Assembly: GCF_027125355.1 (NCBI RefSeq) | Contig: NZ_CP114052.1 | Location: 558,001-622,000, forward strand | Length of the DNA: 64,000 bases | From: Peptostreptococcus equinus | GTDB taxonomy: Bacteria > Bacillota > Clostridia > Peptostreptococcales > Peptostreptococcaceae | Reading direction: 5' to 3' | Part shown: positions 1 through 64,000 of the stretch, one piece after another | How positions within the stretch are numbered: the first letter of the stretch is position 1 | Layout of the letters: each line of letters opens with the position of its first letter | The notes under the pieces: model-generated | Databases searched by the model: none | What the model was told of the DNA's origin: nothing | The model's input: the letters and a program-made list of their open reading frames with translations, nothing else | Program-made: the position numbers and the translations under genes

Positions 1-650
1 TAGAAGATTTTTTTAAGAAAAAAGACTTTAAAGGTATTAATGTCACTATACCATACAAAAAAATTGCGATGGAATATTGTGATTTTGTTGATCCAGCCGC
101 CGCTAGAATAGGAAATGTAAATACAATACTAAATAAAAGTGGAAAATTATATGGATACAATACTGATTATTATGGATTTACATATACAATAAATAAACTA
201 GGTATTGATGTAAGAAATACAAAACCTTTAATAGTAGGTGGTGGAGCTACTTATAATACTGTAAGAGTAGCACTTGAGGATTTAGGTGTTAGCAATATAT
301 TAAATGTTTCTAGAAAAGGAATAAATAAGTTAGATGACTTTGATTATTATAAGGAAGCTGATTTTCTCATAAATTGTACTCCTATAGGAAATAATTTACA
401 TTTAGATATTGAGTTTCCTATAGATATAAGGAAATTAAATAAAATAAAGTATTTGGTTGATTTAAATTATAATCCTTTGGAAATTAAGTTAGTATGTCAA
501 GCAAAAAAACTGGGAGCAAAAGCTTCAACAGGTCTATTGATGTTAGTAGCACAAGCTGTAAAATCTTCTGAAATTTTTCAAGGAAAAAGATTAGAGGAAG
601 AAAAAATAGACGAAGTTTTAATGGAAATGAGAAAGATAATTTGTAAATAA
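1..650 (+). CDS. aroE: Shikimate dehydrogenase, 5'-truncated by window edge
   Basis: Reduces 3-dehydroshikimate to shikimate with NADPH in the chorismate pathway, cytoplasmic. The frame is open from the first bases (codon phase starts at base 3) and reads through the AroE signature NVTIPYKK, whose first Lys is the catalytic lysine, before the first internal ATG at 69; the true start is therefore outside the window. NTDYYGF carries the substrate-binding Asp and GGGAT is the nucleotide-binding glycine loop; the C-terminal GLLMLVAQA helix is typical. aroF follows 13 bases later, so the two probably form one operon. Only the N-terminal part is missing. Confidence 0.93.
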   Translation, partial: EDFFKKKDFKGINVTIPYKKIAMEYCDFVDPAAARIGNVNTILNKSGKLYGYNTDYYGFTYTINKLGIDVRNTKPLIVGGGATYNTVRVALEDLGVSNILNVSRKGINKLDDFDYYKEADFLINCTPIGNNLHLDIEFPIDIRKLNKIKYLVDLNYNPLEIKLVCQAKKLGAKASTGLLMLVAQAVKSSEIFQGKRLEEEKIDEVLMEMRKIICK

Positions 651-663
651 TGGAGGTGAATTT

Positions 664-1656
664 GTGCAATATATTTTTAAGAATAAAAATGATTACAACT
701 CATGTATAGAGTTTTTAATAGATAATAATATTGCTTTTGAAAAACATATTGTTGCTGATATTTTTGTAATTATTTTATTAGAAAGTGATAAGAAAGAGTA
801 TATAGAATCTAAGCAGAATGAGTTTAAAAATAGTTTAGATATTAATATAGATTATGGATATATGACAAGCAAAGAGTATAAGGAAAAGACTACATTTAAA
901 GTTGGAAGTATAAATATAGGAGCAGATGAACCTGTGATAATATCTGGACCTTGTTCGGTGGAAAATTATGATACAATGCTTGCCATAACTAAGGAACTAA
1001 AAAAAGCAGATGTCAATTTGATTAGAGCAGGAGCATTCAAGCCTAGAACTTCACCATATGATTTTCAAGGTATTGGAAGAGATGGAGTTGAAATGCTTCA
1101 AAAAATTTCAAAAGAGGAAGATATTCCAGTAGTGACAGAGATAATGGATGTTAGAGACCTTGATTTTATGTATGATAAAATAGATGTATTTCAAGTTGGA
1201 ACAAGAAATATGTATAATTATCCTTTATTAAGGGAATTAGGTAAAATTGACAAGCCAATTTTACTGAAGAGAGGATTTAGTGCAACTATAAAAGAGTTAT
1301 TGCTTAGTGCCGAATACATTATGAAAGAAGGCAATGAAAAAATAATACTTTGTGAGAGGGGTATTAGAACTTTTTCTGACATTTCAAGAAATACACTAGA
1401 TATTAGTGTTATACCTATTTTAAAAGAATTGACTCATTTGCCTGTTATGGTTGATCCAAGTCATGCAGCTGGTCAGAGGTCTTTGATAAAATCTCTATCA
1501 TGTGCAGCTATTGGTGCTGGTGCAGATGGTTTGGTAATAGAATCACATATTAATCCGAATCAGGCTTGGAGTGATTCAATACAGACAATTGATACAAAAT
1601 ATATGAAAAAAATTGTAGATTTAAGTAGAAGAATTAAAAGAGAAATTTTATTATAA
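664..1656 (+). CDS. aroF: 3-deoxy-7-phosphoheptulonate (DAHP) synthase, type I-beta with N-terminal regulatory domain
   Basis: Condenses phosphoenolpyruvate and erythrose-4-phosphate, the first step of aromatic amino acid synthesis. The start is GTG at 664 with GGAGGTGA 5 to 12 bases upstream. Residues 1-85 look like the ferredoxin-like regulatory domain of the B. subtilis AroA(G)/Thermotoga type; the TIM-barrel follows with GPCSVE, KPRTSPYDFQG and the metal-binding DPSHAAGQ. Length (330 aa) fits this class. It lies 13 bases after aroE and is followed by an intrinsic terminator, so it closes the shikimate operon. The N-terminal domain suggests feedback inhibition by an aromatic end product (family knowledge). 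Confidence 0.93.
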   Translation: MQYIFKNKNDYNSCIEFLIDNNIAFEKHIVADIFVIILLESDKKEYIESKQNEFKNSLDINIDYGYMTSKEYKEKTTFKVGSINIGADEPVIISGPCSVENYDTMLAITKELKKADVNLIRAGAFKPRTSPYDFQGIGRDGVEMLQKISKEEDIPVVTEIMDVRDLDFMYDKIDVFQVGTRNMYNYPLLRELGKIDKPILLKRGFSATIKELLLSAEYIMKEGNEKIILCERGIRTFSDISRNTLDISVIPILKELTHLPVMVDPSHAAGQRSLIKSLSCAAIGAGADGLVIESHINPNQAWSDSIQTIDTKYMKKIVDLSRRIKREILL

Positions 1657-1685
1657 AAAAGAGAGCTAAGCTCTCTTTTTTAATT
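1655..1685 (+). terminator. Intrinsic terminator after aroF
   Basis: GAGAGC-TAA-GCTCTC stem extended by A/T pairs and followed by a T run directly after the aroF stop codon. A-rich on the other side, so it may also serve the convergent gene at 1724-2134. Confidence 0.85.
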
Positions 1686-1723
1686 GTTTAAAATAATTCT
1701 ATAAAATAAATAATTACTAGATT

Positions 1724-2134
1724 TTAAGCTTTAAAAAGTAGATGACCTAAAATTGTAACTATTAGTAGAAGGCTTATAATTCTATGTAATATAAACCAAG
1801 CTCCAGATCGTTTCTTTTTTTGTTTTGATCCATAGATACCCAGTAAAACTTGAAGTCCCAATATACAACCAGCTATTATTCCTGTGATACTTATTCCATT
1901 AATAGTCCACATTATTGAAAAGTGTAATAAAAGACCACCAACAGCCATTAACCCCCAAATCTTATGATATTTTACAAAAATAGTTACCAAAATAGGAAAA
2001 TATTTATCTACTATTTTATATTTTTTTATATATTGATAAAAATTCTTTTTTATATATTTTGTAATAAAATTCATTACAGTGGCTCCAAAACTACCTAGTG
2101 CCAAAAATCCAAAAAACTTAGCAATTGTTTCCAT
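1724..2134 (-). CDS. Small integral membrane protein with two H-X13-H helices; possible di-heme b-type cytochrome
   Basis: 136 aa, about four hydrophobic segments (roughly 5-25, 45-75, 80-102, 112-134). His57 and His71 lie 14 residues apart in one helix, and His117 and His131 lie 14 apart in another (KYHKIWG...LLHF and LHRII...GHLLF). H-X13-H in two helices is the heme-ligand spacing of membrane b-type cytochromes and ferric-reductase-like four-helix proteins, where it binds two stacked hemes. A clear GGAGG lies before the ATG. It is a single gene transcribed toward aroF with no partner reductase next to it. The membrane location is seen in the sequence; heme binding is inferred. Confidence 0.6.
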   Translation of the reverse strand: METIAKFFGFLALGSFGATVMNFITKYIKKNFYQYIKKYKIVDKYFPILVTIFVKYHKIWGLMAVGGLLLHFSIMWTINGISITGIIAGCILGLQVLLGIYGSKQKKKRSGAWFILHRIISLLLIVTILGHLLFKA

Positions 2135-2286
2135 AATACCTCCTAAAAAACTTAATACCTATTAGAATATTATATACTATTATCAAATGATTACAATATA
2201 ATAATTGAATTTATAAAATTATTTTTGTTGTAAAATATAAATCGATATGATAATATAATGAATATAGTATAAAAAACTTGATATTA

Positions 2287-2371
2287 TGAAAAGGGTGCTG
2301 ATAAATCGGCTGAGATAAGAATGTGATTCTTGACCTTCGACCTGATCTGGGTAATGCCAGCGTAGGAATTC
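2287..2371 (+). ncRNA. TPP (THI-box) riboswitch
   Basis: Contains the conserved thi-box pieces in order: GGGTGC, GGCTGAGAT, ACCTGATCTGGGTAATGCCAGCGTAGG. It lies 70 bases upstream of thiD and is followed by a terminator hairpin, so excess thiamine pyrophosphate should stop transcription of thiD-thiME-thiC. Confidence 0.97.
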
Positions 2372-2382
2372 AATAAACGCCG

Positions 2383-2410
2383 CATATATCCATGGATATA
2401 TGTTTTTTTT
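2383..2410 (+). terminator. TPP riboswitch expression platform (terminator)
   Basis: A 20-base perfect palindrome, CATATATCCATGGATATATG, followed by eight T, directly after the aptamer and before the thiD ribosome-binding site. This layout indicates control by premature termination. Confidence 0.88.
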
Positions 2411-2440
2411 ATTGCAAAAATTGTATGTGGAGGGCAAATA

Positions 2441-3265
2441 ATGAAAAGAGTACTGACAATAGCTGGTTCTGATTCTAGCGGAGGGGCTGGGATTCAAACT
2501 GATTTGAAAACATTTGCTGCACATGGTGTATATGGTATGAGTGCCATTACTGCTGTTACAGCTCAAAATACAATGGGTGTAAATTTAATAGAAAATATTT
2601 CGCCTGAAATGATTCTAGCCCAAATAGATGCTGTATTTACTGATATTGAAGTAGATGCTGTAAAAATTGGTATGTTATCAAATTCAAATATAGTAAGGTC
2701 TGTATATGAAGGTTTAAAAAAATATAAAGCAAAAAATATTGTATTAGATCCAGTAATGATTTCTACATCTGGATTTGATTTAATTGATGATTTTGCAAAA
2801 AATGAGTTGATAAATAAATTATTTTCTTTGGCGGAAATTATTACTCCTAATATAATGGAAGCACAATGTATATATAGATTATTGTTCGATAAAGAGATAG
2901 AAATATCAACTAAAGAAGATATGGCAAAGGCTGGTAAAGAAATACAAAAAACTACAGGAAAGTATGTATTGATAAAAGGTGGGCACTTAGATGAAAATCC
3001 TTGTGATGTATTAATAGATAAAGAATCAAGAGAATATTTTTTCACAAATGTAAGAATTGACACTAAGAATACTCATGGCACAGGATGCACATTGTCATCA
3101 TCTATTGCATCAAATTTAGGTCTTGGATTTGATATGATTAGATCTGTAAAAAAATCAAAGGAGTTTATTACTATGGCTATAGAATATTCTCTTGATATAG
3201 GTCATGGATGTGGTCCAACTAATCCAATGGGAAAAATTTATGAAGATTTAAAATTTGAACTATAA
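2441..3265 (+). CDS. thiD: Hydroxymethylpyrimidine/phosphomethylpyrimidine kinase
   Basis: Phosphorylates HMP and HMP-P to HMP-PP, the pyrimidine half of thiamine. The N-terminus TIAGSDSSGGAGIQ is the ThiD ribokinase-fold signature, and NTHGTGCTLSSSIAS near the C-terminus holds the anion hole and catalytic Asp/Cys region. GGAGGG lies 8 bases before the ATG. It is the first gene of the riboswitch-controlled operon; the next gene starts within 14 bases. 274 aa is a normal length. Confidence 0.95.
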   Translation: MKRVLTIAGSDSSGGAGIQTDLKTFAAHGVYGMSAITAVTAQNTMGVNLIENISPEMILAQIDAVFTDIEVDAVKIGMLSNSNIVRSVYEGLKKYKAKNIVLDPVMISTSGFDLIDDFAKNELINKLFSLAEIITPNIMEAQCIYRLLFDKEIEISTKEDMAKAGKEIQKTTGKYVLIKGGHLDENPCDVLIDKESREYFFTNVRIDTKNTHGTGCTLSSSIASNLGLGFDMIRSVKKSKEFITMAIEYSLDIGHGCGPTNPMGKIYEDLKFEL

Positions 3266-3279
3266 ATAGAGGTATGAAT

Positions 3280-4716
3280 ATGAATATAGAAATAATAAAA
3301 AAAGAGATATACCAGTCTTTAGATAAAGTTAGACAAGTAAAACCATTAATAGAGCAAGTAACAAATTATGTTACAATAAATGACTGCGCAAATGTAACTT
3401 TAGCAATAGGAGCATCACCAGTAATGGGAGATGCATATGATGAAGTGGATCAAATGACAAGGGTAGCAAATGCGCTAGTCCTAAATTTTGGAATAATTAA
3501 TTCAGATTCATTAAAAACAATGATAAAAGCTGGAATTACAGCGAATGAGAATAATATACCTATTGTTTTTGATCCTGTAGGTGTTGGAGCTACTCCTTTT
3601 AGAAATGAATCCGTAAAAGAATTTTTAAGTAAGGTACATGTAAATATCATAAAAGGAAATGCATCAGAAATAATGTCACTAGCAGGTATAAAAGTAAATA
3701 CCAAGGGAGTAGATTCTAGTGTAGATAGTATAGAAGCAATAGATGCAGCACTATTAGTTTCAAGAAAATATAGGTGTGTGTGTGCAGTGACTGGAAAAAT
3801 TGATATTATTACTGACGGAATAAATATCGTGAAAATTGAAAATGAATCAGACTCCTTAGCTTATATTACGGGTACTGGTTGTATGATTACATCACTTATA
3901 GGAAGTTTTATAGGGGCAAATAAGAATCCATTTATAAGTGCTATATCTGGGGTCTTAGCAATGAGCCTATCTGGAGAATTGGCAAAATCAGAAACTAGAG
4001 GAATTGCTTCATATAAAGAAAAAGTAATGAATAACATATTTAATTTAAATACAGTAATGATAAAAGAAAATGCAAAAATAACTTTTGAAAAAGTAAAATA
4101 TCAGTACGATATGTATTTAGTTACAGATGAAAAAGCATGTTTAGGAAAAGATTTTTATAAAACTATAGAAGAAAGTATAAAGGGTGGAGCAAAAATCGTT
4201 CAACTTAGAGAAAAGAATCTTTCCACTAGAGATTTCCTAATTAGAGCTAAAAAACTAAAAGAAATTTGTGATAAATATGATATACCATTATTAATAAATG
4301 ATAGGTTGGATATAGCATTGGCTGTGGATGCTGCAGGGGTTCATGTTGGGCAATCAGATATGCCTATTAAAAAGGTTAAAGAATTGATAGGTCATAATAA
4401 AATAGTAGGTATTTCTGCAAAGACAGTAAATGAAGCTATTGAGGCTCAAGAGCAGGGTGCAGACTATATTGGGGTAGGAGCAATTTATTCTACAGACACA
4501 AAGACCGATTCAGATGTTATAACAAAAGATACAATGATGGATATAAGAAAAAGTGTATATATTCCAATTCTTGCAATTGGAGGAGTTAAGTTAGATAATA
4601 TTGAAGTTTTAAAGGATAGAGATGTAGATGGTATTTGTGTAATATCAGATATATTAAATCAAGAAGACTGCAAAAAAAGAACAGAAAAATTGATAGAAAA
4701 ATTTTCAAAACTATAA
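3280..4716 (+). CDS. thiM-thiE: Bifunctional hydroxyethylthiazole kinase - thiamine-phosphate synthase (ThiM-ThiE fusion)
   Basis: One unbroken frame encodes both thiazole-side enzymes. Residues 1 to about 262 are ThiM ([32 protein letters not shown] with the catalytic Cys), and about 275-478 are ThiE ([49 protein letters not shown]). The product would phosphorylate hydroxyethylthiazole and couple it to HMP-PP. Two ATGs exist at 3274 and 3280; the AGAGG at 3268-3272 is well spaced only for 3280. It sits between thiD and thiC in the TPP-controlled operon. ThiM-first order is the reverse of the yeast THI6 fusion. Confidence 0.93.
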
Positions 4717-4751
4717 TTATAAGAATTAAAATAAATTGCATGGAGGAAGAT

Positions 4752-6068
4752 ATGAATAATTATACTACACAGATGGATGCTGCTAAGAAAGGCATTCTAA
4801 CACAGCAAATGAAAAGGGTTGCTGAAAAGGAGTTTATTGATCCTAAAGTGCTTATGCAAAGAGTAGCAAAGGGTGAAATTGCAATACCTGCAAATAAAAA
4901 TCATAAGAGTCTATTGGCAGAAGGCGTTGGTACTGGACTTAGCACAAAAATTAATGTGAATCTTGGTATATCAAGAGACTGTCCAGATGTTGATAAAGAA
5001 TTAGAAAAAGTAAAAAAGGCTATAGATATGAAAGCTGAAGCTATAATGGATTTGAGTTCTTTCGGTAAAACTGAAGAATTTAGACAGAAATTAATAGCTA
5101 TGTCATCAGCTATGATTGGTACAGTACCAGTTTATGATGCGATAGGTTTTTATGACAAAGAATTAAAAGATATAACATCAGACGAATTTTTAGATGTAGT
5201 TAGAAAACATGCAAAAGATGGTGTGGATTTTGTAACCATTCACGCAGGTATGAATAAAGAAGCTATGAAGATATTTAAAAGAAATAAAAGAATAACTAAT
5301 ATAGTATCTAGAGGCGGATCATTAATGTATGCTTGGATGGAATTAAATAATGCGGAAAATCCATTTTTTGAAAGATTTGATGAGCTACTAGAAATATGCC
5401 AAGAGTATGACCTAACATTAAGTCTAGGTGATGCTATGAGACCAGGTTGTTTAAATGATTCAACTGATGCTTGTCAGATAAAAGAACTAACAACTTTAGG
5501 AGAATTGACATTAAGGGCATGGGAGAAAAATGTACAAGTCATAATAGAAGGTCCTGGTCATATGGCTATTGATGAAATAGAAGCTAATGTTAAATTAGAA
5601 AAAAGACTTTGTCATAATGCACCATTTTATGTGCTTGGTCCAATAGTCACTGATATAGCACCAGGCTATGATCATATAACTTCAGCTATAGGAGGTGCGA
5701 TAGCGGCATCAGCAGGAGTAGATTTCTTATGTTATGTGACTCCCGCAGAACATTTAAGATTACCAGACTTAGAAGATATGAAAGAGGGTATTATAGCCAC
5801 TAAGATAGCAGCACATGCTGCAGATATAGCAAAGAAAATACCTAAAGCAATGGATTGGGACAATAAAATGGCCAAGGCTAGAGCAGATATTGATTGGGAA
5901 GTAATGTTCAATCTAGCAATAGATGAAGATAAGGCTAGAAAATATAGAGAAGAGTCAACACCAGAACACAGTGATACATGCACAATGTGTGGAAAAATGT
6001 GTTCAATGAGAACTATGAAAAAAATAATGGCAGGTGAAGATCTAAATATACTTAGAGATGATAAATAA
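4752..6068 (+). CDS. thiC: Phosphomethylpyrimidine synthase (HMP-P synthase)
   Basis: Radical-SAM enzyme that rearranges aminoimidazole ribotide into HMP-P. The frame extends upstream but the start is ATG 4752, preceded by GGAGG (4742-4746) and matching the usual N-terminus. Recognisable segments are [15 protein letters not shown]-like [45 protein letters not shown] and YVTPAEHL. The C-terminal cluster-binding motif reads CTMCGKMC, i.e. C-X2-C-X3-C, one residue shorter than the C-X2-C-X4-C of enterobacterial ThiC. 438 aa fits the short clostridial form. A terminator follows, so this is the last gene of the thiamine operon. Confidence 0.95.
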
Positions 6069-6109
6069 ATTATTTTGAAAAATAAAAATAAATTAGTCTA
6101 ATTTTATAT

Positions 6110-6145
6110 AAAAGCTCCTCAAATATTGATTTGGGGAGCTTTTAA
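6110..6145 (+). terminator. Intrinsic terminator after thiC
   Basis: AAAGCTCC and GGAGCTTT arms with an inner TCAAAT/ATTTGG extension (one G-T pair), ending in TTTT. It closes the thiamine operon. Confidence 0.88.
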
Positions 6146-6153
6146 CCTACTTT

Positions 6154-6192
6154 AAAAACTATTTTTTTTATGATATAATCAAAATAGTTTTT
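6154..6192 (+). promoter_or_regulatory. Rrf2-gene promoter -10 flanked by a perfect 12-bp inverted repeat
   Basis: AAAAACTATTTT (6154-6165) and its exact complement AAAATAGTTTTT (6181-6192) flank a 15-base spacer that contains TATAAT (6174-6179). The next gene, 27 bases on, is an Rrf2 regulator. A symmetric site over the -10 box fits an autoregulatory operator, though a transcript hairpin or AT-rich chance cannot be excluded. Confidence 0.55.
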
Positions 6193-6218
6193 AATATATT
6201 TTGATTGGGGATAGTATA

Positions 6219-6641
6219 ATGAGCGAGTTTATAATAGCGCTACATGCCTTGGTTTTTTTAGCACATGATGGTTTATCAAAATCAAGTGAAGAATTGTCCG
6301 AGAACTTATGTACTAATTCTGTAAGAATAAGAAAAGTAATGTCTCTTTGTAAAAAAAATGGATTGGTAGAGACAAAGTCAGGCGTAAATGGTGGCTATAT
6401 GATAGGTAAAGATGGAAAGAATATAAATTTAAAACAAATTTATGAAGCTGTTGATATTACTTTATTAGAGTCTAAATGGCATTCTGGTAATATTGAATCA
6501 GACTGTCCTTATTGTGCTTATATGGGGCGATATGTAGATGGATTATTCTCTTATATCAATAAAGAAGCATTTTCCATACTAGAAAAAATAACTATAGCTG
6601 ATGTGGAAAATGATATAAAAAAAATGGCAGAAAATAGGTAA
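6219..6641 (+). CDS. Rrf2-family transcriptional regulator
   Basis: About 140 aa winged-helix DNA-binding protein. The N-terminus shows the Rrf2 layout: ALHALVFLA, then SSEELSENLCTNSVRIRKVMSLCKKNGLVETKSGVNGGY, which is the recognition helix and wing. A C-terminal pair CPYC lies where IscR-like members carry Fe-S or redox cysteines; the full three-Cys IscR set is not clear. Start ATG 6219 is chosen over the upstream TTG at 6201 because GGGG lies 8 bases before it. Its own promoter carries a symmetric repeat (6154-6192), so self-repression is likely. Target genes are unknown. Confidence 0.85.
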   Translation: MSEFIIALHALVFLAHDGLSKSSEELSENLCTNSVRIRKVMSLCKKNGLVETKSGVNGGYMIGKDGKNINLKQIYEAVDITLLESKWHSGNIESDCPYCAYMGRYVDGLFSYINKEAFSILEKITIADVENDIKKMAENR

Positions 6642-6736
6642 AATATATTAAATAGTTCAATACCCTGTCAATTATATACAAATTAAGGTATTTATGATAT
6701 TATTAAAAAGAATAATTCTATTGGAAGGAGGCACTT

Positions 6737-8656
6737 ATGGCTTCAATAAATAAAAACAGAAAGAAGACAAAGTATACTTTTAAAGGTAGCAATAAAAATA
6801 GCGATAATAAGTATGCTAATATATATCAAGATTTAAGCGATAAAAACTCAATATATGAAAGTAATATGTTGAAGCAAATGCATAGAAATCCTGATGGGGT
6901 CGAATCTGAATTACCAGGGGATAAAAAAGCTGTTACTAGAGTTTTGTCATCAGATGAAGCAGAAAAAAATGCACAGATGAGAAAAAGAGCCGTTAGAAAT
7001 GAGAGTATGTTAGCTAGTGAAAAATCTAGTCCAGTTATTTCTAAAAAAGAATCTCCCGAGTTTGATAAAGATAAGAGTATTGAAAAACTAAAAAGGGAAA
7101 AATTGGAATCAAGGTTAAATGAGTATAATATGACTCATGATGAAAAATTAGATATAGATGCAATTGATAGTATTTTAGATGAGACAGATGGACGTTCTCT
7201 ATATGAAAAGCTAAGAGCTTTGGATAAGGGAGATGTATTTATCCATGAAAGAGCCAGAGAAAGGGCCAATATGGATAAGTCAAATGTGGAAATATATAAA
7301 GAGTATTCTGACTTTGAAAGACCCACATTTAATAAAGTTGAAAGTGATTATGACGATAAATTTGAAAAGATAAGTGTACCAGATGACTTAGGCAGAACGA
7401 CTACACTTAATACAAAACCAAATGATAGAACAGCTAGTAATAATAAGTCTAGGGAAAGTGAAATAGAAGAACTTATAAGGCTTATGAAGAGGGATTCAGA
7501 TAGTATTGATAGAAAATCTAGGAGAAGAGATACCAGAACTAGTAGGACTCCATTAGTAGAAGAAGTTAACAAAGTTCCGAAAAGAGACTATGTTTCTAGA
7601 TCTGAAGTATATAAAAAAGGAAATAATAAAAATGTATCTAGATTTGATCCTAAAAAAATAGTAGCATTTGCTGTAATATTAGTGCTATTATTGTTTTTTG
7701 TTGCAGCAGCAATAGATAAGTTTGACACAGATAAAAATAAGAACTCTACAACAAATTCTAAAGTAGAAACTAAAACTACAAAAAATAATAAAACAGCAGC
7801 AAAGACAGAAACTGAATCGGAAAAAATAAAGAAGCTTGAAGCAATCAAGCCTAAATTGAATAAGAAAGAATCTCAAGAGCTCGACTATATAATACAAAAC
7901 ATTAAGTCTTATCCAACTGCGTTAATAGACTTGTTAATAAGAAATAGCGAAACAGTTGATTTTGTTTATAGTTACAAAGACAAGGATCAATACTTAAATA
8001 AGACTATATCTAAAAATATAGATTCTAGTTATGCAGTTGATGGAGATGTTCCTTTATTTTTACAGTGGGATAGAAGATGGGGATATAGACAATATGGTGG
8101 TGAAATGATTGGTTTATCAGGATGTGGTCCTACTTCACTAGCGATGGTAATTAGGCATTTTGATGATAATTCTAATGTTAATCCATATGATGTTGCAAAG
8201 TATAGTTCAGAAAAAGGTTATGTATCTGAAGATAATACCACTAGTTGGAAATTATTTGAGACTGGAGTTGAAAATTATGGACTTGAGTCAACTGATATAG
8301 TACCTGTTGAAACTAAGTTAAAAAAGGCGCTGGATGAAGGTAAGATATTAATTGTAAGTGTTGATAAAGGTATATTTACAGAAAGAGGTCATATACTTGT
8401 AATTAAGGGCTATAATAAAGATGGAGAATTTTTAATAAACGATCCTAATAGTATTATTAATACTAATAAATCTTGGTCATTTGACGAAATAAAGGGCGAA
8501 ATAAAAAAGATTTGGGGAATTAGTAAACCTGGTTATAGCAAATCATCTTCTAAAAATGAAGAGAAAACTAAGAGTGAAAGTTCAAGTGAATCGGATAATA
8601 ATTCGTCTACATCAAATTCACCTAGCATAATAGAAGATATAGAAGATATACAATAA
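6737..8656 (+). CDS. Membrane-anchored C39-like cysteine peptidase with long disordered N-terminal tail
   Basis: 639 aa. Residues 1-300 are charged, low-complexity and probably disordered; about 304-325 is one hydrophobic segment (IVAFAVILVLLLFFVAAA) without a cleavable signal; a Lys/Thr-rich linker follows. The C-terminal domain (about 435-605) has the peptidase_C39_2 pattern: LFLQWDRRWG, catalytic Cys463 in GCGPTSLAM, His552 in RGHILVI, then NDPNS. The topology puts the peptidase outside the cell with a long cytoplasmic tail. Strong GGAGG before the ATG. Substrate is unknown; cell-wall or secreted-peptide processing is inference. The Ser/Glu-rich last 60 residues look like a spacer. Confidence 0.75.
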   Translation: MASINKNRKKTKYTFKGSNKNSDNKYANIYQDLSDKNSIYESNMLKQMHRNPDGVESELPGDKKAVTRVLSSDEAEKNAQMRKRAVRNESMLASEKSSPVISKKESPEFDKDKSIEKLKREKLESRLNEYNMTHDEKLDIDAIDSILDETDGRSLYEKLRALDKGDVFIHERARERANMDKSNVEIYKEYSDFERPTFNKVESDYDDKFEKISVPDDLGRTTTLNTKPNDRTASNNKSRESEIEELIRLMKRDSDSIDRKSRRRDTRTSRTPLVEEVNKVPKRDYVSRSEVYKKGNNKNVSRFDPKKIVAFAVILVLLLFFVAAAIDKFDTDKNKNSTTNSKVETKTTKNNKTAAKTETESEKIKKLEAIKPKLNKKESQELDYIIQNIKSYPTALIDLLIRNSETVDFVYSYKDKDQYLNKTISKNIDSSYAVDGDVPLFLQWDRRWGYRQYGGEMIGLSGCGPTSLAMVIRHFDDNSNVNPYDVAKYSSEKGYVSEDNTTSWKLFETGVENYGLESTDIVPVETKLKKALDEGKILIVSVDKGIFTERGHILVIKGYNKDGEFLINDPNSIINTNKSWSFDEIKGEIKKIWGISKPGYSKSSSKNEEKTKSESSSESDNNSSTSNSPSIIEDIEDIQ

Positions 8657-8703
8657 ATTGTAGAATAATTTACAAATAGTTAAGTTATTAATTAAAGTGA
8701 TAT

Positions 8704-8742
8704 AAAGGGGATGTACCAGCATTTGCTGGAGCATCCTCTTTA
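8704..8742 (+). terminator. Intrinsic terminator after the C39-like peptidase gene
   Basis: AAAGGGGATG...CCAGCA-TTT-TGCTGG...CATCCTCTTT hairpin, followed by a short T-rich stretch, 47 bases after the stop codon. Confidence 0.75.
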
Positions 8743-9189
8743 TATATTGGATAAATCTAATTTGAATTAACAAAACAATAAAAAAGATTGAATAATTAGA
8801 CTAATGGTTTAAAAAAATTTTTTATTATAAATATTTTGAAAAAAATGTTATTTAATATAATTTTTTAATTTGAATTTTTATGTTAAAAAATAAAATAAAA
8901 ATGTTATAATATTAAATAAATTTAAACATAATGTTAAAAGTAAAACAAATATAAAATATTTTTTAAAAAAATAAAATGAATAAAAAACTTCTTATTTTGA
9001 TCTATATACTTACTTTGGGGCTATTTTGTCCCGTAAGACATTGGAAACTTAAGATATTTTACTTGTATTAAGATATTAAATAATAGCTATAAAAAATAAT
9101 AAATTCCTAATTATAATTAATAAAATGTTAGAAATACAAAGTAATAACAAAATTTAAAGATAATAGAGTTAATAGATAAAAAAATAACA
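8743..9189. other. A+T-rich intergenic region with one unexplained hairpin
   Basis: No coding frame is supportable. The one patch of higher complexity is 9009-9037, where CTTAC and GTAAG arms with an inner GGG/CCC pairing form a hairpin. No known riboswitch class is recognised. The rest is A/T-rich sequence without clear signals. Confidence 0.5.
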
Positions 9190-9307
9190 ATAAAGCGTTT
9201 GCATTGCAGTATAAACTTGACAACTTAATTAATTAAAATTATAATTATAATATAAATTAAAAAAAAAAGTATTTGAACTTTTTTTTGGATTTATATTATA
9301 ATTATAA
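9190..9307 (+). promoter_or_regulatory. brnQ promoter region: consensus promoter overlapping a long inverted repeat
   Basis: TTGACA (9217-9222), a 17-base spacer and TATAAT (9240-9245) form a perfect consensus promoter. The -10 box lies inside the left arm of a 19-base perfect inverted repeat (9239-9257 against 9289-9307), with A-run/T-run pairing extending it inward. A weak cre-like sequence ATAAAGCGTTTGCA (9190-9203) sits just upstream. The repeat could be an operator or a 5' leader hairpin; the brnQ ribosome-binding site follows 10 bases after it. Confidence 0.75.
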
Positions 9308-9329
9308 GTATTAATTGGAGGGGAAAATT

Positions 9330-10619
9330 ATGAATAACAAGGGTAGTGTAAAAGATACACTTACGTTTGGTTTCGCGTTATTCGCGATGTTTTTCGGGGC
9401 TGGAAATTTAATATTTCCACCATACTTAGGTATAATCTCAGGACCAAAGTGGTTCACAGGATTTGCTGGATTTACTTTTGCTGATGCAGGACTTGCTTTA
9501 TTAGCAGTTATAGCTATTGCTTACTGTAACGGTAATATTATGGAATTATTTGAAAAGATAGGTAAGTGGCCAGCAATTATTTTGAGTTTTGCTGATATTA
9601 TGTGTGTTGGTCCTTTACTAGTAATACCTAGAACAGGTGCTACAACTTATGAAATGGGTATAATGCCACTAGCGGGAAAGGGACTTCCTATTATAGTAGT
9701 GGTAGTGATATTCTTCCTACTAACATTTTTCCTAACTGTTAGACCTTCAAAGGTTATCGACATAGTTGGACAGTTCTTAACACCAGTTCTAATTATAGCC
9801 TTATCAGTTATAATAATTAAGGGTGTAGTTTCACCACTTGGTACACCAATGTCTAAGCCAATGATTGAAAATATATTCCAAAGAGGAATTATGGATGGCT
9901 ATCAGACAATGGACTGTTTCGTATCAATAGCAGTTGGATCAGTATTAATGCTTACACTTGCAAATAAAGGATATTCAGATTCAAAACAGCAGATTGCTTT
10001 ATTAATAAAAGCTGGTATAATAGCATGTGTAGGTTTAGGTCTAATATATGGTGGTCTTACTTATTTAGGGTCAACAGTATCAAAAGTATATGGAATGGAT
10101 GTACAGCAGTCTCAAGTTATAGTTAATATAACTCAAAGTCTATTGGGTAATACTGGTAAGGTAATTCTTGCTATAGCTGTTTCACTTGCATGTTTGACTA
10201 CTTCAATAGGTTTAACTTCTGCAACAGCAGAATATTTAACAGCATTATTTAACAATAAAATAAGCTATGCTAAGGTAGTAGCTATAGTTTGTGTATTTGC
10301 AACTGCTGCAGCGTCAATGGGTGTTAGCGGATTAGTTAAAATAGCAAATCCAATACTTGCTATAGTTTACCCACCAACAATAGTATTGATAGTATTAGTA
10401 TTCTTTAAGAATAAGATCAAAAATGATAATGTTTATAAATTTGCTGCCTTATTCGCAGTAATAATAAGTGCACTTACTCTACTATCAACAAGTGTACCAG
10501 CATTTGGATTTGTAAATAGTCTGCCACTTGCGCCAATTGGATTTAACTGGGTTGTGCCAACTATAATAGGTGGTATAATTGGTAATTTTGTAGGGGCATC
10601 AAATAAAAAAGTTGCATAA
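9330..10619 (+). CDS. brnQ: Branched-chain amino acid:cation symporter (LIVCS family)
   Basis: 429-aa polytopic membrane protein, about 12 hydrophobic helices, importing Leu/Ile/Val with Na+ or H+. The N-terminal GFALFAMFFGAGNLIFPP block is the BrnQ signature; KPMIENIFQRGIMDGYQTMD and ACLTTSIGLTSATAEY are also typical. The start ATG 9330 follows GGAGGGG by 5 bases; an in-frame TTG at 9315 has no such site. A hairpin and a strong terminator follow, so it is monocistronic. Its very strong promoter with overlapping repeat suggests tight regulation, as expected for a nutrient transporter. Confidence 0.95.
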   Translation: MNNKGSVKDTLTFGFALFAMFFGAGNLIFPPYLGIISGPKWFTGFAGFTFADAGLALLAVIAIAYCNGNIMELFEKIGKWPAIILSFADIMCVGPLLVIPRTGATTYEMGIMPLAGKGLPIIVVVVIFFLLTFFLTVRPSKVIDIVGQFLTPVLIIALSVIIIKGVVSPLGTPMSKPMIENIFQRGIMDGYQTMDCFVSIAVGSVLMLTLANKGYSDSKQQIALLIKAGIIACVGLGLIYGGLTYLGSTVSKVYGMDVQQSQVIVNITQSLLGNTGKVILAIAVSLACLTTSIGLTSATAEYLTALFNNKISYAKVVAIVCVFATAAASMGVSGLVKIANPILAIVYPPTIVLIVLVFFKNKIKNDNVYKFAALFAVIISALTLLSTSVPAFGFVNSLPLAPIGFNWVVPTIIGGIIGNFVGASNKKVA

Positions 10620-10637
10620 TATAAAAAGTAAATATTA

Positions 10638-10704
10638 GTGAATAGTTTGACTATTCACAGAAATGGGGATATAATTAACATAAGAAAATTATATCCCTTT
10701 TTTT
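10638..10704 (+). terminator. Two hairpins after brnQ, the second an intrinsic terminator
   Basis: GTGAATAGT-TTG-ACTATTCAC (10638-10658, perfect 9-bp stem), then GGGATATAATT / AATTATATCCC (10666-10697) followed by seven T. The second is a standard terminator; the first may protect the mRNA 3' end. Confidence 0.88.
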
Positions 10705-10734
10705 ATAAAGAGAAATAGTAGAGGAGGCGTTATT

Positions 10735-11139
10735 ATGAAAAAAATATTAGTACCAATTGATGGAACAGAAAGGAGTATGCACTCTTTAGATTTCATTAAG
10801 GAAATATACAGACCTGAAGACGTAGAAATTGAAATTATAAACGTTAAAGAATTGGTTTTTGTTGACGGAATTGATATGGGAGATGAAATAAAGGCATCTT
10901 CTGAATTTGGAAAACAATTGTTAGAAAGAGCTAGACAAAAATTATCAGGATATGAAGTTAATTTATACTTTACTTTTGGATATGCTGGTGATGAGATTAT
11001 ACGTAAATCTCAAGAAGATAATATTGATATTATAGTTATGACTAAGTCTACAAAGAAGGGGTTAACTAGATTGATTGGATCTTGTACATCTTATGTACTT
11101 AGAAATGCAAATTGTATAGTAATGATAGTACCAGAATAG
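10735..11139 (+). CDS. Universal stress protein (UspA family); prophage integration target
   Basis: 134 aa single Usp domain. MKKILVPIDGTERSMHSLDF is the usual N-terminus and the C-terminal GLTRLIGSCTSYVLRNANC segment matches the ATP-binding G-X9-G-S loop and final strand. GGAGG lies 7 bases before the ATG. The last five codons overlap the 14-bp attachment core: the prophage restores the frame and supplies a TAG stop, while the displaced chromosomal copy of the core at attR reads on to TAA. The gene is therefore intact after integration. Stress role is known for the family only. Confidence 0.9.
   Translation: MKKILVPIDGTERSMHSLDFIKEIYRPEDVEIEIINVKELVFVDGIDMGDEIKASSEFGKQLLERARQKLSGYEVNLYFTFGYAGDEIIRKSQEDNIDIIVMTKSTKKGLTRLIGSCTSYVLRNANCIVMIVPE
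11125..11138 (+). repeat. attL core (14-bp direct repeat)
   Basis: ATAGTACCAGAATA, identical to 51196-51209. It covers the last codons of the universal stress gene, beside the integrase gene, as expected for a site-specific recombination crossover. Confidence 0.88.
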
Positions 11140-11149
11140 GTACATATTT

Positions 11150-11189
11150 AAGTGAACTTGTTGCAAATCAACAGGTTCACTTATTTTTT
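11150..11189 (+). terminator. Phage-supplied terminator after the universal stress gene
   Basis: A 14-bp stem (AAGTGAACTTGTTG against CAACAGGTTCACTT, one G-T pair), loop CAAAT, then a T-rich run. It lies on the prophage side of attL, so the prophage brings a replacement terminator for its target gene; the original one is now beyond attR (51228-51263). Confidence 0.85.
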
Positions 11190-12257
11190 ATTTTCGTTTG
11201 GCGTAAAAATGGCGTTATTTAATTTATTTACAATTTCTGTCTTTTTGTTTGGATATAGATGCCCATAAGTATTCCAAGTGGTATCTACTTTTTCGTGTCC
11301 TAATCTATCCGCTAAGGTCATTACATTTATATCTAAATTTATTAATAAGCTTGCGTGAGAATGTCTAAAATCATGTATTCTTATTTGTGGTAAGCCAGCT
11401 TCATTCGCATATCTTTTTTTAGCATTATCTAATTTACTTTTTGAGAATGTAAAAACTCTATCATCATCTTCAACACCATATATTGTAGATATATATACTT
11501 TTAACATATCCATAATAGTCTTGGGCATACCTATAACGCGATTTCCTTTTTTTGTCTTAGGGGGATTTAGGTATTCAACTTGTTTTATAACTACATATGT
11601 TTTTGATATGGAAATTGTATTATTTTCAAAATCAAAATCACTAGGTGTTAATGCAAAAAACTCACCTATTCTGATACCACTATAAAATAATATCATAAAA
11701 GCTAATTTGTATTCTTCACTATCAGCATAACTTATAAATTCATTAAACTGTTCTAAAGTCCAAAACTTCATTTCATCGGCTTTACTTTTGCCTATTGTTC
11801 CAGCCAACTTTACGGGGTTATTTTGTAGCCCATAGTAAGAAACAGCATAATTCATAACAGCACTTAATTGATTATTAACTGTCTTAGTAAATGTGTTAGA
11901 GAAATTATGATCTAATATTTCATTTTGCCATTTTCTAACAACGATTGGCGATATTTCTTTAATTGGCATATCGGAGAAGAATGGTGTTACATGCTTTCTT
12001 AAGACGTATGATTTATTTTCTAGTGTGGATTGTCTTATTCTATTCTTCATGTCCTCTAAATAAGCTTCTACGAGGTTAGAAAAGGTAATATCTGTAGTTG
12101 GGTTAAGGCTGTTTAGAAAATTCCTTTCCCATTCCTGAGCTTCTTTTTTTGTATCAAAACCTCTTTTTTGCTTTCTTGCTGATTTGCCAGTTACGGGGTC
12201 TTTATAAGACAATTGAACTCTCCACTTACGTGCTTTGTTTTCATCCTTTAAAACCAT
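11181..12257 (-). CDS. int: Tyrosine recombinase, phage integrase
   Basis: 358 aa, catalyses integration at the universal stress gene. Residues 1-50 (WRVQLSYKDPVTGKSARKQK) form an AP2-like arm-binding domain, 55-150 a SAM-like core-binding domain, and 165-350 the catalytic domain with Arg in YSGIRIGE, the HDFRHSH box, GHEKVDTTWNTYGH and the nucleophile Tyr in that last motif. AAGGAG stands 8 bases before the ATG. It sits directly inside attL and its stop overlaps the terminator stem. Candidate arm sites lie at 11198-11216, within its own 3' end, and at 51076-51094. Confidence 0.96.
   Translation of the reverse strand: MVLKDENKARKWRVQLSYKDPVTGKSARKQKRGFDTKKEAQEWERNFLNSLNPTTDITFSNLVEAYLEDMKNRIRQSTLENKSYVLRKHVTPFFSDMPIKEISPIVVRKWQNEILDHNFSNTFTKTVNNQLSAVMNYAVSYYGLQNNPVKLAGTIGKSKADEMKFWTLEQFNEFISYADSEEYKLAFMILFYSGIRIGEFFALTPSDFDFENNTISISKTYVVIKQVEYLNPPKTKKGNRVIGMPKTIMDMLKVYISTIYGVEDDDRVFTFSKSKLDNAKKRYANEAGLPQIRIHDFRHSHASLLINLDINVMTLADRLGHEKVDTTWNTYGHLYPNKKTEIVNKLNNAIFTPNENKK
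11198..11216 (+). repeat. Candidate left integrase arm sites (11-bp spaced TTGGCG pair)
   Basis: TTGGCGTA at 11198 and ATGGCGTT at 11209 are direct repeats one 11-bp turn apart, 60 bases inside attL. A matching pair TTGGCGCA x2, also 11 bp apart, lies 102 bases inside attR. Confidence 0.5.
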
Positions 12258-12327
12258 TGTATTATCTCCTTATTTACTGTATAATTGTATTAGAAAAAGA
12301 CACACTTATAGTGCGTTAATTCTTGGT

Positions 12328-12397
12328 AAGAAGTAGTGAGGTCGCCAAACTTTCAACTACTTCTTTTTTTATTGAACTATTGGGAATTTCCCAATAG
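12328..12397. other. Hairpins between integrase and the SHOCT gene
   Basis: 12328-12370 is a plus-strand terminator shape (AAGAAGTAGT against ACTACTTCTT, 18-base loop, seven T) with no plus-strand gene before it. 12377-12397 is a near-perfect 21-base palindrome (CTATTGGGAA-T-TTCCCAATAG) just after the minus-strand stop at 12402. The first may end an antisense transcript over the integrase promoter. Confidence 0.5.
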
Positions 12398-12401
12398 ATA
12401 G

Positions 12402-13385
12402 TTATATCCCTAACAATTCTTTTTTCTTTAAATCGAACTCTTCTTGAGTGATAATGCCCTCATCAAGTAATGCTTTAAAACTTCTTATTTCATCAGCTGA
12501 ACTAATATTAGTTGGCTGTGGAGTATTTTCAATTTCATCTTTAATTCTCTCAAATACAGAAATACAATTTTGTACATTCTCAGTTGCTTCTACATATATT
12601 CTTGATCTAGCTTTAGTTTTCATAAATAAGAACGGTACTTTAATAGTTGGTAAATTTGTATTTTTCATATTTATTAGAATATCTAATGATAAAATCTCTT
12701 TTTTTGTTTTTTTCTTACTTGTTACTGCGCCGACAACAGCTCCGACGCCACCAAAAGCTATACCGCCAATAGTTGCTCTACCTAGACCACCTGAAGTTAT
12801 TTCATCACCATCTTCTAAAACCTTATAGGATAGAATATCACTAAATTTATAATACTCATGTATAGTGTCTTTTGTAAACCCTCTAAATACTGGAGTTGAA
12901 ACCCTAAAAACTTTGTTATCAAAATCAAAAGCTAACAAGCCATACGATTGAGAAGTGTTAAATATATCATCGTAAGAATCCATTTTTTCAACTGTAGATA
13001 TTTTATCTTTCACTGATTGAATAGTCATAGTATTTCTAGCGTTAGAAATCGCTTTAGGATTATAACCGGTAGCTTTAGAGATACAATCACCACAAACTTT
13101 TCCATCAATCACCTTAAATGAAGGCTTATTAAGACCGCAAACTGGACAAATTTTATCTGGTGTAAGTGTTGATAGGTTACGTTCTTTAGTTTGTTGAGTT
13201 ATTTCACCTATAGCCTTTCTGCATTGTTCTACAGTTGGATTTTTAATACCCATTCTATGTTGAATATTTTCAATTGAAAACTTATTCAAACAATCAACAC
13301 AGATATTTCCGTCTGGGGCACTTTTAATACTTTTATTTGACTTGCCACAAACATCACATTTTCCTTTTTTACCAAATAATCCCAT
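12402..13385 (-). CDS. Zinc-ribbon (DUF4428-like) protein with C-terminal SHOCT motif; lysogenic cargo
   Basis: 327 aa. Two zinc-ribbon-like pieces, CDVCGKSNKS...CVDC (residues 10-34) and CPVCGLNKPS...CGDC (about 81-103), resemble DUF4428; the middle (about 195-225) is Gly-rich and hydrophobic (GGLGRATIGGIAFGGVGAVVGAV), possibly membrane-associated. The last 30 residues (IRSFKALLDEGIITQEEFDLKKKELL) are a classic SHOCT oligomerisation motif. It lies between integrase and repressor, a slot commonly used for genes expressed in the lysogen. Function unknown; superinfection exclusion or regulation are guesses. Confidence 0.7.
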   Translation of the reverse strand: MGLFGKKGKCDVCGKSNKSIKSAPDGNICVDCLNKFSIENIQHRMGIKNPTVEQCRKAIGEITQQTKERNLSTLTPDKICPVCGLNKPSFKVIDGKVCGDCISKATGYNPKAISNARNTMTIQSVKDKISTVEKMDSYDDIFNTSQSYGLLAFDFDNKVFRVSTPVFRGFTKDTIHEYYKFSDILSYKVLEDGDEITSGGLGRATIGGIAFGGVGAVVGAVTSKKKTKKEILSLDILINMKNTNLPTIKVPFLFMKTKARSRIYVEATENVQNCISVFERIKDEIENTPQPTNISSADEIRSFKALLDEGIITQEEFDLKKKELLGI

Positions 13386-13402
13386 TTTTTATCCCCCCTA
13401 AA

Positions 13403-13573
13403 TTATACATATATGCTTGATGCAATTTTATTTATAATCAATAAAGCTATTCCGATAATTATAACAATAATAGATGCCTTAACACCAATTTTAATTATAA
13501 AAGAGAATAGATTTATAATTCCGCAAACAATCATAACTATTGCTACTAAAAATATTAAACCGAATATTCCCAT
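13403..13573 (-). CDS. 56-aa hydrophobic membrane protein in the lysogeny region
   Basis: ATG on the minus strand at 13573 preceded by a perfect AGGAGG 7 bases away. The product (MGIFGLIFLVAIVMIVCG... ending ASSIYV) is almost entirely Ile/Val/Leu with two probable transmembrane segments (residues 3-27 and 33-50) and an intervening Lys. It lies between the CI-like gene and the SHOCT gene with 11- and 17-base gaps, so all three are probably one lysogenic transcript. Small membrane proteins in this position can block superinfection; that role is inference. Confidence 0.75.
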   Translation of the reverse strand: MGIFGLIFLVAIVMIVCGIINLFSFIIKIGVKASIIVIIIGIALLIINKIASSIYV

Positions 13574-13584
13574 ATTTATTCCTC

Positions 13585-14526
13585 CTAATTAATTGGTGTA
13601 AAGCTATCCACGACTTTACCAACTATATTGAAATACTTTCCGTTTTCTGGTGGTATTTCAATAATGATATTTTTATATGATTTGTTTATTGAAACTAGTC
13701 TAAATCTATCCCCATCATTATATAATTTCTTAACGTATGATTTTCCATCATAATCAATTACATACACATCTCCATTTACATTATCATATCCTGATTTTAC
13801 CAAAATTACATCTCCATCATTATATTTTGGATCCATACTGTCTCCAGTAACTAGAGTGGCAAAATCATACTCGTGTAAATCCGTTCTGTCCGTTGTATAA
13901 GGAATCTGTTCGTTGTCCGAGTATAAATACCCAACCCCAGCAGCAACTTTTTCTGTTACGTATACTGTTGTTAGTTCTCCAAAATAACGGTCATCAGATA
14001 ATTCCTGGAGTGTTTTTCTAACTTCACTAATTTCTATATTTATGCCCGCTATAGACTTAAGTTTTTGAATTCTTAATAAAGTATCCTCCATAGAATCATA
14101 TAACTCCGCAGGGTCCACATAGTAGACTTCATTCGTCTCAGTATTTTCTATTTGCATACTATCCACAATAAATTCGCCAAAATTGAAACTATCTGGGTCA
14201 AATTGATACCCTAAGTCTATAAGGGTATCAATAATTTTGTTTTTATATTTATTTTCCTTTAGTCTTTTTTCGTATTCATTTTCTACTATTTGGAAATTTA
14301 AAATCTCATCTATTGTGGTCTCGAAATAATCTGCAACTCTTTTTAGTGAAGTGACCTTGGGTGTTTCTGTATCTCTCTCCCATTTTGAAAGTTTTCCTTT
14401 AGTGAAATTTTCATCTGGATACAGTTTATTTAAATTTTCCGCTAGTTTTTCTAGTGTGAGTTCATGTAACAATCTAAAATGTTTTAACGCCCCACCTATT
14501 GAAATTTCTTGATTCAAGTTATTCAC
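13585..14526 (-). CDS. CI/LexA-like phage repressor (HTH_XRE plus S24 peptidase)
   Basis: 313 aa. The N-terminal XRE helix-turn-helix (residues 12-75: LTLEKLAENLN...TKGKLSKWERD) should bind the operators in the adjacent divergent region. The C-terminal S24 domain (about 190-313) contains Ser in TGDSMDPKYNDGD, Lys in KSYVKKLY, and an Ala-Gly cleavage candidate in VTEKVAAGVGYL, so RecA-stimulated self-cleavage is expected on DNA damage. The middle 80-180 is a longer linker than in lambda CI. It is transcribed away from the cro-like gene from a promoter overlapped by an operator. Confidence 0.93.
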   Translation of the reverse strand: MNNLNQEISIGGALKHFRLLHELTLEKLAENLNKLYPDENFTKGKLSKWERDTETPKVTSLKRVADYFETTIDEILNFQIVENEYEKRLKENKYKNKIIDTLIDLGYQFDPDSFNFGEFIVDSMQIENTETNEVYYVDPAELYDSMEDTLLRIQKLKSIAGINIEISEVRKTLQELSDDRYFGELTTVYVTEKVAAGVGYLYSDNEQIPYTTDRTDLHEYDFATLVTGDSMDPKYNDGDVILVKSGYDNVNGDVYVIDYDGKSYVKKLYNDGDRFRLVSINKSYKNIIIEIPPENGKYFNIVGKVVDSFTPIN

Positions 14527-14547
14527 GTCCTCTCTTATTATATTTAA

Positions 14548-14676
14548 ATTATATCATCTTTGTTTCGTATACGCAACATAAAAAGTTGCGATTTTGAAAA
14601 AAATTTAATTTATATATAAAAAAAGTATTGACTTCGAAACTTAAGGGAGATATAATTTAAGTATCGAAAACGAAAC
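14548..14676. promoter_or_regulatory. Divergent lysogeny/lytic control region with repeated operators
   Basis: Rightward promoter: TTGACT 14628-14633, 17 bases, TATAAT 14651-14656. Leftward (repressor) promoter on the minus strand: TTGCGT (14571-14576), 17 bases, TATAAT (14548-14553). Operator-like half-sites GTTTCG-N4-CGAAAC occur as GTTTCGTATACGCAAC (14562-14577, over the leftward -35), a weaker GTTGCGATTTTGAAAA (14585-14600) and GTATCGAAAACGAAAC (14661-14676, just after the rightward -10). A fourth copy lies at 14904-14919. Confidence 0.8.
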
Positions 14677-14692
14677 TAAAGGAGGTGAAAGT

Positions 14693-14896
14693 ATGATAGA
14701 GAATAAAAGATACGCGGTTTTAAAATCTATTCTTGTTAAAAAAGGTCTCTCTCAAGGAGAAATAGCGGACGGTATAGGTATGGATAGATCTACATTTAAT
14801 ATTAAAATCAATCGTCACGCAGGCAGAGATTTTACCCTTCAGGAAGCGCTTAGGATATCTAATCTGATTGATACCCCAATAGACGATTTTTTTTAA
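14693..14896 (+). CDS. Cro-like HTH_XRE regulator
   Basis: 67 aa, essentially one helix-turn-helix domain (KKGLSQGEIADGIGMDRSTFNIKINR). It is the first gene of the rightward early operon, with AGGAGGTGA 6 bases before its ATG, and lies immediately after the operator at 14661-14676. By position it is the Cro counterpart of the minus-strand repressor. Another operator copy sits just after its stop. Confidence 0.88.
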   Translation: MIENKRYAVLKSILVKKGLSQGEIADGIGMDRSTFNIKINRHAGRDFTLQEALRISNLIDTPIDDFF

Positions 14897-14903
14897 AAAT
14901 AAA

Positions 14904-14919
14904 GTATCGAAAACGAAAC
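14904..14919 (+). promoter_or_regulatory. Downstream operator copy
   Basis: GTATCGAAAACGAAAC is an exact 16-base copy of the operator at 14661-14676, placed between the cro-like stop and the next start codon. Repressor or Cro bound here could act as a roadblock or in looping. Confidence 0.7.
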
Positions 14920-14945
14920 ACGAAACAACAAGAGGTGAATTAGTT

Positions 14946-14984
14946 ATGGAATTTAGAAGATTTAATCTATTAACGGCAGCGTAG
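14946..14984 (+). pseudogene. Internally deleted copy of the 79-aa early gene at 15438
   Basis: Bases 14924-14968 match 15416-15460 almost exactly, including ribosome-binding site and start (ATGGAATTTAGAAGATTTAA), and the tail GTAGTAATACTTATTTA at 14981 matches the 3' end of the same gene (15660-15676). About 190 bases between are missing, leaving a 12-codon frame. It is the remnant of a tandem duplication. Confidence 0.8.
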
Positions 14985-15042
14985 TAATACTTATTTAAAT
15001 TTAATGAGGAATGAATTATTGAGAAGGAGAGGTAAAAGCAAT

Positions 15043-15141
15043 ATGAAAGAACTAGTAAACGAATTATTATCAGCAAATAGTTTTGAGGAAAGATTAGAGA
15101 TAGGAAAGAAAATAAGGTTAATGTTGGATGAAGTAGAATAG
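15043..15141 (+). CDS. 32-aa early protein resembling the C-terminus of the 114-aa HTH protein
   Basis: MKELVNELLSANSFEERLEI and so on, ending LMLDEVE. Its second half (FEERLEIGKKIRLML) matches FEERLKVGREIRIIL at the end of the protein at 16390-16734, while its first residues (MKEL) recall the antirepressor start at 15697. It follows the deleted gene copy at 14946 and has GGAGAGG 9 to 15 bases upstream. It may be a deletion fusion left by the same event, or a real micro-protein. Confidence 0.5.
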   Translation: MKELVNELLSANSFEERLEIGKKIRLMLDEVE

Positions 15142-15168
15142 ACCACACATAGTGGCCTATCAATAAGA

Positions 15169-15339
15169 TTACTTTCTAAGGTGTTTTAATTTTGGATATG
15201 CAATTTCAAACTTAGTTATAAGTTTAGATATTGTGTCGCGGTGAACTGAATTTACTGGTAAAGTTTCTAATATTTCCAACAAACAAAGGTAATATGTAAC
15301 ATCTTCGCCGGGGTCAAAGTTCAAAGCTAAATTTTCCAA
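15169..15339 (-). CDS. 56-aa minus-strand protein, unknown
   Basis: TTG start at 15339 with AAGGAGA 8 bases upstream, reading ENLALNFDPGEDVTYYLCLLE through KLKHLRK. It is not a known domain. The frame lies opposite to the early operon in the gap between the two gene copies, with a hairpin (ATAG.CCAC/GTGG.CTAT, 15138-15160) just after its stop. A real gene is likely from the ribosome-binding site and unbroken frame, but not proven. Confidence 0.5.
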   Translation of the reverse strand: MENLALNFDPGEDVTYYLCLLEILETLPVNSVHRDTISKLITKFEIAYPKLKHLRK

Positions 15340-15437
15340 GTGTATTATCTCCTTTCATAATATTTCAGTAGATACTGATAACTTTAGTATATCAAGTTGA
15401 TGGGAGAAAATAAAGAACAACAAGAGGTGAATTAATT

Positions 15438-15677
15438 ATGGAATTTAGAAGATTTAAATTATTAACAGATGATGAAAAACAAAAAGAAAGATTCTTAGAA
15501 CTTTGTGATGATAAGAATCTTTCAAGAGAGAATTTAAAACTTATTTGCGAGACTATAACTACTCATGAAATATTGCGTTGTGGTCCGTATGAAAAATACG
15601 GCATTCAGATAACCGAAAATAAATATTCAAATGAAAAAGTAGTTAGATCTCACAACGGTGTAGTAATACTTATTTAG
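15438..15677 (+). CDS. 79-aa early phage protein, unknown
   Basis: Acidic/basic mixed small protein (MEFRRFKLLTDDEKQKERF... ending NGVVILI), not recognised. AGAGGTGA before the ATG. A truncated duplicate lies at 14946-14984. It precedes the antirepressor gene by 19 bases and is presumably co-transcribed. Confidence 0.7.
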   Translation: MEFRRFKLLTDDEKQKERFLELCDDKNLSRENLKLICETITTHEILRCGPYEKYGIQITENKYSNEKVVRSHNGVVILI

Positions 15678-15696
15678 AAAGAGAGGTAATGAATAT

Positions 15697-16380
15697 TTGA
15701 AAGAGCTAATAAAAGTCGAAACAAACAAAAATAATGAACAAGTAGTAAGTGGTAGAGAACTTCATGAGAAATTAAACATTGATAGTAATTACACTACTTG
15801 GTTTAAGAGAATGTGTGAATATGGGTTTACTGAAAATGTTGATTTTATTGAACTTTGGAGCGATTCCAAAAATGGAAACGCTGTAAAATTTGAGGGCTCA
15901 GCACAAAGAATGAGTGCTAAAGGTTATGAAGTAGACCACATTCTAAAATTAGATATGGCTAAAGAAATATCTATGATACAGAGGTCTGAAATAGGTAAAA
16001 AGATCAGACAATACTTTATTGAAGTAGAAAAGAAATTTAGAAACCCTAAGCCAATGTCAGTGCCTGAACAATTACTTGCACAGGCTAAGTTAATGGTTGA
16101 GATGGATGAGAGAATAACATCAACTGAGGATAGTGTAAAAAGATTAGAACATAATATCAGAAGAAACGTAACTAATGATCATGTAACAGTTATTGCTTAC
16201 ACTAATCTAAATAATATTAATCCTAAATCGTATAACTCATCAGTAGTCGGTAGAAAAGCGTCCAAGATGTGTAGAGATGAAAACCTATTAATAGGTAAAG
16301 TCGTGGATAGTAAGTATGGTTATATAAACACATACCCATCTAATGTACTTGATAGAGTTTTTAAGAGTATGAATCTGTAG
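15697..16380 (+). CDS. Phage antirepressor, AntA/AntB N-domain plus C-terminal DNA-binding-like region
   Basis: 227 aa, TTG start with AGAGAGG 9 bases upstream. Residues 1-115 form the AntA domain (VSGRELHEKLNIDSNYTTWF...SAKGYEVDHILKLDMAKEIS). The C-terminal part (about 150-227, NVTNDHVTVIAY...SVVGRKASKMCRDENL) resembles ORF6C/KilA-C-type modules. Such proteins counteract the phage repressor during induction. Located in the early operon just after the Cro-like region, as usual. Confidence 0.88.
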   Translation: MKELIKVETNKNNEQVVSGRELHEKLNIDSNYTTWFKRMCEYGFTENVDFIELWSDSKNGNAVKFEGSAQRMSAKGYEVDHILKLDMAKEISMIQRSEIGKKIRQYFIEVEKKFRNPKPMSVPEQLLAQAKLMVEMDERITSTEDSVKRLEHNIRRNVTNDHVTVIAYTNLNNINPKSYNSSVVGRKASKMCRDENLLIGKVVDSKYGYINTYPSNVLDRVFKSMNL

Positions 16381-16389
16381 GAGGTAATT

Positions 16390-16734
16390 ATGAAAGGTAC
16401 GGCATTAGAAAAAGTATATGATTATGTAGCAGAGAATCCAGAAGCTACAAATGACGATATAGCTCATGAGGTTGGTATAGATTATGGAACTAGTAAGACA
16501 TATGTTAATAGGCTAAAGGCAAGAGGTCTTATAGATACAGTGTATGAGGGTGGATTAAGAACAATTCATATACTAAAAGATTATCCACTACCTAATATTA
16601 GACCAAAGACATTTAAACAAGAAATATATACAGAAATGGTTGAAGCATATGCAGAAGATTTTAAACAATGTGAGACCTTTGAAGAAAGACTGAAAGTAGG
16701 TAGAGAAATAAGAATTATATTAAATGATTTATAA
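16390..16734 (+). CDS. Helix-turn-helix early protein
   Basis: 114 aa. Residues 8-55 read as a winged-helix (PEATNDDIAHEVGIDYGTSKTYVNRLKARGLI). The C-terminal 25 residues (CETFEERLKVGREIRIILND) recur in the 32-aa protein at 15043. A perfect AGGAGG precedes the ATG; spacing of 9 bases to the antirepressor gene indicates the same operon. A regulatory role is inferred. Confidence 0.75.
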   Translation: MKGTALEKVYDYVAENPEATNDDIAHEVGIDYGTSKTYVNRLKARGLIDTVYEGGLRTIHILKDYPLPNIRPKTFKQEIYTEMVEAYAEDFKQCETFEERLKVGREIRIILNDL

Positions 16735-16747
16735 AGAGGTGGATTAA

Positions 16748-16825
16748 ATGGAAGTAAAAACTGATTACTTCATAGGCCACGAAGAAGTGATGGAAATTAC
16801 AGGAAAAACAATAAGAAAGGAGTAG
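16748..16825 (+). pseudogene. 25-codon truncated copy of the Xis-like gene at 18583
   Basis: The encoded MEVKTDYFIGHEEVMEITGK closely matches MKESYYITHEEVMAITGK at 18583, then breaks off after TIRKE. The break coincides with the ribosome-binding site of the next gene (AAAGGAG), consistent with a recombination junction that removed the rest. Confidence 0.7.
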
Positions 16826-16828
16826 AGT

Positions 16829-17065
16829 ATGAAAATAGAAATAAATTTACCTATAAAGATAGCTCTAGAATATCACAATGAAGCCGAATTGTCAGGAGTG
16901 GAAATAAGCTCATACATAGAGTATGTTTTGACAACACTAATAGTAATGTCAAGATTTGATAGCGCTAAAGAATGTACGGAGTTTGGTGATAAGCTAGATA
17001 ATGGTGATAAAGAAGCGTTAAAAGTTTATAAAGAAATATTAGAAGCCATAAATAGTTCAAAGTAA
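16829..17065 (+). CDS. 78-aa early phage protein, unknown
   Basis: Starts MKIEINLPIKIALEYHNEAE with a short ribbon-helix-helix-like opening, but no family is certain. AAAGGAG lies 6 bases upstream. Last gene of the first early block; a minus-strand cargo gene converges on it. Confidence 0.65.
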   Translation: MKIEINLPIKIALEYHNEAELSGVEISSYIEYVLTTLIVMSRFDSAKECTEFGDKLDNGDKEALKVYKEILEAINSSK

Positions 17066-17068
17066 TAA

Positions 17069-17096
17069 AAATAGGCATCTATAAAGATACCTATTT
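17069..17096 (-). terminator. Terminator of the minus-strand gene 17104-17433
   Basis: AAATAGG.ATCT / AGAT.CCTATTT hairpin with one mismatch; the T run (TTTTTATT) is on the minus strand, directly after the minus-strand stop. Confidence 0.7.
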
Positions 17097-17103
17097 GAAG
17101 AAA

Positions 17104-17433
17104 TTATTTTACGAAAAGTTTTAATGCATAGTCAATGATAGCCATTACATCCCTTATTGCACCGAGTGCGGCTAGTGCATTTAGGAAATTAGCAAATTTG
17201 GGTTTATCATAAGAAGTTGGAGCTTCTAAATCTTTTGCTATTTCAGGATTATCTTTTTTGAAATCATAAAACATCTGTTTGAACTTTTCGTAAATTTCAG
17301 GCGGAATATCTTCTTTGTCTTTTAATATTGGCAGTATTTCAAGAGTTCCAGAAGATAAATCAGCTTGAGTTAGCTTAGATTGATTTAATTCATCATGAGT
17401 TAATTTAGAGAATTGTTTGTGTGTTAATGGCAT
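17104..17433 (-). CDS. 109-aa minus-strand cargo protein, unknown
   Basis: Hydrophilic N-terminus with a repeated L-T-H/Q pattern (MPLTHKQFSKLTHDELNQSK), Pro-rich middle, and a hydrophobic C-terminus (about 80-105, NALAALGAIRDVMAIIDYAL) that may be an amphipathic or membrane helix. Clear AAGGGAGG upstream of its ATG and its own terminator. It lies against the direction of the early operon, so it is likely expressed independently, as are other minus-strand inserts at 15169, 17706, 18262 and 25193. No function recognised. Confidence 0.65.
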   Translation of the reverse strand: MPLTHKQFSKLTHDELNQSKLTQADLSSGTLEILPILKDKEDIPPEIYEKFKQMFYDFKKDNPEIAKDLEAPTSYDKPKFANFLNALAALGAIRDVMAIIDYALKLFVK

Positions 17434-17502
17434 TAAAATACCTCCCTTCTAAGCTAATTATAGCATGTGAGAGAGTAAAAACAATGGAAAGGAGTGATTA
17501 TT

Positions 17503-17709
17503 TTGAAGGTAGCAATATTAATATTACTAGTAACTAACATATATGCTGCATCTAAATGGGTGTACTGGTCAAGAGGTTTTATTGGAGCTTTCTGTATGTA
17601 CCAAGAAAAATATGGAAAGCTAAGCGAAAATGAGTTAAGACGATTAATGAAAGAAGCCGTTGATTATGGAATTAAGCAAACAATCAACGACTTAAGCGGT
17701 AGGAATTAA
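17503..17709 (+). CDS. 68-aa protein with N-terminal membrane segment
   Basis: TTG start at 17503, chosen because AAAGGAG (17487-17493) is correctly spaced for it and overlaps the earlier GTG at 17494. The N-terminus (KVAILILLVTNIYAASKWVY) is one hydrophobic helix, followed by a soluble region ending NDLSGRN. The last four bases overlap the convergent minus-strand DUF2513 gene. Unknown function. Confidence 0.6.
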   Translation: MKVAILILLVTNIYAASKWVYWSRGFIGAFCMYQEKYGKLSENELRRLMKEAVDYGIKQTINDLSGRN

Positions 17710-18098
17710 TATCCTAGGTGTTTGGTGATAATCTGAGTGACAACACCGGAAGCAATTTGAGTAAGTGCTTGAACAGAAGTGGCACCTATTTCTTTTGCTA
17801 TAGATTTGGTAGGTTCCCAGATTTTTTCATTACGAATATTTGCCAGGATCTGGTGGCCGTTAAAAGTTAAACCGTTTATTCGGTCAGTACACAAACCAAC
17901 ATGGTTTAACTTATGGCTTGATATTACATCTAACAAGCCAGCTTCCTGCAATTTGATGGTTGTATAGTCTAACTCTTCATAGGTATAAGTTAATTGTTCG
18001 CACATCAAATCTATGCCAGACTGTCTACCATATGGTATTGATTCAGCAAATATAAGTATGTCACGCATGCAATCGGGATTTAATTTCATATTGTTCAC
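17706..18098 (-). CDS. DUF2513-like protein
   Basis: 130 aa. MKLNPDCMRDILIFAES at the start and GLTFNGHQILANIRNEKIWE in the middle match the DUF2513 pattern, a family common in prophages with a winged-helix-like core; function unknown. A strong GGAGGTGA precedes the ATG. Transcribed against the early operon, tail-to-tail with the 68-aa gene by a 4-base overlap. Confidence 0.8.
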   Translation of the reverse strand: MNNMKLNPDCMRDILIFAESIPYGRQSGIDLMCEQLTYTYEELDYTTIKLQEAGLLDVISSHKLNHVGLCTDRINGLTFNGHQILANIRNEKIWEPTKSIAKEIGATSVQALTQIASGVVTQIITKHLGY

Positions 18099-18160
18099 CT
18101 CCTCTTTAAGAACATTATATCAGAGGATGGATGAAAAAGAACAATAGAAAGGAGTGAAAG

Positions 18161-18316
18161 ATGTACAAACTTTTAAGAGAAATATTATTTGAACTAAGAG
18201 TAATAAAAAAAGAACTCCATATTATTGCGAGTAATACGGAGTCCAAAGAAATTGATGAAAATTACTTTGTTGAATCGTTATCAGAAAAACTGAAAACTTC
18301 TTTAAATAACGAATAA
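18161..18316 (+). CDS. 51-aa early protein, unknown
   Basis: ATG 18161 with AAAGGAG 7 bases upstream; the product MYKLLREILFELRVIKKELH... is amphipathic and helical. Its last 55 bases overlap, tail to tail, the minus-strand gene 18262-18498, so the shared bases code on both strands. Unknown function. Confidence 0.6.
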   Translation: MYKLLREILFELRVIKKELHIIASNTESKEIDENYFVESLSEKLKTSLNNE

Positions 18317-18498
18317 GTAACATTGTTATTCATCTTAGCAGAATTGGCAATAGATTGAAGAATGAAGTCATTAACGCTCATCTTCTTATCTGCGTTTTTA
18401 ATCTCTTCTTTCAAAGTTTTAATAAAAATATCAAGATTTTTTTTAGTTATTTCTTTGAATAGTTTTTTAAATTCTGCTTCAGTAATATCTAGTTTCAT
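18262..18498 (-). CDS. 78-aa minus-strand protein, unknown
   Basis: Start at 18498, chosen over an upstream ATG because AAAGGAGGTGA is 6 bases before it. The product (MKLDITEAEFKKLFKEITKK... SDNDSTK) is helical and charged; no family recognised. It overlaps the 51-aa plus-strand gene by 55 bases at its 3' end. Confidence 0.6.
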   Translation of the reverse strand: MKLDITEAEFKKLFKEITKKNLDIFIKTLKEEIKNADKKMSVNDFILQSIANSAKMNNNVTYSLFKEVFSFSDNDSTK

Positions 18499-18582
18499 AA
18501 TTATCACCTCCTTTCGCTTGAGTTTCAACTAAGGAGTTGATAAGAAAATTATAACATTTTAAACAATAGGAGGAATAGAAAA

Positions 18583-18765
18583 ATGAAAGAAAGTTATTAT
18601 ATAACCCACGAAGAAGTAATGGCAATAACAGGAAAAAAGCAATCTACTGCTTACGGCTTAATTCGTGAGTGCAACAAGGAGTTAAAAGCTAAAGGATATA
18701 GGGTTGTGCAGGGAAAGACACCACGAAAATACTTTATGAAAAGGATGGGTTTAGCAGATGAATAG
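18583..18765 (+). CDS. Small winged-helix/excisionase-like protein
   Basis: 60 aa, YITHEEVMAITGKKQSTAYG followed by LIRECNKELKAKGY and PRKYFMKRM. This is the small HTH type often annotated as a phage Xis or regulator in Firmicutes. AGGAGG lies before the ATG. A truncated duplicate is at 16748-16825. Excision role is inference. Confidence 0.65.
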   Translation: MKESYYITHEEVMAITGKKQSTAYGLIRECNKELKAKGYRVVQGKTPRKYFMKRMGLADE

Positions 18766-18886
18766 AGAAATAGATTTAGCTGGTGCACTATATTATTTAT
18801 TCTTAATAGCACTAGAGATTATAAAGGAATGGGTTAAAAAACTAGCTTTATATATGAAAAATATATTTTTCGGAGGTAGTAGATGA
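18758..18886 (+). CDS. 42-aa protein with one hydrophobic helix
   Basis: ATG overlaps the stop region of the Xis-like gene by 8 bases. The product (MNREIDLAGALYYLFLIALE... FFGGSR) has one possible membrane helix. The end of the gene contains the GGAGG site for the next one. Short, no homologue recalled. Confidence 0.5.
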   Translation: MNREIDLAGALYYLFLIALEIIKEWVKKLALYMKNIFFGGSR

Positions 18887-19032
18887 ATAATTGGCTATTT
18901 AAACTAATTGTATTCTTACTTACAGCTGATCTACTAATGGTTTTGTTGCTATTAAAAATGAACAAAAAATATAAGGATATTAAAGAAAGAGTAGATTTTT
19001 TATCAGATTTAGTTAAGGGGGTACTTAAATAG
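18883..19032 (+). CDS. 49-aa single-span membrane protein
   Basis: ATG 18883 overlaps the preceding stop by 4 bases; GGAGG lies 9 bases upstream. One transmembrane helix (LFKLIVFLLTADLLMVLLLL) followed by a charged tail KMNKKYKDIKERVDFLSDLV. Unknown function; part of a run of tightly packed micro-genes. Confidence 0.55.
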   Translation: MNNWLFKLIVFLLTADLLMVLLLLKMNKKYKDIKERVDFLSDLVKGVLK

Positions 19033-19143
19033 ATGTCTAGTGCAGAAAAAGAAAAATATGAAGAATTAATTGAAACAATGAATAGGTATGGTCTAACATT
19101 TGATGATGTTATTTCAATAATAAATGAATGTGAAGGGGAGTGA
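19033..19143 (+). CDS. 36-aa early protein, unknown
   Basis: Starts one base after the previous stop codon and has AAGGGGG upstream. MSSAEKEKYEELIETMNRYG..., an acidic helical peptide. Translational coupling to its neighbours supports it being real; no family recognised. Confidence 0.45.
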   Translation: MSSAEKEKYEELIETMNRYGLTFDDVISIINECEGE

Positions 19144-19149
19144 TGCCGT

Positions 19150-19236
19150 ATGACCTATGATGAGTGGATCTACCAGGAATTTTTAAATTCAGATGATCAT
19201 AAACAGTATGTATACGAAGAAATGGACGAAGATTAA
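19150..19236 (+). CDS. 28-aa acidic peptide, unknown
   Basis: ATG 19150, 6 bases after the preceding stop, with AGGGGAG upstream. MTYDEWIYQEFLNSDDHKQY... highly acidic. Could be a tiny real gene or chance; listed because of packing and ribosome-binding site. Confidence 0.35.
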   Translation: MTYDEWIYQEFLNSDDHKQYVYEEMDED

Positions 19237-19306
19237 TGCCCAATCTATCGCCCAAATAAAAATGTTAAGTTAATCCGATTATATCACAAAAAGGAGGTAA
19301 GCACAA

Positions 19307-19510
19307 ATGGAAAAATTAGTATTTAAATCAAGAAGGAAAATAAAAGATGGTTATTCAAGAACAGTTAGAGTAAGTGAAGATTCTATGGAGTTAATAGAAA
19401 GTATAGCTGATAAGACTGAACTTAATAAACATACAGTTCTCAATAGAATGATAGATTTTGCAAGCCAGCATATAGTTATTGAAGATGTAGAAGAAGGATA
19501 TGAGGGATAG
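19307..19510 (+). CDS. Ribbon-helix-helix-like small protein
   Basis: 67 aa. Basic N-terminal strand (VFKSRRKIKDGYSRTVRVSE) and two helices (DSMELIESIADKTELNKHTVLNRMIDFASQ) suggest an RHH/Arc-type fold. AAGGAGG precedes it. It heads the recombination block, 2 bases before the SbcC-like gene, and may regulate it. Confidence 0.6.
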   Translation: MEKLVFKSRRKIKDGYSRTVRVSEDSMELIESIADKTELNKHTVLNRMIDFASQHIVIEDVEEGYEG

Positions 19511-19512
19511 AT

Positions 19513-20808
19513 ATGGAACAAATGAAAATAAACAAATTAGAAATTGAAAATGTGAAAAGAGTTAAAGCGGTTCAAATTAAGCCAAATGAAACTGGACTTA
19601 CTGTGATTGGTGGAAATAATAAGCAAGGCAAAACTTCAGTATTAGACTCAATTGCGTGGGCTTTAGGAGGAAATAAATTCAGACCATCAAAAGCTTATAG
19701 GGATGGTTCAACGATTCCACCAAATCTAAAAATAACAATGAATAATGGTTTGGTTGTAGAAAGAAAAGGAAAAAATTCAGACCTTAAAGTAATAGATCCA
19801 TCTGGTGAAAAAGGTGGTCAACAACTTTTAGATAGCTTTGTAGAAGAATTGGCTATTAACCTACCTAAATTTATGCAGCAATCTAGTAAAGAAAAAGCAA
19901 ATACCTTACTTCAAATAATTGGAGTAGGGGATAAACTTTACGAATTAGAACAACAAGAAACAATTATATATAATGAAAGGCATTCAATAGGGCAAATAGC
20001 TGATCAGAAAGAAAAGTTTGCAAAGGAACAGGATTACTATCCTGATGCTCCAACTCAGATAGTATCGGCTACTGAGCTTATAAAAAAGCAACAAGAAATA
20101 CTGGCTAAGAATGGTGAAAATCAAAAGCATAGAAATAATCTTAATAAGAATATTGAAAGCTTAGAAATGGTCAATCTAAAAATTGCACAGCTAGAAGAAC
20201 AGCTAAGAAATGAAAGAGTTAATCAACAAGCTCTAAGCGAAGCTGTAGAACAAGGTAAAAAATCAGTAGAGCTTTTAAAAGATGAATCTACAGCTGAACT
20301 TGAATCAAGCATTGAAAATATTGAAAAACTTAATGAGAAAGTAAGAGCTAACCTTAATAAGGAAAAAGCTGAAGATGATGCAAAAGAATACAGAGAAAAA
20401 TATGCAGCACTTACAGTTGACCTTAATAAGGTAAGAGCTGAAAAAACTGATTTGCTTGTTAATGCAGAACTACCTTTACCAGCATTATCAGTTGAAGATG
20501 GAGAACTTATTTACAATGGTTTTAAGTGGGATTCTATGAGTGGTGCAGATCAATTAAAAGTTTCTACAGCAATAGTTAGAAAGCTAAATCCTAGATGTGG
20601 TTTTGTTCTTATGGACAAGCTAGAACAAATGGATCTAGATAGCTTAAATGAATTTGGTAAGTGGTTAGAACAAGAAGGATTACAAGTTATAGCCACTAGG
20701 GTATCTAAGGGCGAAGAATGCTCAATAATAATAGAAGATGGTTATGTAGTAGGTCAAGAAAGTATAGAAGAGACTAATGAGCCAAAATGGAAGGCAGGTG
20801 AATTTTAA
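19513..20808 (+). CDS. SbcC/RecF-like AAA ATPase
   Basis: 431 aa. Walker A GGNNKQGKTS (about residues 33-42), a coiled-coil middle (about 180-300, rich in Glu/Lys/Leu), and a C-terminal segment SGADQLKVSTAIVRKLN and FVLMDKLEQMD that fits the signature and Walker B positions of RecF/SMC-like heads. Phage members usually sit, as here, with a Sak4-type ATPase and DUF669, and are presumed to act in DNA replication or recombination. The stop overlaps the next start (TAATG). Confidence 0.82.
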   Translation: MEQMKINKLEIENVKRVKAVQIKPNETGLTVIGGNNKQGKTSVLDSIAWALGGNKFRPSKAYRDGSTIPPNLKITMNNGLVVERKGKNSDLKVIDPSGEKGGQQLLDSFVEELAINLPKFMQQSSKEKANTLLQIIGVGDKLYELEQQETIIYNERHSIGQIADQKEKFAKEQDYYPDAPTQIVSATELIKKQQEILAKNGENQKHRNNLNKNIESLEMVNLKIAQLEEQLRNERVNQQALSEAVEQGKKSVELLKDESTAELESSIENIEKLNEKVRANLNKEKAEDDAKEYREKYAALTVDLNKVRAEKTDLLVNAELPLPALSVEDGELIYNGFKWDSMSGADQLKVSTAIVRKLNPRCGFVLMDKLEQMDLDSLNEFGKWLEQEGLQVIATRVSKGEECSIIIEDGYVVGQESIEETNEPKWKAGEF

Positions 20809-21962
20809 TGTTACCAGGTGTTACAAGAGGAAAAGTTGAAAAAGCACAAAGAGTAGTGGTTTATGGTACTGAAGGTGTAGGAAAATCTACTTTTGCTTCT
20901 AAATTTCCAGAAGCTGTATTTATAGATGTAGAAGAAGGGTCAAATGATTTGGATGTTTTAAGAGCTCCAACGCCACAAAGTTATGCAGCGCTTAAAGATT
21001 TTTTAGGAAAGTTAAAAAAGGTTAGGCCATTTCTTTTTAGAACTATTGTCATAGATACAGCAGACTGGACTGAAAGGCTAATAATTAAAGATATATGCAG
21101 TAGATATAAACTTGATGGAATTGAAGGACTTGGATGGGGCAAAGGCTACACTTATCTAGAAGAAGAATTTGGAAGATTTTTAAATTCATTACAAGAATTT
21201 ATAGATATGGGTGTAAATGTTGTTATATGTGCACATGCAAAGATTAATAAATTTGAACAACCAGATGAAATGGGAGCATATGATAGATGGGAATTAAAGT
21301 TACAGAAAAAGACATCCCCCTTATTAAAGGAATGGGCGGATATGCTTTTATTTGCTAATTATGAAACCCATGTTATAAACATAGATAATCAAGGAGCTGT
21401 AAAAGGCAAGAATAAAGCACAGGGCGGTAAAAGGGTTATGTATACTACTCATACACCAGCTTGGGATGCAAAAAATAGAAAAGGTCTACCAGATAAGATG
21501 GATTTTGATTATAACCAAATAGGAATTTTCTTTGAAAAAGATTTAAGATTGGAGTCAATAAAAGCAAAGCCTAATGAAGTTCCAAGAAATGAGCCGGTTA
21601 AGGAAGTGCCAGTAAAAGAAGAATCAAAGTATGAATCGGTAAAAGAAAAAGTTGAAGAACCTAAGCAAGATTTACCAATAAGAACAGAAAGTGGGGCAGA
21701 GTTTAAACCAACAAATGAACCAACACCATTTGAAGATAAGAAAGAAGAGTCAAAAGAAGCGCCACAATTAGTAAAAAATAAAGCTTTAAATGAATTGATG
21801 GTAGCAAATAATGTAAGTGTAGAACAAATACAAAATGTAGTGTCAGCTAAAGGCTATTATCCAGCAGGAACACCAATAGAAAATTATGATCCTGGATTCA
21901 TTGATGGTGTTTTAGTAGGTGCATGGTCTCAAGTATATAAAATGATAAAGGGAGGAAATTAA
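20808..21962 (+). CDS. Sak4-like RecA-fold ATPase (AAA_24 type)
   Basis: 384 aa. Walker A YGTEGVGKST (about residues 24-33), FIDVEEGSNDL, and TIVIDTADWTE as Walker B. The N-terminal 230 residues form the ATPase core; the rest is a Glu/Lys/Pro-rich linker and a small helical C-terminal domain. This family mediates single-strand annealing/recombination in phages together with a ssDNA-binding protein, likely the next gene (DUF669). Overlaps the previous stop by one base. Confidence 0.82.
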   Translation: MLPGVTRGKVEKAQRVVVYGTEGVGKSTFASKFPEAVFIDVEEGSNDLDVLRAPTPQSYAALKDFLGKLKKVRPFLFRTIVIDTADWTERLIIKDICSRYKLDGIEGLGWGKGYTYLEEEFGRFLNSLQEFIDMGVNVVICAHAKINKFEQPDEMGAYDRWELKLQKKTSPLLKEWADMLLFANYETHVINIDNQGAVKGKNKAQGGKRVMYTTHTPAWDAKNRKGLPDKMDFDYNQIGIFFEKDLRLESIKAKPNEVPRNEPVKEVPVKEESKYESVKEKVEEPKQDLPIRTESGAEFKPTNEPTPFEDKKEESKEAPQLVKNKALNELMVANNVSVEQIQNVVSAKGYYPAGTPIENYDPGFIDGVLVGAWSQVYKMIKGGN

Positions 21963-21964
21963 AT

Positions 21965-22432
21965 ATGATGACAGAAGATATGGGAGTAGGATTAGGCTGG
22001 GATGATGAAATATCAAAAGAAGGTCCAGATTTTATATTATTGCCAGCCGGTGATTATGATTTTGAAGTTACTTCATTTGAAAGAGGTAGATTTGATGGTA
22101 GTGATAAAATGTCAGCTTGTAATAAAGCAATGTTGAATATAAAAATTGAAACAGCTGAAGGAATTGCTGTTATACAACATAATTTATTTTTACATCAAAA
22201 AACAGAAGGATTTTTATCAGAATTTTTCACATCTATAGGGCAAAAGAAAAAAGGACAGCCGTTAAAGATGAATTGGAATAGTGTTGTTGGAGCTAAAGGA
22301 AGATGTAAAGTTGGAATTAGAAACTGGACATCAAAAGATGGAAATCCAATGCAGTCAAATGAAATTAAAAAATTCTATGAGCCAAAGGAAACTGAAGCAG
22401 TTCAGACAACATTTACACCTGGGAGCTTTTAA
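21965..22432 (+). CDS. DUF669 protein, probable ssDNA-binding partner
   Basis: 155 aa. DFILLPAGDYDFEVTSFERG followed by NIKIETAEGIAVIQHNLFLH and GRCKVGIRNW matches DUF669, an OB-like family found next to Sak4-type ATPases in Firmicutes phages. GGAGG precedes the start. Position between ATPase and helicase supports a role in replication/recombination. Confidence 0.85.
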   Translation: MMTEDMGVGLGWDDEISKEGPDFILLPAGDYDFEVTSFERGRFDGSDKMSACNKAMLNIKIETAEGIAVIQHNLFLHQKTEGFLSEFFTSIGQKKKGQPLKMNWNSVVGAKGRCKVGIRNWTSKDGNPMQSNEIKKFYEPKETEAVQTTFTPGSF

Positions 22433-22434
22433 TT

Positions 22435-25059
22435 ATGGAATTAAGACCTTATCAGAATGAAGCAAAAGAAAAAGTATTAGAACAATGGAATCAGGGAGTG
22501 CGTAAAACACTCCTTGTTTTGCCAACTGGATGCCATGAAGAGAATCAAGAAATATTAATGTCTGATGGCTCATTGAAAAAGATAAAAGATATTAATATAG
22601 GTGAACAAGTTATGGGAGCAGATGGACTTCCAAGAAATATTTTATTCAAGCAGAAAGGTACTAAATTATTATACAAAGTTCAACCAGTAAAAGGTGAAAG
22701 TTTTTTAGTAACTGAAGATCATAAGCTTACCCTTGTAAGGACCAATGAAAAAAGCAGAAATATATATCCTTCAGATAAGCTTGGAGGTCAAATTATTGAT
22801 GTAAGTATAAAAGAATGGCTAAGTTGGAGTAAGAACAAAAAACATATACATAAATTAATTAGATCAGGTTTAATAAAAAACTTTGGATTTAATAACGGAC
22901 ATATAATTTCCCCCTATTTCTTAGGCATTTTACTAGGAGATGGAAATCTAGTAAACTCAATATCTGTTACCACAATGGATGATGAAGTTGTAAGTGAAAT
23001 AAAAAATCAATGTTTAAGGTATGATATGACATATTCTATTGAACCATCCGGTAAAGCGAATACATATATATTTAAAAGTGGAGAGCTTGGATGCAAGGGC
23101 AGTTTACTTCACAGACAATTAAAGGAGCTAGGTCTCAGAGGTAAAGGCAGTTATGAAAAATTTATACCACATAATTATAAAGCTTCAAATTACATTAATA
23201 GACTTGAAATATTAGCAGGATTAATAGATACAGATGGTAGTGCTACAAATGGAGGATACGATTTTGTTTCGGCATCTAAGCAGTTAAGTAATGATGTCGC
23301 ATTTATTGCTAGGTCTTTAGGGTTGGCTGCATATGTTAAGAAGTGTAAGAAAAGATGTAAGGATTTTGAAGGTATTTACTACAGAGTAGGTATCAGTGGA
23401 GACTGTTCTATAATTCCTTGTAGAGTAAGTCACAAGAAAGTTAATAAAAGAAGACAAATAAAAGATGTAAAAAGAACTGGATTTACAGTTTTAGAATATG
23501 GAATAGGCAACTATGTTGGAATAACAGTTGATGTAGATAATAGATATTTAATGGGTGATTTTACAATAACTCATAATTGCGGGAAGACTATAGTTTTTAG
23601 CAAGGTAATAGAAGATGTTGTAAAAAGTGGCGATAGAGTATTAATGTTAGCGCATAGAGGGGAGTTATTAGATCAAGCAGCAGATAAGTTGGATAAAGCT
23701 ACTGGACTAAAATGTGCAGTTGAAAAAGCGGAAGATAGTTGCTTAGGTAGTTTTTATAGAGTTGTTGTAGGCTCAGTTCAATCACTTATGAGACCTAAAA
23801 GGCTTAATAAATTTGATAAAGATTACTTTGACACAATAGTTATAGATGAAGCACATCACTGTATATCAGACGGTTACCAAAGAGTATTAGAACACTTTGA
23901 TAGTGCTAAGGTGCTAGGAGTAACAGCCACGCCGGACAGAGGGGATATGAAGAATCTTGGTTCGTACTTTGAGTCACTTGCCTATGAATATACTTTACCT
24001 AAGGCAATTAAAGAAGGTTTTTTATCACAAATTAAGGCACTTACTATTCCTCTTAAGTTAGATTTATCAGGAGTAAGTCAACAAGCAGGAGACTTTAAGG
24101 CTAGTGAAATTGGAACAGCATTAGATCCATATTTGGAGCAAATTGCTGATGAAATGGTAAAGTATTGTAGTGATAGAAAAACAGTAGTATTTTTACCTCT
24201 TATTAAGACATCACAAAAGTTTACTAGAATACTTCAAGAAAAAGGATTTAGAGCTGCAGAGGTTAATGGGGATTCAGAAAATAGGGGTCAAATTTTAGAG
24301 GACTTTGACAACGATAGATACAATGTATTATGCAATTCAATGCTCCTTACTGAAGGTTGGGATTGCCCTAGTGTCGATTGCATTATAGTGCTTAGACCAA
24401 CAAAGGTTAGGTCTTTATATAGCCAAATGGTAGGACGTGGAACAAGACTACATCCAGGTAAGGAAGATTTGCTTGTATTAGATTTTTTGTGGCATACAGA
24501 AAGACATGAGTTGTGTCATCCAGCTTCACTTATTGCACCCAATGAAGAAGTATCAAAGGCAATGACTAAAATAATTGAGGAATCAGGAAATCCTCAGGAC
24601 TTAGAAGAAGTTGAAAAGATGGCGGAAGAAGAAGTGATTCTTCAAAGAGAAGAAGCATTGGCCAAACAGCTTGAAGAAATGAGAAAGCGTAAAAGAAAGT
24701 TGGTTGATCCACTTCAATTTGAAATGTCAATTAATGCTGAGGACTTAGTTAATTATGTTCCGGCATTTGGTTGGGAAATGGGACCAGCCAGTGAAAAACA
24801 AATAAAGACATTGGAAAAATTGGGAATATTCCCAGACCAAGTAGATAATGCTGGTAAAGCTAAGATGTTACTTGATAGATTGGATTCAAGAAGAAAAGAA
24901 GGACTTACTACACCTAAACAAATTAGATTTTTAGAACAAAGAGGATTTAAAAATGTAGGTATGTGGGAGTTTGATTCAGCAAGAAAACTTATAGATAGAA
25001 TTGCTGGTAATGGGTGGAAAATACCAAAGGATATTGATGTAAAAGGATATAAAGGATAG
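22435..25059 (+). CDS. SF2 DEAD/DEAH-box helicase interrupted by an intein in Walker A
   Basis: 874 aa precursor. Residues 1-32 give ELRPYQNEAKEKVLEQW (Q-motif-like) and LPTG; the intein occupies 33-381; the host protein resumes with CGKT, restoring LPTGCGKT. Downstream motifs are VIDEAHHC (about 468), GVTATPDRGD, FLPLIKTS, NSMLLTEGWDCPSVD and QMVGRGTRLHP. The spliced helicase would be 525 aa. It belongs to the phage replication/recombination set (ATPase, DUF669 before; primase after). Without splicing the ATP-binding site is split, so activity depends on intein removal. Confidence 0.93.
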   Translation: MELRPYQNEAKEKVLEQWNQGVRKTLLVLPTGCHEENQEILMSDGSLKKIKDINIGEQVMGADGLPRNILFKQKGTKLLYKVQPVKGESFLVTEDHKLTLVRTNEKSRNIYPSDKLGGQIIDVSIKEWLSWSKNKKHIHKLIRSGLIKNFGFNNGHIISPYFLGILLGDGNLVNSISVTTMDDEVVSEIKNQCLRYDMTYSIEPSGKANTYIFKSGELGCKGSLLHRQLKELGLRGKGSYEKFIPHNYKASNYINRLEILAGLIDTDGSATNGGYDFVSASKQLSNDVAFIARSLGLAAYVKKCKKRCKDFEGIYYRVGISGDCSIIPCRVSHKKVNKRRQIKDVKRTGFTVLEYGIGNYVGITVDVDNRYLMGDFTITHNCGKTIVFSKVIEDVVKSGDRVLMLAHRGELLDQAADKLDKATGLKCAVEKAEDSCLGSFYRVVVGSVQSLMRPKRLNKFDKDYFDTIVIDEAHHCISDGYQRVLEHFDSAKVLGVTATPDRGDMKNLGSYFESLAYEYTLPKAIKEGFLSQIKALTIPLKLDLSGVSQQAGDFKASEIGTALDPYLEQIADEMVKYCSDRKTVVFLPLIKTSQKFTRILQEKGFRAAEVNGDSENRGQILEDFDNDRYNVLCNSMLLTEGWDCPSVDCIIVLRPTKVRSLYSQMVGRGTRLHPGKEDLLVLDFLWHTERHELCHPASLIAPNEEVSKAMTKIIEESGNPQDLEEVEKMAEEEVILQREEALAKQLEEMRKRKRKLVDPLQFEMSINAEDLVNYVPAFGWEMGPASEKQIKTLEKLGIFPDQVDNAGKAKMLLDRLDSRRKEGLTTPKQIRFLEQRGFKNVGMWEFDSARKLIDRIAGNGWKIPKDIDVKGYKG
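22531..23577 (+). other. Intein with LAGLIDADG homing endonuclease domain (349 aa)
   Basis: It begins with Cys33 (block A, CHEENQEILMSDG), has block B VTEDHKL (T-X2-H), endonuclease blocks ILLGDGN (near residue 166) and LAGLIDTDG (260-268), then block F YVGITVDVDNRYLMGD and ends THN with Cys as the +1 extein residue. All splicing residues (Cys1, His-Asn, +1 Cys) are present, so splicing should work. Both LAGLIDADG-type motifs keep their acidic residue, so the homing endonuclease may be active. Confidence 0.95.
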
Positions 25060-25071
25060 GGAGGTTTGTAT

Positions 25072-25191
25072 ATGAAAGAGATTATTTTGGGAATATTGGT
25101 ATCATCTATAACATCCTTCTGTGTATCTATAAAATTTCATAAATACACAGTGGATAAAGTTATAGAAATACTGAAAAATACTTTAGATTAA
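25072..25191 (+). CDS. 39-aa protein with hydrophobic N-terminus
   Basis: GGGAGG lies 7 bases before ATG 25072. MKEIILGILVSSITSFCVSI then a charged tail. Its stop is one base from the stop of the convergent Abi-alpha-like gene. Unknown function; possibly a small membrane peptide. Confidence 0.5.
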   Translation: MKEIILGILVSSITSFCVSIKFHKYTVDKVIEILKNTLD

Positions 25192-25192
25192 T

Positions 25193-25981
25193 TTACATAC
25201 ATGTTCTAACAAAATTTTTCCCAAAAGGTGTTAAGTCCGCAATACCCTTTTGAGTGTCGATTTTATCTGCTACTAAATCGTTTGGCAAGTTAGTTTTCTT
25301 ATAATCTTCTAATGTACGTTCAGATTCAAAGTATTCTTTGGTATTATAGAAATCTTTGTAGTATTCTTCATTGGATATCCATTGAGAATAGTCCATTTTA
25401 ATAAGACCAAGTCTTTCTAAATTACTAAGTGATGGTGAAAGTGAATTTTGATCTGAACATGATGGATTGCTTAAAAAAATATTAGTATATAAATTTAGGT
25501 TTGTGTGATTAGTAAACATTAAATTGTATTTGCAAATTGGAGCCTGGTTGCGATGAGAATTATATATGCAAATTAAATTATTAGCGTATAGAGGTGACAT
25601 TTGTTTTATTATTTCAACATAAGAAGAGTGTATTATTGCATCTTTAGTTTTATCCATTGATGATGCAATAAGTTTAGCGAACATACTTCTAAGTTCAGGT
25701 TCTTCTACGTAATATTTAGAAGCTTCCATAGCTGGACCTATAATATTAGTTTTTGGTTCCTTCAAATTTTCTTCTGGTATATTTTTAACTTCTGTGATTA
25801 TATTTTCTCCAAAAAGTTGTTTGTTCTTCTCGGCTTTAGCCTTTAGAATTTCAGCTTCTTGATGAATGTTTTTGCCAAAGTGTATATACCAAAATTCATT
25901 TAGAGTTTCTACTGGACCTTTTAAAATTCCTGCTCCAACTAAAGCACTACCACCACACATAAGCATATTTTGAATATCCAT
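25193..25981 (-). CDS. Abi-alpha-like protein (DUF4393), candidate anti-phage cargo
   Basis: 262 aa. The N-terminus has a hydrophobic patch (LMCGGSALVGAGILKGPVET). The core IIGPAMEASKYYVEEPELRS, LIASSMD and HSSYVEIIKQMSPLYA matches DUF4393, a family that includes the abortive infection protein Abi-alpha. AGGAGG before its ATG. It is on the opposite strand within the replication block, between helicase and primase genes, typical of a lysogen-expressed 'moron'. A role in excluding other phages is inferred from family and position, not shown. Confidence 0.75.
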   Translation of the reverse strand: MDIQNMLMCGGSALVGAGILKGPVETLNEFWYIHFGKNIHQEAEILKAKAEKNKQLFGENIITEVKNIPEENLKEPKTNIIGPAMEASKYYVEEPELRSMFAKLIASSMDKTKDAIIHSSYVEIIKQMSPLYANNLICIYNSHRNQAPICKYNLMFTNHTNLNLYTNIFLSNPSCSDQNSLSPSLSNLERLGLIKMDYSQWISNEEYYKDFYNTKEYFESERTLEDYKKTNLPNDLVADKIDTQKGIADLTPFGKNFVRTCM

Positions 25982-26052
25982 AAATACCTCCTAAGTTAAA
26001 TTATTATTTAAAATCATTGTACCATAAACCATTATGAAAGGAATATAAATAG

Positions 26053-28305
26053 TTGAACAATACATTAGATCTACTTAATTTATTAGAATATATAGATCCA
26101 TCTATCCTAACCTACCAAGAGTGGGTCAATGTAGGAATGGGACTCAAGCAAGAAGGCTACACAGCAAGTGATTGGGATAGATGGTCAACAAGAGATACAA
26201 AAAGATATAGAAATGGAGAATGCTTCACTAAATGGATGTCATTTCAAGGTAGCAATTCTCCAGTAACTGGTGGAACAATATACCAGATGGCAGTTGATGG
26301 TGGTTATGTTCCACTTAGAAAAGATGGTCATGCTCTAGATTGGGATGACGAAATAAAAGATGATTTGGTTGTAGTAGACCAAGCATGGTTAGAAGGTCAA
26401 GATATAGAAGAACCGAATAACTGGGAGCCAGCGAAAGAGCTAATTAAGTATCTAGAAATATTATTTGATTCTACTGAAAATGTAGGATATGTAACAGCTA
26501 CCTGGGAAAAAGACGGAAAGTATTTACCTACCAAAGGTCACTGGGACAGAACTTCAGGACAATTAATACAAGAGCTTAATCAGTGTAATGGAGATATAGG
26601 CGCCGTGCTTGGTGATTATAAAGAACAAGCAGGTGCATGGATTAGATTTAATCCACTTGATGGTATAGGGTGTAAAAATGACAATGTAGTTGATTTTAGA
26701 TATGCACTTGTGGAATCTGATTCAATGGAATTAGATAAGCAAAATGCCATAATTAGAGAATTAGAGTTACCGGTAGCTTGTTTAGTACATAGTGGTAAAA
26801 AGTCAATTCATGCAATAGTTAGAGTTGATGCATCAAATTATGACGAATACAGAAAAAGAGTAGATTACTTATATACTGTGTGTAAGAAAAATGGATTAGA
26901 AATAGACCAACAGAATAAGAATCCATCAAGGTTAAGCCGTATGCCAGGGATTATGAGAAATGGCAAAAAACAGTTTCTTATTGACACAAATATAGGCAAA
27001 TCAAATTGGAATGAATGGTTTGAATGGATAGAAGGTGTAAATGATGATTTGCCGGATCCTGAAAGCCTTGATTCATTCTTTGACGATTTACCGGACTTAG
27101 CTCCACCGTTAATACATGGAATACTTAGACAAGGTCACAAAATGCTAATGGCGGGTCCATCAAAAGCTGGTAAGTCATATGCGCTTATAGAACTTTGTGT
27201 GGCTATTGCTGAAGGCGATAAATGGATGGGATGGAATTGTGAGCAGGGAAAAGTAATGTACGTCAATTTAGAGTTAGATAGGGCTTCTTGCCTTCACAGA
27301 TTTAAAGATGTTTATACAGCTATGGGAGTAGACCCTAACAACTTAAAAAACATTGATATATGGAATTTAAGAGGTAAGTCAGTTCCAATGGATAAATTGG
27401 CGCCTAAGTTGATTAGAAGAGCCCACAAGAAGAACTACACGGCCATAATCATAGACCCAATATATAAAGTAATTACAGGGGATGAAAATTCAGCGGATCA
27501 GATGGCACATTTTTGTAATCAATTTGACCGTGTGTGTACTGATTTAGGAAGTGCTGTTATTTATTGTCACCACCATTCAAAAGGATACCAAGGTGGTAAA
27601 AGGTCTATGGATAGAGCTTCAGGCTCAGGAGTATTTGCAAGAGATCCTGATGCCTTAATAGATTTAACTGAATTGTCTCTATCTGATGAGCTAGTAAAAC
27701 ATGAAAAGGAAAAGGCAGCAGCTAATTATATTAGTCTGGCATTGCAGAATTTAAACCAAGATTATTTTGAGGAGAATGTAGGCTTAGATGATACTTTAAG
27801 CCGTGCTCAAATGCTTACACACGCCAATAGATGTCTTACTAGAATGCAGTATATTGACCTAGAAAAAAGGCTTGATAAAGTAATGAGGCTAGCAGGGCAA
27901 AAGACAGCTTGGAGAATAGAAGGTACTCTTAGAGAGTTTGCTGGATTTGAGCCTGTGAATGTGTGGTTTGATTATCCAATACACAAGATAGATGATTCTG
28001 GAGTGCTCAAAGATGTAATGCCGGAAGCTGAAAAACCACCATGGCAAAAGGGTGTTGAGTCTAGAAAACCAAAAGAAAAGAAGAAAGAGGAAAGACAAAA
28101 TAAGCTAGAAATTGCATTTGCAAATCTTGAAATGGATCACAATGAAATTACTGTTAATGATTTATCTCAAGAAATGGGAGTGTCAAATAGGACCGTTTGG
28201 AGACGAATAAAAGAACATGGTGGGTTCGATTTTATACGAACTGGAGATGGAAAAGCTAGCATAATTTATAGAAAAGAGGAAGAAAACACCTGTGACAATA
28301 ACTGA
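26053..28305 (+). CDS. Phage primase-helicase (RepA-like ATPase with PriCT-like N-terminus)
   Basis: 750 aa, TTG start. Residues 10-90 resemble a PriCT-2 module (EWVNVGMGLKQEGYT...GGTIYQMAVDGGY); about 170-320 look like an archaeo-eukaryotic primase-type domain (FNPLDGIG, RYALVESDSM, VHSGKKSIHAIVRVDASNYD); about 345-560 are a RecA-fold ATPase with Walker A GPSKAGKS (368) and IIIDPIYKV. The last 60 residues hold an HTH (INDLSQEMGVSNRTVWRRI-like). Probably starts replication at the repeats that begin in its last codons and run downstream. Confidence 0.82.
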   Translation: MNNTLDLLNLLEYIDPSILTYQEWVNVGMGLKQEGYTASDWDRWSTRDTKRYRNGECFTKWMSFQGSNSPVTGGTIYQMAVDGGYVPLRKDGHALDWDDEIKDDLVVVDQAWLEGQDIEEPNNWEPAKELIKYLEILFDSTENVGYVTATWEKDGKYLPTKGHWDRTSGQLIQELNQCNGDIGAVLGDYKEQAGAWIRFNPLDGIGCKNDNVVDFRYALVESDSMELDKQNAIIRELELPVACLVHSGKKSIHAIVRVDASNYDEYRKRVDYLYTVCKKNGLEIDQQNKNPSRLSRMPGIMRNGKKQFLIDTNIGKSNWNEWFEWIEGVNDDLPDPESLDSFFDDLPDLAPPLIHGILRQGHKMLMAGPSKAGKSYALIELCVAIAEGDKWMGWNCEQGKVMYVNLELDRASCLHRFKDVYTAMGVDPNNLKNIDIWNLRGKSVPMDKLAPKLIRRAHKKNYTAIIIDPIYKVITGDENSADQMAHFCNQFDRVCTDLGSAVIYCHHHSKGYQGGKRSMDRASGSGVFARDPDALIDLTELSLSDELVKHEKEKAAANYISLALQNLNQDYFEENVGLDDTLSRAQMLTHANRCLTRMQYIDLEKRLDKVMRLAGQKTAWRIEGTLREFAGFEPVNVWFDYPIHKIDDSGVLKDVMPEAEKPPWQKGVESRKPKEKKKEERQNKLEIAFANLEMDHNEITVNDLSQEMGVSNRTVWRRIKEHGGFDFIRTGDGKASIIYRKEEENTCDNN

Positions 28306-28450
28306 TTTTGTCCTGTCATACTAGGTGTGACAAATACTAAATTTTAGTTATTGACACGGTGTGACACAAAACCTGTGACAAATACTTATTTTTAGTTTTT
28401 GTCAAGGTGTGACGGCAAAAACTAAAAATAATATATATATTTTGCTGTCA
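28291..28450 (+). repeat. Iteron-like TGTGAC repeats, candidate replication origin
   Basis: TGTGAC occurs in direct orientation at 28291, 28326, 28360, 28374 and 28408 (spacings 35, 34, 14, 34), with inverted TGTCA copies between, and long A/T stretches (e.g. TACTAAATTTTAG, TACTTATTTTTAG). It lies immediately after, and partly within, the primase-helicase gene. Iterons plus an A/T-rich region next to the initiator gene is the usual origin layout. Confidence 0.65.
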
Positions 28451-28470
28451 CGGGAGACAAATGTCATAGA

Positions 28471-28519
28471 CTGTGAAAGTAAGTTGGGCGATAGCTACGC
28501 CCAACATAACTATTCACGG
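28471..28519 (+). other. Extended imperfect hairpin downstream of the iterons
   Basis: Inner perfect stem GTTGGGCG-ATAGCTA-CGCCCAAC (28483-28505), and outer arms CTGTGAA/TTCACGG (28471-28477, 28513-28519) separated by internal loops. No T run, so not a terminator. Could be a priming site, part of the origin, or a structured RNA. Confidence 0.55.
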
Positions 28520-28596
28520 TCGCCTAATGACTAAAGCGAATTTTTAAGAAATGAATTATTAAAAGAAAATTATTATCAACTAAATAGGAGGATAAT

Positions 28597-28983
28597 ATGA
28601 TTGAATTTTTTATGCCGATAATACCGCCAACTATAACTCACCAAGAAAAACAGGTAAACTTTAAGACTAACAAATTTTATGAACCACCAGAGCTAAAACA
28701 AACGAGAAGTAAACTAAATGATTGGCTAGCTAAATATAAACCTTCAAAAAAGCTTGTAGGAGCTCTTAGGTTATATGTGAAATGGTGTTATCCGTTAAGT
28801 GGCAAACATGAGAATGGAGAGTACAAAACATCAAAACCAGATTTAGACAATGCACAAAAATTACTTCAGGATTGTATGACTAATGTTGGATTTTGGAAAG
28901 ATGATAGTCAAGTAGCAAGCCTTATTTGCGAAAAGTTTTGGGCGGATGTGCCAGGTATTTATATTAGAGTTGAGGAGGTTTAA
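28597..28983 (+). CDS. rusA: RusA-like Holliday junction resolvase
   Basis: 128 aa. The RusA acid cluster is visible: KPDLDNAQKLLQDCM and GFWKDDSQVASL, giving the conserved Asp residues that bind metal. The N-terminus EFFMPIIPPTITHQEK is also typical. It should resolve branched intermediates produced by the recombination block before packaging. AGGAGG precedes it; the next gene starts 3 bases after its stop. Confidence 0.9.
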   Translation: MIEFFMPIIPPTITHQEKQVNFKTNKFYEPPELKQTRSKLNDWLAKYKPSKKLVGALRLYVKWCYPLSGKHENGEYKTSKPDLDNAQKLLQDCMTNVGFWKDDSQVASLICEKFWADVPGIYIRVEEV

Positions 28984-28985
28984 AA

Positions 28986-29252
28986 ATGCTAATGATTGAA
29001 GAAGTAAATATGGATGATAGAAATTCTACTAGGGTTAATGGACAGACACCTACGAGATACGCTGGAAAAGGTAAGCATAATATTGAGACTATAGAAGCAA
29101 TGGAATATGTTTGTTCTAAATTTGATAGTAAACAGGCTGTTTCAATTTCTCAAATTGTAAAATACCTTAGTAGGTATAACGATAAAGATGGTTACAGGGA
29201 TTTAGATGCAGCAGTCGACTATATAAAAAGATTGACAGGAGAATGGAAGTAA
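28986..29252 (+). CDS. DUF3310-like protein
   Basis: 88 aa. NIETIEAMEYVCSKF and IVKYLSRYNDKDGYRDLDAA match the DUF3310 pattern (IE...NAIKYIWRY..K....DL.KA), a small phage family of uncertain function, often described as nucleotide-kinase-like. GAGGAGG before the ATG. Between rusA and the late regulator in one operon. Confidence 0.78.
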   Translation: MLMIEEVNMDDRNSTRVNGQTPTRYAGKGKHNIETIEAMEYVCSKFDSKQAVSISQIVKYLSRYNDKDGYRDLDAAVDYIKRLTGEWK

Positions 29253-29668
29253 TGGAAGCTAAAGAGTATTTAATGCAATTACACAATATTGACAAGAATA
29301 TAAAAGCACTTGAAAATGAGATATTAGAATTAAATACTTTAGCTGAGGGTGGAGCTATCACATATGAGGAAAGAGTTCAAACAAGTGGTAGAGGAAGTAC
29401 AGAATTTATTGTGTGTAAAATTGCTGATAAGAAGTCGGAAATATATGATATATTAAATAAAAAAGTAGAACTGATAGGGGAGATAAGTACTAAAATAAGT
29501 TTATTAAATGATAATTCAATGGAAGCTCTTCTTAGAAAAAGATACATAGAGTCTAGATCATGGGAAAGAATTGCTGTAGATATGAATTATAGTATTAGAA
29601 GAGTTTACCAACTTCATGGAAATGCTTTAGTTGAATTTGATAAGATACTAAATAAAGATTGCAGTTAA
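29252..29668 (+). CDS. ArpU/sigma-like late transcription regulator
   Basis: About 138 aa. N-terminal coiled coil (residues 5-75), then a C-terminal sigma-region-4-like HTH: MEALLRKRYIESRSWERIAV and NYSIRRVYQLHGNALVEF. This type controls late (packaging/lysis) genes in Firmicutes phages. ATG 29252 is preferred over 29243 because AGGAGA (29237-29242) is 9 bases before it but abuts the other. It is the last early gene, before the HicAB pair and terminase. Confidence 0.8.
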   Translation: MEAKEYLMQLHNIDKNIKALENEILELNTLAEGGAITYEERVQTSGRGSTEFIVCKIADKKSEIYDILNKKVELIGEISTKISLLNDNSMEALLRKRYIESRSWERIAVDMNYSIRRVYQLHGNALVEFDKILNKDCS

Positions 29669-29762
29669 TTGCAGTTGATAGTGTGGTATTATGTTATTGT
29701 GGAAGAAATGGTAATCGTTGATTTTCATTTTTTATATCCTCCTTATGAAGATTATTATTACG

Positions 29763-29791
29763 AAAAAGGCATCTGAATGGGTGTCTTTTTT
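29763..29791 (+). terminator. Terminator of the early operon
   Basis: AAAAAGGCATC against GGTGTCTTTTT (two G-T pairs), loop TGAATG, six T. It separates the early genes from the HicAB promoter. Confidence 0.75.
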
Positions 29792-29810
29792 GTTTGTGAA
29801 ATTATATTAT

Positions 29811-29855
29811 ACGTATAAAATACGTGTTGACAAGTGCGTATAAAATGCGTATAAT
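29811..29855 (+). promoter_or_regulatory. hicAB promoter with palindromic operators
   Basis: TTGACA (29827-29832), 17 bases, TATAAT (29850-29855): perfect consensus. ACGTAT-AAA-ATACGT (29811-29825) is a perfect inverted repeat abutting the -35, and a variant GCGTATAAAATGCGT fills the spacer. These match the position expected for HicB autorepression. Confidence 0.8.
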
Positions 29856-29884
29856 ATAAGTATGAAATAAGGAAAGGAGACTAT

Positions 29885-30058
29885 ATGAAGCACAGAGATT
29901 TAATTAAACTTCTTGAAAGTAATGGATTTTATTACAAACGTGCAGGTGGGAATCATGATATATACACAAACGGGACAATATCAGAACCCATACCAAGGCA
30001 TAAAGAAATAAATGAAATGCTAGCAAGGAAAATTATTAAGAAGTTAGGGCTTAAATAG
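29885..30058 (+). CDS. hicA: HicA toxin (mRNA interferase)
   Basis: 57 aa, MKHRDLIKLLESNGFYYKRA then GGNHDIYTNG with the catalytic His (residue 24) and IPRHKEIN before the C-terminal helix. HicA cleaves mRNA through a dsRBD-like fold. AAGGAGA lies 4 to 10 bases before the ATG. hicB follows after 46 bases, giving the toxin-first order common for HicAB. Confidence 0.93.
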   Translation: MKHRDLIKLLESNGFYYKRAGGNHDIYTNGTISEPIPRHKEINEMLARKIIKKLGLK

Positions 30059-30104
30059 CCCTAACGGATTTATTCATATAGTTTATATATTGGAGGGATG
30101 AAGA

Positions 30105-30509
30105 ATGAGAAAAGAACTAAAATTAGCATATCCTGTTTTGATGAAAAAAACAGATGACGGGTATTATGTGGAAATACCTGACTTTGATATCGCAACACAA
30201 GGAAGTAATGTAGCAGAAGCTATGGAAATGGCTAGAGATGCCATAGGTTTGATGGGAATTGATTATCAAGATGATAAAAAAGATTTGCCTGAACCATATT
30301 CAATAAAATTTAATGAAGATGAATTTGATATTGAAACATTGGTAGATATCAATTTAGCTGAATACAGAAGAAAATTAGAGAATAAATCAGTTAAGAAAAA
30401 TTGTACTATTCCGTATTGGTTAAATGAAAAAGCTGAGAAAGAGGGAATAAATTTTTCTAAATTGTTGCAAGAAGCTGTTGCAAAAGCATTGGGAGTTTCT
30501 TTAAAGTAG
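30105..30509 (+). CDS. hicB: HicB antitoxin
   Basis: 134 aa. N-terminal RNase-H-like HicB domain (LAYPVLMKKTDDGYYVEIPD and QGSNVAEAMEMARDAIGLM) and a C-terminal ribbon-helix-helix (CTIPYWLNEKAEKEGINFSK) that would bind the palindromes upstream of hicA. Neutralises HicA and represses the operon. GGAGGG before ATG. The pair sits between the early operon and the terminase genes, flanked by terminators. Confidence 0.93.
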   Translation: MRKELKLAYPVLMKKTDDGYYVEIPDFDIATQGSNVAEAMEMARDAIGLMGIDYQDDKKDLPEPYSIKFNEDEFDIETLVDINLAEYRRKLENKSVKKNCTIPYWLNEKAEKEGINFSKLLQEAVAKALGVSLK

Positions 30510-30532
30510 TTCATATAGTCTTGAAAGGGTAT

Positions 30533-30633
30533 GCGGTATATTTTTATCGTGTGCCCTTTCTATTTGTTGAAATATTATGTTAGGACTAGAAAATAATAAA
30601 TAACCACAAGAGGACCCACAGAGGTCCTTTTTT
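30533..30633 (+). terminator. Hairpin and terminator after hicB
   Basis: GAAAGGG...CCCTTTC with an inner imperfect pairing (30533-30560), then AGGACC-CACAGA-GGTCCTTTTTT (30611-30633), a clear intrinsic terminator. Isolates hicAB from the packaging genes. Confidence 0.8.
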
Positions 30634-30680
30634 GATGCAATTATACTTTAATAAATTTTAAGAAAAGAGGTGATTTGTTT

Positions 30681-31058
30681 GTGAATAAAAAAATTGAAAA
30701 ATGTGCAATATTAATGGTTTCAACTGATTTAACTCAGAAACAAATTGCCGAAGAGTTAAATGTGTCTGTACAGACGATAATCAATTGGAAAAAGAAAGAT
30801 GAATTCATTGAATTCAAAGATGACTATCAAAGAAAATATTTAAATAACCTAGCTGCTAAAGCTATTAGAACTATGGATAAGTTGCTTACATCAGACAGCG
30901 ACCAGGTCAGATATAATGCAGCAAAGGATATATTGGATAGAACGGGATATAAGCCTACTGAAAAACAAAATATAAATATGAGTGGTAGCTTAGCCAATCC
31001 ATATGAAGCTTTAACAACAGAACAGCTATTAAAACTAGCTGGTGATGATGATGGATAG
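30681..31058 (+). CDS. terS: Terminase small subunit
   Basis: About 125 aa. N-terminal HTH (TDLTQKQIAEELNVSVQTII and NWKKKDEF), then an oligomerising helical part (AAKAIRTMDKLLTSDSDQVR) and DRTGYKPTEKQ, as in SPP1-type small terminases that recognise pac/cos. GTG 30681 is preferred over TTG 30675 because AGAGGTG is then 8 bases upstream. The large subunit overlaps its 3' end. Confidence 0.88.
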   Translation: MNKKIEKCAILMVSTDLTQKQIAEELNVSVQTIINWKKKDEFIEFKDDYQRKYLNNLAAKAIRTMDKLLTSDSDQVRYNAAKDILDRTGYKPTEKQNINMSGSLANPYEALTTEQLLKLAGDDDG

Positions 31059-32436
31059 GGATTTAATAAAGTTGGGTGCTAAGATAGAACTTGCAAAACG
31101 TGGGTTCTTTTTTTATTGTAATTTAAAAGCGCCTGATTTTTACAAAAAAGATAGAAAGTTCTTAGTTGATTTGTGTAATGAATTACAAGCGTTTTATGAA
31201 CAAAGTGGTTATGATGTTTTAATTATAAATGAGCCACCTCGCCACGGGAAAAGTAGGACTGCTGGATGTTTTGTTGAATGGATTTTAGGTGAACATCCTG
31301 AAGAAAAAATAATGACTGGATCATACAATGAGACTCTATCAACTGTGTTTTCAAAGAATGTTAGAAATACAATTCAAGAAGAAAAAGCCGATAAGAATAA
31401 AGTTGTTTACACAGATGTTTTTCCAGATAGAGCAATAAAAAAAGGTGATGGATCTATGAACCTTTGGTCACTTGAAGGTGGATACAATAACTACTTGGCT
31501 ACTTCCCCAGGAGGAACTGCAACAGGATTTGGTGCAAGTATTTTAATCATAGATGACTTAATAAAAAATGCTGAAGAAGCCTACAACGAATCAATAAAGG
31601 AAAAACACTGGGATTGGTTTGTTAATACTATGCTATCTAGACTTGAAGAGGGTGGCAAAATCATAATAATAATGACTAGGTGGGCTAGTGATGATTTGGC
31701 GGGCAAAGCATTAGAAGAATTGCCAGAGTTGGGTTATAAAGTGAAGCACGTAAATATGAAAGCTATGCAAGATGATGGATCAATGTTGTGTGATGAAATA
31801 TTATCCAAGGAATCTTTTTTACTAAAGACAAAGGCTATGGGAGAGGACATTGCTTCAGCAAATTACCAGCAAGAGCCAATTGATCTTAAAGGTAAGTTAT
31901 ATGAGCTTAAAACTTATGAAGAATTACCAACGTTTAAGCATATATACAATTATACAGATACGGCTGATAAGGGCGACGATTATTTGTGTAGCATAGATTA
32001 TGGCGTATCTTTTGATAATGAAGCTTATATCATTGATGTGTTGTACACAAAAGACGATATGGAAATTACAGAAAAAGCACAAGCCGAAATGATGCATAAA
32101 GATAAGGTAAATAAAGCGAGAATAGAATCAAATAATGGTGGCGGAGTATATGCTAGAAATGTTGAAAGAATAATGAAAGTCGAGCTAAATACTAATCACA
32201 CAGTATTTGATGCATTTCATCAATCTAATAATAAACAGGCTAGAATACTTTCAAATTCATCATGGGTGAATCAGCATATATATGTGCCTACTACTTGGCG
32301 TAATAAATGGCCTGAATTTGCTAAAGATGTAATTAAGTATCAGCGTGAAGGTAAAAATAAGCATGATGACTGTGCAGACGCAATAACAGGTATTGCAGAG
32401 ACATTATCCAAGCCACCAACATATTCATTTGATTAG
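31051..32436 (+). CDS. terL: Terminase large subunit
   Basis: 461 aa. Walker A EPPRHGKSRT (about residues 66-75), Walker B ILIIDDLIKNAEEAYN, and a C-terminal RNase-H-like nuclease opening with CSIDYGVSFD and further acidic residues (RIESNNGGG, KHDDCADAI). It packages DNA into the prohead. Several ATGs stand in a row at 31045-31051; the choice is uncertain by a few codons. It overlaps terS by 8 bases. Confidence 0.95.
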   Translation: MDRDLIKLGAKIELAKRGFFFYCNLKAPDFYKKDRKFLVDLCNELQAFYEQSGYDVLIINEPPRHGKSRTAGCFVEWILGEHPEEKIMTGSYNETLSTVFSKNVRNTIQEEKADKNKVVYTDVFPDRAIKKGDGSMNLWSLEGGYNNYLATSPGGTATGFGASILIIDDLIKNAEEAYNESIKEKHWDWFVNTMLSRLEEGGKIIIIMTRWASDDLAGKALEELPELGYKVKHVNMKAMQDDGSMLCDEILSKESFLLKTKAMGEDIASANYQQEPIDLKGKLYELKTYEELPTFKHIYNYTDTADKGDDYLCSIDYGVSFDNEAYIIDVLYTKDDMEITEKAQAEMMHKDKVNKARIESNNGGGVYARNVERIMKVELNTNHTVFDAFHQSNNKQARILSNSSWVNQHIYVPTTWRNKWPEFAKDVIKYQREGKNKHDDCADAITGIAETLSKPPTYSFD

Positions 32437-32447
32437 GAGGTGAATAA

Positions 32448-33908
32448 ATGTTTAATTGGTTAAAAAGGGGGGTGAACAAGCTGAATGATTTAATAAATAA
32501 ACCTGAGGAAAAAACTTCAGAAAATATGACATATTTAGAATATCTGGTAAATAACTTTAAAACTTCTAAAGAAAGAGAAAATCAGATTATAGGCGAAGAG
32601 TACTACAAAGGTAATCATGATATTTTAAATCGTAAAAAATACATGATTTTAAAAGATGGCACAAAGAAAGAATTGTTGAATACTCCTAACAATAAGAGAG
32701 TGGATAACCAGTATGCTATTGCCGTTGATAAAAAGAAAAACTATATGCTAGGTAAAGCACCAACAATTAAATCAGATAATGAAAAGTTTGATAATTTGAT
32801 TGAGCCTATATTTAATCATAGGTTTATGAAATCACTTAAGAACATATTAAAGAGTTCTCTAAACTGTGGAATCGCTTATGTGTATATTTATATTGATAGT
32901 AACTCACAAATAAAATTTAAGTTATTTAAATCATATGAAATATATCCAGTTTGGAAAGACGAGGAACACAACGAGCTGAATTTTGTTATTAGATTATATG
33001 CGATTCCAGAGTTCATTGCTGGTAAAGAGGTTATAAATGAATATGCTGAAGTATATGACAAAGATAAGGTTACAAGATATAAAGTTAATGGTAAATCATT
33101 ACTTAAGCTTGAAGAGCTGAATTATTTGGTTGATTCAGAAGGCAAAGCATATAACTGGAATGATAGAGTGCCTATTGTAGCATTTAAATATAATGATGAT
33201 GAAATACCACTAATCAATAAAATAAAGTCTCTACAGGATGCAATAAATGAAATATTATCTGATTACAACAACAATATGCAACAGGATGCTAGAAATACTA
33301 TTCTTGTAATTACGAATTATGATGGTGCAAATTTAGAAGATTTTAGGGAGAATTTAGCAACTGCGGGAGCTGTAAAAGTTCAATCTGACGGTGGAGTTGA
33401 CACATTAAGCATTGAGGTTAATTCAGATAATTATAAGTCGATATTAGATATACTTAAGAAAGCTTTGATAGAAAATGCCAAGTCATTTGATGCTAAAGAT
33501 GAAAGACTTGGTGGCAATCCTAATCAGATGAATATACAATCAATGTATTCTGATATAGATCTTGATTCTAATGATATTGAAGCAGAATTTAAGGCATCAT
33601 TTGAACAGATGACAGATTTTGTAAAGATGTTTTTGGAAGCTACAACAGACTACACAGCTACTGATAAAGATAAAATTGATATTATCTTTAATAAAGATGT
33701 TCTGATAAATGAATCACAGGTTATAACAGATATACAAGCAAGTACAGGACTGTTATCAACTAGGACATTACTTGAAAATCATCCATATATTGATGATCCA
33801 GCTGAAGAAGAGAAAAGATTGAAGCAGGAGCAAGAAAATAATAAGCCAAAGAAAATTGAAGATAATTTTTCTATAGGCGGTGATAATAATGCCGAAGAAG
33901 AAAACTAA
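32448..33908 (+). CDS. Portal protein (SPP1 gp6 family)
   Basis: 486 aa dodecameric vertex protein. TGEEYYKGNHDI-like IIGEEYYKGNHDILNRK, NKRVDNQYAIAVDKKKNYML and the acidic region LNDSDIDLDSNDIEAEFKAS type segment near 370-390 are typical of phage_prot_Gp6. Strong AGGAGGTGA before the ATG. The C-terminus is charged and its last 20 bases overlap the minor head gene, an arrangement seen in SPP1-like phages. Confidence 0.92.
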   Translation: MFNWLKRGVNKLNDLINKPEEKTSENMTYLEYLVNNFKTSKERENQIIGEEYYKGNHDILNRKKYMILKDGTKKELLNTPNNKRVDNQYAIAVDKKKNYMLGKAPTIKSDNEKFDNLIEPIFNHRFMKSLKNILKSSLNCGIAYVYIYIDSNSQIKFKLFKSYEIYPVWKDEEHNELNFVIRLYAIPEFIAGKEVINEYAEVYDKDKVTRYKVNGKSLLKLEELNYLVDSEGKAYNWNDRVPIVAFKYNDDEIPLINKIKSLQDAINEILSDYNNNMQQDARNTILVITNYDGANLEDFRENLATAGAVKVQSDGGVDTLSIEVNSDNYKSILDILKKALIENAKSFDAKDERLGGNPNQMNIQSMYSDIDLDSNDIEAEFKASFEQMTDFVKMFLEATTDYTATDKDKIDIIFNKDVLINESQVITDIQASTGLLSTRTLLENHPYIDDPAEEEKRLKQEQENNKPKKIEDNFSIGGDNNAEEEN

Positions 33909-35490
33909 GAATCAACAGTATTGGGAAAAAAGAGCATTAGAACTTGAAGCAATAAAGAATAAAAAAGTTGAAAAACAATTAAGTGAGCTTGAAACAATAA
34001 ATGCTGAAATTTCTAGAAGAATGAAAAGGCAAATAAACTACTGGGTTAGTAGATTTGCTAAAGATAATGGTCTAACATATGCAGCAGCACAGCAGAAATT
34101 AACTCCAGCTGAGATTGAAGAATATAGACTTGATTTACAGACATATATCAAATATGCTAGCCAATTAGATGATCAGGTACCCGAAGAATGGTTACTGATG
34201 GTTAGAAATGCAAGTACAACTTATCATTTGACAAGGTTAGAAGCTCTTAAGATAGCCTTGATTAATGAAGTTAACGACTTTATCTATAAAGAGAATAATG
34301 CTATATTTGAATTTCTTGAGGAACTATATAAAGACACTTATTATAGGCAAACATATGAAATAGCAAAAGGTGTTGATGCTACTGTAAATTTGTTTCATCC
34401 TAATGAATATAAGGTTAAGTTACTAATCAAGAAACCTTGGACTGATGATGGTATAGAGTTTTCAGAAAGACTTTGGGGGCCTCATAGAGAAAAAATTGTA
34501 GAGGAACTACACAAGGCACTTGAAGAGTCACTTAGAAAAGGTGATAATGCTACTAAAATGGCTGAAGATATAGCAGAAAAGTTTGAGGTTAGAAAAGATC
34601 ATGCTGAAGCTTTATTACATACAGAATCAGCACGTATTGATGAAGAGGCAAGATACGAAAACCTAAAGGATTTAGAGGTAGAAAAATATATTATTGTTGC
34701 CACACTGGACCATAAAACTTCAAGCATATGCAGAAAAGTGGACGGTAAGGTATTTGAGTTATCTAAGAAAGAAGTTGGAGTAAACTATCCCCCATTTCAT
34801 GTAAGATGTAGAACAACAGTAGCGCCGTATATTGATGAAGAATATGGATTAGGGCAAAGAGCTGCAAGGGATAAAAATGGTAAAACTATTTATGTTCCTG
34901 AAAATATGACTTATCCAGAATTTCATAGAAAATATATTGCTGGAGATAAAGAGTATAGCAATGTAGAAAAAGCGTGGAAGAATAGATTCTCCGATAAAAA
35001 ACAACACGAAAAGTATAAAAATGCAGGTGTTGAAGTACCTAAAAGCTTTGAAGATTATCAGAAAATGAAGTATAATAAAAGTACAGACAGAGATATTAAA
35101 TTAAGATCAGTTGATTATGCAAGACGTAATAAACTTAAGAATAACCCAAAATTAAGATTGCCTAACGTTGAAACCGCCACAATAGATAAAAATAAGTTTG
35201 AGAAATATCTATTTGGTGGAGACAATGAAAAAGGGCTCACTAAAGGTAGATTGATTGAAGAAAAATTGGGATATAACATAAATAATTATAAATATTTTGA
35301 AAAAGAAATTCTTTTGAGGTCAAGAGATTACCCAGCTACATTTAAGGGTGAAAATCAACATGGAAAAAGATATGAACAGCAAATCATATTTTATAATAAA
35401 AATAAAGAGCCGGTAAATTTATTAGTGGCATGGCTTGAAAATAATGGTAAAACACATATGACTACAGCATATATTACGGAGGTGAAGTAG
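33889..35490 (+). CDS. MuF/SPP1 gp7-like minor head protein with C-terminal DUF6883-like domain (candidate polymorphic toxin)
   Basis: 533 aa. Residues 1-310 are the head morphogenesis part; the MuF core with ATLDHKTSSICRKVDG and YPPFHVRCRTT lies near 265-310. After a linker, residues 424-533 read LPNVETATIDKNKFEKYLFG, then GRLIEEKLGY, KRYEQQIIFY and NLLVAWLENNGKTHMTTAYI, which matches my recollection of DUF6883, a C-terminal domain of polymorphic toxins. The neighbouring 54-aa gene resembles DUF4926, often paired with it. ATG 33889 is preferred to the GTG at 33880. Toxin activity is inference; the head role is family knowledge. Confidence 0.85.
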   Translation: MPKKKTKNQQYWEKRALELEAIKNKKVEKQLSELETINAEISRRMKRQINYWVSRFAKDNGLTYAAAQQKLTPAEIEEYRLDLQTYIKYASQLDDQVPEEWLLMVRNASTTYHLTRLEALKIALINEVNDFIYKENNAIFEFLEELYKDTYYRQTYEIAKGVDATVNLFHPNEYKVKLLIKKPWTDDGIEFSERLWGPHREKIVEELHKALEESLRKGDNATKMAEDIAEKFEVRKDHAEALLHTESARIDEEARYENLKDLEVEKYIIVATLDHKTSSICRKVDGKVFELSKKEVGVNYPPFHVRCRTTVAPYIDEEYGLGQRAARDKNGKTIYVPENMTYPEFHRKYIAGDKEYSNVEKAWKNRFSDKKQHEKYKNAGVEVPKSFEDYQKMKYNKSTDRDIKLRSVDYARRNKLKNNPKLRLPNVETATIDKNKFEKYLFGGDNEKGLTKGRLIEEKLGYNINNYKYFEKEILLRSRDYPATFKGENQHGKRYEQQIIFYNKNKEPVNLLVAWLENNGKTHMTTAYITEVK

Positions 35491-35491
35491 C

Positions 35492-35656
35492 ATGGATATA
35501 AAACAATATGATACAGTTTTATTAAAAGATGGCAGAGAAGCAGCTATTATAGAAGTGTTTAGTAAAACAGAATTTTTGGCAGATATCGGAGATGATCCAT
35601 CTACTTGGGAAACTGTTGATATTACACTAGATGATATAGAAAAAGTGGTGATGTAA
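35492..35656 (+). CDS. DUF4926-like protein, candidate immunity protein
   Basis: 54 aa: MDIKQYDTVLLKDGREAAII, FLADIGDDPSTWETVDIT. The pattern 'D.VLLKDGREA.IVEVF...ADVG..P..W.TIDIT...I' is that of DUF4926, which is commonly encoded right after toxins with DUF6883-like ends. It starts one base after the MuF stop codon, with GGAGGTGA upstream, and its stop overlaps the next start (TAATG). Translational coupling to the toxin gene fits an immunity protein. Confidence 0.75.
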   Translation: MDIKQYDTVLLKDGREAAIIEVFSKTEFLADIGDDPSTWETVDITLDDIEKVVM

Positions 35657-35967
35657 TGGATAATTTAAAAATTGTGTATAAAATACTAGTAGGTATTGAA
35701 GCTTCTATGGATAGTAATATTTTTGATGGCACTTTTTTAGAAGCACTAAAAATAAGTGAAGAAAGAAAAAACAGGATACTTCAGTCAATGATTGATGATG
35801 ACCTTATTAGTGGTTTTAAAAGAATTAACTATGCCGGTGGATATGGTTTTAAGGCTATGGAACCTAGACTAACAATAAAAGGTATGGAATTTCTTCAAGA
35901 AAATTCAACAATGCAAAAAATTAAAAATGGTTTAAAAGATGTTAAGGATATTACACCATTTATATAA
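35656..35967 (+). CDS. YjcQ-like winged-helix protein
   Basis: 103 aa. KIVYKILVGIEASMDSNIFD, DDLISGFKRINYAGGYGF, PRLTIKGMEFLQENSTMQKI match the YjcQ family (small phage/prophage winged-helix protein, function unknown). Its start overlaps the immunity gene stop by one base and a terminator follows immediately, so the trio MuF-immunity-YjcQ ends a transcription unit. Confidence 0.8.
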   Translation: MDNLKIVYKILVGIEASMDSNIFDGTFLEALKISEERKNRILQSMIDDDLISGFKRINYAGGYGFKAMEPRLTIKGMEFLQENSTMQKIKNGLKDVKDITPFI

Positions 35968-36001
35968 GCACTTTAGTGAATAAATCTAGGGTGCTTTTTT
36001 A
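35966..36001 (+). terminator. Terminator between minor head and scaffold genes
   Basis: AAGCAC/GTGCTT arms with inner TTTAG/CTAGG pairs and six T. The 130 bases up to the scaffold gene hold no other clear element. Confidence 0.7.
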
Positions 36002-36136
36002 ATATGTAAAATGACCTAAGATAAGTCAATAAACTGTCTTTTTTTAATGCAAAAAATTACTCTAGCTTGGAGAATAAATAAAGCACACTACATTACTGGA
36101 CCACCAGAATAAAAAGGAAAGTAGGAGGTAAATATT

Positions 36137-36715
36137 ATGGAATGGTTAGAAGAAATTTTAAAGGATGTTGATGGTAAAGAAGATATTATCAAAAACATTA
36201 AAAAAGGTATAGGAGAAAACTTTGTAGCCAAAGATGATTTTAACAACAAAAATAATGAAGTTAAAGATCTAAAAGAGCAAATATCTGAAAGAGATAAACA
36301 ACTTGAAGATCTAAAGAAAGTTGATCCTAAAAAGCTACAAGAAGAGATTGACACTCTTAAGGAGGCTAATGCGACTAAACAGGCTGAATATGATGCTAAG
36401 ATACATAATCTTAAAGTCGAATCGGCACTGGATAAAGCACTGATTAGTTCAGGAGCAAAAAATACTAAAGCTGTAAAAGCATTGTTAGATATTGATGTAG
36501 AAAATGCTAAGTTTGATGAAGCTGGTAATTTAGAAAATATATCTACTATGCTTGATGGAATTAAGACATCTGATCCATACCTTTTTGAAAGTAAGGAACC
36601 AACAAAAAAGGGTTTTACGGGGGTGGAGCCAGACGGTGGAAATCCAAATCCGGGTGTAAAGCCAGACTCAGAAAAATCATACGAAGATTTCGTAAAAGAA
36701 TTAGAAAGTAAATAA
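36137..36715 (+). CDS. Scaffolding protein (GP20/DUF4355 type)
   Basis: 192 aa, almost entirely charged coiled coil (VKDLKEQISERDKQLEDLKK, KKLQEEIDTLKEANATKQAE), with a C-terminal segment KSYEDFVKELESK. The length, composition and position directly before the major capsid gene are those of a phage scaffold. AGGAGG 9 to 14 bases before the ATG. Confidence 0.88.
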   Translation: MEWLEEILKDVDGKEDIIKNIKKGIGENFVAKDDFNNKNNEVKDLKEQISERDKQLEDLKKVDPKKLQEEIDTLKEANATKQAEYDAKIHNLKVESALDKALISSGAKNTKAVKALLDIDVENAKFDEAGNLENISTMLDGIKTSDPYLFESKEPTKKGFTGVEPDGGNPNPGVKPDSEKSYEDFVKELESK

Positions 36716-36738
36716 TTTAGAGAAAAGGGGTAAAATTT

Positions 36739-37824
36739 ATGAAGTTTGATGAAAAATCATTTAATGGCGAAGCATGGGCCAAATACATGCAGGCATTTCC
36801 TAATGCTAGATTAAATAAATTAGTAAGCTCAGGTGCAATAGTATCAGCAGATAAGAGATTACAGTCTGTATTTAAAGATAATACACAGACTGGTACTGTG
36901 TATGCTAAGATTCCATATTTTGGAAGAATAGGTGGACAGGCTCTTAACTATGATGGAGTTACTGATTTAAAAGGAAATAGAACAAAAACATTAGAGCAGG
37001 GTGTATTTACTTTAGGAAGAATGAACTCTTGGATAGAAGCAGATTTCTCATATGATATAACTGGCGGTGAAGATTTTGACGCTAATATAAGAAGTCAGAT
37101 ACAGGATTATTGGAATGATGTAGACCAGGATGTTATTTTATCAGTGCTAAAAGGCATATTCTCTATGTCTGATAGCAATTATAAAGGTGCTAATAAGAAC
37201 TTTGTTGCTAAACATACACTTGATATATCATCTTCAGGTGCACCAGTTGCTACAGATGAAAATATGCTAGTTGGAGCTACAACTCTAAACAAGGCGATTC
37301 AGCAGGCAGGTGGTGATAATAAAAACTCATTCACATTAGTATTCATGCATTCAGCGGTTGCCACTAACTTAGAAAATCTAAGATTACTTGAACACTTAAA
37401 GTATACTGATGAAAATGGCGTAACTAGAGATTTAACACTAGCTACTTGGAATGGTAGATTGGTAGTTATAGATGATAATATGCCAGTTGAATCTAAGAAA
37501 ATAGGAGCAGAGAGTGCAGCAGTTGATGTATATACATCTTACGTATTAGGTAATGGCGCTATATCATTAACAGATGTAGGAGCAAAGGTGCCATTTGAAA
37601 TGTTTAGAGACCCACACACTAAGGGTGGTGAAACTGAATTAATTTCTAGAGTAAGAAAAGCAATAGCAGTAGCTGGTATATCTTACTTAAAGAAATCTCA
37701 GGCAACTAACTCACCTACTAATGCTGAACTAGAAAATGGATCTAACTGGGAATTAATTAATGATGGTACTGAAGCTATCAACGATAAGTTTGTACCACTT
37801 GCGAGAATAATTTCAAGAGGATAG
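36739..37824 (+). CDS. Major capsid protein
   Basis: 361 aa. NTQTGTVYAKIPYFGRIGGQ, NSWIEADFSYDITGGEDF, FVFMHSAVATNLENLRLLEH-type region and GAISLTDVGAKVPFEMFRDP fit a clostridial HK97-fold coat protein. Codon use is even and the gene is followed closely by the connector genes. AAGGGG before ATG. Confidence 0.88.
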   Translation: MKFDEKSFNGEAWAKYMQAFPNARLNKLVSSGAIVSADKRLQSVFKDNTQTGTVYAKIPYFGRIGGQALNYDGVTDLKGNRTKTLEQGVFTLGRMNSWIEADFSYDITGGEDFDANIRSQIQDYWNDVDQDVILSVLKGIFSMSDSNYKGANKNFVAKHTLDISSSGAPVATDENMLVGATTLNKAIQQAGGDNKNSFTLVFMHSAVATNLENLRLLEHLKYTDENGVTRDLTLATWNGRLVVIDDNMPVESKKIGAESAAVDVYTSYVLGNGAISLTDVGAKVPFEMFRDPHTKGGETELISRVRKAIAVAGISYLKKSQATNSPTNAELENGSNWELINDGTEAINDKFVPLARIISRG

Positions 37825-37839
37825 TTTGAGGGTGATTAA

Positions 37840-38226
37840 GTGAGCATAGAAGAATATAAGGCTAAGATAATGGAACTATTAAAGCCTTTTGGAATTGCAA
37901 TAGAAACTAGTGACTTTTCATTAGAATTTGCTGTACAATCAACAATTCAAGATATACTCAATTTTTGCAACTTAAAAGAAATACCAAAAGAGCTAGAACA
38001 TGTAGTAATCAGACGTGTTCTAGCTAATTTAATTGGATTTAAGCTACAAACTGATGGAGCTGAATCAATGAATATAGAAAAAGGCATAAAATCAATATCA
38101 GAAGGTGATGTTAGTATCACATATTATAGCTCAATAGATAAAGGGGCTTTACTTAATAAATTTATTCAAGATAGTAAAAACTATGGCCTGGATAATTTAT
38201 ATTCATTTAGAGATTTTAGATGGTAG
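37840..38226 (+). CDS. Head-tail connector, gp15/gp6-like
   Basis: 128 aa, GTG start. An all-helical small protein (IEEYKAKIMELLKPFGIAIE, ILNFCNLKEIPKELEHVVIR) with KGIKSISEGDVSITY, characteristic of phage DNA-packaging adaptor proteins. It follows the capsid gene and precedes the head-closure gene. Confidence 0.8.
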   Translation: MSIEEYKAKIMELLKPFGIAIETSDFSLEFAVQSTIQDILNFCNLKEIPKELEHVVIRRVLANLIGFKLQTDGAESMNIEKGIKSISEGDVSITYYSSIDKGALLNKFIQDSKNYGLDNLYSFRDFRW

Positions 38227-38235
38227 GTGATTTAT

Positions 38236-38598
38236 GTGAGTTCGCGAAGAGAAGTAATAGAATCGCTATATAAAGGTACTTGTGATATATATGAGTATAA
38301 AGCTGTAAAGAATGAAGAAACTGGACGTACAGCAAAACCTAAACCAGTTAAAATTAATACTGATCCGATCCGTTGTAGGGTATCTTATAACAGTTCTCAG
38401 ACTATACAGCAAGCTGAAGGTGGCATAGTTGTACAAAACATAAAGTTATTTATCAATCCTGAAATTGTTATTAATCCAGGGGCTAAAATAGTTGTTACTC
38501 AAAATGGAAGAGAAACTGCTTATAAATATAGTTCAGTATCTCAAGTTTATACTGACCATCAAGAAATAAACCTTGAGATACTCGATAAGTGGAGTTAG
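38236..38598 (+). CDS. Head closure / stopper-like protein
   Basis: About 120 aa. The GTG at 38236 has TAGGTGA 5 bases upstream; the GTG at 38227 overlaps that site. Beta-rich sequence (CDIYEYKAVKNEETGRTAKP, ETAYKYSSVSQVYTDHQEIN), position between connector and gp10-like gene. Function by position and composition. Confidence 0.7.
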   Translation: MSSRREVIESLYKGTCDIYEYKAVKNEETGRTAKPKPVKINTDPIRCRVSYNSSQTIQQAEGGIVVQNIKLFINPEIVINPGAKIVVTQNGRETAYKYSSVSQVYTDHQEINLEILDKWS

Positions 38599-38600
38599 CT

Positions 38601-39080
38601 ATGGCGAGCATTAGGGGTAAGGCAGATTTTTCTGAATTAAAGAAATTTGAAAGACAGCTAAAAAAAATGGAAAAGACAGAAAATGATAAGTTTCTAAGAG
38701 ATTTATGTAGAGAATTGGCTGCAATTACGTTAAGTAAAGCAATATTTCTTACACCGGTTGTATCAGGCGATTTAAGACGTGGTTGGACTGGTGGTGTTGC
38801 TATTGATGCAAAAGACTATATCGCAAAAAAGAATGTAAGAAAGACTGGTAACACTTATGGTATTACACTTAAAAATGATATGTTCTATGCATCATATGTA
38901 AATTATGGGCATTCACAAAAAGTAGGTAGATATGTACCAGCTATAGAAAAAAGACTGGTAAAACCTTGGGTGAATGGATTATTTATGGCGGATAGAGCCG
39001 TTATGCATGCACAAGCTAGATATCCAGCTATTGCACTTAGAATGCTTGAAAAATATATGAAGGAGGGATTCAATGTTTGA
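38601..39080 (+). CDS. HK97 gp10-like tail completion protein
   Basis: 159 aa. ATG 38601 has GGAG 6 bases upstream, better than the GTG at 38589. The pattern LTPVVSGDLRRGWTGG and YASYVNYGHSQKVGRYVPAI is diagnostic of the HK97 gp10 family, which joins head and tail. It overlaps the next gene by 8 bases. Confidence 0.88.
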   Translation: MASIRGKADFSELKKFERQLKKMEKTENDKFLRDLCRELAAITLSKAIFLTPVVSGDLRRGWTGGVAIDAKDYIAKKNVRKTGNTYGITLKNDMFYASYVNYGHSQKVGRYVPAIEKRLVKPWVNGLFMADRAVMHAQARYPAIALRMLEKYMKEGFNV

Positions 39081-39531
39081 TAATATAATTGATGCAATTT
39101 CTAAAAAACTAAAAATGGTATTTTGGGATGAAAAATTTGAAATCTACTCCGAGAATAGAGAACAGGGCTTTGAACAGCCCTGTTTTTATATTAATCATAT
39201 ACAATCAATCACTAAGTATGAATTAGGTAATCGAAGAAGTAAAAGACATAAGTTTGATGTAATGTACTTCAATGATGATATAGGTGAAGATGACCTTAAT
39301 AGAATGGGGGATACATTATCAATTGTCCTAGAGCTTTTAGAGGTTGGAGATAAGTATGTAAGAGCATTTGATATTGAATATAAGGTAGACGATGGTAAGT
39401 TACATTGTTTTTTAGAATATCCAGTTATGGTTGAATTTGAAGAGGCACAAAAACCAAAAATGACAGGTTTGGAAGATAATACAAATGTTGATAAAATGCG
39501 AATCTTAATTGATGATATGGAGGTAAATTAG
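39073..39531 (+). CDS. Tail terminator-like protein (DUF6838 type)
   Basis: 152 aa. KIYSENREQGFEQPCFYINH-like EIYSENREQGFEQPCFYI and NRMGDTLSIVLELLEV resemble the phage tail terminator family found before contractile tail genes. It overlaps both neighbours (8 bases and 1 base), indicating tight coupling. Confidence 0.75.
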   Translation: MFDNIIDAISKKLKMVFWDEKFEIYSENREQGFEQPCFYINHIQSITKYELGNRRSKRHKFDVMYFNDDIGEDDLNRMGDTLSIVLELLEVGDKYVRAFDIEYKVDDGKLHCFLEYPVMVEFEEAQKPKMTGLEDNTNVDKMRILIDDMEVN

Positions 39532-39710
39532 TGGCTAGAAAAAAGATTGAACGAGAAGAAGTTTCTAGATATACAAAAGAACAGTTTCTACAAGCTAAAA
39601 GATACACACATCAAAAAGATATTATAAATGTCTTGTTAAATGATGATGAAGAGTATTCATTTGCTGAAGTAGATAATATAATAAATGAATTTTTAGAAAG
39701 AGAGGTGTAG
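39531..39710 (+). CDS. 59-aa small tail-region protein
   Basis: GTG start at 39531, sharing one base with the preceding stop. MARKKIEREEVSRYTKEQFL... ending EFLEREV. The segment YTKEQFLQAKRYTHQKDIIN then NVLLNDDEEYSFAEVDNIIN recurs in small proteins found just before tail sheath genes in clostridial myophages (recollection). Function unknown. Confidence 0.75.
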   Translation: MARKKIEREEVSRYTKEQFLQAKRYTHQKDIINVLLNDDEEYSFAEVDNIINEFLEREV

Positions 39711-39713
39711 TAA

Positions 39714-41054
39714 ATGGCACTAGGTGGTGGACAATACACTACAACTGATAAGTCTTTAGCAGGTGCTTATATTAATTCAGTAAGCGCTGCAAGGACACTT
39801 GATTTAACAGGAGAAAATGGGATAGTGGCAATAGCACTTGAACATAATTTCGGAAATCAAGGAGAATTATTTAAGGTTAGAACGTCAGAATTTAGAGAAA
39901 ACTCATTAACTATATTTGGTTATAGTTTATTTGATGAAAAATTAAAAGGAATTAGAGAACTAATAGAAAACTCTAAGATGGTATATTTTTACATTCTAAA
40001 CAAGACTACTAAGGCTGAAAATGCATATGCTATAGCTAATAAAGGCGGAACAAGAGGTAATGATATTACTATTAAGGTACAAACTAATATAGACGACCCA
40101 AAGAAAAAAGATGTTATTACAATGCTTGATTATATAGTGATTGATAAGCAGACAGTAACAACAGCAAAGGATCTATATCCTAATATACTTGTAACATTTA
40201 AACCGGATTCATTACTTGAATTAACAGCAGGAACAAAGCTTGCAAGCGGGGAAGATGGAACAGCTACAAATGAAAATCACCAAGACTTTTTAAACAAGCT
40301 TGAAACAAAGTCGTTCAATGTATTAGCTTGTATGTCTACAACTAAGGAATTGCAGAAACTATATATAACTTATACTAAGCGTATGAGAAACGAAATAGGG
40401 CTAAAGTTTGCTACAGTGGTATGTGAAGCTAGTGATATTGGTGGAGATATTACTATGTATGATTTTGAAGGCGTTGTTGTTGTTAAAAACAAAGTCAAGG
40501 GCGAAAAAGTAAAGGGCAATGAATTAGTTCCTTTTACAGCAGCTATTTATGCTAATGCAGAACTTGGAAGATCTAATTTAAATAGATTATATACAGGTGA
40601 ATATGATGTGGTAACTGAATTTACTCAATTTCAGTTAAATGAATTTAGAAAACAAGGAAGATTTGTATATCATCAAGTGGGTGATTCTGTAAGAGTATTA
40701 GAAGATGTTAATGGTCTTATCACTACCACTGATACTAAGGGCAGTGAATTTAAAGACAATCAAGTAATAAGAGTTTTAGATGCCTTGGCCATGGCAGATG
40801 CCAAGGTATTTAATGAAATGTACTTAGGAAAGGTTAATATTGATAAGCCTGGAATTGAATCACTACAAAATAAAATAGTAGAAATAAGAGAAGCATTTTT
40901 AGCAAAGAATGCTTTAAAAGCATATGATAAAAAAGGTATAAAGGTTGAAGAAGTTCAAATAGAGGGAGTTAGAGGGGCTGTAAAGGTTGATTCAGTCATA
41001 ACTCCAGCTGAGTGCTTTAGACAGCTATATCTTACTAATTATGTGCAAATATAG
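39714..41054 (+). CDS. xkdK: Tail sheath protein (XkdK-like)
   Basis: 446 aa. AGAYINSVSAARTLDLTGEN at the N-terminus, AYAIANKGGTRGNDITIKVQ and the C-terminal VDSVITPAECFRQLYLTNYV are the XkdK sheath pattern. Its presence defines a contractile tail. AGAGGTG precedes the ATG. It is followed by the tube protein gene. Confidence 0.93.
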   Translation: MALGGGQYTTTDKSLAGAYINSVSAARTLDLTGENGIVAIALEHNFGNQGELFKVRTSEFRENSLTIFGYSLFDEKLKGIRELIENSKMVYFYILNKTTKAENAYAIANKGGTRGNDITIKVQTNIDDPKKKDVITMLDYIVIDKQTVTTAKDLYPNILVTFKPDSLLELTAGTKLASGEDGTATNENHQDFLNKLETKSFNVLACMSTTKELQKLYITYTKRMRNEIGLKFATVVCEASDIGGDITMYDFEGVVVVKNKVKGEKVKGNELVPFTAAIYANAELGRSNLNRLYTGEYDVVTEFTQFQLNEFRKQGRFVYHQVGDSVRVLEDVNGLITTTDTKGSEFKDNQVIRVLDALAMADAKVFNEMYLGKVNIDKPGIESLQNKIVEIREAFLAKNALKAYDKKGIKVEEVQIEGVRGAVKVDSVITPAECFRQLYLTNYVQI

Positions 41055-41067
41055 GGGGTGTAAATAG

Positions 41068-41550
41068 ATGCAAGGAATAAAAACACTTAACTTAACTAAT
41101 GAAACTGTAGCAGGTTCACAGGGTGCAGTTTTTTGTGAAATAGGTTCAAGACGTTATGTAATGGCCAATCTTACTAAATTTAAAGCTAAGTTTAAGGTCA
41201 ACATAACTAAAAAGGGTGTTCTTGGTAAGTCTGGTAAACAAGCAAAGCCGGGCGGATGGGAAGGCTCTTGGGAGGCAACAGTTTATTATAATCAATCAAC
41301 TATGAGAGCTTTAGCTGAAGAGTATAAGAATACTGGAGTACTACCACCATTCAATATACAAACTATTAATGAAGACCAATCTTCAGTAAAAACTATTGGT
41401 AGACAATCGGTAATTTTTAAAGATTGTATATCTGAAGAAATGATTATATCAATGCTAGATGTTGATGCTGAAATATTAGAAGAAGATTTATCAGGAACAT
41501 TCAATGATTTTGATTTTCCTGAAAAGTTTAAAGATCTACCAAGTGCATAG
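41068..41550 (+). CDS. xkdM: Tail tube protein (XkdM-like)
   Basis: 160 aa, QGIKTLNLTNETVAGSQGAV, VLGKSGKQAKPGGWEGSWEA and DVDAEILEEDLSGTFNDFDF are typical of XkdM/DUF2001 tubes. GGGGGTG precedes the ATG. A hairpin after the gene probably sets its high level relative to the chaperone. Confidence 0.92.
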   Translation: MQGIKTLNLTNETVAGSQGAVFCEIGSRRYVMANLTKFKAKFKVNITKKGVLGKSGKQAKPGGWEGSWEATVYYNQSTMRALAEEYKNTGVLPPFNIQTINEDQSSVKTIGRQSVIFKDCISEEMIISMLDVDAEILEEDLSGTFNDFDFPEKFKDLPSA

Positions 41551-41558
41551 ATTATTAA

Positions 41559-41592
41559 GGGATGTGATTTATTTCATATCCCTATTTTTATT
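41559..41592 (+). terminator. Attenuator between tube and chaperone genes
   Basis: GGGATGTGA-TTTATT-TCATATCCC followed by TATTTTTATT. A partial terminator here would lower chaperone expression compared with the abundant tube protein. Confidence 0.65.
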
Positions 41593-41613
41593 AAAGAATA
41601 GGAGAATAATATA

Positions 41614-42018
41614 ATGAGTAAATTTCAAGCTTTTATGAAAAAAGATATAGATAGTTTAACTAAGGAAGTTGTTATATCAGAAAGATTTATAAATGAAGAA
41701 ACAGGAGAGTTTATTCCATTTAAGATAAAACCAATTCCAACAAGCCTTGAAAAACTAATAAGAAAAGGGTGTACAAATATAACACAAAATGGACAAGATT
41801 TTGATTCAGTAGCTTATGAAAATCAGATAGCTGTAAATTGCATAGTTGAGCCAGATTTGCATGATAAAGAGTTACAGGACTTTTATGGTGTGCTAACTCC
41901 TGAAGATTTATTAAATGAAATGTTATTAGTGGGAGAAAATCAGCAGTTACAAGTTGAATTATCTAAAATAAATGGATTTAAAACACCAAAGGGACTAGCT
42001 GACGAAGCAAAAAACTAA
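41614..42018 (+). CDS. xkdN: Tail assembly chaperone, N-terminal product (XkdN-like)
   Basis: 134 aa, KFQAFMKKDIDSLTKEVVIS, EFIPFKIKPIPTSLEKLIRK; matches the XkdN/phage_TAC family that wraps the tape measure protein. The stop codon is preceded directly by the heptamer A-AAA-AAC in the right phase for a -1 shift, giving a longer second product (see 42015-42200). Confidence 0.88.
   Translation: MSKFQAFMKKDIDSLTKEVVISERFINEETGEFIPFKIKPIPTSLEKLIRKGCTNITQNGQDFDSVAYENQIAVNCIVEPDLHDKELQDFYGVLTPEDLLNEMLLVGENQQLQVELSKINGFKTPKGLADEAKN
42009..42015 (+). promoter_or_regulatory. -1 ribosomal frameshift slippery site AAAAAAC
   Basis: In zero frame the codons are GCA AAA AAC TAA, so the canonical heptamer A-AAA-AAC lies immediately before the stop. 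Slipping back one base opens a 61-codon frame ending at 42200. No clear downstream pseudoknot is visible by eye. Confidence 0.85.
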
Positions 42019-42200
42019 TAGAAGATGGTGACGAAGATAGTAATATAGCGTATTACTGTTTACATAAATTTCACTGGTCACCATCTAAGACATTAGAACT
42101 ATTAGAAGATGAAAGAGAAAAAGCTTTTATAATAGCTTGCATTAATATAAGAATTGATGAAGAAAAAAAGCAAGCTAAAAAGATGGAGAGGGGGCGTTAA
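42015..42200 (+). CDS. Frameshift extension of the tail assembly chaperone
   Basis: Translated only by -1 frameshift. The 61 residues LIEDGDEDSNIAYYCLHKFH WSPSKTLELLEDEREKAFII and a Lys-rich end look like the 'T' part of gpG-GT chaperones (KF.WSP.E......E...I.A.I). It has no start codon or ribosome-binding site of its own and ends 3 bases before the tape-measure start. Confidence 0.85.
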   Translation, partial: LIEDGDEDSNIAYYCLHKFHWSPSKTLELLEDEREKAFIIACINIRIDEEKKQAKKMERGR

Positions 42201-42203
42201 TTA

Positions 42204-42905
42204 ATGGCAGGAATTAGTATGCCGGTAAGTGTATCGGATGGACTATCAAGTCCATTTCAATCAATGACAGCCCAAGTATCTAAGCTAGTAATGGAGTATG
42301 AAAAACTTCATCAGACAATGAGTAAACCACTATCTCCAAGTATTCCATCAATACCAAAGCCAACTGGTGCAGGAATAGGAGATAACGGACCTATATCAGG
42401 ACCACCTGATCCATATCCTAAGATGATTCCAACTCAGCAACAGTTCAATGCTGGACTTGTTGAAGGTCAAAGCCTAATGGGTAGAATGGCTAATCAAGCT
42501 AAATTACTTGTTGGTGCATATGCAGGTTTCCAAGGCGCTAAGGCATTTATTGGAATGGCAGATACTTATATGCAAACACAATCAAGAATAGGTATGATAA
42601 ATGATGGTTTGCAAACGACTGAACAACTAAATAATATGATATTTAATTCAGCTAATAGGGTTAGAGGTTCATACTTAGATATAGCACAGAATGTAACTAA
42701 GTTAGGTATTATGGCTAAAGACTCATTTAGTTCAAATGCTGAGATAGTAAAGTTTACTGAACTTATGAGTAAGCAGTTTAAAGTTGGTGGTGCTGGACTT
42801 CAAGAACAACAAGCAGCAATGTATCAGCTATCACAAGCAATGGCAAGTGGTAGGCTATCTTTACATAAGAAAAGGACCAGGCAAAAGCTATCCTCACTTT
42901 GCTAA
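42204..42905 (+). pseudogene. Tape-measure protein, truncated to its N-terminal 217 residues
   Basis: Begins as a normal tape-measure N-terminus (GISMPVSVSDGLSSPFQSMT; KLLVGAYAGFQGAKAFIGMA; YQLSQAMASGRL). Tape-measure proteins continue after ASGRL with QGDE and several hundred more residues; here the sequence switches after about 42850 into another gene, giving the out-of-frame tail SLHKKRTRQKLSSLC and a stop. Full-length tape measure is required for tails, so this gene is broken. GAGGGGG before the ATG is intact. Confidence 0.9.
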
Positions 42906-43047
42906 GTTTAAAAAAGGTCAAGAGCCTTGTGCATATGCTGAACAAAAAGTAGGATCAACCACTTGGTATAAGATAAAACATTCGGCAGGGCCTGATGGCT
43001 GGGGTTGGATATCTGGAAATCCCAAGTATACAAAGGTAATTAGGTAG
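42852..43047 (+). pseudogene. C-terminal remnant of an XkdP-like LysM/SH3 protein
   Basis: From about 42855, frame +1 reads GYLYIRKGPGKSYPHFAKFK, SAGPDGWGWISGNPKYTKVI, the SH3b end of XkdP-type tail proteins. Its N-terminal LysM part and start are absent. It joins the tape-measure fragment without sharing its frame and stops 8 bases before the hub gene, its normal downstream neighbour. Confidence 0.88.
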
Positions 43048-43055
43048 GTGAATTT

Positions 43056-45104
43056 ATGACTATAGAAAATAGAAATATGCACACTACCAACTGTGATGTC
43101 TTTATAGATCATAACAAAGAAGTATATCAGGTTAATGTTGCAGATGGACTAGAAATTGCTTGGGAGAGAAAAGGCGTACCCGGTAAATGTACTTTTACTC
43201 TAGTTCAAGAGGATACAGATAAAGTTGAATTTGAAGAGGGTGACAAGGTAAGAGTTAGAATATCACAGACTTGGATGTTTTTTGGTTTTATCTTTACTAA
43301 GCAAAGAGCAGCAGACAAGTTAATAAAAATAACTTGTTATGACCAGCTTAGGTACTTAAAGAATAAAGAATCAGTAATATTTAATAATAAATCAGTTGGG
43401 CAAATAGTAAAAATGATAGCAAATGATAGACATCTTAATATAGGTGAAATTCAAGATTCTACTCATAAAATACCAACTATGGTTAAAGAAAATTCCAGCT
43501 TTTTTGATATTATAATGAACGCCATGGAACGTACCACAGAAGCAACTGGAGAAATGTTTATTTTATATGACCACTTTGGAAAACTTACATTAAAATCCCT
43601 TAAGAGTATGTATAAAAATATAGTTATTGATAATTCAGTAATAGAAAATTTTGACTATGAGTCCACTATCGATAAGCAAACCTATAATATGGTAAGAGTA
43701 TCTGTAAAATCTGGGAAAGACGGTGCAGAGGTTTACTATACTAAAGGAGATCAAAAAAATATTGATAGGTGGGGTGAATTACAATTAACAACAAAGGCAG
43801 ATAACACATTCCAAGCTGTCACTGTAGCTGCAAAAAACTTAGAATTATACAATTCTAAAACTAAAACACTTAGAATTAAAAAAGCAATGGGAGCGGTCGA
43901 AATTATAGCAGGTTCAATAATAATTGTAAATCTAGATTTAGGTGATATGAAATTAGCTAAAAACATGGTGGTTGATGCAGTAACTCATAGAGTAGAAGAC
44001 GGACTTTATTCTATGGATCTAGATCTTATAGGCGGTGAATTTGTATCAACTAGAGGGGTAACCCAAGATGGAGAAGTTAAAAAAGAAAAAGAAAAAAATA
44101 ATGGCGATACTTTATCTAACAAGTCTCTAGCTGATAAAGACTGGGGTCATGGAATAACGCCAGCAATGATTAATAATGTACTAAAAGGTAAATTAGCAGG
44201 TAAAGGCGAAATGTACGTAAAATTCGGTAATGCATATGGCGTAAATCCTTTGTTAGTAGCTCTAATTCAAAGAATGGAATGTGGGCCTAATTTTGATTCA
44301 CGTGTAGCTAGAGAGTGTAATAATTTTGGTGGAATAAATTCAGATCCAGACTATAAACAAAAATCTGGTAGGCACGTAATTTATCCATCTGTTGATGTAG
44401 GAATAGAGCGACACTTTAGGTTATTGGGGGTCAAATACTTATACGATTGGGGGAAGAAATCTATAGAGGCAATTTTAAATATGTATGCTCCAAGTTTTGA
44501 GAATAACACAAATGGCTATATAGCAAGTATGAAATCATGGTATAGACAGTTCAGCGGACGAGAATGGTCAAATTCACTACTTGGTAAAGGTGTTGCAAGT
44601 GTTGAAGAGGCAAGGAGAAGAATGCAACCAATTAGCTCCACTTCCACAGCAGTAGATATAAAAGAGGGCAACATGGCTATAGTCAATGAAGCTATGAAGC
44701 ATATTGGTAAAAATAAGTTTGTATCTTGGTTTTATCCAGGTCTTTGGTGTGCTGATTTTGTTACTTACTGTTTAAAACAATCAGGGCAATATAAATTCTC
44801 TTCAAGAACTAGTTCATGTGTTACTCTTGCATCATACTATAAAAGTGCTGGAAAATTAGTTATGGGTACTAATTATACACCTAAACCTGGAGATACAATA
44901 TTTTTTAAATCTAGTAGAACCGCAAATTGGACTAATCATGTGGGAATAGTTAAAGAAGTTTCTAACGGAAGAATAATAACCATTGAGGGGAATACCTCAC
45001 ATGACTCAAAAGGATATTCTAATGGCGGATGGGTTGCTTCACACAGCTACGGAAAAACGGGGATTTCATATGCAAGAATTGTTGCTTATGGCAAGAATAG
45101 TTAG
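43056..45104 (+). CDS. xkdQ: Baseplate hub (XkdQ-like) with glucosaminidase-like and CHAP hydrolase domains
   Basis: 682 aa. Residues 1-340 are the XkdQ/gpD-like hub (LEIAWERKGVPGKCTFTLVQ, DVFIDHNKEVYQVNV). About 365-510 hold a muramidase/glucosaminidase-like domain (YVKFGNAYGVNPLLVALIQR and NNFGGINSDPDY). About 545-682 form a CHAP amidase/endopeptidase with Cys in GLWCADFVTYCL and His in NHVGIVKEV. Two wall-cutting domains on one tail-tip protein suit penetration of a thick cell wall. AGGTG before the ATG. Usually XkdQ lacks both hydrolases, which are often on the tape measure or separate proteins. Confidence 0.88.
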   Translation: MTIENRNMHTTNCDVFIDHNKEVYQVNVADGLEIAWERKGVPGKCTFTLVQEDTDKVEFEEGDKVRVRISQTWMFFGFIFTKQRAADKLIKITCYDQLRYLKNKESVIFNNKSVGQIVKMIANDRHLNIGEIQDSTHKIPTMVKENSSFFDIIMNAMERTTEATGEMFILYDHFGKLTLKSLKSMYKNIVIDNSVIENFDYESTIDKQTYNMVRVSVKSGKDGAEVYYTKGDQKNIDRWGELQLTTKADNTFQAVTVAAKNLELYNSKTKTLRIKKAMGAVEIIAGSIIIVNLDLGDMKLAKNMVVDAVTHRVEDGLYSMDLDLIGGEFVSTRGVTQDGEVKKEKEKNNGDTLSNKSLADKDWGHGITPAMINNVLKGKLAGKGEMYVKFGNAYGVNPLLVALIQRMECGPNFDSRVARECNNFGGINSDPDYKQKSGRHVIYPSVDVGIERHFRLLGVKYLYDWGKKSIEAILNMYAPSFENNTNGYIASMKSWYRQFSGREWSNSLLGKGVASVEEARRRMQPISSTSTAVDIKEGNMAIVNEAMKHIGKNKFVSWFYPGLWCADFVTYCLKQSGQYKFSSRTSSCVTLASYYKSAGKLVMGTNYTPKPGDTIFFKSSRTANWTNHVGIVKEVSNGRIITIEGNTSHDSKGYSNGGWVASHSYGKTGISYARIVAYGKNS

Positions 45105-45113
45105 GAGGTATAT

Positions 45114-45362
45114 ATGGCTAACTTACTACAACTTATAAAAAAAGCTTCAGCAGAAACCTTCTATAGTATGGCTCCATGTGACAATATAATAGGTACAGTG
45201 GTATCCGTTAAACCTTTAAGGATAAAGATTACTGAAAAAATAACTTTGGAAAAAGTAAACCTACTTAAGCTAAAATCTGATTATATATTAAACTCTACAG
45301 TGGTACTAAGTAGATGCCAGGGTGGAGACAAATATGTAATATTAGGGGAGTTGATAGAATGA
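45114..45362 (+). CDS. DUF2577 baseplate protein (XkdR-like)
   Basis: 82 aa, MAPCDNIIGTVVSVKPLRIK with KITLEKVNLLKLKSDYI, the DUF2577 pattern of small baseplate proteins placed after the hub gene. Overlaps the next start (ATGA). Confidence 0.85.
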   Translation: MANLLQLIKKASAETFYSMAPCDNIIGTVVSVKPLRIKITEKITLEKVNLLKLKSDYILNSTVVLSRCQGGDKYVILGELIE

Positions 45363-45784
45363 TACCTAACACTGGAATGGAGCAAGAAGAGTTTGAAGCA
45401 CTAATTGAAATGGTAGAAAAAAAGAAATATAGTAATAAAGATTTTAAAGTGGTTGATAATAGAATAGTAGGCATAGTAGATGGTATTGAAGAGTTAAAAC
45501 AGACCATCTTTTTTATTTTATCAATAGAAAAATATCAATCACTTACAGTAAGTGAAAATACTGGAGTAGGGTTTTGGAATTTGTATGGTGATGATATTAA
45601 TTTAGTAATGATAAATCTAAAATCAATTATTACTGATGCACTTCTTAATGATGATAGGATAGAAGAAATAACAGAATTTATCATAGAAAAAATTAAAAGA
45701 AATACACTTAAGATAGAAATTACTGTAAAAAGTAATATATCTGAAGAATTAATTGAGATAGAAAGAGAGGTGGATATTGGATAA
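45359..45784 (+). CDS. xkdS: Baseplate wedge protein, gp25/DUF2634 (XkdS-like)
   Basis: 141 aa. Start ATG 45359 overlaps the preceding stop; an earlier in-frame start at 45314 lies inside the DUF2577 gene and is not used. NRIVGIVDGIEELKQTIFFI, GVGFWNLYGDDINLVMINLK and DDRIEEITEF are gp25-like features. Confidence 0.88.
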   Translation: MIPNTGMEQEEFEALIEMVEKKKYSNKDFKVVDNRIVGIVDGIEELKQTIFFILSIEKYQSLTVSENTGVGFWNLYGDDINLVMINLKSIITDALLNDDRIEEITEFIIEKIKRNTLKIEITVKSNISEELIEIEREVDIG

Positions 45785-46869
45785 TGAATGACAGAAATTT
45801 TGAATTTGGATATGTGATGAATAGGATATTAGGTAACATACCAGATGAATATGACAAAAGAGAAACCTCTTTAATTTATCAATCAGCGGCAATGATTATT
45901 CCTGAACTTACAGTAATAAGACATGAAATAAGAATGCTTGAAGATGAAGCTTTTCCAGATACATGCTCGTATTTCACACTTCAAAGGTTTGCAAAAAATA
46001 GGAATATGGAGCTTAGAGAACCTACAAAAGGTGTGGTAATAGCAGAATTTAATAAAGAAGTAGAGATAGGTACAAGATTTAATCACGAACAAAGAAATTA
46101 TGCAGTTAGTGAACTAATTGACCTATCTCTTTTTAAATACAGACTAATTGCTGAAGAAGTAGGGCATATAGAATCAATTGGAGAATTAACTCCAATTCAA
46201 GATATCTATGGCCTTGAAAAAGCAGTTATTACTAAAATTGAGGTTGATGGAAGAGATGAAGAATCAGAAGAGGATCTAAGGAATAGATTTTTTGAAAATA
46301 TATCAAATCCAGCCTTTGGTGGTAATAGGGCAGACTATAAAGAAAAGATTTTAGGCATGGATAATATAGGTGCAGTAAGGTTATTTAGAAGAAAGGTGTC
46401 GAGTGATGGATCAACAAAAATTGAAGCAGTTATTTTGGATACATCTTATAAGGATGCATCACCTGAATTGGTTAAGATAGTGCAAAATGCACTTACCCCT
46501 ACCCAAGATGGTGAGGGTCTAGGAATAGCGCCTATAGATCACTTTGTTACAGTGCTTGCCCCTACTAAACAGTCATTAACTATAAAGACTAATCTTACAC
46601 TAGATCCATTAGTTAGTGATGTAACTCAAGATATTACAAGTGCTATAGAAGAGTACTTGCAAGATTTAAGACAACAGTTTGGTGAATTTGATTTATCTAC
46701 AGGTAAATATTCAACTGTAGTTAGAATATCAAGAATAGAAAATAGATTGTTAGATGTTTCTGGGGTAATAGATGTGTTTGGGACAAAGATAAATGGTTTA
46801 AACTCCAATGTTGTAATAGATGATAAAAGTATTCCAGTATTAGGTGGTGTTAGTTATGTTAGGGTCTAG
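45784..46869 (+). CDS. xkdT: Baseplate J-like protein (XkdT)
   Basis: 361 aa. YVMNRILGNIPDEYDKRETS and TVIRHEIRMLEDEAFPDTCS, then GRDEESEEDLRNRFFENISN and PAFGGNRADYKEKILGMDNI are the gpJ/XkdT signature. It overlaps xkdS by one base and the next gene by 14 bases. Confidence 0.93.
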   Translation: MNDRNFEFGYVMNRILGNIPDEYDKRETSLIYQSAAMIIPELTVIRHEIRMLEDEAFPDTCSYFTLQRFAKNRNMELREPTKGVVIAEFNKEVEIGTRFNHEQRNYAVSELIDLSLFKYRLIAEEVGHIESIGELTPIQDIYGLEKAVITKIEVDGRDEESEEDLRNRFFENISNPAFGGNRADYKEKILGMDNIGAVRLFRRKVSSDGSTKIEAVILDTSYKDASPELVKIVQNALTPTQDGEGLGIAPIDHFVTVLAPTKQSLTIKTNLTLDPLVSDVTQDITSAIEEYLQDLRQQFGEFDLSTGKYSTVVRISRIENRLLDVSGVIDVFGTKINGLNSNVVIDDKSIPVLGGVSYVRV

Positions 46870-47419
46870 TACAGAATATATACCAACATGTATTGAGTAT
46901 ATACCTAGTGTATATGCTGAAATAGAAGAATTTAAAGCTTTATCTAAAGCATATGATATTGAGTGCAAGCTTTTGATGGATGATTTTGAGGGTGTATCAA
47001 ATAACTATTTTTTAGATACACTAAATGAATCTGGGTGCAGTAGATGGGAAAGATTTCTTAGAATGGATGTGAATTCAAACTACTCACTTGAAGATAGAAG
47101 ATTCATGATTAAGTTAAAAATGCTTGGCTACACTCCATATACATATTTAAGGCTAAAAGAAATACTGGATGGTATGTGCGGAACTACAGGTTATAAGATG
47201 TACTTAAACCCGGTAAGCAAACATTTAGTATGTAAGGTAGATTTAGGCGTTAAATTTCAGCAAAGGGCAATAGATCTAATGCTTGAAAATATGCTACCAC
47301 TTGATATAACTTTCAATACTGAATTACTTTATAATACTAGTCAAACTTTATCTAACTTTACTCATGAACAATTATCTAATTATACACACCAACATTTAAA
47401 AGAGGAGGTGATTAAGTAG
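46856..47419 (+). CDS. YmfQ/DUF2313-like tail protein (XkdU)
   Basis: 187 aa. ATG 46856 is taken because AGGTGGTG precedes it inside the end of xkdT. EYIPSVYAEIEEFKALSKAY and WERFLRMDVNSNYSLEDRRF match the DUF2313 tail protein between baseplate J and the fibre. Last base overlaps the fibre start. Confidence 0.88.
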   Translation: MLGSSTEYIPTCIEYIPSVYAEIEEFKALSKAYDIECKLLMDDFEGVSNNYFLDTLNESGCSRWERFLRMDVNSNYSLEDRRFMIKLKMLGYTPYTYLRLKEILDGMCGTTGYKMYLNPVSKHLVCKVDLGVKFQQRAIDLMLENMLPLDITFNTELLYNTSQTLSNFTHEQLSNYTHQHLKEEVIK

Positions 47420-48456
47420 TGGGAACAACTACAAAAAACTTAGGTCTTACAAAAGACTACTCAACAGATCACTATGATGTAGGAAGAGTTAATGCGAATA
47501 GCGATAAAATAGATACAGCAATAGGTAACTATACTGGCAGTGCACCAGATACATATAGTACAACTATAGATGGTGATAAATCACTATCTAATTATATTAA
47601 GTTTATCTGGGCAAAGTTAAAGCAAGCTATTTCAGATTTGGCAAATTTAACAAAAAACTTTGATAGCTTTAAGAGTGAAACACAAACAAGTTTATCTAAT
47701 AAAGCTAGTTTAAGTGTTGCAAGTAGAACATATAATGGTTTAATGTCGAGCACAGATAAAACGAAATTAGATGGAATAACTATATCTAATTATTATAATA
47801 AAGGAGAAGTAGACTCAAAGTTATCTAGTAAAGCTGGTCTATCTGTAGCTAGTGTATCAGCTAACGGTCTCATGAGCACGACAGATAAATCAAAGCTTGA
47901 TGGTATAAATATATCTAACTACTACAATAAGTCTGAGTCAGATAATAGATATGCTTTAAAATTAGTTGCATCTAATGTAGCTAATGGATTAATGTCAGCA
48001 ATTGACAAAGCAAAGTTAGATAATATAGATATAAACAACTATTATAATAAGTCCGAAGTAGCACAAGCACTATCGCTAAAAGCTAATAACATATTATCTA
48101 GTAGTTCAGTGAATGGTCTGATGTCAAGTGCAGATAAAGCTAAATTAGATGGTATAAATATAGCTAACTACTATAATAAAACTGATTCTGACGGAAAGTA
48201 TGCGTTAAAGACTGATTTAGATTCTAAAGCAAGCACAGCAATAGCTACATCTGGTGCAAACGGACTCATGAGTGCCACAGATAAGGCTAAATTAGATAAG
48301 ATAGATCCAATTGCAGCACAGTTAAAAGTTGTATATGAAGATAGCGGTTATACAATACATGTTAGGTATGACTATGCCATTAGATATGCAAATAATGGTA
48401 CGACTAGATTACTGAACACATCTACAGGAACTGGTACACCAATAAATGGAGTTTAG
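47419..48456 (+). CDS. Tail fibre with five repeats
   Basis: 345 aa, GTG start with GAGGAGGTGA upstream. N-terminal TTKNLGLTKDYSTDHYDV is a fibre-attachment type sequence. Residues about 95-295 hold five repeats of roughly 40 aa with the core NGLMS..DK.KLDGI.I.NYYNK. The C-terminal 50 residues (LKVVYEDSGYTIHVRYDYAI) form a possible receptor tip. Host recognition is its expected role. Confidence 0.88.
   Translation: MGTTTKNLGLTKDYSTDHYDVGRVNANSDKIDTAIGNYTGSAPDTYSTTIDGDKSLSNYIKFIWAKLKQAISDLANLTKNFDSFKSETQTSLSNKASLSVASRTYNGLMSSTDKTKLDGITISNYYNKGEVDSKLSSKAGLSVASVSANGLMSTTDKSKLDGINISNYYNKSESDNRYALKLVASNVANGLMSAIDKAKLDNIDINNYYNKSEVAQALSLKANNILSSSSVNGLMSSADKAKLDGINIANYYNKTDSDGKYALKTDLDSKASTAIATSGANGLMSATDKAKLDKIDPIAAQLKVVYEDSGYTIHVRYDYAIRYANNGTTRLLNTSTGTGTPINGV
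47701..48303 (+). repeat. In-frame coding repeats of the tail fibre
   Basis: Five diverged units of about 120 bases, each encoding NGLMS-x2-DKxKLD followed by NYYNK. Unit starts for NGLMS are near 47734, 47863, 47986, 48112 and 48259. Copy-number change by recombination could alter fibre length. Confidence 0.85.
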
Positions 48457-48464
48457 GAGGTAAT

Positions 48465-48788
48465 ATGTCTAATTATAAAATTTGGGACAGGGTAGAAAAG
48501 CTCAAAGGATTTCCACCTGAAAAATGGTTTGAAGTATGGCCAAGATCAAAAAATGAAACTATGGTTCTAATTTTTAAAGAGGGTGAAGATTATGACGAGG
48601 TTGTATTTTTAGAGGATTTAAAGGCTAGTGGATATAAAGGGTCAACAGACAATGAAATAGTTGAATCATATATTAATAGTCAAAAAAGTAATATAGATTT
48701 AGAATTAGAATTAAAGAAAGCTAATGAGAGAATAAATACACTTTCAACAGCACTAGAAGAACTTACTTTAACAGTAGCAGGTGGCTAA
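48465..48788 (+). CDS. 107-aa tail-fibre-region protein
   Basis: IWDRVEKLKGFPPEKWFEVW, VVFLEDLKASGYKGSTDNEI, then a C-terminal coiled coil (LELELKKANERINTLSTALE). AGGAGG precedes the ATG. It may be a fibre assembly chaperone or accessory; function not known. Overlap with the next frame is small. Confidence 0.75.
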   Translation: MSNYKIWDRVEKLKGFPPEKWFEVWPRSKNETMVLIFKEGEDYDEVVFLEDLKASGYKGSTDNEIVESYINSQKSNIDLELELKKANERINTLSTALEELTLTVAGG

Positions 48789-48852
48789 AATGATTAAAAT
48801 ATGTCGCGATATTTTTAATAAAATTAAATTAATTTTGAAGGGAGAAAATGAA

Positions 48853-49038
48853 ATGGGAGAATTTTTAGCAGCAAGAATAACAATGGCATTTGTGGATGAA
48901 GGAGAAACAGGAGCAAGAGATAAGTATAAATTATATTTTTCAAAAGCTGGGATGCTTAAATGGAAAACAGCTACTGATGAATCTATAAGAACTAAGTATA
49001 CAGACGTATTATTTGTAATTCAAGATAAAGTAGAATAG
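48853..49038 (+). CDS. 61-aa phage protein, unknown
   Basis: ATG 48853 with AAGGGAG 9 bases upstream is preferred over the ATG at 48790, which lacks a site. MGEFLAARITMAFVDEGETG, ARDKYKLYFSKAGMLKWKTA, ending VIQDKVE. Similar small proteins (XkdX-position) occur between fibre and holin; no function recognised. Confidence 0.65.
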   Translation: MGEFLAARITMAFVDEGETGARDKYKLYFSKAGMLKWKTATDESIRTKYTDVLFVIQDKVE

Positions 49039-49093
49039 TGAAGTTTAAAGTCTCATAGTTAAAGCTATGGGGCTTAATTAATAGGGGTGATTT

Positions 49094-49378
49094 ATGGAAC
49101 AACTAATTGCATTTAGCGGTGTTTGTGGGGCATTGATAACAGTCTATAGCTTAGTGAAGCTTGTTGTACAGCCATTTACAACAGCTATGAAAAGAAATGA
49201 CTTGACTAATCAAGCACTGCAAAAATCTGTAGATATGTTAGCGTATGACTTGAAAGAATCTCAAAAAGACAGAGATAATATTCATAAAATATTAGATAAG
49301 CATGATGATAGATTGAGTAGGGTTGAAGATGATGTAATACGTAATTCAGAACAAATAAAAACATTATTTAATAGATAG
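49094..49378 (+). CDS. XhlA-like/holin-associated membrane protein
   Basis: 94 aa. N-terminal helix (LIAFSGVCGALITVYSLVKL) anchors the protein, followed by a long coiled coil (QKSVDMLAYDLKESQKDRDN, DDRLSRVEDDVIRNSEQIKT). The order before a short holin and amidase points to the lysis cassette. GGGGTGA before the ATG. Confidence 0.72.
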   Translation: MEQLIAFSGVCGALITVYSLVKLVVQPFTTAMKRNDLTNQALQKSVDMLAYDLKESQKDRDNIHKILDKHDDRLSRVEDDVIRNSEQIKTLFNR

Positions 49379-49388
49379 GAGGTAGTAT

Positions 49389-49598
49389 ATGAAGTTAAAA
49401 AATGAAACATATGATATATTAAAATGGATAGCACAGATATTCTTACCTGCACTTACTATATTTGTAGGTGCTGTAGGGGTAGCTGTAGGCTTTAAGCAAA
49501 CTGATTTAATAGTTATTATTATGACAGCTTTTGATACGTTTTTAGGCACAATTTTAGGCATTTCAACTAAAAACTACAATTCAGAAAGAGAGGTATAA
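49389..49598 (+). CDS. Phage holin
   Basis: 69 aa, two hydrophobic segments (LKWIAQIFLPALTIFVGAVG and TDLIVIIMTAFDTFLGTILG), the pattern of the small 'phage_holin_1'/LC3-like family. AGGAGG before the ATG; endolysin follows one base after its stop. It would permeabilise the membrane to release or activate the amidase. Confidence 0.85.
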   Translation: MKLKNETYDILKWIAQIFLPALTIFVGAVGVAVGFKQTDLIVIIMTAFDTFLGTILGISTKNYNSEREV

Positions 49599-49599
49599 C

Positions 49600-50421
49600 A
49601 TGACTAATTTTTATTATAAACCAATTTCAAGAAAATATAATTTTGGCTGGGGAAGAAGTAAATCTAACATTAAATTTATAGCTATACACTGGACTGCAAA
49701 TGAGAGCAGAGGTGCTAATGCAATGGCACACTATAAGTATTTTCAGAATAACAACGTAGGAGCGTCCGCACACTATTTTGTTGACGATACCAATATTGTT
49801 CAAATAGTTGGAGATAGTACAGTTGCTTATGCTGTTGGTGGAAATCAAGGATATGGAACTGGACTAGGTGGCATTGTTAATGAGAACTCCATATCAATAG
49901 AAATGTGTGTCAATTCAGATGCTGACTATAGCAAGATGTATTTTAATACTGTAGAGCTTGTAAAAGAGCTTCTAAGGCAATATCCTAATGCTAAAGTAGT
50001 TAGACATTGGGACGCAACTAGAAAAGATTGTCCGCATGGTTACACAGGCTATAACAATGCAAAGTGGAACAAGTTTTTATCTGATGTTAAACAGCCTAGA
50101 CGATTAATCTTAGACTTATCTAAAGATAGCGTTGCGGTAGAAGTTAATTCTCAAAAAACATCTGCACCAGCAAGAAAAGGATGGGTACAAGAAGAAGGAA
50201 AATGGTTCTACTATATAGATGGAAAGAAAAAGATAGGTTGGTTAAAGTCGGGTAAAGCGTGGTTTTATATGCAACCAGAAAAAGATGGAGAAATGAAAAT
50301 AGGATGGCTCAAATATAACAATAACTGGTTTTATTTCAATTCTAAAGGTTACATGTTAACTGGCGAACAAGTGATTGATAATAAGAAATATAAATTTAAT
50401 AATGAGGGGTACTTGCTGTAA
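49600..50421 (+). CDS. N-acetylmuramoyl-L-alanine amidase endolysin with choline-binding-type repeats
   Basis: 273 aa. Amidase_2 domain in residues 1-160: zinc ligands in KFIAIHWTANES and KVVRHWDATRKDCPHG, with ASAHYFVDD between. The C-terminal 85 residues are about four Trp/Tyr-rich repeats (GWVQEEGKWFYYIDGKKKIG, GWLKYNNNWFYFNSKGYMLT) of the choline/cell-wall-binding type. No signal peptide, so it relies on the holin. The repeats imply a choline-like or related wall polymer in the host (inference). Confidence 0.93.
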   Translation: MTNFYYKPISRKYNFGWGRSKSNIKFIAIHWTANESRGANAMAHYKYFQNNNVGASAHYFVDDTNIVQIVGDSTVAYAVGGNQGYGTGLGGIVNENSISIEMCVNSDADYSKMYFNTVELVKELLRQYPNAKVVRHWDATRKDCPHGYTGYNNAKWNKFLSDVKQPRRLILDLSKDSVAVEVNSQKTSAPARKGWVQEEGKWFYYIDGKKKIGWLKSGKAWFYMQPEKDGEMKIGWLKYNNNWFYFNSKGYMLTGEQVIDNKKYKFNNEGYLL

Positions 50422-50423
50422 TT

Positions 50424-50458
50424 AAAATAAGGGTAGCATTTAGCTACCCTTATTTTTT
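50424..50458 (+). terminator. Terminator after the endolysin gene
   Basis: Perfect 14-bp stem AAAATAAGGGTAGC/GCTACCCTTATTTT with loop ATTTA and a T run. It ends the late operon. Confidence 0.92.
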
Positions 50459-50549
50459 ATATTAAATTTTTCCAGTGTATTGAATTAATTTTAATACGTG
50501 GGTATAATATAATTATAAAATAATTTCAAGTAGTTTTATTAGGAGGTGT

Positions 50550-50657
50550 ATGTTTATTGCTACAAAATTATTTTTAAAAAGTATTAATATAAAGAAAAAA
50601 AGAAATGCCATAGACTTTATAATGGCTATGGAAAAATCTAAGAGCAAGTCTCTTTAA
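50550..50657 (+). CDS. Possible 35-aa basic peptide
   Basis: AGGAGG is only 3 bases before ATG 50550. Product MFIATKLFLKSINIKKKRNA... KSKSKSL is very basic. It lies between endolysin and csbD. It may be chance, as the spacing is poor; listed as the only frame in this 270-base gap. Confidence 0.3.
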   Translation: MFIATKLFLKSINIKKKRNAIDFIMAMEKSKSKSL

Positions 50658-50729
50658 TAAAAACTTAAGAATTTAAAACAGATTTGTGGGTATACTATTA
50701 ATAATATAATATTTTGGAGGTGTTTTTAA

Positions 50730-50930
50730 ATGAAAGATACAGGAGTATTTGATAAGGTTAAGGGAAGTGCAAAAAATATTGCTGGAGAAGCTACTGGCGA
50801 CAATAAGTTAAAAGCTGAAGGTGCTGTAGATAAAGCTACTGGAAAAGCAAAAGAATTGTTAAATGAAGCTGGGAAAAAAGCTGAAGAAGTAGCTGACAAT
50901 GCTAAGTCAGAAATTAATAAGCATAAGTAA
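50730..50930 (+). CDS. CsbD-like stress protein, prophage cargo
   Basis: 66 aa: DKVKGSAKNIAGEATGDNKL, KAEGAVDKATGKAKELLNEA. The CsbD pattern (KG..K...G..TGD..L.AEG..D...G) is clear. These small hydrophilic proteins are induced by general stress in bacilli. Here the gene has its own GGAGG and terminator, between lysis genes and attR, so it is likely expressed in the lysogen. It is notable that the target gene on the other side is also a stress protein gene. Confidence 0.85.
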   Translation: MKDTGVFDKVKGSAKNIAGEATGDNKLKAEGAVDKATGKAKELLNEAGKKAEEVADNAKSEINKHK

Positions 50931-50942
50931 ATATGTTAATAA

Positions 50943-50982
50943 AAAATAGAAGGCTTGGATTACACCAGACCTTCTATTTTTT
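50943..50982 (+). terminator. Terminator after csbD
   Basis: AAAATAGAAGG/CCTTCTATTTT, 11-bp perfect stem with a 16-base loop and T run. Confidence 0.85.
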
Positions 50983-50983
50983 A

Positions 50984-51195
50984 TAAATAGGATTAAAAAA
51001 AGTCGTAATAATGGATAAGCCACTATACCAATATATTAATACTATTACTAGTATATAGTCAATAACAATATTGTTTTGGCGCAATATTGGCGCATTTTTG
51101 CATTACCTACGCAAAATTAACTACTTTTTATAATGGAATATTTAAAATAGAATCGAGTAATTGCAACAATTATAAAATTATATTAAATTTAGTTC
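50984..51195. other. Right prophage end, non-coding attachment-arm region
   Basis: No gene. Holds AACAATATTGTT palindrome (51063-51074) and TTGGCGCA twice (51076, 51087), 11 bp apart, like the pair at 11198/11209 at the other end. The repeats are candidate integrase arm-type or Xis sites. Confidence 0.55.
51076..51094 (+). repeat. Candidate right integrase arm sites
   Basis: Direct repeat TTGGCGCA-ATA-TTGGCGCA with 11-bp period, 102 bases inside attR; counterpart of 11198-11216. Confidence 0.5.
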
Positions 51196-51209
51196 ATAGT
51201 ACCAGAATA
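51196..51209 (+). repeat. attR core (14-bp direct repeat)
   Basis: ATAGTACCAGAATA, identical to 11125-11138. Read in the universal-stress frame it continues GAA TAA, giving the pre-integration stop codon. Confidence 0.88.
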
Positions 51210-51227
51210 AAAGCTTAGATATATGTT

Positions 51228-51263
51228 AAAAAGGAATGAATAACTTATTCATTCCTTTTTTTT
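51228..51263 (+). terminator. Original terminator of the universal stress gene, displaced by the prophage
   Basis: GGAATGAATA/TATTCATTCC stem flanked by A and T runs, 18 bases after attR. Before integration it would have followed the stop codon directly. Confidence 0.82.
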
Positions 51264-51489
51264 ATAAAAAATACTTTTTCCTACTTTAAATTTGATTGAT
51301 AATTAGTGATAAGGGTATCAAATAAATATGTTAAAGTTAGATAATATTATTTTTTATATAATTTAAAATATAAATTTAAAATAATGATAAATAACGGTTG
51401 ACTTTGTTTATGAATAGTAGTAATATATACTTGTAAGTGATAATAGTTACTACTATTGGAAAATAAAATTAAATTTTGGAGGTAAAAAA
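51264..51489 (+). promoter_or_regulatory. rbr promoter with inverted repeat
   Basis: TTGACT (51398-51403), 17 bases, TAATAT (51421-51426). AATAGTAGTAA (51413-51423) and its exact complement TTACTACTATT (51447-51457) form an 11-bp inverted repeat covering the -10 and start site. The perR gene is in the operon, so this may be its operator, although it does not match the B. subtilis PerR box. The bases before 51398 are plain A+T-rich. Confidence 0.6.
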
Positions 51490-52038
51490 ATGACACAGGA
51501 ACTTAAGGGAACAAAAACAGAAAAGAACCTTTTAGATGGTTTTGCAGGAGAATCAATGGCAAGAAATAAATATACTTACTATGCTTCTCAGGCTAAGAAG
51601 GAAGGGTATAATCAGATATCTAATATATTCTTAGAAACAGCAGAAAATGAAAAGGAACATGCTAAGCTATGGTTTAAGGCTCTTCATGGAGGAGAAATAC
51701 CAACAACTGAAGAAAATTTATTAGATGCTGCAGAAGGTGAATTATACGAGTGGTCTGATATGTATGTTAGATTCTCTAATGATGCAAAAGAAGAAGGATT
51801 TAAGGAAATTGCTAGACTATTTGATGGTGTAGCAGCTATAGAAAAAACACATGAAGAAAGATATAGAACTTTACTTCAGAATTTAAAAGATGGTAAGATT
51901 TTTGAGAAAGATGAAGTAGTAGTTTGGAAGTGTATGAATTGTGGACATATTCACGTATCTAAGAGTGCTCCAAAGTTATGTCCTGTATGTAAGCATCCAC
52001 AAGCGTATTTCGAAGTGAAGGCTGAAAACTGGAAATAA
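51490..52038 (+). CDS. rbr: Rubrerythrin
   Basis: 182 aa peroxide reductase of anaerobes. The N-terminal ferritin-like domain carries di-iron ligands in GFAGESMARNKY, ETAENEKEHAKL and AAIEKTHEERY; the C-terminal rubredoxin-like domain has CMNCGHIH and CPVCKHPQAYF for the Fe(SCys)4 site. GGAGG before the ATG. First gene of an oxygen-defence operon with perR and superoxide reductase, 29 bases before perR. Confidence 0.97.
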   Translation: MTQELKGTKTEKNLLDGFAGESMARNKYTYYASQAKKEGYNQISNIFLETAENEKEHAKLWFKALHGGEIPTTEENLLDAAEGELYEWSDMYVRFSNDAKEEGFKEIARLFDGVAAIEKTHEERYRTLLQNLKDGKIFEKDEVVVWKCMNCGHIHVSKSAPKLCPVCKHPQAYFEVKAENWK

Positions 52039-52067
52039 TATAATATTTAGCAAAGTAGGTGGTAGTG

Positions 52068-52454
52068 GTGAGGTTTTCAAAGCAAAGAGAAATGATATTA
52101 AACGAAGTTAAAAATAATAATAATCACCCTACAGCTGATATGGTATATGATAAGTTGAGAAAAGATAATCCTAATTTGAGCTTGGGTACGGTTTATAGAA
52201 ATTTAACTCAATTAGCAGATAATGGATTAATTACAAAACTTAGTATACCAGGGGATCCTGTTAGATTCGATTGCAACACAGATGAACATAATCATTTTAT
52301 TTGTGAAGATTGCGGGCAAATTTTCGATATTGATAAGGATTTGGTCGCTTATGCAGATAAGGGTCTTGAAAAATTAGGATTTAAAGTAAATTCTGCACAG
52401 ATTCTTTTAAAAGGAATTTGTGTAGAATGTACTAAAAAGATAGAAAAAATATAA
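52068..52454 (+). CDS. perR: Fur-family peroxide sensor (PerR)
   Basis: 128 aa. GTG 52068 is chosen, with AGGTGG 5 bases upstream, over the frame's earlier GTG that overlaps that site. Winged-helix NHPTADMVYDKLRKDNPNLS and SLGTVYRNLTQLADNGLI; metal region DEHNHFICEDCGQIFDID; C-terminal GICVECTKK, so both CxxC zinc pairs are present. Position between rubrerythrin and superoxide reductase genes supports PerR rather than Fur or Zur. Likely represses this operon until peroxide oxidises its His ligands. Confidence 0.88.
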   Translation: MRFSKQREMILNEVKNNNNHPTADMVYDKLRKDNPNLSLGTVYRNLTQLADNGLITKLSIPGDPVRFDCNTDEHNHFICEDCGQIFDIDKDLVAYADKGLEKLGFKVNSAQILLKGICVECTKKIEKI

Positions 52455-52485
52455 TTTAATTAATAGTTTAATAGGAGGTAATTTT

Positions 52486-52875
52486 ATGGCTAAAGATTTA
52501 AAGTTTTATTCATGTTCAGATAAGGATTTTATAATTGAAGTAGTTGTTCCTGAAGAAGGATGTCAAGTTTCATGTTGTGGTGAAGAAATGAAGCTTATAG
52601 AACCAAATACTACTGATGCAGCTGGAGAAAAGCATGTTCCAGTTATAGAAGTTAGTGGAAACAAAGTAGTAGTTAAGGTTGGTAGTGTACCACATCCAAT
52701 GGAAGAAAAACACCATATTTCATTTATATATCTAGTAACTGAAAAAACAGTTCAGAGAGTAGATTTACCGCATGATGGTAAGCCAGAAGCAGAATTTGTA
52801 CTTGCAGAAGATGATAAGGCTATATGTGCTTATGAATATTGTAATCTACATGGATTGTGGAAAGCAGAAGCTTAA
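52486..52875 (+). CDS. Desulfoferrodoxin-type superoxide reductase with altered center I
   Basis: 129 aa. Center II is complete: His50, His70, His76, Cys119 and His122 (EKHVPVIEV, VPHPMEEKHHI, YEYCNLHGLW), with Glu48-Lys49 as catalytic neighbours. The N-terminal desulforedoxin center normally has C-X2-C and CC; here Cys10 is followed by SDKD, so the second Cys is missing, while Cys30-Cys31 (QVSCCGEEM) remain. Superoxide reduction should work; center I probably does not bind iron normally. Third gene of the rbr operon, GGAGG before ATG. Confidence 0.93.
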   Translation: MAKDLKFYSCSDKDFIIEVVVPEEGCQVSCCGEEMKLIEPNTTDAAGEKHVPVIEVSGNKVVVKVGSVPHPMEEKHHISFIYLVTEKTVQRVDLPHDGKPEAEFVLAEDDKAICAYEYCNLHGLWKAEA

Positions 52876-52889
52876 TAATATAAAAGTTA

Positions 52890-52925
52890 AAAAACAAAAA
52901 GGAGCATATGCTCCTTTTTGTTTTT
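52890..52925. terminator. Bidirectional terminator between superoxide reductase and DEAD-box genes
   Basis: 36-base perfect palindrome centred on GGAGCATATGCTCC with flanking A/T runs on both sides, placed between convergent genes. Confidence 0.92.
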
Positions 52926-52932
52926 ATTAAAT

Positions 52933-54027
52933 TTATTCCAATATTTTTTTAACTTCTTCATAAACAAGCATGTTTTTTTCTGTAATAAAGGAACGAGATT
53001 TTCCATCTTTATTTACTCTTCCAGTTCTACCGATTCTATGTATATAATCCTGTGCAAGTTCAGGGAAATCATAGTTATATATATGACTTAGGCCTTGTAT
53101 ATCTAGACCTCTTGACGCTAAATCTGTTGAGATTAGGAATTGAAATTTCATATTTTTAAAATCTTTTATAATTCTTTCTCTTTTAGATTGGCTAATATCA
53201 CTATGTATCTTACAACAACTATATCCTTTTTGTCCTAACTTTATATCTAAATTATCAACTCTAGCCTTAGTCCTACAAAAAATAATAGCTAAAAATGGTG
53301 AATCTTTTTCTATTTGTTTGCATAAATCATCAAATTTTGACCTGTCTGTTGAGATTATAAATTCTTGCTCTATTTTGTTAGGTATATTTTCTTTGCTAGT
53401 ATCTATTTCTATAAAATTTTCTGCATATCTATATGCTAATTTTTTTACGCTTGAATTTATAGTTGCTGAAAAAAGTAAAAGATTTTTATAGGTATTTATT
53501 TTGTTAAAGATTGAATCTATTTCGTTTTTAAATCCCATAAGAAGCATCTGATCAGCCTCATCAATTACTAGAGTATCTATCATATCTAGTTTGATAGTTT
53601 TTCTTTGTATGTGGTCAAGTAATCTTCCTGGAGTTGCTATTATAATATTTATTTTGTTGCTATTTAGTTTTTTTATTTGGGATTTTATATCTTTACCACC
53701 ATATATAGCAATGTAATTAATAGGATGTTTATCTATATTTGTAATAACATTAACAAGACTTTCAATGACTTGGCTTATTTGTATAGTTATTTCTCTAGTT
53801 GGAGCCAGTATTAGACTTGTTTCTATTTTATCATTTAATATAAGATTTAAAATAGGTATTACAAATGCAAGTGTTTTACCAGAACCAGTATTTGACTTGG
53901 CTATAATATTGTTTAAATTAAGTATTGGGTACATAGTTTCTGATTGTATTTGAGTGGGTTCTTTAATACCATTTTTGCTTAGGGCATTAATAATGTTATT
54001 ATCTATTTTTAAATTTGAAAAATGCAT
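52933..54027 (-). CDS. DEAD-box RNA helicase
   Basis: 364 aa. The start at 54027 is preceded by AGGAGGA; an ATG further upstream lacks a site. Motifs in order: Q motif PTQIQSETMYPILN, I AKSNTGSGKT, Ia APTREI, II VIDEADQML, III SAT, IV FCRTKARVD, V STDLASRGLD, VI HRIGRTGR. A compact two-domain enzyme without C-terminal extension, so probably a general RNA chaperone in cold adaptation or ribosome assembly (CshA/DbpA-like; exact subfamily unclear). Single gene converging on the oxygen-defence operon. Confidence 0.95.
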   Translation of the reverse strand: MHFSNLKIDNNIINALSKNGIKEPTQIQSETMYPILNLNNIIAKSNTGSGKTLAFVIPILNLILNDKIETSLILAPTREITIQISQVIESLVNVITNIDKHPINYIAIYGGKDIKSQIKKLNSNKINIIIATPGRLLDHIQRKTIKLDMIDTLVIDEADQMLLMGFKNEIDSIFNKINTYKNLLLFSATINSSVKKLAYRYAENFIEIDTSKENIPNKIEQEFIISTDRSKFDDLCKQIEKDSPFLAIIFCRTKARVDNLDIKLGQKGYSCCKIHSDISQSKRERIIKDFKNMKFQFLISTDLASRGLDIQGLSHIYNYDFPELAQDYIHRIGRTGRVNKDGKSRSFITEKNMLVYEEVKKILE

Positions 54028-54057
54028 ATATCCTCCTATTAACATATAGATATACAT

Positions 54058-54451
54058 TATATCATAGTAAGTTAATATTTAGCAATTATGGTGTTTTATA
54101 TATATTCTTTATAAGAGAATAAATAGATTTAATTTGTAATTAAAATAAGTAAATTAGGTATATTATTAATAGGTAATCCATATTGAATATAAAAGCTATA
54201 ATAATATTCAGAATTTATTTTAATAGGAATTTTCAGAAAAATAACAAATAATGACTTAATAAAATTTATTTTATTCAAAAAAACGCTAATATATATTATA
54301 AAAACTATAAAATACTTTAGAAATGAAATTTAAAATATTAAACTTGCAAAATTCAATAAAAATTCACTTGAAAATAAATGAAGTATATAATATAATTTAA
54401 TCATAGATGAAAGATTATATTTTAATTTTGCAAAAATGGAGGGTTATAATT
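54058..54451 (+). promoter_or_regulatory. A+T-rich intergenic region with promoter for the citrate operon
   Basis: Mostly A+T-rich without frames. TTGAAA (54368-54373), 17 bases, TATAAT (54391-54396) form a good promoter 56 bases before the first start codon. No riboswitch or leader is recognised. Confidence 0.65.
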
Positions 54452-55594
54452 ATGTGTGTTACTGATAAAATAAATGGCAAAGAATTAAAATTTGTTGATA
54501 CTACTTTAAGAGACGGAGAGCAGACAGCAGGTGTGGTTTTTGCCAATAGTGAGAAAATTATGATAGCTGAAATGTTGAGTGATCTTGGCATTAACCAGTT
54601 GGAAGTTGGTATACCTACAATGGGTGGAGATGAAAAAGAAACTATAAAACAAATTGTAAAGAAAAACCTAAAACCTAGTATAATGGCTTGGAATCGTGCT
54701 GTAATTGGCGATGTTGAGCAGAGTATAGATTGTGGTGTCGATGCAGTGGCAATATCAATATCGGTATCAGATATTCATATAGAAAACAAATTAAAGACTT
54801 CAAGAGATTGGGTCTTAGAACAAATGGTTAAGACTACAGAATATGCAAAGAAAAATGGATTATATGTATCTGTAAATGGTGAAGATGCTTCAAGAGCAGA
54901 TGATGATTTCCTTATAGAATTTATAGAATGTGCTAAACAGGCTGGTGCTGATAGATTTAGATTTTGTGATACAGTAGGAGTAATGGATCCATTTACAATT
55001 AGAAATAAAATAGAAAAAATTTATAAAGCTACAAATTTTGATATAGAAATGCATACACACAATGACTTCGGTATGGCAACTGCTAATGCCATTGGAGGTA
55101 TATTGGGTGGTGCGAATTATGTAGGTGTAACAGTAAATGGTCTTGGGGAAAGAGCTGGCAATGCAGCTCTAGAAGAAGTACTTATGTCTTTGATACATGT
55201 ATTAAAGTATGAATCAAAAATTGATACTAGAAGATTTAAAGAATTATCTGAATATGTATCAAATGCATCTGGCAGAGAATTACCTGCATGGAAAGCAATA
55301 GTAGGAAGTAATATGTTTAGGCATGAATCAGGTATACATGCAGATGGTGCTATAAAAAATCCAAGGAACTATGAAGCTTTTGACCCAGCAGAAGTTGGGC
55401 TAGAAAGACAGATAGTAATAGGCAAGCATTCAGGAAAGGCTGCCATCATTAATAAATTTATGGAATATGATGTAAAATTGACTGATGAACAAGCTACAAG
55501 AATACTTGATGAAGTGAGAAGTCTTTCAGTAAAATTAAAAAGATCGTTATTTGATAAGGAGTTGGCTTATATATATAGAAGTTTAAATAGCTAA
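54452..55594 (+). CDS. Homocitrate/isopropylmalate synthase-family enzyme, probable Re-citrate synthase
   Basis: 380 aa. TTLRDGEQTAGV is the DRE-TIM signature, HTHNDFGMATANAIGG the metal-binding motif, and GLGERAGNAALEEV, RHESGIHADG, VIGKHSG complete the NifV/AksA/LeuA pattern without LeuA's regulatory domain. ATG 54452 follows GGAGGG. The next genes are aconitase and isocitrate dehydrogenase and no si-type citrate synthase is present here, so the enzyme most likely makes citrate from oxaloacetate and acetyl-CoA, as the clostridial Re-citrate synthase does. Homocitrate synthase cannot be excluded from sequence alone. Confidence 0.85.
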   Translation: MCVTDKINGKELKFVDTTLRDGEQTAGVVFANSEKIMIAEMLSDLGINQLEVGIPTMGGDEKETIKQIVKKNLKPSIMAWNRAVIGDVEQSIDCGVDAVAISISVSDIHIENKLKTSRDWVLEQMVKTTEYAKKNGLYVSVNGEDASRADDDFLIEFIECAKQAGADRFRFCDTVGVMDPFTIRNKIEKIYKATNFDIEMHTHNDFGMATANAIGGILGGANYVGVTVNGLGERAGNAALEEVLMSLIHVLKYESKIDTRRFKELSEYVSNASGRELPAWKAIVGSNMFRHESGIHADGAIKNPRNYEAFDPAEVGLERQIVIGKHSGKAAIINKFMEYDVKLTDEQATRILDEVRSLSVKLKRSLFDKELAYIYRSLNS

Positions 55595-55619
55595 GAAATT
55601 TATAGAGAGAGGTAATTGT

Positions 55620-57569
55620 ATGGGAAAAAATATAGTATATAAAATATTAGAAAAACATCTAGTAGAGGGAGAATTGGTAGCTGGTAGTCCAGCTACTATT
55701 AAAATAGATAGAACACTTACACAGGATTCAACTGGTACTATGGCATATTTGCAACTTGAAGCCATGAATATAGATAAAGTAAAGACAAAAAAATCTGTTG
55801 CCTATGTAGATCATAATATGTTACAACAGGGATTTGAAAATGCAGATGATCATAAATATATAGAAACCGTAGCTAAAAAATATGGTATATATTTTTCTAA
55901 GCCAGGTAATGGTATATGTCATCAGGTAAATTTAGAAAGATTTTCTGTGCCTGGAGATACACTATTAGGATCTGATAGTCACACACCTACTGCTGGTGGC
56001 GTAGGAATGTTGGCTATAGGAGCCGGTGGATTAGATGTAGCACTTGCTATGGCAGGAGAGCCATATTCAATAAATATACCACGTGTAACAAAAGTAGAAT
56101 TAATTGGAAAACTTAACCCTATGGTTGCTTCAAAAGATATAATATTAGAAGTTTTAAAAAGAGAGACTGTCAAAGGTGGTGTAGGGAGAGTATATGAATA
56201 TGGAGGAATAGGAGTTGAAAGTTTATCAGTTCCACAAAGAGCTACCATAACTAATATGGGAGCAGAATTAGGTGCTACAACTTCAATTTTCCCTTCTGAC
56301 AATAAAACAAAAGAATTTTTCAAGGCTCAAGATAGATTAGATGATTGGTCAGAGCTATTGGCAGATGATGATGCTGTTTATGACGAAATAATAAAAATAG
56401 ACTTAGACAAGCTTGAACCGATGGTAGCAGCACCTCATAGTCCAGATAATATAAAAACATGTAAGGAAATAGGACCAATAAAAATAGATCAGGTTGCTAT
56501 AGGTAGTTGTACAAACTCTTCATATGAAGATTTGATGAAAGTTTCAAGAATATTAAAAGGAAGAAAAGTAGCTCAAAATGTGAGTTTAGTAATCGCTCCT
56601 GGATCAAGGCAAGTTATGGAAATGATAGCAAGAAATGGGGCTTTGGCTGATATAATTGCATCTGGTGCAAGAATTTTAGAAAATTCATGCGGGCCATGCA
56701 TAGGTATGGGACAATCTCCAGGAACGGATGGAATATCTTTAAGAACATTTAATAGAAATTTTTTCGGAAGAAGTGGAACAAACTCTGCTAGTGTTTATTT
56801 AACTAGTCCAGAAGTTGCAGCAGTCAGTGCAATATATGGATATTTAAGAGATCCTAGAGATATAGATTTTAAAGTTGATTTTGAAGGAATTTATAGAGAA
56901 AATTTCTTGATTGATGATTCAATGATAATTGAACCTAGTGAAGAATCAGAAAATGTTGAAGTTGTTAGAGGACCTAATATAAAACCATTCCCTTTAAATA
57001 CGATTTTAGCAAAAAATATACAAGGAAAAGTAATTATTAAGACAGGTGATAATATCACGACCGATCATATTATGCCTTCAAATGCTAAATTATTACCTTT
57101 TAGAAGTAATATACCTCATTTGTCAACTTTCTGTTTCAGTACTATAGATGACAAATTTGCTGATAGATGTATGGCAAACTCTGGTGGTTTTATAGTTGGT
57201 GGAGATAACTATGGTCAAGGATCTTCTAGAGAACATGCTGCATTAGCTCCATTATATTTAGGTATAAAGACTGTAATAGCTAAATCTTTTGCAAGAATTC
57301 ACAGAGCGAATCTAATAAATAGCGGAATAATACCATTAGTATTTGAAAATGAAAAAGATTATGACTTAATTAATAAGATGGATGAGTTAGTTATTACTGA
57401 TGTGAAAAGTGGAATAAAAGCAGATAGAATACTTGTAAACAATATTAATAGAGGAACAAGTTTTTTTGTCAAAACTGGATTCAATGACAATGAAATAAAT
57501 ATGCTTTTAGCAGGTGGAAAACTGAATTCAATCAAGATAAAAAACTCTAAGGAGGTTTTATATGTATAA
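55620..57569 (+). CDS. acn: Aconitate hydratase (AcnA/mitochondrial-like short form)
   Basis: 649 aa [4Fe-4S] enzyme isomerising citrate to isocitrate. Cluster cysteines lie in IGSCTNSSYEDL and NSCGPCIGMGQ; GSDSHTPTAGGVGMLAIG and the swivel-domain segments GDNITTDHIMPSNA and GDNYGQGSSREHAAL are all present. The length is that of the compact bacterial form rather than the 880-aa AcnA/AcnB. AGAGAGG before ATG. 25 bases after the synthase gene, and its 3' end overlaps icd by 8 bases. Confidence 0.95.
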   Translation: MGKNIVYKILEKHLVEGELVAGSPATIKIDRTLTQDSTGTMAYLQLEAMNIDKVKTKKSVAYVDHNMLQQGFENADDHKYIETVAKKYGIYFSKPGNGICHQVNLERFSVPGDTLLGSDSHTPTAGGVGMLAIGAGGLDVALAMAGEPYSINIPRVTKVELIGKLNPMVASKDIILEVLKRETVKGGVGRVYEYGGIGVESLSVPQRATITNMGAELGATTSIFPSDNKTKEFFKAQDRLDDWSELLADDDAVYDEIIKIDLDKLEPMVAAPHSPDNIKTCKEIGPIKIDQVAIGSCTNSSYEDLMKVSRILKGRKVAQNVSLVIAPGSRQVMEMIARNGALADIIASGARILENSCGPCIGMGQSPGTDGISLRTFNRNFFGRSGTNSASVYLTSPEVAAVSAIYGYLRDPRDIDFKVDFEGIYRENFLIDDSMIIEPSEESENVEVVRGPNIKPFPLNTILAKNIQGKVIIKTGDNITTDHIMPSNAKLLPFRSNIPHLSTFCFSTIDDKFADRCMANSGGFIVGGDNYGQGSSREHAALAPLYLGIKTVIAKSFARIHRANLINSGIIPLVFENEKDYDLINKMDELVITDVKSGIKADRILVNNINRGTSFFVKTGFNDNEINMLLAGGKLNSIKIKNSKEVLYV

Positions 57570-58593
57570 TATTACTTTGATACCGGGAGATGGAATAGGT
57601 CTAGAAGTAACAAAGGCTATGAAAAAAGTAGTGGCCTCTACAGGAGTTCAAATAGAATGGGAAGAGGTAGTAGCTGGTGAAAAAGTCCTTGAAAAATATG
57701 GTACACCATTGCCAGAGTATGTAATAGATAGCATTAGGAAAAATAAAATTGCAATTAAAGGTCCTGTTACTACACCAGTAGGTAAAGGGTTCAGGAGTGT
57801 AAATGTGGCTCTTAGAAAAGAATTAAATTTGTATGCAAATGTAAGACCTATAAAAAGTTTTAAGGGCGTAAAGAGTAAATATAGCGATTTAGATTTCACA
57901 ATTATTAGAGAAAATACAGAAGGATTATATGCTGGAATTGAGCACAAGATAGGAGATTATGCAGGAGAAACTATAAAAATAATAACTAGACCAGCCTGCG
58001 AAAAAATAGTGAAATTTGCTTGTGATTATACAAAGAATAATTCTTATAAAAGGTTAACTGGTGTTCATAAAGCTAATATAATGAAAATATCTGATGGATT
58101 ATTTTTGGATATTTTTAATGAAGTATGTGATAAAAATGGTATCTATATTGATATGGATAAAAATGATTCTGTATATAGAGATAATATGATAGTTGATGCC
58201 ACAGCCATGAATTTAGTGCTTAATCCTGAAAAGTTTGATGTACTAGTTATGCCTAATCTTTATGGTGATATATTGTCAGATTTAGGTGCAGGACTTGTTG
58301 GAGGATTAGGCATGATACCTAGTGCAAACATTGGGCAAGAATATGCAGTTTTTGAAGCGGTTCATGGTAGTGCGCCAGAGATTGCTGGAAAAAATATTGC
58401 TAATCCTACTGCTATTATTCAGTCAGCTGTAATGATGTTAAAATATATTGGAGAATATAATGCGGCAAATAAAATAGAATTAGCGTTACAAAAAATTTTT
58501 GAAGAGGGAAAAGTTTTGACAAGAGATTTAGGTGGGAATGCAAGTACCAGCGAATTTTCCGATGAACTATGTAGATTGATAAAGATTAATTAG
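57562..58593 (+). CDS. icd: NAD-type isocitrate dehydrogenase
   Basis: 343 aa beta-decarboxylating dehydrogenase producing 2-oxoglutarate. LIPGDGIGLEV, SVNVALRKELNLYANVRP, the ENTEGLYAGIEH substrate loop, DNMIVDATAMNLV, GDILSDLGAG and GSAPEIAGKNIANPTA follow the IDH order; the conserved Ser in RSVN occurs in IDH rather than isopropylmalate dehydrogenase. GGAGG inside the aconitase end precedes its ATG. It completes a three-enzyme oxidative branch to glutamate. The coenzyme assignment (NAD) is inferred from similarity to short-form enzymes. Confidence 0.92.
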   Translation: MYNITLIPGDGIGLEVTKAMKKVVASTGVQIEWEEVVAGEKVLEKYGTPLPEYVIDSIRKNKIAIKGPVTTPVGKGFRSVNVALRKELNLYANVRPIKSFKGVKSKYSDLDFTIIRENTEGLYAGIEHKIGDYAGETIKIITRPACEKIVKFACDYTKNNSYKRLTGVHKANIMKISDGLFLDIFNEVCDKNGIYIDMDKNDSVYRDNMIVDATAMNLVLNPEKFDVLVMPNLYGDILSDLGAGLVGGLGMIPSANIGQEYAVFEAVHGSAPEIAGKNIANPTAIIQSAVMMLKYIGEYNAANKIELALQKIFEEGKVLTRDLGGNASTSEFSDELCRLIKIN

Positions 58594-58617
58594 CACATTA
58601 TTCCTCTCTATAGATAG

Positions 58618-58656
58618 AAGGAAGATACGATCTTAATGATTGTATCTTCCTTATTT
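58618..58656 (+). terminator. Terminator after icd
   Basis: 15-bp stem AAGGAAGATACGATC/GATTGTATCTTCCTT with loop TTAAT, then T-rich sequence. Confidence 0.88.
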
Positions 58657-58765
58657 TAATGTTAAAATAACTTGAGTTATATATTTTATAATAAATAAGA
58701 TATTATAAAGAGATTCTATTAGTTAGGAATTTTTAGATAAATAATATAATTATGAGGATAAAAAT

Positions 58766-59629
58766 ATGTCAGTTAAAGTAGATAAGGTTGAATTTAAAAG
58801 TGAAATAGGAGTAGGTAAAATAAATGAAGACGCCTGTGGATATAAAGAAAATACTTTTTGGGTATTGGATGGTGCTACAGGATTAAATAAAAGAAATTTA
58901 AGTGATGATATAAGTGATGCACATTGGTATACTAACTGGTGGGATAAATATTTGAACGACAATTCTTTTAAAGACATAAATTTAAAAGATATTATGTATA
59001 AGGGTATAAAAAAAGTAGATGATGATTACCAAAAATTTTGTGTAGGGAAAAAAGTAGAAAAAATAGATTTTCCATCTGCCTCAATAACTATAATAAGAGT
59101 TAATGACGAAAAATTGGAATATTTTATATTAGGTGATTGTAGACTATACATTGATGATGGATGCAAAGTACAAATAATACATGATGATAGTGTGAGTAAG
59201 TTGGACAATAATATATTTAATGCGATGCTAGATATGGAAGATTTTTATAGTATTGATCTTAGTGAAAGTCTAAGTATTTTATCAGAGCAGATTATTGAAA
59301 ATAGAATGAAGAATAATTGTGATGATGGTTATTGGATATTAAGCTTTGATGAAAAAGCAATTGATAAGGCAAAGTACGGAATTATTGATATAGAAAAAGA
59401 TATTAGAATAATGATAGCAAGTGATGGATATTACTCATATTCAGACAAGTATAGATTAATTGAAGAAGATTTATTAATAGACGAAACTTTCAAATATGGT
59501 ATTGATATTATGATAAATCAAATAAGAAATTTTGAAGATGATAAAGATAGAATTAGGAGAATACCTAGATTTAAAGATAAGGATGATTGCACTTGTCTTT
59601 GTATAAATATAGAAAAAATAAATGAATAA
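58766..59629 (+). CDS. PP2C-family protein phosphatase
   Basis: 287 aa Ser/Thr phosphatase. The metal-binding acids are in GKINEDACG, WVLDGATG, GDCRLYIDDG, ASDGYYS and the final KDDCTCL. No membrane helix or extra domain. AGGA lies upstream. It begins 110 bases after the icd terminator and precedes the glycosyltransferase by 27 bases, so the three genes to 61633 may form one operon. No partner kinase is in the window, so its substrate is unknown. Confidence 0.85.
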   Translation: MSVKVDKVEFKSEIGVGKINEDACGYKENTFWVLDGATGLNKRNLSDDISDAHWYTNWWDKYLNDNSFKDINLKDIMYKGIKKVDDDYQKFCVGKKVEKIDFPSASITIIRVNDEKLEYFILGDCRLYIDDGCKVQIIHDDSVSKLDNNIFNAMLDMEDFYSIDLSESLSILSEQIIENRMKNNCDDGYWILSFDEKAIDKAKYGIIDIEKDIRIMIASDGYYSYSDKYRLIEEDLLIDETFKYGIDIMINQIRNFEDDKDRIRRIPRFKDKDDCTCLCINIEKINE

Positions 59630-59656
59630 ACGAATAGTTAAATGAGGGGATATTTT

Positions 59657-60907
59657 ATGAGAATTTTGCACATTAGTGCTCAAAAGCCAGATTATACAGG
59701 CAGTGGTGTATATATGACTGGAATAATTGATGCTATGGGAAACTTATCCAGTGAGCAAGCTATGATTGTAGGTATTGATAAATATGATGACATAGAAAAA
59801 ATAAGAAATAAATTTAATAAAAATGTTAGTGTTGAAGCAGTTGTATATAATACTGGTAAACTTGATTTTAATGTTCCTGGAATGAGTGACAATATGCCTT
59901 ATCCAAGCACTAGGTACAGAGATATTACTAATTACCAGGCGATGGCAATAAAATCTGTTTTTGAAGAGGTATTAATAAAAAAAATTAATAGTTTCAAACC
60001 TGATTTAATAATATGTCATCATCTATATTATACAAGTTCTATTTGCGTAGAAATTATAGAAAAAAAGTATAAAAATATAAAAGTATGTGCTATTTGCCAT
60101 GGAACGTGTTTAAGACAATTGAAAACAAATATTTTTATGAAAGAGTACATTCTTGAAATGATACCTAAAATTGATATTATATTTGCTTTACACGATGCAC
60201 AAAAAGAAGATATTATAGAGATATTTGCTATTGAAAATAGAGAAAAAGTAGAAGTATTGGGAAGTGGATATAATAAAAAAATATTTAATATAAATGAAAA
60301 TATTAAAAGTAAAATATATAAAAGAAAAGTAATTAAAATAGCTTATGCAGGAAAGATTGCTTTTAGTAAGGGGCTAAGAGAATTTATTAGAGCGTTAAAT
60401 TTACTAAAATATGAAAAAGACGATATAGAAGTTGTTTTTATGGGACAGGCAAGTGATGAAAATGAATATAGAACAATACTTGAAATGGCATCTACTTGTA
60501 AGTACTGTGTAAAATTTACAGGAAGAGTAAGTCAAGAAAAAATGGCAACAATATTAAATTGTTCTGATATATTTGTACTACCTTCGTACTATGAAGGCTT
60601 GCCACTGGTAATATTAGAAGCAATGGCTTGTGGAAACTATGTCATATGTAGTGATATAGAGGGGATGAGAGGATGGCTAGGTAAAGATATAGTATCGAAT
60701 GACTTGTTGAATTTTGTAAAATTACCGGAAATGATAAATGTATCTCAACCAAAAGAAGATTATATACCTCAGTTTATAGAAGATATTTCAAAAGCCTTGG
60801 ATAAGGCTATTGATTATAGAAAAAGAAATAGAAATACTAGTATTAATATAAGTAGTTTATCATGGGATAGTCTTGGTAAAAAATTATATGAACTAGTAAA
60901 TAAATAA
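59657..60907 (+). CDS. Glycosyltransferase, GT4-like
   Basis: 416 aa, GT-B fold. N-terminal MRILHISAQKPDYTGSGVYM carries the Gly-rich acceptor-side loop; C-terminal half has YAGKIAFSKGLREFIRAL and the donor-binding LPSYYEGLPLVILEAMACG with the E-X7-E arrangement. ATG 59657 follows GAGGGGA; the ATG at 59642 overlaps that site. Acceptor and sugar are unknown. Its neighbours are a PP2C phosphatase and a DUF6873 protein, not a polysaccharide cluster. Confidence 0.88.
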   Translation: MRILHISAQKPDYTGSGVYMTGIIDAMGNLSSEQAMIVGIDKYDDIEKIRNKFNKNVSVEAVVYNTGKLDFNVPGMSDNMPYPSTRYRDITNYQAMAIKSVFEEVLIKKINSFKPDLIICHHLYYTSSICVEIIEKKYKNIKVCAICHGTCLRQLKTNIFMKEYILEMIPKIDIIFALHDAQKEDIIEIFAIENREKVEVLGSGYNKKIFNINENIKSKIYKRKVIKIAYAGKIAFSKGLREFIRALNLLKYEKDDIEVVFMGQASDENEYRTILEMASTCKYCVKFTGRVSQEKMATILNCSDIFVLPSYYEGLPLVILEAMACGNYVICSDIEGMRGWLGKDIVSNDLLNFVKLPEMINVSQPKEDYIPQFIEDISKALDKAIDYRKRNRNTSINISSLSWDSLGKKLYELVNK

Positions 60908-60937
60908 TTTATATTTATAAGAAGTAGAGGTACTATT

Positions 60938-61633
60938 TTGAAAAATATAATAGTCGATAGAAGAATTAGCAAAGAAATAAAAAGTAATTTGTCATCAATA
61001 GGATACAATGTGATTGAATCATATAAGCATGAGTATCTCTATAGTGCTATAGAATCTCATGTCGATATATGCCTATTTTTTGATGGTAAAATATTTATTG
61101 CTAGCCCTGAATCATATGAATATTACAGTATAATTTTGAAAGGCCAAAAAATTGAGTGTGGTTCTACACGTTTATCTAAAAATTATCCTAAAGATGTTGC
61201 CTATAATGTTTCTTATATGGGTGAATACGCAATTGCAAACATTGAGTGTACTGATAAAATAGTATTAGAACAGCTAAAAAAGAATGGAACTAAACTTATA
61301 GATATTAATCAAGGTTATGCGAACTGTTCAATATGCCAAGTTGATCAAAAATCTTTAATAACATCTGATAAGGGTATATATAAAAATGTTATAGAAGAAG
61401 GGCTAGATGTATTATTAATTCAAGCTGGGCATATTGATTTATTTGATATGGACTATGGTTTTATTGGCGGTGCATCCGGAAAACTAGGAGATGAAACTAT
61501 ATGTTTTTTTGGCAATATAGATTTACATCCAGATGGTCAAAGTATAAGAAAATTTATAGAATATAGGAATAAGAAAATTGTTTGTTTAAGTGAGGGGAAA
61601 CTGAGAGACTACGGATCTTGTATAGTTTTTTAG
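60938..61633 (+). CDS. DUF6873-like protein (possible GME/amidinotransferase fold)
   Basis: 231 aa, TTG start with AGAGG upstream. KNIIVDRRISKEIKSNLSSI, YPKDVAYNVSYMGEYAIANI, QGYANCSICQVDQKSLITSD, GFIGGASGKLGDETICFFGN and HPDGQSIRKFIEYR resemble the DUF6873 family as I recall it, related to the guanidine-modifying enzyme fold. Whether a catalytic Cys-His-Asp/Glu set is present cannot be judged by eye. 30 bases after the glycosyltransferase gene, probably co-transcribed. Confidence 0.65.
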   Translation: MKNIIVDRRISKEIKSNLSSIGYNVIESYKHEYLYSAIESHVDICLFFDGKIFIASPESYEYYSIILKGQKIECGSTRLSKNYPKDVAYNVSYMGEYAIANIECTDKIVLEQLKKNGTKLIDINQGYANCSICQVDQKSLITSDKGIYKNVIEEGLDVLLIQAGHIDLFDMDYGFIGGASGKLGDETICFFGNIDLHPDGQSIRKFIEYRNKKIVCLSEGKLRDYGSCIVF

Positions 61634-61652
61634 TAGCAATAAAAAATAATAG

Positions 61653-61680
61653 TATTAAATCTAAATATTTAGATTTAATA
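61653..61680. repeat. 28-base perfect palindrome
   Basis: Perfectly self-complementary, centred on AAATATTT with arms reading TATTAAATCT/AGATTTAATA, between DUF6873 and DUF445 genes. It has no strong T run, so it is not an ordinary terminator; operator or weak terminator possible. Confidence 0.65.
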
Positions 61681-61729
61681 AAGATAAATATAATATTATT
61701 GTAAGTGAATTTTATAAATGGAGGAAATA

Positions 61730-62338
61730 ATGGGAAAAGAAATAATTATAAGAATATTATTACTAGCTGTAGTAGGGGGAATAATTGGATATAGTACTAA
61801 TGTAATAGCAGTGAAAATGCTTTTTAAACCACTAAATCCAATAAGAATACCAATTATAGGATATGAAATAGTGGGTTTAATACCTAAGAGAAAATCAGAA
61901 ATTGCATATAATATAGGTAAAGCCGTAGGAGAAGAGTTAGTAGATTATGATGCTATTATTGAAAATTTAATAGTGGAAGATGATAAAGACAGATTAAAAG
62001 AATATGCTAAAGCTAGACTTCAAGTTATAATAAACGAAAAAATATCATTTATACCATCTATGTTTAAACCTATGATATTCTCATCAATAGATGAAATAGT
62101 AGAAAGTGAACTTGATAGAGGTTTAGATAGTTTGATGGAATTAGCTAAAGATAAAGCTAAATCTAGAATAGATATAGCCAAGATGGTGGAAGAAAAAATA
62201 AATGAACTAGACTTGATTGAACTTGAAAATATGATAATAAATTTATCTAAGAAAGAATTGACTCATATAGAAAATTTAGGATTACTGTTGGGATTTATAA
62301 TTGGTATAGTACAGGGATTAATAACAGTATTTATATAA
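61730..62338 (+). CDS. DUF445 (YheB-like) membrane protein
   Basis: About 202 aa. N-terminal helix (IIIRILLLAVVGGIIGYSTN) followed by VIAVKMLFKPLNPIRIPIIG and GLIPKRKSEIAYNIGKAVGE, the DUF445 pattern; a charged helical middle; C-terminal helix (LGLLLGFIIGIVQGLITVFI). ATG 61730 follows GGAGGA; an ATG at 61718 overlaps that site. Function not known; it ends up with both termini in the membrane. Confidence 0.85.
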   Translation: MGKEIIIRILLLAVVGGIIGYSTNVIAVKMLFKPLNPIRIPIIGYEIVGLIPKRKSEIAYNIGKAVGEELVDYDAIIENLIVEDDKDRLKEYAKARLQVIINEKISFIPSMFKPMIFSSIDEIVESELDRGLDSLMELAKDKAKSRIDIAKMVEEKINELDLIELENMIINLSKKELTHIENLGLLLGFIIGIVQGLITVFI

Positions 62339-62443
62339 AATTAAATTATTGTAGATATTTGAAGTGGAAATACTTGTTATAAATTTAATTTTATTAATAT
62401 TTTGATTATTAATAAAAAATAAATAAAATATTCTAAAAATGAC

Positions 62444-62472
62444 TTGAAAAATAAAAAAGTATATGTTAATAT
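62444..62472 (+). promoter_or_regulatory. thrS promoter
   Basis: TTGAAA (62444-62449), 17 bases, TAATAT (62467-62472), upstream of the T-box leader. Confidence 0.65.
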
Positions 62473-62504
62473 TTTAAATATCATATAAATGCGATGAAAA
62501 AGGA

Positions 62505-62724
62505 AAAGTAAAATAAATATCATCTACAGAGAAGTTGAATCACCGGCTGAAAGTTCGACTAGACAGACTTATTTGAAAACTACCTTTGAGCAGAGTCCAG
62601 TAGCATATGTGAAAAGACTCGGTTGACTGCCTTAAAGTCTTCGAGAGGGTACTATTTTTGTACCAACTTGGGTGGAACCGCGAACACACTCGTCCCAAAT
62701 TTTATATTTGGAGACGAGTTTTTT
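62505..62724 (+). ncRNA. T-box leader RNA of thrS
   Basis: Contains AGAGAAG (GA motif), GGCTGAAAG, ACTACC at 62579-62584 as the likely specifier region (both ACT and ACC are threonine codons), and the T-box AACTTGGGTGGAACCGCG (62665-62682). It ends with the terminator ACTCGTC...GACGAGT plus T run (62688-62724). Uncharged tRNA-Thr should favour the antiterminator. Confidence 0.95.
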
Positions 62725-62838
62725 ATTTACATAAATTGACTGAATTAATTAATTGTCCGGAAATTATGTATATTCAGAAGATGACGGGTAAATATGGTTT
62801 TTTTAAAAATAAAGAATTTAAAAATGTCGGAGGTTATT

Positions 62839-64000
62839 ATGTTAAAGATTGAATTAAAAGACGGAAATATAGTGGAAGTTGAAAAAGGATCATCACTTTT
62901 AGATATAGCTAAAGGAATAAGTGATGGATTTGCTAGAAGTGTATTAGTTGGATCAATTGATGGCAAGATGGCATCACTAAATGAAAAAGTAGAAAAAGAC
63001 TGTAAAGTAAGTTTCTATAAATTCGATGATGCTGAAGGTAAGGAAGTATTTAGACACACAAGTGCACATATATTCGCACAAGCGCTAAAAAGACTATATC
63101 CAGAAGCGAAAATAGCTATCGGTCCAGCAATAGAAAATGGATTTTACTATGATTTTGATTTAGATTATAGATTAGTTCCAGAAGATTTAGAAAAAATAGA
63201 AGCTGAAATGAAAAAGATAGTTAAAGAAGATTTAGATATAGAAGGATTTGAAGTTTCAAGGGAAGAAGCTATCAACATGATGGAAGAAATTGGAGAAGAC
63301 TATAAAGTAGAAATGATTAAAGACCTTCCAGATGGTGAAGTGATATCAATGTATAGACAGGGTGAATTTGTTGATTTATGTAGTGGACCACATCTTCAAT
63401 CAACAAAGAAAATAAAAGCTTTCAAACTTCAATCAATAGCAGGTGCCTATTGGAGAGGTGATGAAAATAATAAAATGCTTCAAAGAGTTTATGGTACTTC
63501 ATTCGAAAAGAAGAAAGACTTAGATGATTATTTAAAGATGATGGAAGAAGCTAAGAAGAGAGACCATAGAAAATTAGGAAAAGAATTAGCTTTATTTATG
63601 ATTCCTGATGAAGGACCCGGATTTCCACTATTCCTACCAAGAGGTACAGCATTAAAAGCTGCATTAATGAAATATTGGGAAGAAGAACATAGAAAAGCTC
63701 ATTACGTAGAAATAGAAACTCCTTTAATATTAAATAGAAAGTTATGGGAGACTTCAGGGCATTGGTTCCATTATAAAGAAAATATGTATACTTTAAAAAT
63801 AGATGACGAAGATTATGCGATCAAGCCAATGAACTGTCCAGGATCATTAATTCATTACAAATCTTCTTTACATTCTTATAGAGATTTTCCTATGAGAGTT
63901 GCTGAAAGAGGTAGAGTACATAGACATGAACTTTCTGGAGCATTACATGGTCTTATGAGAGTTAGAGCCTTTACACAAGATGATGCTCATATTTATTGTT
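62839..64000 (+). CDS. thrS: Threonyl-tRNA synthetase, 3'-truncated by window edge
   Basis: 387 complete codons are visible. N-terminal TGS domain (residues 1-60, IELKDGNIVEVEKGSSLLDI), editing domain with HTSAHIFAQALKRLYP and CSGPHL, then the class II catalytic core with motif 1 and KPMNCPGSLIHYKS, YRDFPMRVAERGRVHRHELSG (shown in part) and RVRAFTQDDAHIYC. GGAGG stands 8 bases before the ATG. The frame is open at the window end. Regulated by the T-box directly upstream. Confidence 0.97.
   Translation, partial: MLKIELKDGNIVEVEKGSSLLDIAKGISDGFARSVLVGSIDGKMASLNEKVEKDCKVSFYKFDDAEGKEVFRHTSAHIFAQALKRLYPEAKIAIGPAIENGFYYDFDLDYRLVPEDLEKIEAEMKKIVKEDLDIEGFEVSREEAINMMEEIGEDYKVEMIKDLPDGEVISMYRQGEFVDLCSGPHLQSTKKIKAFKLQSIAGAYWRGDENNKMLQRVYGTSFEKKKDLDDYLKMMEEAKKRDHRKLGKELALFMIPDEGPGFPLFLPRGTALKAALMKYWEEEHRKAHYVEIETPLILNRKLWETSGHWFHYKENMYTLKIDDEDYAIKPMNCPGSLIHYKSSLHSYRDFPMRVAERGRVHRHELSGALHGLMRVRAFTQDDAHIYC

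What the first reader, a model, noticed from the sequence alone, without database searches (positions are those of the whole stretch)
33889..35967. Candidate phage-borne polymorphic toxin: MuF head protein with DUF6883-like C-terminus, followed by a DUF4926-like immunity gene
The minor head protein has an ordinary SPP1 gp7/MuF part and then a separate 110-residue C-terminal module (residues 424-533) that is not needed for head assembly. The next gene starts one base after its stop, is 54 aa, and looks like DUF4926, a family often found beside such toxin ends; a YjcQ-like gene is coupled to it. A toxin built into the capsid could be delivered with DNA or act on competing cells, with the lysogen protected.
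Basis: partly seen in the sequence, partly recalled or inferred. Interest (0 to 1): 0.85.

Follow-up and report, generated by a model that had tools for sequence, protein, structure and literature searches.

The report
Phage head protein with swappable toxin tip
A prophage's head protein carries an exchangeable tip that looks like a bacterial toxin, followed by the tip's likely antidote gene, and the same tip-antidote pair is used by many other bacterial toxin systems, so two unnamed protein families become testable as a toxin and its antidote.

Summary
MuF head gene 33889-35490 ends in a DUF6883 domain (Pfam E 8.9e-13); a 54-aa gene starts one base later, then YjcQ. The toxin reading is well supported by comparison; activity is untested. 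(1) DUF6883 also ends proteins with MuF2, CdiA-type, LXG, Hcp, Rhs, S-pyocin, PT-HINT and PrsW parts. (2) 112 of 113 scanned loci have a gene of the 54-aa family directly behind; 90 of 102 such proteins match DUF4926, though 3 of 9 plasmid loci have none. The window's own 54-aa protein misses Pfam but fits a profile built without it (E 4e-14). (3) Relatives keep the MuF body to about residue 396 and swap tip plus small gene; tips include Ntox50, ADP-ribosyltransferase and TNT. Tip and 54-aa gene move as a cassette between two arms: the MuF end, and YjcQ with a terminator. YjcQ recurs behind many different tips but follows only 4 of 19 tipped relatives and none of the 113 DUF6883 loci. MuF toxins are a known kind (PMC5576092). 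Structure prediction never finished.

The parts
33889..35490 (+). MuF minor head protein with C-terminal DUF6883 tip (533 aa)
   Evidence: PF04233 res 206-311, PF21814 res 423-529, TIGR01641, PHROG minor head
33889..35076 (+). conserved MuF body (residues 1-396), shared with homologs that carry other tips or none
34962..35076 (+). left homology arm of the cassette (MuF residues ~359-396), also found in front of other tips and in orphan loci
   Evidence: DNA matches 70-78% identical over this stretch in L183, L184, L189; alignment
35155..35487 (+). DUF6883 toxin-like tip (residues 423-533); K436, Y440, K452 invariant in the 91 tips compared
35492..35656 (+). 54-aa DUF4926-like predicted immunity gene, one base after the MuF stop
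35656..35967 (+). YjcQ family gene (103 aa), recurrent third gene and right arm of the cassette
   Evidence: PF09639 1.8e-18; limits
35966..35996 (+). hairpin followed by a run of T, terminator-like, closing the cassette; sequence kept in the five cassettes aligned
   Evidence: window copy folded (z -3.18); alignment; the pattern scan did not list it
32448..33908 (+). SPP1-type portal gene directly upstream (context)
   Evidence: PF05133 E 7.4e-80
31042..32436 (+). large terminase gene (context)
   Evidence: PF03237 24.1 bits, cut-off 22
11250..11756 (-). integrase domain match, temperate-phage context
   Evidence: PF00589 match at G000:569250-569756

Best explanation
The gene is a MuF-family polymorphic toxin of a temperate phage. 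The MuF body (to about residue 396) is a head protein made next to the portal; the 110-residue DUF6883 tip is a toxin domain that acts in the cytosol; the 54-aa DUF4926-like protein (probably an SH3-like barrel) is its immunity protein and protects the producing cell or lysogen by binding the tip. Tip and immunity gene are exchanged as one cassette between phages by recombination in a left arm (end of the MuF body) and a right arm (YjcQ gene plus terminator). YjcQ is an accessory gene under strong constraint in this group of MuF operons, most likely a regulator. Shown by comparison here: domain identities, gene coupling, swapping, arm positions, sharing of the tip with other toxin systems. Inferred: toxicity, neutralisation by binding, delivery with phage DNA, YjcQ's role. 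My guess for the activity, with weak support (about 0.4), is a small metal-independent nuclease; K436, Y440 and K452 are invariant, W515 nearly so.
For: Of 27 proteins grouped as phage-type, 10 carry PF04233 and 8 PF06152 besides DUF6883; of 41 others 4 carry DUF637 and one each PT-HINT, Pyocin_S, T6SS_HCP, LXG, Fil_haemagg_2, RHS_repeat, PrsW (positions seen singly, except Pyocin_S). In the 113 loci the match ends 0-16 codons before the stop. Partner gene: 112 of 113 loci (107 by strict position, 5 with a longer start; L151 is cut by the contig end); 90 of 102 distinct partners hit PF16277. Swaps: 19 of 19 MuF homologs with an extension have an ORF of 52-118 aa at -17 to +14 bp; 0 of 8 short MuFs have one of at most 120 aa within 20 bp. 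Tips of homologs: Ntox50, ADPrib_exo_Tox, TNT. Mosaic: against L188 the portal is 27% and the body 34% identical, but tip 61%, 54-aa protein 54%, YjcQ 91%; DNA similarity covers 34962-36004 only. dN/dS tip 0.279/1.352, 54-aa 0.312/1.028, YjcQ 0.072/1.286. Tip and partner distances correlate, r 0.562 over 91 pairs, best of 2000 shuffles 0.184. Integrase in the window.
Against: No activity, binding or structure result (AlphaFold job not returned). The window's 54-aa protein has no Pfam match. Of 9 plasmid loci opened (15 records matched), 3 (Methylobacterium, Agrobacterium, Streptomyces) show no DUF4926-like gene behind DUF6883, and in two of them DUF6883 lies inside a longer protein, not at its end; the 113 loci were picked by patterns from close relatives, so their 112 of 113 does not speak for the distant family. 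At least 29 of the 41 long non-phage ORFs show no recognised N-terminal domain (many were cut by contigs or by me to 620 aa). The window tip has N446 where 85% of tips have H, and G443/G453 where N/A are usual, so it could be weak or altered. For the 26 phage pairs the distance correlation (0.445) does not exceed the best shuffle (0.473), and the larger one is confounded by common descent. The partner HMM was built from the same downstream ORFs; only the Pfam count is independent. No profile similarity of the tip to Ntox50 or another MuF tip group; nothing credible in the PDB by sequence.
Confidence: 0.82

Rival explanations
1. DUF6883-DUF4926 is in essence an intracellular toxin-antitoxin module; on the MuF protein it acts inside the host cell (maintenance, or exclusion of superinfecting phage) rather than being injected.
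For: 34 of 113 loci have DUF6883 ORFs of at most 165 aa without room for a delivery domain, with the same partner gene behind; annotated stand-alone pairs in Nitrosococcus and Stanieria plasmids.
Against: In phage, CdiA-type, LXG, Hcp and Rhs proteins the domain is the end of a protein of a known delivery type; relatives put known polymorphic-toxin tips in the same place. Some of the 34 short ORFs are cut by contig ends or broken.
Confidence: 0.12
2. The C-terminus is a structural or DNA-packaging extension of the head protein and the small genes are assembly chaperones.
For: It lies on a head protein encoded next to the portal.
Against: Homologs of the same body lack it (the genome's own second MuF, 399 aa, L192; 8 short MuFs, of which L160 and L163 have stops inside the match), others have Ntox50, ADP-ribosyltransferase or TNT domains instead, and the same domain occurs in non-phage proteins.
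Confidence: 0.03
3. YjcQ, not the 54-aa protein, is the immunity protein, or both are.
For: It is coupled to the 54-aa gene and recurs behind MuF toxins. A prophage toxin with two immunity proteins is published (Bxa, abstract of PMC11699363).
Against: A YjcQ HMM finds no YjcQ in any of the 113 DUF6883 loci (108 have at least 700 bp after the tip), while the 54-aa family is there in 112. YjcQ stays 92% identical behind a different tip in L189.
Confidence: 0.05

Closest known systems
MuF polymorphic toxins of temperate phages (Jamet et al. 2017, PMC5576092)
   Same: MuF1 domain (PF04233) gene directly behind the portal gene, C-terminal extension shared with other polymorphic toxins, small ORF directly downstream, temperate phage
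   Different: The tip is DUF6883, a name found in no paper of the held library; the third gene YjcQ and the cassette arms are not described there (YjcQ: 0 occurrences in the main text; supplements not seen)
MuF toxin tips Ntox50, ADPrib_exo_Tox, TNT in homologs of this MuF body
   Same: Same place behind the same kind of body, followed by a small gene
   Different: Unrelated tip domains and different small genes
Apk2 MuF toxins with adenosine 3'-pyrophosphokinase tip (abstract of PMC12226406)
   Same: MuF N-terminus, C-terminal toxin, immunity proteins, one class of which works by protein-protein interaction
   Different: Different enzymatic domain; activity there is experimentally shown
CdiA-type, LXG, Hcp and Rhs proteins carrying DUF6883
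   Same: Same C-terminal domain and a gene of the same small family behind it
   Different: Different N-terminal part; not phage head proteins

Membership tests
MuF polymorphic toxin (PMC5576092) | MuF domain encoded directly downstream of the portal gene | tested here: met
   PF04233 E 1e-17; portal PF05133 E 7.4e-80 in the overlapping upstream gene
MuF polymorphic toxin (PMC5576092) | C-terminal extension shared with other polymorphic-toxin families and swapped among homologs | tested here: met
MuF polymorphic toxin (PMC5576092) | small ORF (<150 aa) directly downstream | tested here: met
   54 aa, one base after the stop; 19 of 19 extended homologs against 0 of 8 short ones at gap <=20 bp and <=120 aa (30 loci examined, 3 broken or partial ones left out)
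MuF polymorphic toxin (PMC5576092) | temperate phage | tested here: met
   integrase match inside the window; repressor-like ORF 13585-14526 read (not family-searched)
MuF polymorphic toxin (PMC5576092) | toxic activity neutralised by the immunity protein | not testable with these tools
   needs expression experiments
DUF6883 (PF21814) | score above the curated cut-off | tested here: met
   48.9 bits against 27; 54.2 bits for the tip alone
DUF4926 (PF16277), for the 54-aa protein | score above the curated cut-off | tested here: not met
   no match at E<=1; related only through others: 90 of 102 partners match PF16277, partner HMM hits it at E 4e-14
YjcQ (PF09639) | score above the curated cut-off | tested here: met
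   66.9 bits against 23.3
BECR-fold RNase toxins | fold of the tip | tested here: inconclusive
   no profile similarity to four Ntox50-type tips, a family that PMC3482391 predicts as BECR (passage); structure job not returned

The most novel reading that the evidence does not exclude
One group of MuF toxins travels as a three-part cassette: variable tip, variable immunity gene, constant YjcQ plus terminator. YjcQ is a working part of these operons whatever the tip (regulator, silencer or loading factor), not just hitch-hiking DNA. The cassettes recombine between phages through the MuF-end and YjcQ arms and leave remnants in host chromosomes, where orphan immunity genes are kept as protection against incoming capsid-borne toxins. 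DUF6883-DUF4926 is one widespread, so far unnamed toxin-immunity pair in this traffic.
Probability: 0.35. Interest if true: 0.7.

Novelty: new variant of a known kind. Interest (0 to 1): 0.55.

Why it matters
Two families that carry only DUF numbers become a concrete toxin-immunity hypothesis that can be tested in one experiment and would apply to proteins with nine kinds of N-terminal part (MuF1, MuF2, CdiA-type, LXG, Hcp, Rhs, S-pyocin, PT-HINT, PrsW). The mosaic also shows how a capsid-borne toxin tip is exchanged with its antidote, and host loci with orphan pieces of such cassettes may be evidence that these toxins really reach cells, the open question about MuF toxins.

Tried and rejected
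Tried without result: tblastn of the tip alone in the phage collection (no match); the search for related loci with the full MuF protein (none confirmed); a 9-sequence alignment too divergent for pattern search; PDB sequence searches with the tip and its profile (none; best E 0.52, not credible) and with the 54-aa protein and its profile (weak hits only, L21e and Tudor SH3-like among them); PADLOC (nothing for the window proteins; one weak E 0.0033 match of a relative to PtuA, ignored); profile comparison of DUF6883 with Ntox50 and another MuF tip group (no similarity). Structure prediction of the tip stayed in the queue; the second job was not accepted, so no fold search was made.

Rejected: the structural-extension reading (homologs without the tip); YjcQ as the immunity gene. 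A promoter-like site at 35048-35076 is the best-scoring in the region and its hexamers are largely kept in 9 aligned left arms, but the scan found 28 sites against 26.7 expected and the DNA is coding, so I make no claim.

Results against my reading: no DUF4926-like gene in 3 of 9 plasmid loci. YjcQ in none of 113 DUF6883 loci and behind only 4 of the 19 tipped homologs. 5 of 18 YjcQ loci in relatives lie elsewhere, and one (L229) is behind an ADP-ribosyltransferase ORF without a MuF match. 25 of 69 viral YjcQ loci have no MuF by my first HMM; a wider one recovers 4, 17 have another ORF of at least 200 aa upstream, 4 have none. The MuF HMMs were trained on loci that partly recur in the viral set (L222 and L288 are the same contig by length), and the 28 tip clusters are BLAST clusters of the last 130 residues, so an upper bound on unrelated tips. 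Two of the 8 short MuFs (L160, L163) have stops inside the match; without them 0 of 6. Two partner ORFs (L047, L050) are 227 aa, not small. Rows dropped before counts: L153, L176, L177 (broken or partial frames); L039, L087, L097 (stops inside the match) and L151 (only residues 4-42 matched) from the tip alignment, though they stay in the 113; near-identical tips were collapsed (86 of 113 kept; 91 pairs with the window).
Full report
What is there. Window 33889-35490 (+) encodes a 533-aa minor head protein directly behind an SPP1-type portal gene. Pfam puts Phage_Mu_F at residues 206-311 (E 1e-17) and DUF6883 at 423-529 (E 8.9e-13, above the cut-off); TIGR01641 and PHROG agree on a minor head protein. 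The next gene (35492-35656, 54 aa) starts one base after the stop, and YjcQ (35656-35967, PF09639 E 1.8e-18) overlaps the stop of the 54-aa gene by one base. An integrase match lies in the window.

The tip is a shared polymorphic-toxin domain. Scans gave 80 genome loci (the best 80 of 90 confirmed) and 33 viral loci. In these 113 the DUF6883 match ends 0-16 codons before the end of the frame (three have stops inside the match and L151 is a short partial match). Of 27 proteins that I grouped as phage-type, 10 carry PF04233 and 8 PF06152, the MuF1 and MuF2 domains of PMC5576092. Of 41 other long ORFs, 4 carry DUF637 (CdiA-type hemagglutinin) and one each PT-HINT, Pyocin_S, T6SS Hcp, LXG, Fil_haemagg_2, RHS repeat and PrsW; at least 29 of the 41 show no named N-terminal domain, and many were cut. 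Domain order was seen one by one for LXG (L061), PT-HINT (L078), Rhs (L079), PrsW (L066), Hcp (L042), DUF637 (L046, L057, L069, and L048) and Fil_haemagg_2 (L075). Fifteen plasmid records matched and nine were opened: a Rhizobium leguminosarum plasmid has the domain at the end of an 8.1-kb hemagglutinin gene, an Anoxybacillus plasmid at the end of a minor capsid protein behind portal and terminase genes; in Methylobacterium and Streptomyces it lies inside a longer protein. 34 of the 113 ORFs have at most 165 aa, so the domain also occurs as a small stand-alone gene. Record titles span Pseudomonadota, Bacillota, Actinomycetota, Cyanobacteriota, Planctomycetota, Bacteroidota, Chloroflexota and others.

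It has a partner. Downstream ORFs were listed for the 113 loci. 102 distinct downstream proteins plus the window's were scanned: 90 of the 102 match DUF4926 at E<=0.01. An HMM from these proteins, without the window, finds the partner directly behind the tip in 112 of 113 loci (107 by strict position, 5 where a longer start was called; L151 is cut by the contig end) and four further ORFs elsewhere in loci that also have the adjacent one (the HMM comes from these same ORFs, so the Pfam count is the independent one). Among 285 window ORFs it picks the 54-aa gene at E 4e-14, next 0.47. The alignment shows the window protein as a short form lacking the loop of the longer DUF4926 proteins. The 11 DUF6883 matches above cut-off in 398 genomes of the phylum (the window's included; 12 matched at E<=0.001) also have such a gene behind them, read by eye; of the nine plasmid loci six do and three (L036, L037, L038) do not. 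The 113 loci were picked by patterns from close relatives, so universality is not claimed for the distant family. Tip and partner distances correlate (r 0.562, 91 pairs, best of 2000 shuffles 0.184); for the 26 phage pairs r is 0.445, best shuffle 0.473. Shared ancestry inflates this measure.

Swapping. The MuF body (query residues 1-404) was sought in 147 genomes including the window's: 38 have it. Of 30 loci examined, 19 proteins continue for more than 100 residues beyond the body, and all 19 have an ORF of 52-118 aa starting -17 to +14 bp from the stop; of 8 short MuFs none has an ORF of at most 120 aa within 20 bp (two of the 8 have stops inside the match); three broken or partial loci were left out. 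BLAST similarity to the window stops between residues 365 and 406 in 18 of the 19 proteins listed; the exception, L188, has the same tip. Tips include Ntox50 (L186, L201), ADP-ribosyltransferase (L195), TNT (L225) and several without a Pfam name; Ntox50 also sits on a MuF2 body (L222). The window genome's second MuF (L192, 399 aa) has no tip; the next ORF, 209 aa, starts 84 bp on. [quoted passage not shown]

The cassette and its arms. Against a same-genus phage (L188) portal and MuF body are 27% and 34% identical, but the linker is 68%, the tip 61%, the 54-aa protein 54% and YjcQ 91%; DNA similarity found by blastn runs only from 34962 to 36004. Against L182 the reverse holds: DNA similarity runs through the MuF body to 35076 (body 66%), is lost over tip and immunity, and returns in the last third of YjcQ (35863-35999). 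L189 (body 33%) and the orphan locus L184 match only at 34962-35079 and about 35618-36014 (L184 with a further short stretch), with another tip and small gene between. So the exchanged unit is bounded by about 115 bp at the end of the MuF body and by the YjcQ gene with a terminator-like hairpin at 35966-35996, whose sequence is kept in the five copies aligned, after which similarity fades (only the window's copy was folded). YjcQ is not passive DNA: dN/dS against L188 is 0.072/1.286 and against L189 0.056/1.562, against 0.279/1.352 for the tip and 0.312/1.028 for the 54-aa gene.

YjcQ as recurrent third gene, and its limits. In the 147 genomes there are 18 YjcQ loci (19 matches in 14 genomes): 10 directly behind a MuF1 or MuF2 protein and a small gene (Pfam; L182 by BLAST), one behind an ADP-ribosyltransferase ORF without MuF match (L229), two in orphan cassettes (L184, L223), five elsewhere. 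In viral contigs, 83 YjcQ loci were taken (3; the best 80 of 129); 69 have at least 2 kb upstream, and in 44 of these a MuF-like gene ends 159-620 bp before YjcQ, the room of one small gene; the 49 MuF-bearing loci among all 83 fall into 28 BLAST clusters by their last 130 residues, an upper bound on unrelated tips. Of the 25 without, 4 match a wider MuF profile. On the other side, YjcQ follows only 4 of the 19 tipped homologs, and a YjcQ HMM finds none in the 113 DUF6883 loci, 108 of which have at least 700 bp after the tip. YjcQ is therefore tied to one group of MuF operons, whatever their tip, and not to DUF6883. The paper searches for MuF, YjcQ with prophage, DUF6883/DUF4926 and their Pfam numbers listed no title or abstract that describes this; the library holds open-licence papers only, and of most listed papers I saw only the listing.

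Orphans in host chromosomes. In another genome of the same genus (G398) two contigs without head genes nearby (L183, L184) hold left-arm pieces, an alternative tip (L184), repeated immunity-like genes and YjcQ pieces beside ORFs that I read, without a search, as housekeeping genes. In G092 (L029) a relative of the 54-aa gene (58% identical) sits in an array with a YjcQ piece (HMM E 8.7e-7; a second piece by eye). I read these as leftovers of cassette exchange, kept perhaps as protection; that is inference.

How it probably works. SPP1 gp7, the best studied MuF protein, is in the capsid in one to two copies in a complex with the portal (passage of PMC5576092), so a tip could enter a recipient with DNA, or be freed at lysis. 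In the producing cell the 54-aa protein would bind the tip. What the tip does is not known. It is small and has invariant K436, Y440 and K452 (window numbering) and a nearly invariant W515, while a histidine present in 85% of tips is N446 here. Seeing no metal-binding motif by eye, I favour a small nuclease (about 0.4), but profile comparison with Ntox50 gave nothing and the structure was not obtained.

Literature seen. PMC5576092: outline, passages, first part of Results. PMC11699363 and PMC12226406: outline and abstract. PMC3482391: passages found by terms. Nothing else was read. Pfam names such as PT-HINT or TNT come from the calls; the reading of DUF637/Fil_haemagg as CdiA-type, LXG as type VII and Hcp as type VI is general knowledge.

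Noticed in passing
window 22435-25059 (+): The phage helicase-like ORF (874 aa) is interrupted at its Walker A motif by an in-frame insert with LAGLIDADG-like motifs, probably an intein with a homing endonuclease (read from the translation).
   Followed up: no
window 29885-30509 (+): HicA-like (57 aa) and HicB-like (134 aa) genes in tandem just upstream of the terminase genes, a second possible toxin-antitoxin pair in the prophage (read from the translations).
   Followed up: no
L183, L184 (G398): Chromosomal remnants of MuF cassettes: left-arm pieces, immunity-like genes in more than one copy, YjcQ pieces, without head genes nearby.
   Followed up: partly
L029 7894-11889 (G092): Array with one 61-aa DUF4926-like gene, three copies of an unrelated 60-aa gene family and YjcQ-like pieces; looks like an orphan immunity array.
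   Followed up: partly
L244, L248, L249, L251, L254, L278, L280: Very long phage ORFs (658-850 aa) end 172-692 bp before YjcQ; they may be portal or head proteins with toxin tips of their own. One DUF6883 protein of alignment A5 carries a Phage_portal domain.
   Followed up: no
L123 2790-5324: A viral contig protein with a PBECR3 nuclease-like domain (residues 581-706) directly before its DUF6883 tip.
   Followed up: no
L036, L038 (plasmids of Methylobacterium and Streptomyces): Proteins of about 500 aa with DUF6883 in the middle, a further C-terminal part and no DUF4926-like gene behind: a different use of the domain.
   Followed up: no
L019 and L027 (G381, G120): DUF6883-DUF4926 loci near CRISPR-like repeat arrays (repeated ORF motifs); the DUF6883 frame of G120 (L011) is broken.
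   Followed up: no
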